NCBI GenBank assembly: GCA_002733945.2
Contig: NVXO02000006.1
Span: 21,777 to 31,232, forward strand
DNA: 9,456 bases
DNA from: Sulfurimonas sp.
Lineage (GTDB): Bacteria > Campylobacterota > Campylobacteria > Campylobacterales > Sulfurimonadaceae
Direction: 5' to 3'
The notes under the pieces were generated by a model. That model searched no databases, had not been told where the DNA came from, and saw only the letters and a list, made by a program, of their open reading frames with translations. The translations under genes were made by a program, and so were the position numbers. Positions 1-9,456 of the stretch are shown in pieces; within the stretch, counting starts at the first letter, position 1; every line of letters begins with the position of its first letter.

Positions 1-1113
1 GATAATGTTTTAGGCGGTGGTGTAGTCCCTGGTTCTCTTACACTTATAGGGGGAAGCCCTGGAGTTGGTAAATCTACCCTACTGCTAAAAGTTGGCTCAA
101 ACATAGCAAGTTTAGATAAAAATGTACTCTATGTAACAGGTGAAGAGTCAGCAGGCCAGATTAAACTTCGTGCAAATCGTCTAAATTCAAATCAAGATAA
201 ACTATATCTTTTAAGTGAAATAAGGCTTGCACAGATTTTAGTAGAGTTAGAAAATCGTAGTTATGAGTTTTTGATTATTGACTCGATTCAGACTATCTAC
301 TCTGAAGCGATTACATCGGCACCAGGGAGTGTTACACAAGTTCGTCAAATCACATTTGAGCTAATGCGGATCGCAAAAGAGAGAGATATCGCAATCTTTA
401 TCATCGGGCATATTACAAAAGAGGGTTCTATTGCAGGTCCTCGTGTTTTAGAGCATATGGTCGATACTGTTTTATACTTTGAGGGAGATTCTTCTCAGGA
501 ACTTCGCATTCTTCGTGGTTTTAAAAACCGTTTTGGTCCTACAAGTGAGATAGGAGTCTTTGAGATGCGAGCAGAAGGTCTTGTCTCTGCTACAGACGTA
601 GCCTCGCGTTTTTTCAATCGTAACTCACAACAGAGTGGTTCAGCACTTACCGTTATTATGGAAGGGTCTCGTCCTATTATCTTAGAAGTGCAAGCACTAG
701 TCTCAGAGTCGCATACAAGTAACTCTAAACGCCAAGCAACTGGTTTTGATAACAACAGACTAAATATGCTTCTAGCACTACTAGAGAGAAAACTAGAAAT
801 ACCACTCTCGGGATACGATGTGTTTATTAATATAACGGGTGGAATAAAAATAACAGAAACAGCGGCAGACTTAGCCATACTTGCAGCTATTATCAGTAGC
901 TTTCGTGATAGGGCTATATCTAAAGAGACTATATTTATCGGAGAAGTCTCTCTTGTTGGTGATGTTAGAGAGGTGTATGCCCTTGATGTTAGACTAAAAG
1001 AGGCTAAAATGCAAAATATCACAAAAGCTCTTGTTGCCAAAAAACCCCTTGAAAAGTCGCCAATAAAGACATTTATAGTCGATGAAGTTACAAAACTTTT
1101 AGAATGGTATTAA
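1..1113 (+). CDS. radA: DNA repair protein RadA (5' end outside window)
   Basis: RadA is a RecA-like ATPase that promotes branch migration during recombinational repair. The reading frame is open from base 1, so the gene begins upstream. The N-terminal zinc finger is not in the window; about 370 of the family's usual 450 or so residues are present. The Walker A motif GGSPGVGKST is encoded at 49-78 and the Walker B region LIIDSIQT at about 268-291. The RadA-specific KNRFG motif is at 523-537. The C-terminal part, from about 640, is the Lon-protease-like domain (VIMEGSRPIILEVQALV, then the region around NITGGIKI and GEVSLVGDVR). An internal TTG at 271 could be misread as a start, but the Walker A box upstream of it shows that it is not. 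No clear terminator follows; fliL begins 62 bp downstream behind its own promoter-like sequence. Confidence 0.95.
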   Translation, partial: DNVLGGGVVPGSLTLIGGSPGVGKSTLLLKVGSNIASLDKNVLYVTGEESAGQIKLRANRLNSNQDKLYLLSEIRLAQILVELENRSYEFLIIDSIQTIYSEAITSAPGSVTQVRQITFELMRIAKERDIAIFIIGHITKEGSIAGPRVLEHMVDTVLYFEGDSSQELRILRGFKNRFGPTSEIGVFEMRAEGLVSATDVASRFFNRNSQQSGSALTVIMEGSRPIILEVQALVSESHTSNSKRQATGFDNNRLNMLLALLERKLEIPLSGYDVFINITGGIKITETAADLAILAAIISSFRDRAISKETIFIGEVSLVGDVREVYALDVRLKEAKMQNITKALVAKKPLEKSPIKTFIVDEVTKLLEWY

Positions 1114-1140
1114 AATTTGTAATTAATTATAAATATTCGC

Positions 1141-1146
1141 TATACT
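1141..1146 (+). promoter_or_regulatory. Candidate -10 box of the fliL promoter
   Basis: TATACT differs by one base from the TATAAT consensus, and the DNA upstream (1114-1140) is very AT-rich with no clear -35, as is common in Campylobacterota. The predicted transcription start, near 1153, leaves a leader of about 23 nt containing the ribosome binding site AAGGAAG (1165-1171), 4 nt before the ATG at 1176. This is pattern reading only. Flagellar genes in this phylum can also use sigma-54 or sigma-28, but I saw no sigma-54 GG-N10-GC element here. Confidence 0.4.
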
Positions 1147-1175
1147 AGCAGCACTAATACATTTAAGGAAGAGTA

Positions 1176-1727
1176 ATGGCTGAAGAAGAGAAAAAAGAAG
1201 AAACTGCACCGAAAGAGAAAAAATCAAGTAACATGCTAATGATTATTATCATCGTTGTACTATTTTTGATAATCATTATAGGTGGTATCGTTATGTTTTT
1301 ACTAATGGGTGATGATGAAGAGATGCCTAGTAACAATAGACAAACACAAGAGATGAATGCACCCAAGAAACATGTCTCAAGAGGGCCGTCTACTCAGTAT
1401 GACAACTCTCGACAGTTAAATGAAATTGGTATCTTATATCCACTCGATACATTCACAGTAAACCTTAAAAGTGATGCAGGACGCCGCTATTTAAAAGTTA
1501 CTATGAGTTTAGAACTTGAAGGCGAAGAGTTAAGTTTAGAACTTGATGCTAAATCACCTGTTCTTCGTGACAGAATCATTCGAATACTTACTTCAAAAAC
1601 ACTTGAGGAAATTTCTTCTAAGAAAGGAAAACAAAAAGTATCTCAACAAATTATGGATACTTTAAATGCTATGATCAGTGATGGTGATATTCGTGGTATC
1701 TACTTTACAGAATTTGTTATTCAGTAA
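1176..1727 (+). CDS. fliL: Flagellar basal body-associated protein FliL
   Basis: FliL is a single-pass inner-membrane protein around the flagellar stator, where it supports motor torque. The 183-residue protein has the family layout. A short, highly charged Lys/Glu cytoplasmic N-terminus (residues 1-19) is followed by one strongly hydrophobic membrane segment at about 20-45 and a periplasmic domain. In that domain, the stretch LYPLDTFTVNLKSDAGRRYL (about 88-107) and the terminal IRGIYFTEFVIQ are typical of FliL. A clear ribosome binding site (AAGGAAG) precedes the ATG. The acidic and asparagine-rich stretch at about 46-60 looks like a linker. acpS starts 14 nt after the stop, so the two are probably co-transcribed; the same fliL-acpS pairing is known from Campylobacter. 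The start of the reading frame is not in doubt. Confidence 0.93.
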   Translation: MAEEEKKEETAPKEKKSSNMLMIIIIVVLFLIIIIGGIVMFLLMGDDEEMPSNNRQTQEMNAPKKHVSRGPSTQYDNSRQLNEIGILYPLDTFTVNLKSDAGRRYLKVTMSLELEGEELSLELDAKSPVLRDRIIRILTSKTLEEISSKKGKQKVSQQIMDTLNAMISDGDIRGIYFTEFVIQ

Positions 1728-1741
1728 GTAAACACTTATAC

Positions 1742-2119
1742 ATGATAGGTATTGACCTCATAAAAACTTCTCGTATGAAGCGTTTGATGGAACGCTTTGG
1801 AGAGAAGGGACTTCTAAAATTTCTCTCTTCAGACGAACTAGCACTTATAAAATCATATAAAACAGCAGCTGGATTTTGGGCTATTAAAGAGGCCTTTTCT
1901 AAGGCTTTAGGTACAGGTATAGGCAAAGACTGTTCATTTCATGATATGAAAATATATAAGACAGATAAAGGGGCACCTAAACTCTCTCTTAGTAAAAAAA
2001 TTATTGATAAGTTTAAGATTGTTGATGTAAGTGTCTCCATCACCCATGATGGAGAGTATGCGGTTGGTGTTGTTGCTTTAGAGGTTTTATCCTCCTCCAA
2101 CAAAGTCAAGCAGTTCTAG
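1742..2119 (+). CDS. acpS: Holo-[acyl-carrier-protein] synthase
   Basis: AcpS transfers the 4'-phosphopantetheine arm of coenzyme A onto a serine of acyl carrier protein, activating it for fatty acid synthesis. At 125 residues it has the usual AcpS size. Both signature motifs are present: the N-terminal IGIDLIKTSRM (residues 2-12), whose Asp binds magnesium, and FWAIKEAFSKALGTGIG (about 43-59), the W-x-x-KE-x-x-x-KA-x-GTG motif with the second metal-binding Glu. The C-terminal half has the conserved SITHDGEYAVGVV. The start ATG lacks a good ribosome binding site, so translation probably depends on coupling to fliL, whose stop is 14 nt upstream. The last 33 nt overlap the 3' end of thiS on the opposite strand, where the serine triplet TCC TCC TCC is the complement of the ThiS terminal glycines. 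Confidence 0.94.
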   Translation: MIGIDLIKTSRMKRLMERFGEKGLLKFLSSDELALIKSYKTAAGFWAIKEAFSKALGTGIGKDCSFHDMKIYKTDKGAPKLSLSKKIIDKFKIVDVSVSITHDGEYAVGVVALEVLSSSNKVKQF

Positions 2120-2287
2120 TTTATCTCCATCATTTAAACGATGTGCACCCCAGCTATCTTGCTTTACTATGTCCATATTTACGGCAGCTGCCATAACCTT
2201 TCCTTCGAGTTCTAAAACTTTTAGTAAGTCTTCAATAGTAATATTTTCATTAAAGTTTTTCTCTTGTCCATTTACAATTATATTCAT
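2087..2287 (-). CDS. thiS: Sulfur carrier protein ThiS
   Basis: ThiS is a ubiquitin-fold protein. Its C-terminal glycine is adenylated and thiocarboxylated, and it then donates sulfur for the thiazole ring of thiamine through ThiG. The 66-residue length is typical. It begins MNIIVNGQEKNF (the vNG-x motif), has a central VMAAAVNMDIV strand, then the LNDGDKLELLDFVGGG ending with the essential Gly-Gly tail. The sequence AAAAGAGAG (AGAGAG-type ribosome binding site) lies just before the ATG on the minus strand. No thiF, thiG or thiH is nearby, so it is a lone copy here. MoaD is the main alternative small carrier, but the N-terminus and the FVGGG ending fit ThiS better. Its coding end overlaps acpS. 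Confidence 0.88.
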   Translation of the reverse strand: MNIIVNGQEKNFNENITIEDLLKVLELEGKVMAAAVNMDIVKQDSWGAHRLNDGDKLELLDFVGGG

Positions 2288-2325
2288 AAGCTCTCTTTTT
2301 ATACACGATGTGTTCTATTTTCATA

Positions 2326-2356
2326 ATTGTAGCCATATTTATTGAATTATAGCTAC
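2326..2356 (-). promoter_or_regulatory. Candidate thiS promoter with inverted repeat
   Basis: On the minus strand a perfect TATAAT lies at 2346-2351, preceded by AGC as in the dapC promoter, and a second -10-like TACAAT lies at 2326-2331. A start downstream of the first box would give a leader of about 50 nt before the thiS ATG. The two boxes sit in an imperfect inverted repeat with arms GTAGC (2329-2333) and GCTAC (2352-2356), extended inward by ATA/TAT after one mismatch. The repeat could be an operator or simply two overlapping promoter-like sequences. I see no thiamine pyrophosphate riboswitch core in the short leader. Confidence 0.35.
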
Positions 2357-2381
2357 TATATTTTAAAGTTTAGAGGTATAC

Positions 2382-2756
2382 TCAAACTCTTTTTAAAAAA
2401 CACACTTCGCAAATACCTTTTATAAGTATATCTTGCACAATGTGATTTTTAATTTCAAAGTTAATAACATCTTGAAGGCATTCTATCGTATTACAATTGT
2501 TACATATAAAATGAGCATGTGGTGTACTCTGTATCTCGTAATATCTTTTTTTATCATTAGATTCAAAACTATGTACAATAGCTTTATCTTCAAACTTTGA
2601 AATATTTCTGTAAAAAGTCGCCTTATCCATAGTTATTTTATCTTTAATATCTTCATATGCAAGAGGTTTTTGACTATTTAAAAATATTTCTAATATCTCC
2701 TTACGCGCACTCGTTAACTTCAAGTTTTTATCTTGAATTATTTTTTCTATTTCCAT
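2382..2756 (-). CDS. zur: Fur-family transcriptional repressor, probably Zur (zinc uptake regulator)
   Basis: This is a metal-sensing dimeric repressor of the Fur family, 124 residues long and a little shorter than most Fur proteins. The N-terminal winged helix carries LTSARKEILEIF (14-25) and the recognition-helix region KATFYRNISKFE (45-56), matching the family's T-x-YR-x-L/I pattern. The dimerisation domain has HAHFIC (80-85) and the structural zinc pairs C85-x2-C88 and C116-x2-C119, plus Cys93. That it is Zur and not Fur or PerR is inferred from its position: it is divergent from znuA, and the space between holds operator-like repeats. The ATG at 2756 is the first possible in-frame start after a stop. 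No ribosome binding site precedes it, but a -10-like box lies six bases upstream, so the mRNA may be leaderless. Confidence 0.86.
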   Translation of the reverse strand: MEIEKIIQDKNLKLTSARKEILEIFLNSQKPLAYEDIKDKITMDKATFYRNISKFEDKAIVHSFESNDKKRYYEIQSTPHAHFICNNCNTIECLQDVINFEIKNHIVQDILIKGICEVCFLKRV

Positions 2757-2762
2757 AATGTT

Positions 2763-2768
2763 ATTTTA
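2763..2768 (-). promoter_or_regulatory. Candidate -10 box of the zur promoter
   Basis: TAAAAT on the minus strand is separated by exactly six bases (AACATT) from the zur ATG at 2756. Transcription normally begins six or seven bases after the -10 box, so it would start at or next to the A of the ATG. This fits the absence of a Shine-Dalgarno sequence in front of the gene. The first operator repeat (2795-2819) lies 39-63 bases upstream of that start, so autoregulation is possible but not shown. Confidence 0.35.
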
Positions 2769-2794
2769 TCAGTTTAATTCTTGATTAAAACTTT

Positions 2795-2819
2795 TTAAAT
2801 GCATCTAAGTCGCATTTAA
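2795..2819. promoter_or_regulatory. Operator-like palindrome 1 (putative Zur box)
   Basis: The 25 bp site has perfect arms TTAAATGC and GCATTTAA around the nine-base core ATCTAAGTC. Seen as AAATG-N11-CATTT, it has the outer arms and spacing that I recall for the gamma-proteobacterial Zur box, but its core contains G and C and is not purely AT. An inner TGCATC-TAA-GTCGCA is shared with a second site 49 bp downstream (centre to centre). It lies in the 120 bp between the divergent zur and znuA starts and would cover the -35 region of the proposed znuA promoter. Assigning it to the neighbouring regulator is inference from position and symmetry. Confidence 0.65.
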
Positions 2820-2830
2820 GACTATATGAG

Positions 2831-2836
2831 TAGAAT
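2831..2836 (+). promoter_or_regulatory. Candidate -10 box of the znu operon promoter
   Basis: TAGAAT is one mismatch from TATAAT and lies between the two operator-like repeats. Transcription from it would begin near 2843, six bases before operator 2, and give a leader of about 34 nt to the GTG start at 2877. No -35 box is recognisable, because that position lies inside operator 1. A repressor bound to both repeats would bracket this promoter. Confidence 0.35.
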
Positions 2837-2848
2837 TACACTTATAAA

Positions 2849-2863
2849 TGCAACTAGGTCGCA
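2849..2863. promoter_or_regulatory. Operator-like palindrome 2 (putative Zur box)
   Basis: TGCAAC-TAG-GTCGCA is an imperfect palindrome: the complement of GTCGCA is TGCGAC, which matches TGCAAC at five of six positions. Including the flanking AAA on the left and AAA on the right, it matches the corresponding 21 bases of palindrome 1 at 16 positions, counted by eye. It ends two bases before the ribosome binding site of znuA (AAGGA, 2865-2869). This supports the GTG at 2877 over the ATG at 2826 as the znuA start, because the operator would otherwise be inside the coding region. Confidence 0.6.
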
Positions 2864-2876
2864 AAAGGATAATAAA

Positions 2877-4142
2877 GTGTTCAAACAAATTATGATAAGT
2901 GGATTATTTGGGATAAGTAGTTTGTTATATGCCCAGGTTAACATAGTTGTCAGTATTTTACCCCAACAAACATTTGTCGAGAAAATTGGTCGTGATAAAG
3001 TTCATGTCACTACCATGGTACAACCTGGAAAAGATCCACACTCGTATGAGCCAAAGCCTTCTCAGATGGTTGCCCTCTCAAAAGCACAGGTATATTTTCC
3101 AATCAAGATAGGGTTTGAAAATGTTTGGCTTCAAAGGTTTTCACAACACAATCAAAAAATGAAATTATCTGATATGACAAAAGGTATAAGGTTTATTAAG
3201 ATGGCAAAACATAGCCATTCGCATAAGAAAAAATCTAATATACATTATGAGTGGATGGGTGTTTTTCAATTACAAAAAGGGATATACCATTGGAGTTTTT
3301 CAAAAGTATCTGGGGATTATACTGATCCATCCATAAAATTTTTAATGATTCAAGCCACAAAAAATAGTGATGCGCTGATAGAAATGTATGAGCATCAAGC
3401 TGTTCAACTATTTAATGAAGGAAAAACACTTTTTGCCAATGACAAGGACACCCTTAATACAAATGATGGATTGTATCAACTACAGTTAAATGAAACAAAA
3501 GATCAAACAATTTTTAGGCTTGATATTAAAAAAAGTGGAAAATATTTATTTTTTACAGAACATATGCCTTTAGAGTTTGTTGACAAGGTGCATTACTTCA
3601 AAGATATGAAAAAAAATGATATTGTGCCCATCCAAACAAAGCCAAAAAATGATATGGGACTCGATCCACACACATGGACCTCACCTTCAAATGTAAAAAT
3701 TATGGCTAAAAATATTTATGACACCTTAGTAGATATTGATAATAAAAATAAAGCATACTATAAAAAAAATTATGAAAAGTTTTTACGAGAGATTGCACAA
3801 ACTGATGAAAAGATAAAAAATATTTTATCATCACTTCAGAAGAAGTCAAAGTTTATGGTTTTTCATCCATCTTGGGGTTATTTTGCTAAAGAGTATGGAT
3901 TAATTCAGTTAGCTATTGAAGTAGAGGGGAAAGCACCAAAATTAAGAATGTTAGAAAAAATAATTAAAGAGGCAAGAAAAGAGAATGTGAAGGCTATATT
4001 CGCACAAAAAGAGTTTTCAGATAAAAGTGCTAAAGCAATCGCTAATGAGTTAAATATAAAAGTATTAAAAGAGACCCCTTTAGCAAAAAATTGGTCAGAA
4101 AACTTAATCAAGATGGCAAAGGCAATTGCAAATAATGGCTAA
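2877..4142 (+). CDS. znuA: Zinc ABC transporter substrate-binding protein ZnuA with an inserted extra domain
   Basis: ZnuA is the periplasmic zinc-capturing component of the ZnuABC importer. I place the start at GTG 2877: a good ribosome binding site (AAGGA, 2865-2869) lies seven bases upstream, and translation then begins directly with a signal peptide (M-F-K-Q, hydrophobic 5-17, likely cleavage after YA at 18-19). An ATG at 2826 gives a longer frame but puts operator 2 inside the gene. Family motifs are DPHSYEP (metal His55), DPHTW (His265) and FHPSWGYF (His330). The residue usually Asp in the C-terminal DPLA motif is Thr400. The protein has 421 residues against roughly 300 for ordinary ZnuA. 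The excess is one block between the His-rich HSHSH (112-116) and DPHTW. It is the first gene of an operon; znuC begins inside its last codons. Zur-type repression is inferred from the operators. Confidence 0.92.
   Translation: MFKQIMISGLFGISSLLYAQVNIVVSILPQQTFVEKIGRDKVHVTTMVQPGKDPHSYEPKPSQMVALSKAQVYFPIKIGFENVWLQRFSQHNQKMKLSDMTKGIRFIKMAKHSHSHKKKSNIHYEWMGVFQLQKGIYHWSFSKVSGDYTDPSIKFLMIQATKNSDALIEMYEHQAVQLFNEGKTLFANDKDTLNTNDGLYQLQLNETKDQTIFRLDIKKSGKYLFFTEHMPLEFVDKVHYFKDMKKNDIVPIQTKPKNDMGLDPHTWTSPSNVKIMAKNIYDTLVDIDNKNKAYYKKNYEKFLREIAQTDEKIKNILSSLQKKSKFMVFHPSWGYFAKEYGLIQLAIEVEGKAPKLRMLEKIIKEARKENVKAIFAQKEFSDKSAKAIANELNIKVLKETPLAKNWSENLIKMAKAIANNG
3246..3632 (+). other. Nested extra domain inside the ZnuA metal-binding loop
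   Basis: Residues about 124-252 of ZnuA interrupt the loop that normally runs from the His-rich stretch directly to the second metal ligand. The block starts YEWMGVFQLQKGIYHWSF and continues with KVSGDYTDPSIKFLMI. It then has a helical, acidic middle, a strand pair around GLYQLQLNETKDQTIFRLDI, and ends with SGKYLFFTEHMPLEF. The alternating hydrophobic pattern suggests a beta-rich fold. Histidines at 123, 138, 173, 229 and 239 and several acidic residues could bind metal. It lacks the ZinT (YodA) motifs, so it is not the known ZnuA-ZinT fusion. I have a weak memory of similar insertions in other ZnuA-like proteins but cannot name the family. Confidence 0.7.
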
Positions 4143-4878
4143 AAATATCATAGAAGTTTCAGAGCTAAATTTTTCTTATGAAAAGCAAAGTGTATTAGAA
4201 TGTATAGACTTTACAATTAAAGAAAAAGAGTTTGTTGCCATTATTGGACCAAATGGTGGTGGAAAATCTACACTGTTAAAACTTTTATTAAATATAAACA
4301 CTTTACAAAAAGGCGCTATCACTATACAGGGTGAAGATTATTTAAAACAGACACATAATATTGGGTATGTTCCACAAAATACAGATATTAATATTAATTT
4401 CCCTATCAGTGTACTTGAAGTGGTTATGATGGGTCAAAACAGTTTGAAAAAAAGAATTTTTGGCTATAAGAAAGATGAAAAAGCCCAGGCTAAAAAGGCA
4501 TTAGAACAAGTTGGTATGTCTGAATTTTCTTTTAAATCAATCTCAGAGCTCTCTGGCGGTCAGAGGCAAAGGGTTTTTATAGCAAGAGCACTTTTCTCTA
4601 ATCCTAAGATATTACTACTTGATGAACCCACCTCAAGTATTGATGCTAGTGGATCGCAACAGATCTATAAAACATTAAAAGCATTAAGTAAGCATATTAC
4701 TGTAATTGTTGTAAGTCATGATATTTCTGTCATTGTACAGTATGCTACAAGGGCCTTTTATATAAACAAGAAATTATTTAATCACGACCTAAAAAACATG
4801 AAAAAAGATTTTTTAAAAAACAATGCACATATATGTGAAATTGAGCTTTTAGAGATGTTAGGAAGTTGTAGATGCTAG
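4135..4878 (+). CDS. znuC: Zinc ABC transporter ATP-binding protein ZnuC
   Basis: ZnuC is the ATPase that powers zinc import through ZnuB. All nucleotide-binding motifs are intact in the 247-residue protein: Walker A GPNGGGKST (38-46), the Q-loop YVPQNTDI, the ABC signature LSGGQRQR, Walker B ILLLDEPTSSID and the switch histidine in VVSHD. The ATG at 4135 is preferred; it overlaps the last codons and stop of znuA (ATGGCTAA), which suggests translational coupling. A TTG nine bases upstream (4126) would add three residues and sits only three bases after an AAGG, so it is less likely. The 7 nt overlap with znuB fits a tight transporter operon. Manganese importers use closely related ATPases, so zinc specificity rests on the Fur-family regulator, ZnuA and the COG0523 neighbour. 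Confidence 0.93.
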   Translation: MAKNIIEVSELNFSYEKQSVLECIDFTIKEKEFVAIIGPNGGGKSTLLKLLLNINTLQKGAITIQGEDYLKQTHNIGYVPQNTDININFPISVLEVVMMGQNSLKKRIFGYKKDEKAQAKKALEQVGMSEFSFKSISELSGGQRQRVFIARALFSNPKILLLDEPTSSIDASGSQQIYKTLKALSKHITVIVVSHDISVIVQYATRAFYINKKLFNHDLKNMKKDFLKNNAHICEIELLEMLGSCRC

Positions 4879-5684
4879 AAACACTTTCATACTCTTTTAT
4901 TCAAAATGCTATTATCGCAGCTGTTTTAGTAAGTATTATCACAGGTATTATAGGCAGTTTAGTAGTAGTTAACAAGATGGTATTTTTATCTGGTGGAATT
5001 GCGCATAGTGCTTATGGCGGAATTGGTCTAGCAATTTTTTTTGGATTACCTATGCTTCTTTGCACCTCATTATTTTGTGTTTTTGTCACTATTATCATTG
5101 CCTTAGCAAGTTATAAAAGAAGAGAGCATTTGGATATTCTGATCGGTCTTACTTGGGCGCTTGGCATGTCTCTTGGTATTATCTTAGTTGATCTAACACC
5201 TGGATATCAATCTGATTTGATGAGTTATCTTTTTGGCTCATTATTAGCGGTAACAACAAATGATATTTTATATATGTCCATACTCTTGGCTTCTATTATT
5301 GGGATTGTTTTCACCTTTTATAGGGAAATCTTGTCGGTGTCATATGATACAGAGTATGCAACACTTAGAGGAGTAAAAACAAGACTTTTTTATACCATTA
5401 TTTTGGTTTTATCAAGTCTAACCATTGTGGTGTCCATCAAAGTCGTTGGACTTATTTTAGTCATTGCACTCTTAACCATTCCCATTTACGTCGCAGGTTT
5501 CTTTTCAAAAAGTTTGTTCTCCATGATGGTGAGCGCAGCACTTTTATCAATGTTTTTTTCTACTATAGGCTTGTTTTTATCCTATAACTTTGATTTAAGT
5601 TCGGGGCCATCGATTATTATTGTCAGTTCAGTTTTTGCTTTATTAGCCTTTCTTATAAAAAACTTAAAAGAGTACATACAATGA
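4872..5684 (+). CDS. znuB: Zinc ABC transporter permease ZnuB
   Basis: ZnuB is the inner-membrane channel subunit of the ABC-3 family that works with ZnuC and ZnuA. The 270-residue protein is mostly hydrophobic, with about seven or eight membrane segments beginning at residues 9-31. The region from about 170, containing VVSIKVVGLILVIALLTIPI, is the conserved cytoplasmic coupling loop and following helices of this family. SGGIAHSAYGGIGLAIFFG (about 40-58) matches the early signature of the family, usually written SGGISHAAYGGIGL-like. The start overlaps znuC by 7 nt and the stop overlaps the next gene by 4 nt (ATGA), so all of these genes are very likely translated from one message. An AGGA ribosome binding site lies at 4859-4862. 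No frameshift or truncation was seen. Confidence 0.93.
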   Translation: MLETLSYSFIQNAIIAAVLVSIITGIIGSLVVVNKMVFLSGGIAHSAYGGIGLAIFFGLPMLLCTSLFCVFVTIIIALASYKRREHLDILIGLTWALGMSLGIILVDLTPGYQSDLMSYLFGSLLAVTTNDILYMSILLASIIGIVFTFYREILSVSYDTEYATLRGVKTRLFYTIILVLSSLTIVVSIKVVGLILVIALLTIPIYVAGFFSKSLFSMMVSAALLSMFFSTIGLFLSYNFDLSSGPSIIIVSSVFALLAFLIKNLKEYIQ

Positions 5685-6235
5685 ATATTATTAATAATTT
5701 AATCAATTTAATTTATGAAAAGACTTCGATTAAGGTCTCAAGAGCAGAAGGTGTCTTTACACGATTTGGTATGTATCAAGTTAAAGCCTACAAAGATAGT
5801 GAAAGAGAGTATCTGGTACTTATGAGCCAAAATTTTTTTGAGCTTAAAACGCCTATTGTTCATATCTTTTCTGCACTTCATGTATGTGGATCGAGCATGC
5901 ATCAGATGTACTTAGCGATGCAAATGATTTCTAAAGAAGGTGGTGTAGTTATTTACCATAGTGATAATGGAAGTAATATAGACACATTACTTTATAAAAT
6001 AAATATGAAAAAAGTTCAAACTACAAAGAGTGTCAGAAGAAAAGCTAAGAAAAAGCCCGGTATAAAAGTACCTTACAAAGAGTATCGTACCTTGGGTTTT
6101 ATATTCACCGACCTTAATCTTACAAGGATAAAACTAGTATCAAATGATCTCAAGACTACCCAAGTAATACAAGAGCTAGGAATAGAAATCACAGCTAAGG
6201 TGTCCGCGATTTCAACTGTATATAGTGAAGAATGA
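5681..6235 (+). CDS. Degenerate GTP cyclohydrolase II (RibA-like) paralogue without the zinc cysteines
   Basis: This 184-residue protein is a clear paralogue of the next gene. Both share the pattern AYKD, MS-x-NFFEL, I-x-KEGG-x-x-IYH and DL-x-L-x-x-IKL. Real RibA binds zinc with C-x10-C-x-C and acts through QEGR-x-IGL and D-x-x-EAN. Here the cysteine segment is five residues shorter and reads ALHVCGSSMHQM, leaving His67, Cys69 and His74. The QEGRNIGL segment has become DNGSNIDTL, the EAN region is replaced by a strongly basic stretch (about 110-130), and TNNP has become SNDL. Catalysis of the RibA reaction is therefore unlikely. It overlaps znuB by 4 nt, so it belongs to the zinc operon. It could be a non-catalytic partner of RibA, a metal-binding accessory protein or a different enzyme on the same fold. 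The role is unknown. Confidence 0.8.
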   Translation: MNIINNLINLIYEKTSIKVSRAEGVFTRFGMYQVKAYKDSEREYLVLMSQNFFELKTPIVHIFSALHVCGSSMHQMYLAMQMISKEGGVVIYHSDNGSNIDTLLYKINMKKVQTTKSVRRKAKKKPGIKVPYKEYRTLGFIFTDLNLTRIKLVSNDLKTTQVIQELGIEITAKVSAISTVYSEE

Positions 6236-6289
6236 AGCATTTATCATTGTGTATTATTATTGACTACAAAAAATTTAAAAAGAGAAAAT

Positions 6290-6868
6290 GTGCAAAAATA
6301 TGAAAAATCAGATATAGCAACCTTACCCTCTAAGTACGGTAATTTTACAATAAGGGCTTATAAGGATGGGTGTCAAGAGCACCTAATAATTATGAGTAAA
6401 AACTTTTTTGAACTTGAAGTGCCTTATGTCAGAATACATTCTGAATGTTTAACGGGTGATGCATTTGGTAGTTTAAAATGTGATTGTGGAAATCAACTCT
6501 CTACTGGGCTAAAACTCATTCAAAAAGAGGGAGGATTACTTATTTATCATCGACAAGAGGGACGAAATATAGGGCTTGTTAATAAAATTAATGCGTATAA
6601 GCTTCAAGATAAAGGGCTAGATACTATTGAGGCAAATTTGGCACTAGGATTTAAAGAAGATGAGCGAGACTATAGTGTAGTTTCTGAAATTTTTAAAGAC
6701 TTAGAACTACGAAAGATAAAGCTCATTACAAACAACCCAGATAAAATCGAGTACATCAAGAGTTTACAAGTTGAAATCGTTCAGATTGTACCCTTAATTA
6801 CTGTAGTTAACGAATATAATAAAAATTATTTGGATGTTAAAAAAGAATCTATGGGGCACTATTTATAA
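6290..6868 (+). CDS. ribA: GTP cyclohydrolase II
   Basis: RibA opens the imidazole ring of GTP to give the pyrimidine precursor of riboflavin, formate and pyrophosphate, and needs one zinc ion. The zinc ligands are intact as C53, C64 and C66 (SECLTGDAFGSLKCDCG). The catalytic YHRQEGRNIGL, the KINAYKLQDKGLDTIEAN region and TNNP are also present, and the protein ends with the normal MGHYL. I prefer the GTG at 6290, which gives 192 residues and a start like that of E. coli RibA (LPSKYGNF at 12-19), with an AAAGAGAA ribosome binding site just upstream. A TTG at 6260 would add ten residues. It follows the degenerate paralogue after a 54 nt gap and is probably in the same operon. A cell needs riboflavin always, so another ribA or ribBA probably exists elsewhere. 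Confidence 0.93.
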   Translation: MQKYEKSDIATLPSKYGNFTIRAYKDGCQEHLIIMSKNFFELEVPYVRIHSECLTGDAFGSLKCDCGNQLSTGLKLIQKEGGLLIYHRQEGRNIGLVNKINAYKLQDKGLDTIEANLALGFKEDERDYSVVSEIFKDLELRKIKLITNNPDKIEYIKSLQVEIVQIVPLITVVNEYNKNYLDVKKESMGHYL

Positions 6869-6910
6869 ATAGTATTTAGAACTTAGAAGAAGTTTAGTGT
6901 TTTACTATTT
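6867..6910 (+). repeat. Nested inverted repeat after ribA (weak terminator candidate)
   Basis: Arms AAATAGTA (6867-6874) and TACTATTT (6903-6910) are perfectly complementary. Inside them a smaller hairpin has arms AACTT (6880-6884) and AAGTT (6890-6894) around AGAAG. All stems are AT-rich and no clean run of T follows, so it is a poor intrinsic terminator. It could stabilise the 3' end of the operon message or partly separate it from the GTPase gene. No copy of the znuA operator motif was found between here and 6947. Confidence 0.3.
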
Positions 6911-6947
6911 GTTTAATGCTTAAATTTATTACATAAAAGGATTTACC

Positions 6948-7922
6948 ATGATACACGCGTTTATTATTACAGGATTTTTAGGTTCGGGCAAAAGTACACT
7001 ACTTACCGATACGGTCAAAAAACATTTCAAGGACAAAAATATTGCCATAATTGTAAATGAATTTGGCGAAGTGGGTATTGACCAAACTATACTCAAAAAT
7101 GTGCATAGTGATGTGATTCAAATATCTGATGGTTGCATCTGTTGTCAATTATCTGAGGAGTTTGAAAGTGGTGTTATTGAAATTATAAATAAGTTCAATC
7201 CTGACATCATATTTGTCGAAACAGCTGGAATTACAGAACCTTTTCCAATTTTCATGTCAATGCAAAACCTTGGTCTTATTGTTGATGGTGTTATATGTGT
7301 CGTTGATGCAAAAAATTATGCTTCTTATATGCATAACTCTACAGCAAAGTACCAAGTAGGTGGTGCAAATATCATTGTTCTTAATAAAACCGATTTGACC
7401 ACACAAGAAGAGCTTGCGCAAGCCAAAAAAGATATTACAGTTATCAAAGAAGAGTTTAATATTAAAAGCAACTTTACAGGTAAAACAGTATTTAATAACT
7501 ACTTTTTACATACTATAGAGAGGGGTATCCTTAATAAAGAGGTCTTTGAAGGTGTTTATCAAGTAGAAGAAATTGTAGGACTGGCAAAGGAATATCACCA
7601 TACAGATCACATTACAAATGATTCAATCATACAAAAGATTGCAAAAATTAATAGAGAAGTTTGTTTTAATGAAGTTGATTCCCTGCTAAATAACCTTCCT
7701 CGCAATATTTATAGAGCTAAAGGCATTATTAAGATGCAAGATGTTTTGAAACCTTTAGTCGTAAATTACTCATTTGGAAATGTCACATTTGAAGAGCTAG
7801 ATCAGTTTGAAGAGGACTCTATTTTTGTTTTTATAGGCGAAGATATAGATAAAGATGTTATCGAACTTGCTAAGAAGTTTGATTATTTAAATGTATTTGC
7901 ACACGAACACCACCACCATTAA
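6948..7922 (+). CDS. COG0523 (CobW/ZigA/ZagA-type) GTPase, putative zinc metallochaperone
   Basis: COG0523 proteins are G3E-family GTPases that insert metals into client proteins; those under Zur control act in zinc starvation. This 324-residue protein has Walker A GFLGSGKST (9-17), the diagnostic metal motif GCICC (62-66), the ETAG segment and the base-recognition motif NKTD. The C-terminal domain contains HHTDH (217-221) and the protein ends in HEHHHH (319-324), both plausible zinc sites. A strong ribosome binding site (AAAAGGA, 6935-6941) lies six bases before the ATG. The 79 bp gap from ribA contains no clear promoter, so the gene may be read through from the znu operon or have its own weak promoter. 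RibA is an attractive client, because it is a zinc enzyme encoded next door, but this is inference. Cobalamin-related CobW is less likely in this setting. Confidence 0.9.
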   Translation: MIHAFIITGFLGSGKSTLLTDTVKKHFKDKNIAIIVNEFGEVGIDQTILKNVHSDVIQISDGCICCQLSEEFESGVIEIINKFNPDIIFVETAGITEPFPIFMSMQNLGLIVDGVICVVDAKNYASYMHNSTAKYQVGGANIIVLNKTDLTTQEELAQAKKDITVIKEEFNIKSNFTGKTVFNNYFLHTIERGILNKEVFEGVYQVEEIVGLAKEYHHTDHITNDSIIQKIAKINREVCFNEVDSLLNNLPRNIYRAKGIIKMQDVLKPLVVNYSFGNVTFEELDQFEEDSIFVFIGEDIDKDVIELAKKFDYLNVFAHEHHHH

Positions 7923-7973
7923 GACTAATTATTATTCAGTATTAGCATTAAAAGTGGTGGTTTAGGTAGTCTT
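7910..7973 (+). repeat. Interleaved inverted repeats at the end of the GTPase gene (possible RNA pseudoknot)
   Basis: Two complementary pairs occur in interleaved order: CCACCAC (7910-7916, in the His codons) with GTGGTGG (7954-7960), and AAGACTA (7921-7927) with TAGTCTT (7967-7973). The order A-B-A'-B' would allow an H-type pseudoknot with connecting loops of 4, 26 and 6 nt. It starts inside the coding region, which is constrained by the histidines, so chance cannot be excluded. It may serve as a 3' end structure. Confidence 0.3.
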
Positions 7974-7976
7974 GAC

Positions 7977-7991
7977 TAATGGGGGGCATTA
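7977..7991 (+). terminator. Short G-loop hairpin, weak terminator candidate
   Basis: TAATG and CATTA flank five G bases, forming a five-pair stem followed by TTATACTTCT. The stem is weak and the T tract interrupted, so terminator function is doubtful. It is the only compact hairpin between the GTPase gene and dapC. The run of six G bases at 7981-7986 stands out in this AT-rich spacer. Confidence 0.2.
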
Positions 7992-8044
7992 TTATACTTC
8001 TACATAATTAAATCCTCTCTAATTATAGATAAATCTTTTTTAGC

Positions 8045-8050
8045 TATAAT
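8045..8050 (+). promoter_or_regulatory. -10 box of the dapC promoter, probably leaderless
   Basis: A perfect TATAAT, preceded by a T-rich run (8035-8041) and no clear -35, lies five bases before the dapC ATG. Transcription starting at the normal distance would begin at or within a base or two of the ATG, leaving no room for a ribosome binding site. Indeed none is present. The same AGCTATAATT sequence appears in the thiS promoter region on the other strand. Confidence 0.6.
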
Positions 8051-8055
8051 TACAT

Positions 8056-9195
8056 ATGAATTTTGAACCCTATCCCTTTGAAAAACTAAACAATTTACTT
8101 AAAAACATTATACCAAACCCAAACTTGACTTCATCTATCCTTACTATAGGTGAACCTCAGTTTGAAACACCTGCATTTATACAAAAATCTTTGATAGACA
8201 ATGCCCCTCTTCTTAAAAAATATCCTAAAACAGGTGGAGAAGTTAATCTTAGAGAAGCGATGAGAGCTTTTATTAAACGACGTTTTAACACTGAGTTAAA
8301 TGATGCCCAAATCATCCCTTGTTTTGGAACAAGAGAAGTACTTTTTAACTTCCCTCAGTTTTTACTTTTTGATGTAGAGAAGCCTGTTATGGCTTATACA
8401 AATCCTTTTTATCAGATATATGAGGGAGCAGCACTTGCTACTCGTTCTCATGTAATTCATCTCAACCTTACAAAAGAAAATAACTTTAAACCAGAGATAA
8501 ATGAAGATGAACTCTCAACTTGTGACCTTGTAATTTTAAACTTTCCAAACAACCCAACAACCTCTACTTTAACTATTTATGAACTTGGAGTTTGGGTAAA
8601 GCTTGCACTAAAACACAACTTTGTACTACTCAATGATGAGTGTTATAGTGAAATATATGCTAAAACACCCCCACCTTCTCTACTTGAGGCCTCTACTCAT
8701 GTAGGTAACTCTGAGTTTAAAAATGTTCTTGTAATTAATTCTATCTCTAAACGCTCATCTGCACCGGGTCTACGTTCTGGATTTATCGCCGGCGATGCTG
8801 AGATACTTAACGAGTACATGAAGTACAGAACCTATATAGGCTGTGCCTCTCCTCTTCCACTTCAAAGTGCAGCAGCCGCAGCTTGGAACGATGAAGAACA
8901 TGTATTTGCCTCAAGAAAAATATACAAAGAAAACTTTATAATTGCAAAAGAGATACTCGGGACAGAGATACCAAATGCTACTTTTTATCTCTGGATAGAA
9001 GTAAAAGATGCTCTAGAATTTACAAAAAAACTTTATGAAAAGTACAATGTAAAAGTCCTTCCAGGTGAGTTTTTAGCAAGACAAAGCACAAAAGCACAAA
9101 ATCCTGGTCTTGGCTACATTCGTATAGCTCTTGTTGAAAACCAAGAAAAAACTAGAAGCGCATTAAACAGAATCAAGGAGTGTCTCAATGGATAA
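8056..9195 (+). CDS. dapC: Succinyldiaminopimelate aminotransferase (class I/II PLP enzyme)
   Basis: DapC transfers an amino group from glutamate to N-succinyl-2-amino-6-oxopimelate, a step of diaminopimelate and lysine synthesis needed for peptidoglycan. The 379-residue protein has the fold type I layout. It has SILTIGEPQFETP near the N-terminus, KYPKTGGEVNLREAM, NFPNNPT in the cofactor domain, and LLNDECYSEIY with PLP-binding Asp194 and Tyr197. The PLP lysine is Lys232 in SISKRSSAPGLRSGF, and a carboxylate-binding Arg occurs in GYIRIALV. The start MNFEPYPFEKL is typical of Campylobacterota DapC, supporting the ATG at 8056. The assignment to DapC, as opposed to another class I aminotransferase, rests on this resemblance from memory. 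It overlaps the next gene by 8 nt. Confidence 0.85.
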   Translation: MNFEPYPFEKLNNLLKNIIPNPNLTSSILTIGEPQFETPAFIQKSLIDNAPLLKKYPKTGGEVNLREAMRAFIKRRFNTELNDAQIIPCFGTREVLFNFPQFLLFDVEKPVMAYTNPFYQIYEGAALATRSHVIHLNLTKENNFKPEINEDELSTCDLVILNFPNNPTTSTLTIYELGVWVKLALKHNFVLLNDECYSEIYAKTPPPSLLEASTHVGNSEFKNVLVINSISKRSSAPGLRSGFIAGDAEILNEYMKYRTYIGCASPLPLQSAAAAAWNDEEHVFASRKIYKENFIIAKEILGTEIPNATFYLWIEVKDALEFTKKLYEKYNVKVLPGEFLARQSTKAQNPGLGYIRIALVENQEKTRSALNRIKECLNG

Positions 9196-9456
9196 AGTAG
9201 AAGAATTAAAAACAAAAGTACTCAAAGCACAACAAGAGAGTGACATAGCATCTTTATATGTTTTAGAGTCAGAGGCACATGAGGTTTTTGATGAAGACAC
9301 GATTCAAGGTTTTTATGCAAATATACTCGACCTTGCCTTAGAAAAACTCACAGATACTTTAGAGTCTCATAGAAAAATGGATATGACTGAAGTTCAAGAT
9401 TTCGCGACAGCTCGCGCACTCTATGAGTATGCGATGGAACACTACTCAGCAGGTGA
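9188..9456 (+). CDS. Hypothetical acidic helical protein (3' end outside window)
   Basis: The frame opens at ATG 9188, overlapping the dapC stop by 8 nt, behind a strong ribosome binding site (AAGGAG, 9175-9180) located inside dapC. It is open to the window's end: 89 codons are seen, starting MDKVEELKTKVLKAQQESD. The visible part is rich in Glu, Asp, Leu and Ala, has no signal peptide or membrane segment, lacks cysteine, and appears mostly helical, perhaps with a coiled coil. I do not recognise the family. Codon use and composition match dapC, and the overlap indicates translation from the same message. Confidence 0.8.
   Translation, partial: MDKVEELKTKVLKAQQESDIASLYVLESEAHEVFDEDTIQGFYANILDLALEKLTDTLESHRKMDMTEVQDFATARALYEYAMEHYSAG

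Follow-up and report, generated by a model that had tools for sequence, protein, structure and literature searches.

What is a RibA-related protein which lacks the GTP cyclohydrolase II site doing in a zinc-uptake gene cluster? The question is raised by the window, i.e., the whole 9,456-nucleotide stretch of Sulfurimonas sp. DNA analyzed here, which belongs to contig C10 of genome G000 (2.34 Mb) and contains no ambiguous bases. Its plus strand carries, in this order, znuA, znuC, znuB, the gene in question (here termed DEG), an intact RibA gene and the gene of a COG0523 GTPase, and the gene of a presumed Zur regulator is located upstream of znuA and is divergent from this run. The features of the locus are as follows.

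2382..2756, minus strand: regulator of the Fur family, presumably Zur; all NCBIfam models stay below cut-off
2797..2817, no strand: palindrome ahead of znuA, differing from AAATGCAANNNNNTTGCATTT by 2 mismatches; presumably the Zur box, which Zur would bind
2846..2866, no strand: weaker second copy of the palindrome, 4 mismatches
2826..4142, plus strand: znuA; the start may be the GTG at 2878
4126..4878, plus strand: znuC
4872..5684, plus strand: znuB; ATGA overlap with DEG
5681..6235, plus strand: DEG, 184 aa, related to RibA and lacking the GTP cyclohydrolase II site (intact frame, family alignment, predicted RibA fold)
5879..5902, plus strand: codons His67 to His74 of DEG, with the H-x-C part of the metal loop that is rebuilt in the family; the C-x-C part is absent
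6260..6868, plus strand: intact RibA, canonical at the checked zinc Cys and catalytic positions (Pfam, alignment)
6948..7922, plus strand: COG0523 GTPase with cobW and CobW_C domains, a CICC motif and a His-rich end; member of the DEG-linked clade (Pfam, tree)

The window protein and its locus

ZnuA was the sole Pfam report for the znuA product (2826-4142), the long insert of which we take to resemble ZinT. The RibA frame begins after 24 nt downstream of DEG, and a GTG at 6290, behind AAAAAGAGAAAAT, may represent its start. The same genome encodes a second canonical RibA on contig C22 and, on contig C19, a RibB-type protein which partly matches RibA. Directly ahead of the gene for the latter is a second COG0523 gene (L075:3575-4567; 59% identical), whose product was placed outside the DEG-linked clade in the tree.

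The gene-level description of DEG in the original prediction was borne out, in that the 184-aa frame is intact, is coupled to znuB through the ATGA overlap and is accompanied by an intact RibA paralogue. DEG is 35% identical to this neighbor and scores 52.5 bits against Pfam GTP_cyclohydro2 (190.4 bits for the neighboring RibA), and it remains far below the NCBIfam cut-offs for RibA (39.4 bits against 205.85 for TIGR00505 and 53.5 against 148 for PRK00393). It is predicted to adopt the RibA fold, with a fold match to the RibX structure 6mnz. None of the three positional zinc Cys residues (presumably the counterparts of E. coli RibA zinc ligands Cys54, Cys65 and Cys67) is retained, and Lys, Lys and Thr occupy the equivalents of E. 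coli Tyr105, Arg128 and Lys154, which we take to be catalytic or substrate residues. As had been read from the sequence, QEGRNIGL is changed to DNGSNIDTL, the basic stretch KSVRRKAKKKPG replaces DTIEAN (within part 114-127 of the model, which is of low confidence), and His67, Cys69 and His74 form an H-x-C-x4-H arrangement. The deletion reported at the zinc site is likewise present, though its size was understated: MAFFT alignment of H60-Q79 of the paralogue (20 residues) with F63-Q75 of DEG (13 residues) gives seven residues rather than five. The alignment also revealed an inserted Asp101 and the absence of the RibA C-terminal tail.

The DEG family, its constraint and its metal loop

A one-sequence search of 5.8 billion proteins returned the query as the sole match for the window protein, and a first scan of genome contigs with this protein identified no relatives; the orphan status of DEG was rejected when relatives surfaced through a six-frame genome search and profiles. 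Searched in six frames, 398 genomes from the order yielded two clear orthologues (53% and 42% identical), a three-sequence profile then recovered more than 30 further members before the scores dropped to canonical RibA (among the best 120 of 135 matches), and a second profile added others, the collected family comprising 62 rows, including two fragments (alignment A6). In a tree of 37 DEG rows and 71 canonical RibA rows, the former constituted one side of a branch (SH-aLRT, 100). Fragments P0019 and P0112 were excluded from A5 and from this tree, P0133 and P0143 are duplicates of L078 and L132, and the tree does not include the entries from P0121 onward, which were recovered later. Because divergent members score close to canonical RibA, prevalence is expressed as lower bounds: DEG occurs in at least 3 of 228 genomes of the family of the window (G000, G519 and G028; other loci from this search read as canonical RibA), at least 2 of 22 genomes of family f7 and at least 5 of 175 genomes of family f6. 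By these lower-bound counts, the gene is rare and patchily spread.

DEG is a real gene and no lone decaying duplicate. Among six genes, dN/dS was 0.17 to 0.49 in the 8 usable of 15 pairs (7 were saturated), compared to 0.07 to 0.12 for usable COG0523 and RibA pairs; DEG thus evolves faster than its neighbors, yet is constrained. The window gene and that of L065 differ at 0.37, 0.23 and 0.49 of the three codon positions, with a dN/dS of about 0.26 at a dS (1.42) near saturation. Of the 37 family-conserved positions, 30 are retained in the window protein, whose share ranks third from the bottom among the 37 rows; its end branch (0.69) was not flagged as long. The proposal that the gene is maintained is upheld by these dN/dS values, by the conservation of His67 and Cys69 and by the family-own Asp101. 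The pattern that the original prediction had linked to decay, namely, random residues at the cluster positions and relaxed selection, was mostly not observed, His74 being the unconserved position.

Loss of the GTP cyclohydrolase II site, as predicted for the window protein, extends to the family. Relative to residues kept in 25 of 25 canonical RibA rows (E. coli numbering), the first zinc Cys and the equivalents of Tyr105, Lys154 and Arg98 are each kept in 0 of 37 DEG rows, that of Asp126 in 3 and that of Arg128 in 12, and most rows also lack the SECLTGD motif, the DTIEAN motif and the C-terminal tail. The family also carries marks of its own, with the inserted Asp in 58 of 62 rows, a Ser at the RibA Arg98 position (58/62) and a Tyr before the loop (60/62; His in the window protein).

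As judged from the alignment, the zinc loop in the DEG family is rebuilt rather than dropped. The first Cys is shifted three columns on, with a His two residues earlier; by column, the His is present in 52 and the Cys in 56 of 62 rows. H-x-C occurs in 49 and C-x-C in 58 of the 62 loop segments, both being present in order (H-x-C...C-x-C) in 47 rows, and Cys and His make up 22% of the loop segment versus 2.5% elsewhere. The six rows in which the moved Cys is missing (P0034, P0037, P0144, P0145, L078 and L132) all possess at least one extra loop His. In the model of a member with an intact site, this metal loop has a pLDDT below 50. H-x-C-x4-H was rejected as a family motif, as the column of His74 is variable (31 N, 17 H, 8 Y, 3 D, 2 S and 1 K in 62 rows); conservation was confirmed for His67 and Cys69 of the predicted cluster and not for His74. 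Since H-x-C is family-wide, the cluster corresponds to half of the rebuilt loop plus a His that is not general, and it was inherited in part rather than gained here as a unit. What the window protein has undergone is the loss of the family C-x-C, which is also missing from P0003 and P0019, with P0024 retaining one of its two Cys; strong zinc binding is, therefore, not expected to be universal in the family.

Genomic partners of DEG

Ten distinct DEG loci were read (the window, L065, L066, L078, L131, L132, L161, L162, L163 and L165). A COG0523 gene adjoins DEG in eight of these, being adjacent and divergent, and is located one gene away in the other two: in L165 it is divergent from DEG with a dihydroorotase-like frame in between, and in the window it is found on the same strand, past RibA. 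Ten stretches around DEG-less RibA genes, annotated in the same manner, harbored no COG0523 gene. The ten DEG-linked GTPases, which represent three families, formed one side of a branch (100/100) against 22 others, of which 17 were from DEG-less f6 genomes and 5 were second copies from DEG genomes, this comparison set being drawn from f6 and G000 only. Their last 40 residues contain 3 to 20 Cys or His in nine cases and 2 in the tenth, versus 0 to 2 in the others. In family f6, 22 of 175 genomes yielded a COG0523 match at an E value of ≤1e-100, and the five best matches came from exactly the five DEG genomes, the query having been taken from one of them. Divergence of DEG and that of the GTPase were only modestly correlated (r, 0.49; p, 0.06). 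The link to the GTPase is the best-supported step of the mechanism considered below, and the zinc connection drawn originally is supported.

A palindrome, AAATGCAA-N5-TTGCATTT, is present with 0 to 2 mismatches at 10 of 10 DEG loci and is presumably a Zur box. It lies between DEG and the COG0523 gene without mismatch in L065, L066, L078, L132 and L161, with 1 mismatch in L131 and L163, and with 2 in L162; it precedes the DEG-containing run in L165 (1 mismatch) and znuA in the window (2 mismatches). As the palindrome was defined on L065, L066, L078, L131 and L132, it is tested by the window, L161, L162, L163 and L165 only. Shuffles preserving base composition only (165 nt) produced fewer than 3 mismatches in 0 of 2,000 cases. 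The window copy alone does not exceed chance, with a match at ≤3 mismatches in 53 of 200 dinucleotide shuffles, and genome G000 contains 43 matches at ≤3 mismatches versus 22 for the reversed control, with six places at 2 mismatches. At ≤2 mismatches, the palindrome also occurs in DEG-less zinc or RibA loci (L069, L071 and L134 to L137), and it was not found at this threshold in the HisI-RibA loci L068 and L133.

Pairing of DEG with a downstream RibA, as suggested by the window, proved not to be general. An extra intact RibA is encoded in only 4 of 10 DEG clusters (the window, L165 and, as HisI-RibA fusions, L065 and L066), and RibA was demoted as a constant partner. The other six DEG genomes have one canonical RibA each, with an additional distant RibA-like stretch within a 791-aa frame in G704. 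A canonical RibA was present in every DEG genome searched, and equal-sized longest contigs suggest that P0005, P0007, P0015 and P0026 are possibly linked to one.

Zinc loci of this kind harbor further genes. HisI-RibA fusions (L065:7947-8855, L066:10088-10990, L069:6822-7781 and L133:6650-7561) are found in several zinc-uptake clusters, that of L065 matching PF01502 and PF00925; HisI and RibA are both zinc enzymes. In L165:2106-4865, dihydroorotase, a DEG relative, RibA and HisI, several zinc-enzyme paralogues together, lie behind presumed Zur boxes. A His-rich protein of 117 to 118 aa with Cys is encoded at L065:11896-12252 and L078:8647-9000, the L065 copy having no Pfam or NCBIfam match, and a 454- to 489-aa protein recurs at L161:13036-14505 (NicO and DUF1007 matches), L071:3207-4601, L136:2551-3915 and L137:2103-3527. 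Six of the ten DEG clusters contain a second Fur-family gene (139 to 147 aa), in some besides the presumed Zur gene, at the following positions.

L131:6711-7142, second Fur-family gene
L132:6481-6924, second Fur-family gene
L161:7407-7835, second Fur-family gene
L162:10861-11304, second Fur-family gene
L163:4789-5226, second Fur-family gene
L165:5918-6337, second Fur-family gene

In L132, the DEG relative and the second Fur gene are followed by what we take to be a GTP cyclohydrolase I (folE)-like gene (5830-6417).

Proposed function and comparison with known systems

The distinct clade, the loss of the RibA site, the rebuilt Cys/His loop, the gene pairing and the upstream palindrome are all sequence-based observations. 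On these grounds, DEG is taken to represent a pseudoenzyme family which is both new and conserved and which, at the level of genes, is strongly linked to a single COG0523 clade; its function we infer from this. Among the matches listed (titles and abstract starts) from open-licence literature in which RibA (or GTP cyclohydrolase II) is combined with Zur, with COG0523, with RibX or with pseudoenzymes, or which concerns Zur or COG0523 in Campylobacterota, none describes the family.

Because the RibA site is lost and the genes lie close to one GTPase clade, DEG likely helps the GTPase to deliver or ration zinc. Taken together, the zinc locus, the GTPase clade of its own, the siteless RibA fold and the Cys/His loop point to a protein that accepts zinc or serves as an adaptor and acts on RibA, and we tentatively propose that DEG is the dedicated zinc acceptor or adaptor of its COG0523 GTPase, which would either transfer zinc to RibA or control the loading of RibA. 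Scarce zinc would cause Zur to release the operon, the GTPase would load zinc onto the H-x-C...C-x-C loop of DEG, and DEG would dock on RibA via its RibA-like fold, possibly as a mixed dimer, and there hand over zinc or limit it. Somewhat unlikely in its full form is the further proposal that DEG is a client mimic, a dead RibA that accepts zinc on the fold of the enzyme served, delivers it to or withholds it from GTP cyclohydrolase II during zinc starvation, and is for this purpose retained alongside a GTPase clade of its own, most members of which are His-tailed. The weakest step is that RibA would be the end target, given the extra RibA in only four clusters. The modest correlation of DEG and GTPase divergence and the low pLDDT of the metal loop likewise speak against the proposal. 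As half of its loop (C-x-C) is gone, the window protein would be a docking or gating part rather than a strong zinc carrier. The earlier idea that DEG may donate zinc, sense it or act as a partner appears supported.

It is improbable that DEG is instead a regulatory subunit which carries no zinc and, in mixed dimers, tunes RibA as the RibX domain does RibB. The predicted fold, the canonical RibA in every DEG genome searched and the lost C-x-C of the window protein would suit such a role, as would the mixed dimers reported for apo-T1 and T2 ThrRS under low zinc (PMC4787780), but the loop kept in most members and the tie to one GTPase clade are left unexplained, and few clusters supply an extra RibA. 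An enzyme with a new reaction or another metal, which replaces a zinc enzyme in zinc starvation in the manner of Zur-linked paralogues without zinc ligands, is quite improbable considering the missing Tyr105, Lys154 and Arg98 equivalents, the near absence of that of Asp126, the lost C-terminal tail and the intact, Cys-bearing RibA also supplied in four clusters. A role in buffering or sensing zinc, by which DEG would inform nearby Fur-family regulators or leave zinc to them, we regard as very doubtful: the Cys/His loop and the second Fur gene, which in L132 overlaps DEG by 4 nt, are consistent with it, but a 184-aa protein with a single site would store little zinc, four clusters lack the second Fur gene, and neither the RibA fold nor the constant GTPase clade is accounted for. 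Decay in the window lineage alone, within an otherwise functional family, would fit the lost C-x-C, the low share of conserved positions and the basic stretch in the low-confidence part of the model, but is highly improbable in view of the intact frame, the retained znuB coupling, the unremarkable end branch and the constraint seen against L065.

Clients of COG0523 proteins are still open for many members, and a 2026 study of Staphylococcus aureus ZigA reports that no high-affinity client was identified (PMC13339975); here, one clade has a constant neighbor resembling a zinc enzyme without its site. If the acceptor or adaptor role proposed above is true, zinc rationing would be linked to flavin synthesis and a pseudoenzyme with a rebuilt metal loop would act as a metal-delivery part, and client mimicry, if true, would make of the pair a new kind of module for metal delivery, composed of two genes.

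Among known systems, RibA itself (PF00925; 4rl4 and 2bz0) resembles DEG in sequence, above the Pfam cut-off, and in predicted fold, DEG differing in the zinc Cys loss (window), altered catalytic positions, inserted Asp and missing C-terminal tail. The RibX domain of RibBX (6mnz), described as an inactive RibA-like domain able to regulate (PMC10012899), is fused to RibB, whereas DEG is a stand-alone 184-aa frame in zinc loci which mostly keeps the rebuilt loop; its match to 6mnz is one of predicted fold. Zur-linked paralogues that lie next to COG0523 genes and lack the canonical zinc ligands have been described before (Haas et al. 2009, PMC2770081), and DEG is likewise such a paralogue in a zinc cluster, but that study names RibA 0 times, and DEG has a rebuilt site and a tie to one particular GTPase clade. 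The table of a review includes Zur-linked ribA in Vibrio cholerae and hisI2 in Pseudomonas protegens (PMC6103462). In Anabaena, ThrRS T2 is described as a low-zinc paralogue that is co-transcribed with a COG0523 gene and forms mixed dimers with the housekeeping enzyme; unlike DEG, T2 is an active zinc enzyme, and every attempt reported there to detect interaction of the co-transcribed COG0523 protein with its ThrRS neighbor failed, which counts against a GTPase-DEG partnership (PMC4787780). The nearest precedent is Bacillus subtilis ZagA, which is reported to interact with FolE (PMC10882993, PMC13339975), a COG0523 protein thereby serving a GTP cyclohydrolase under low zinc. FolE, however, belongs to the type I enzymes, is active and has a different fold, whereas DEG appears to be an inactive relative of the type II enzyme.
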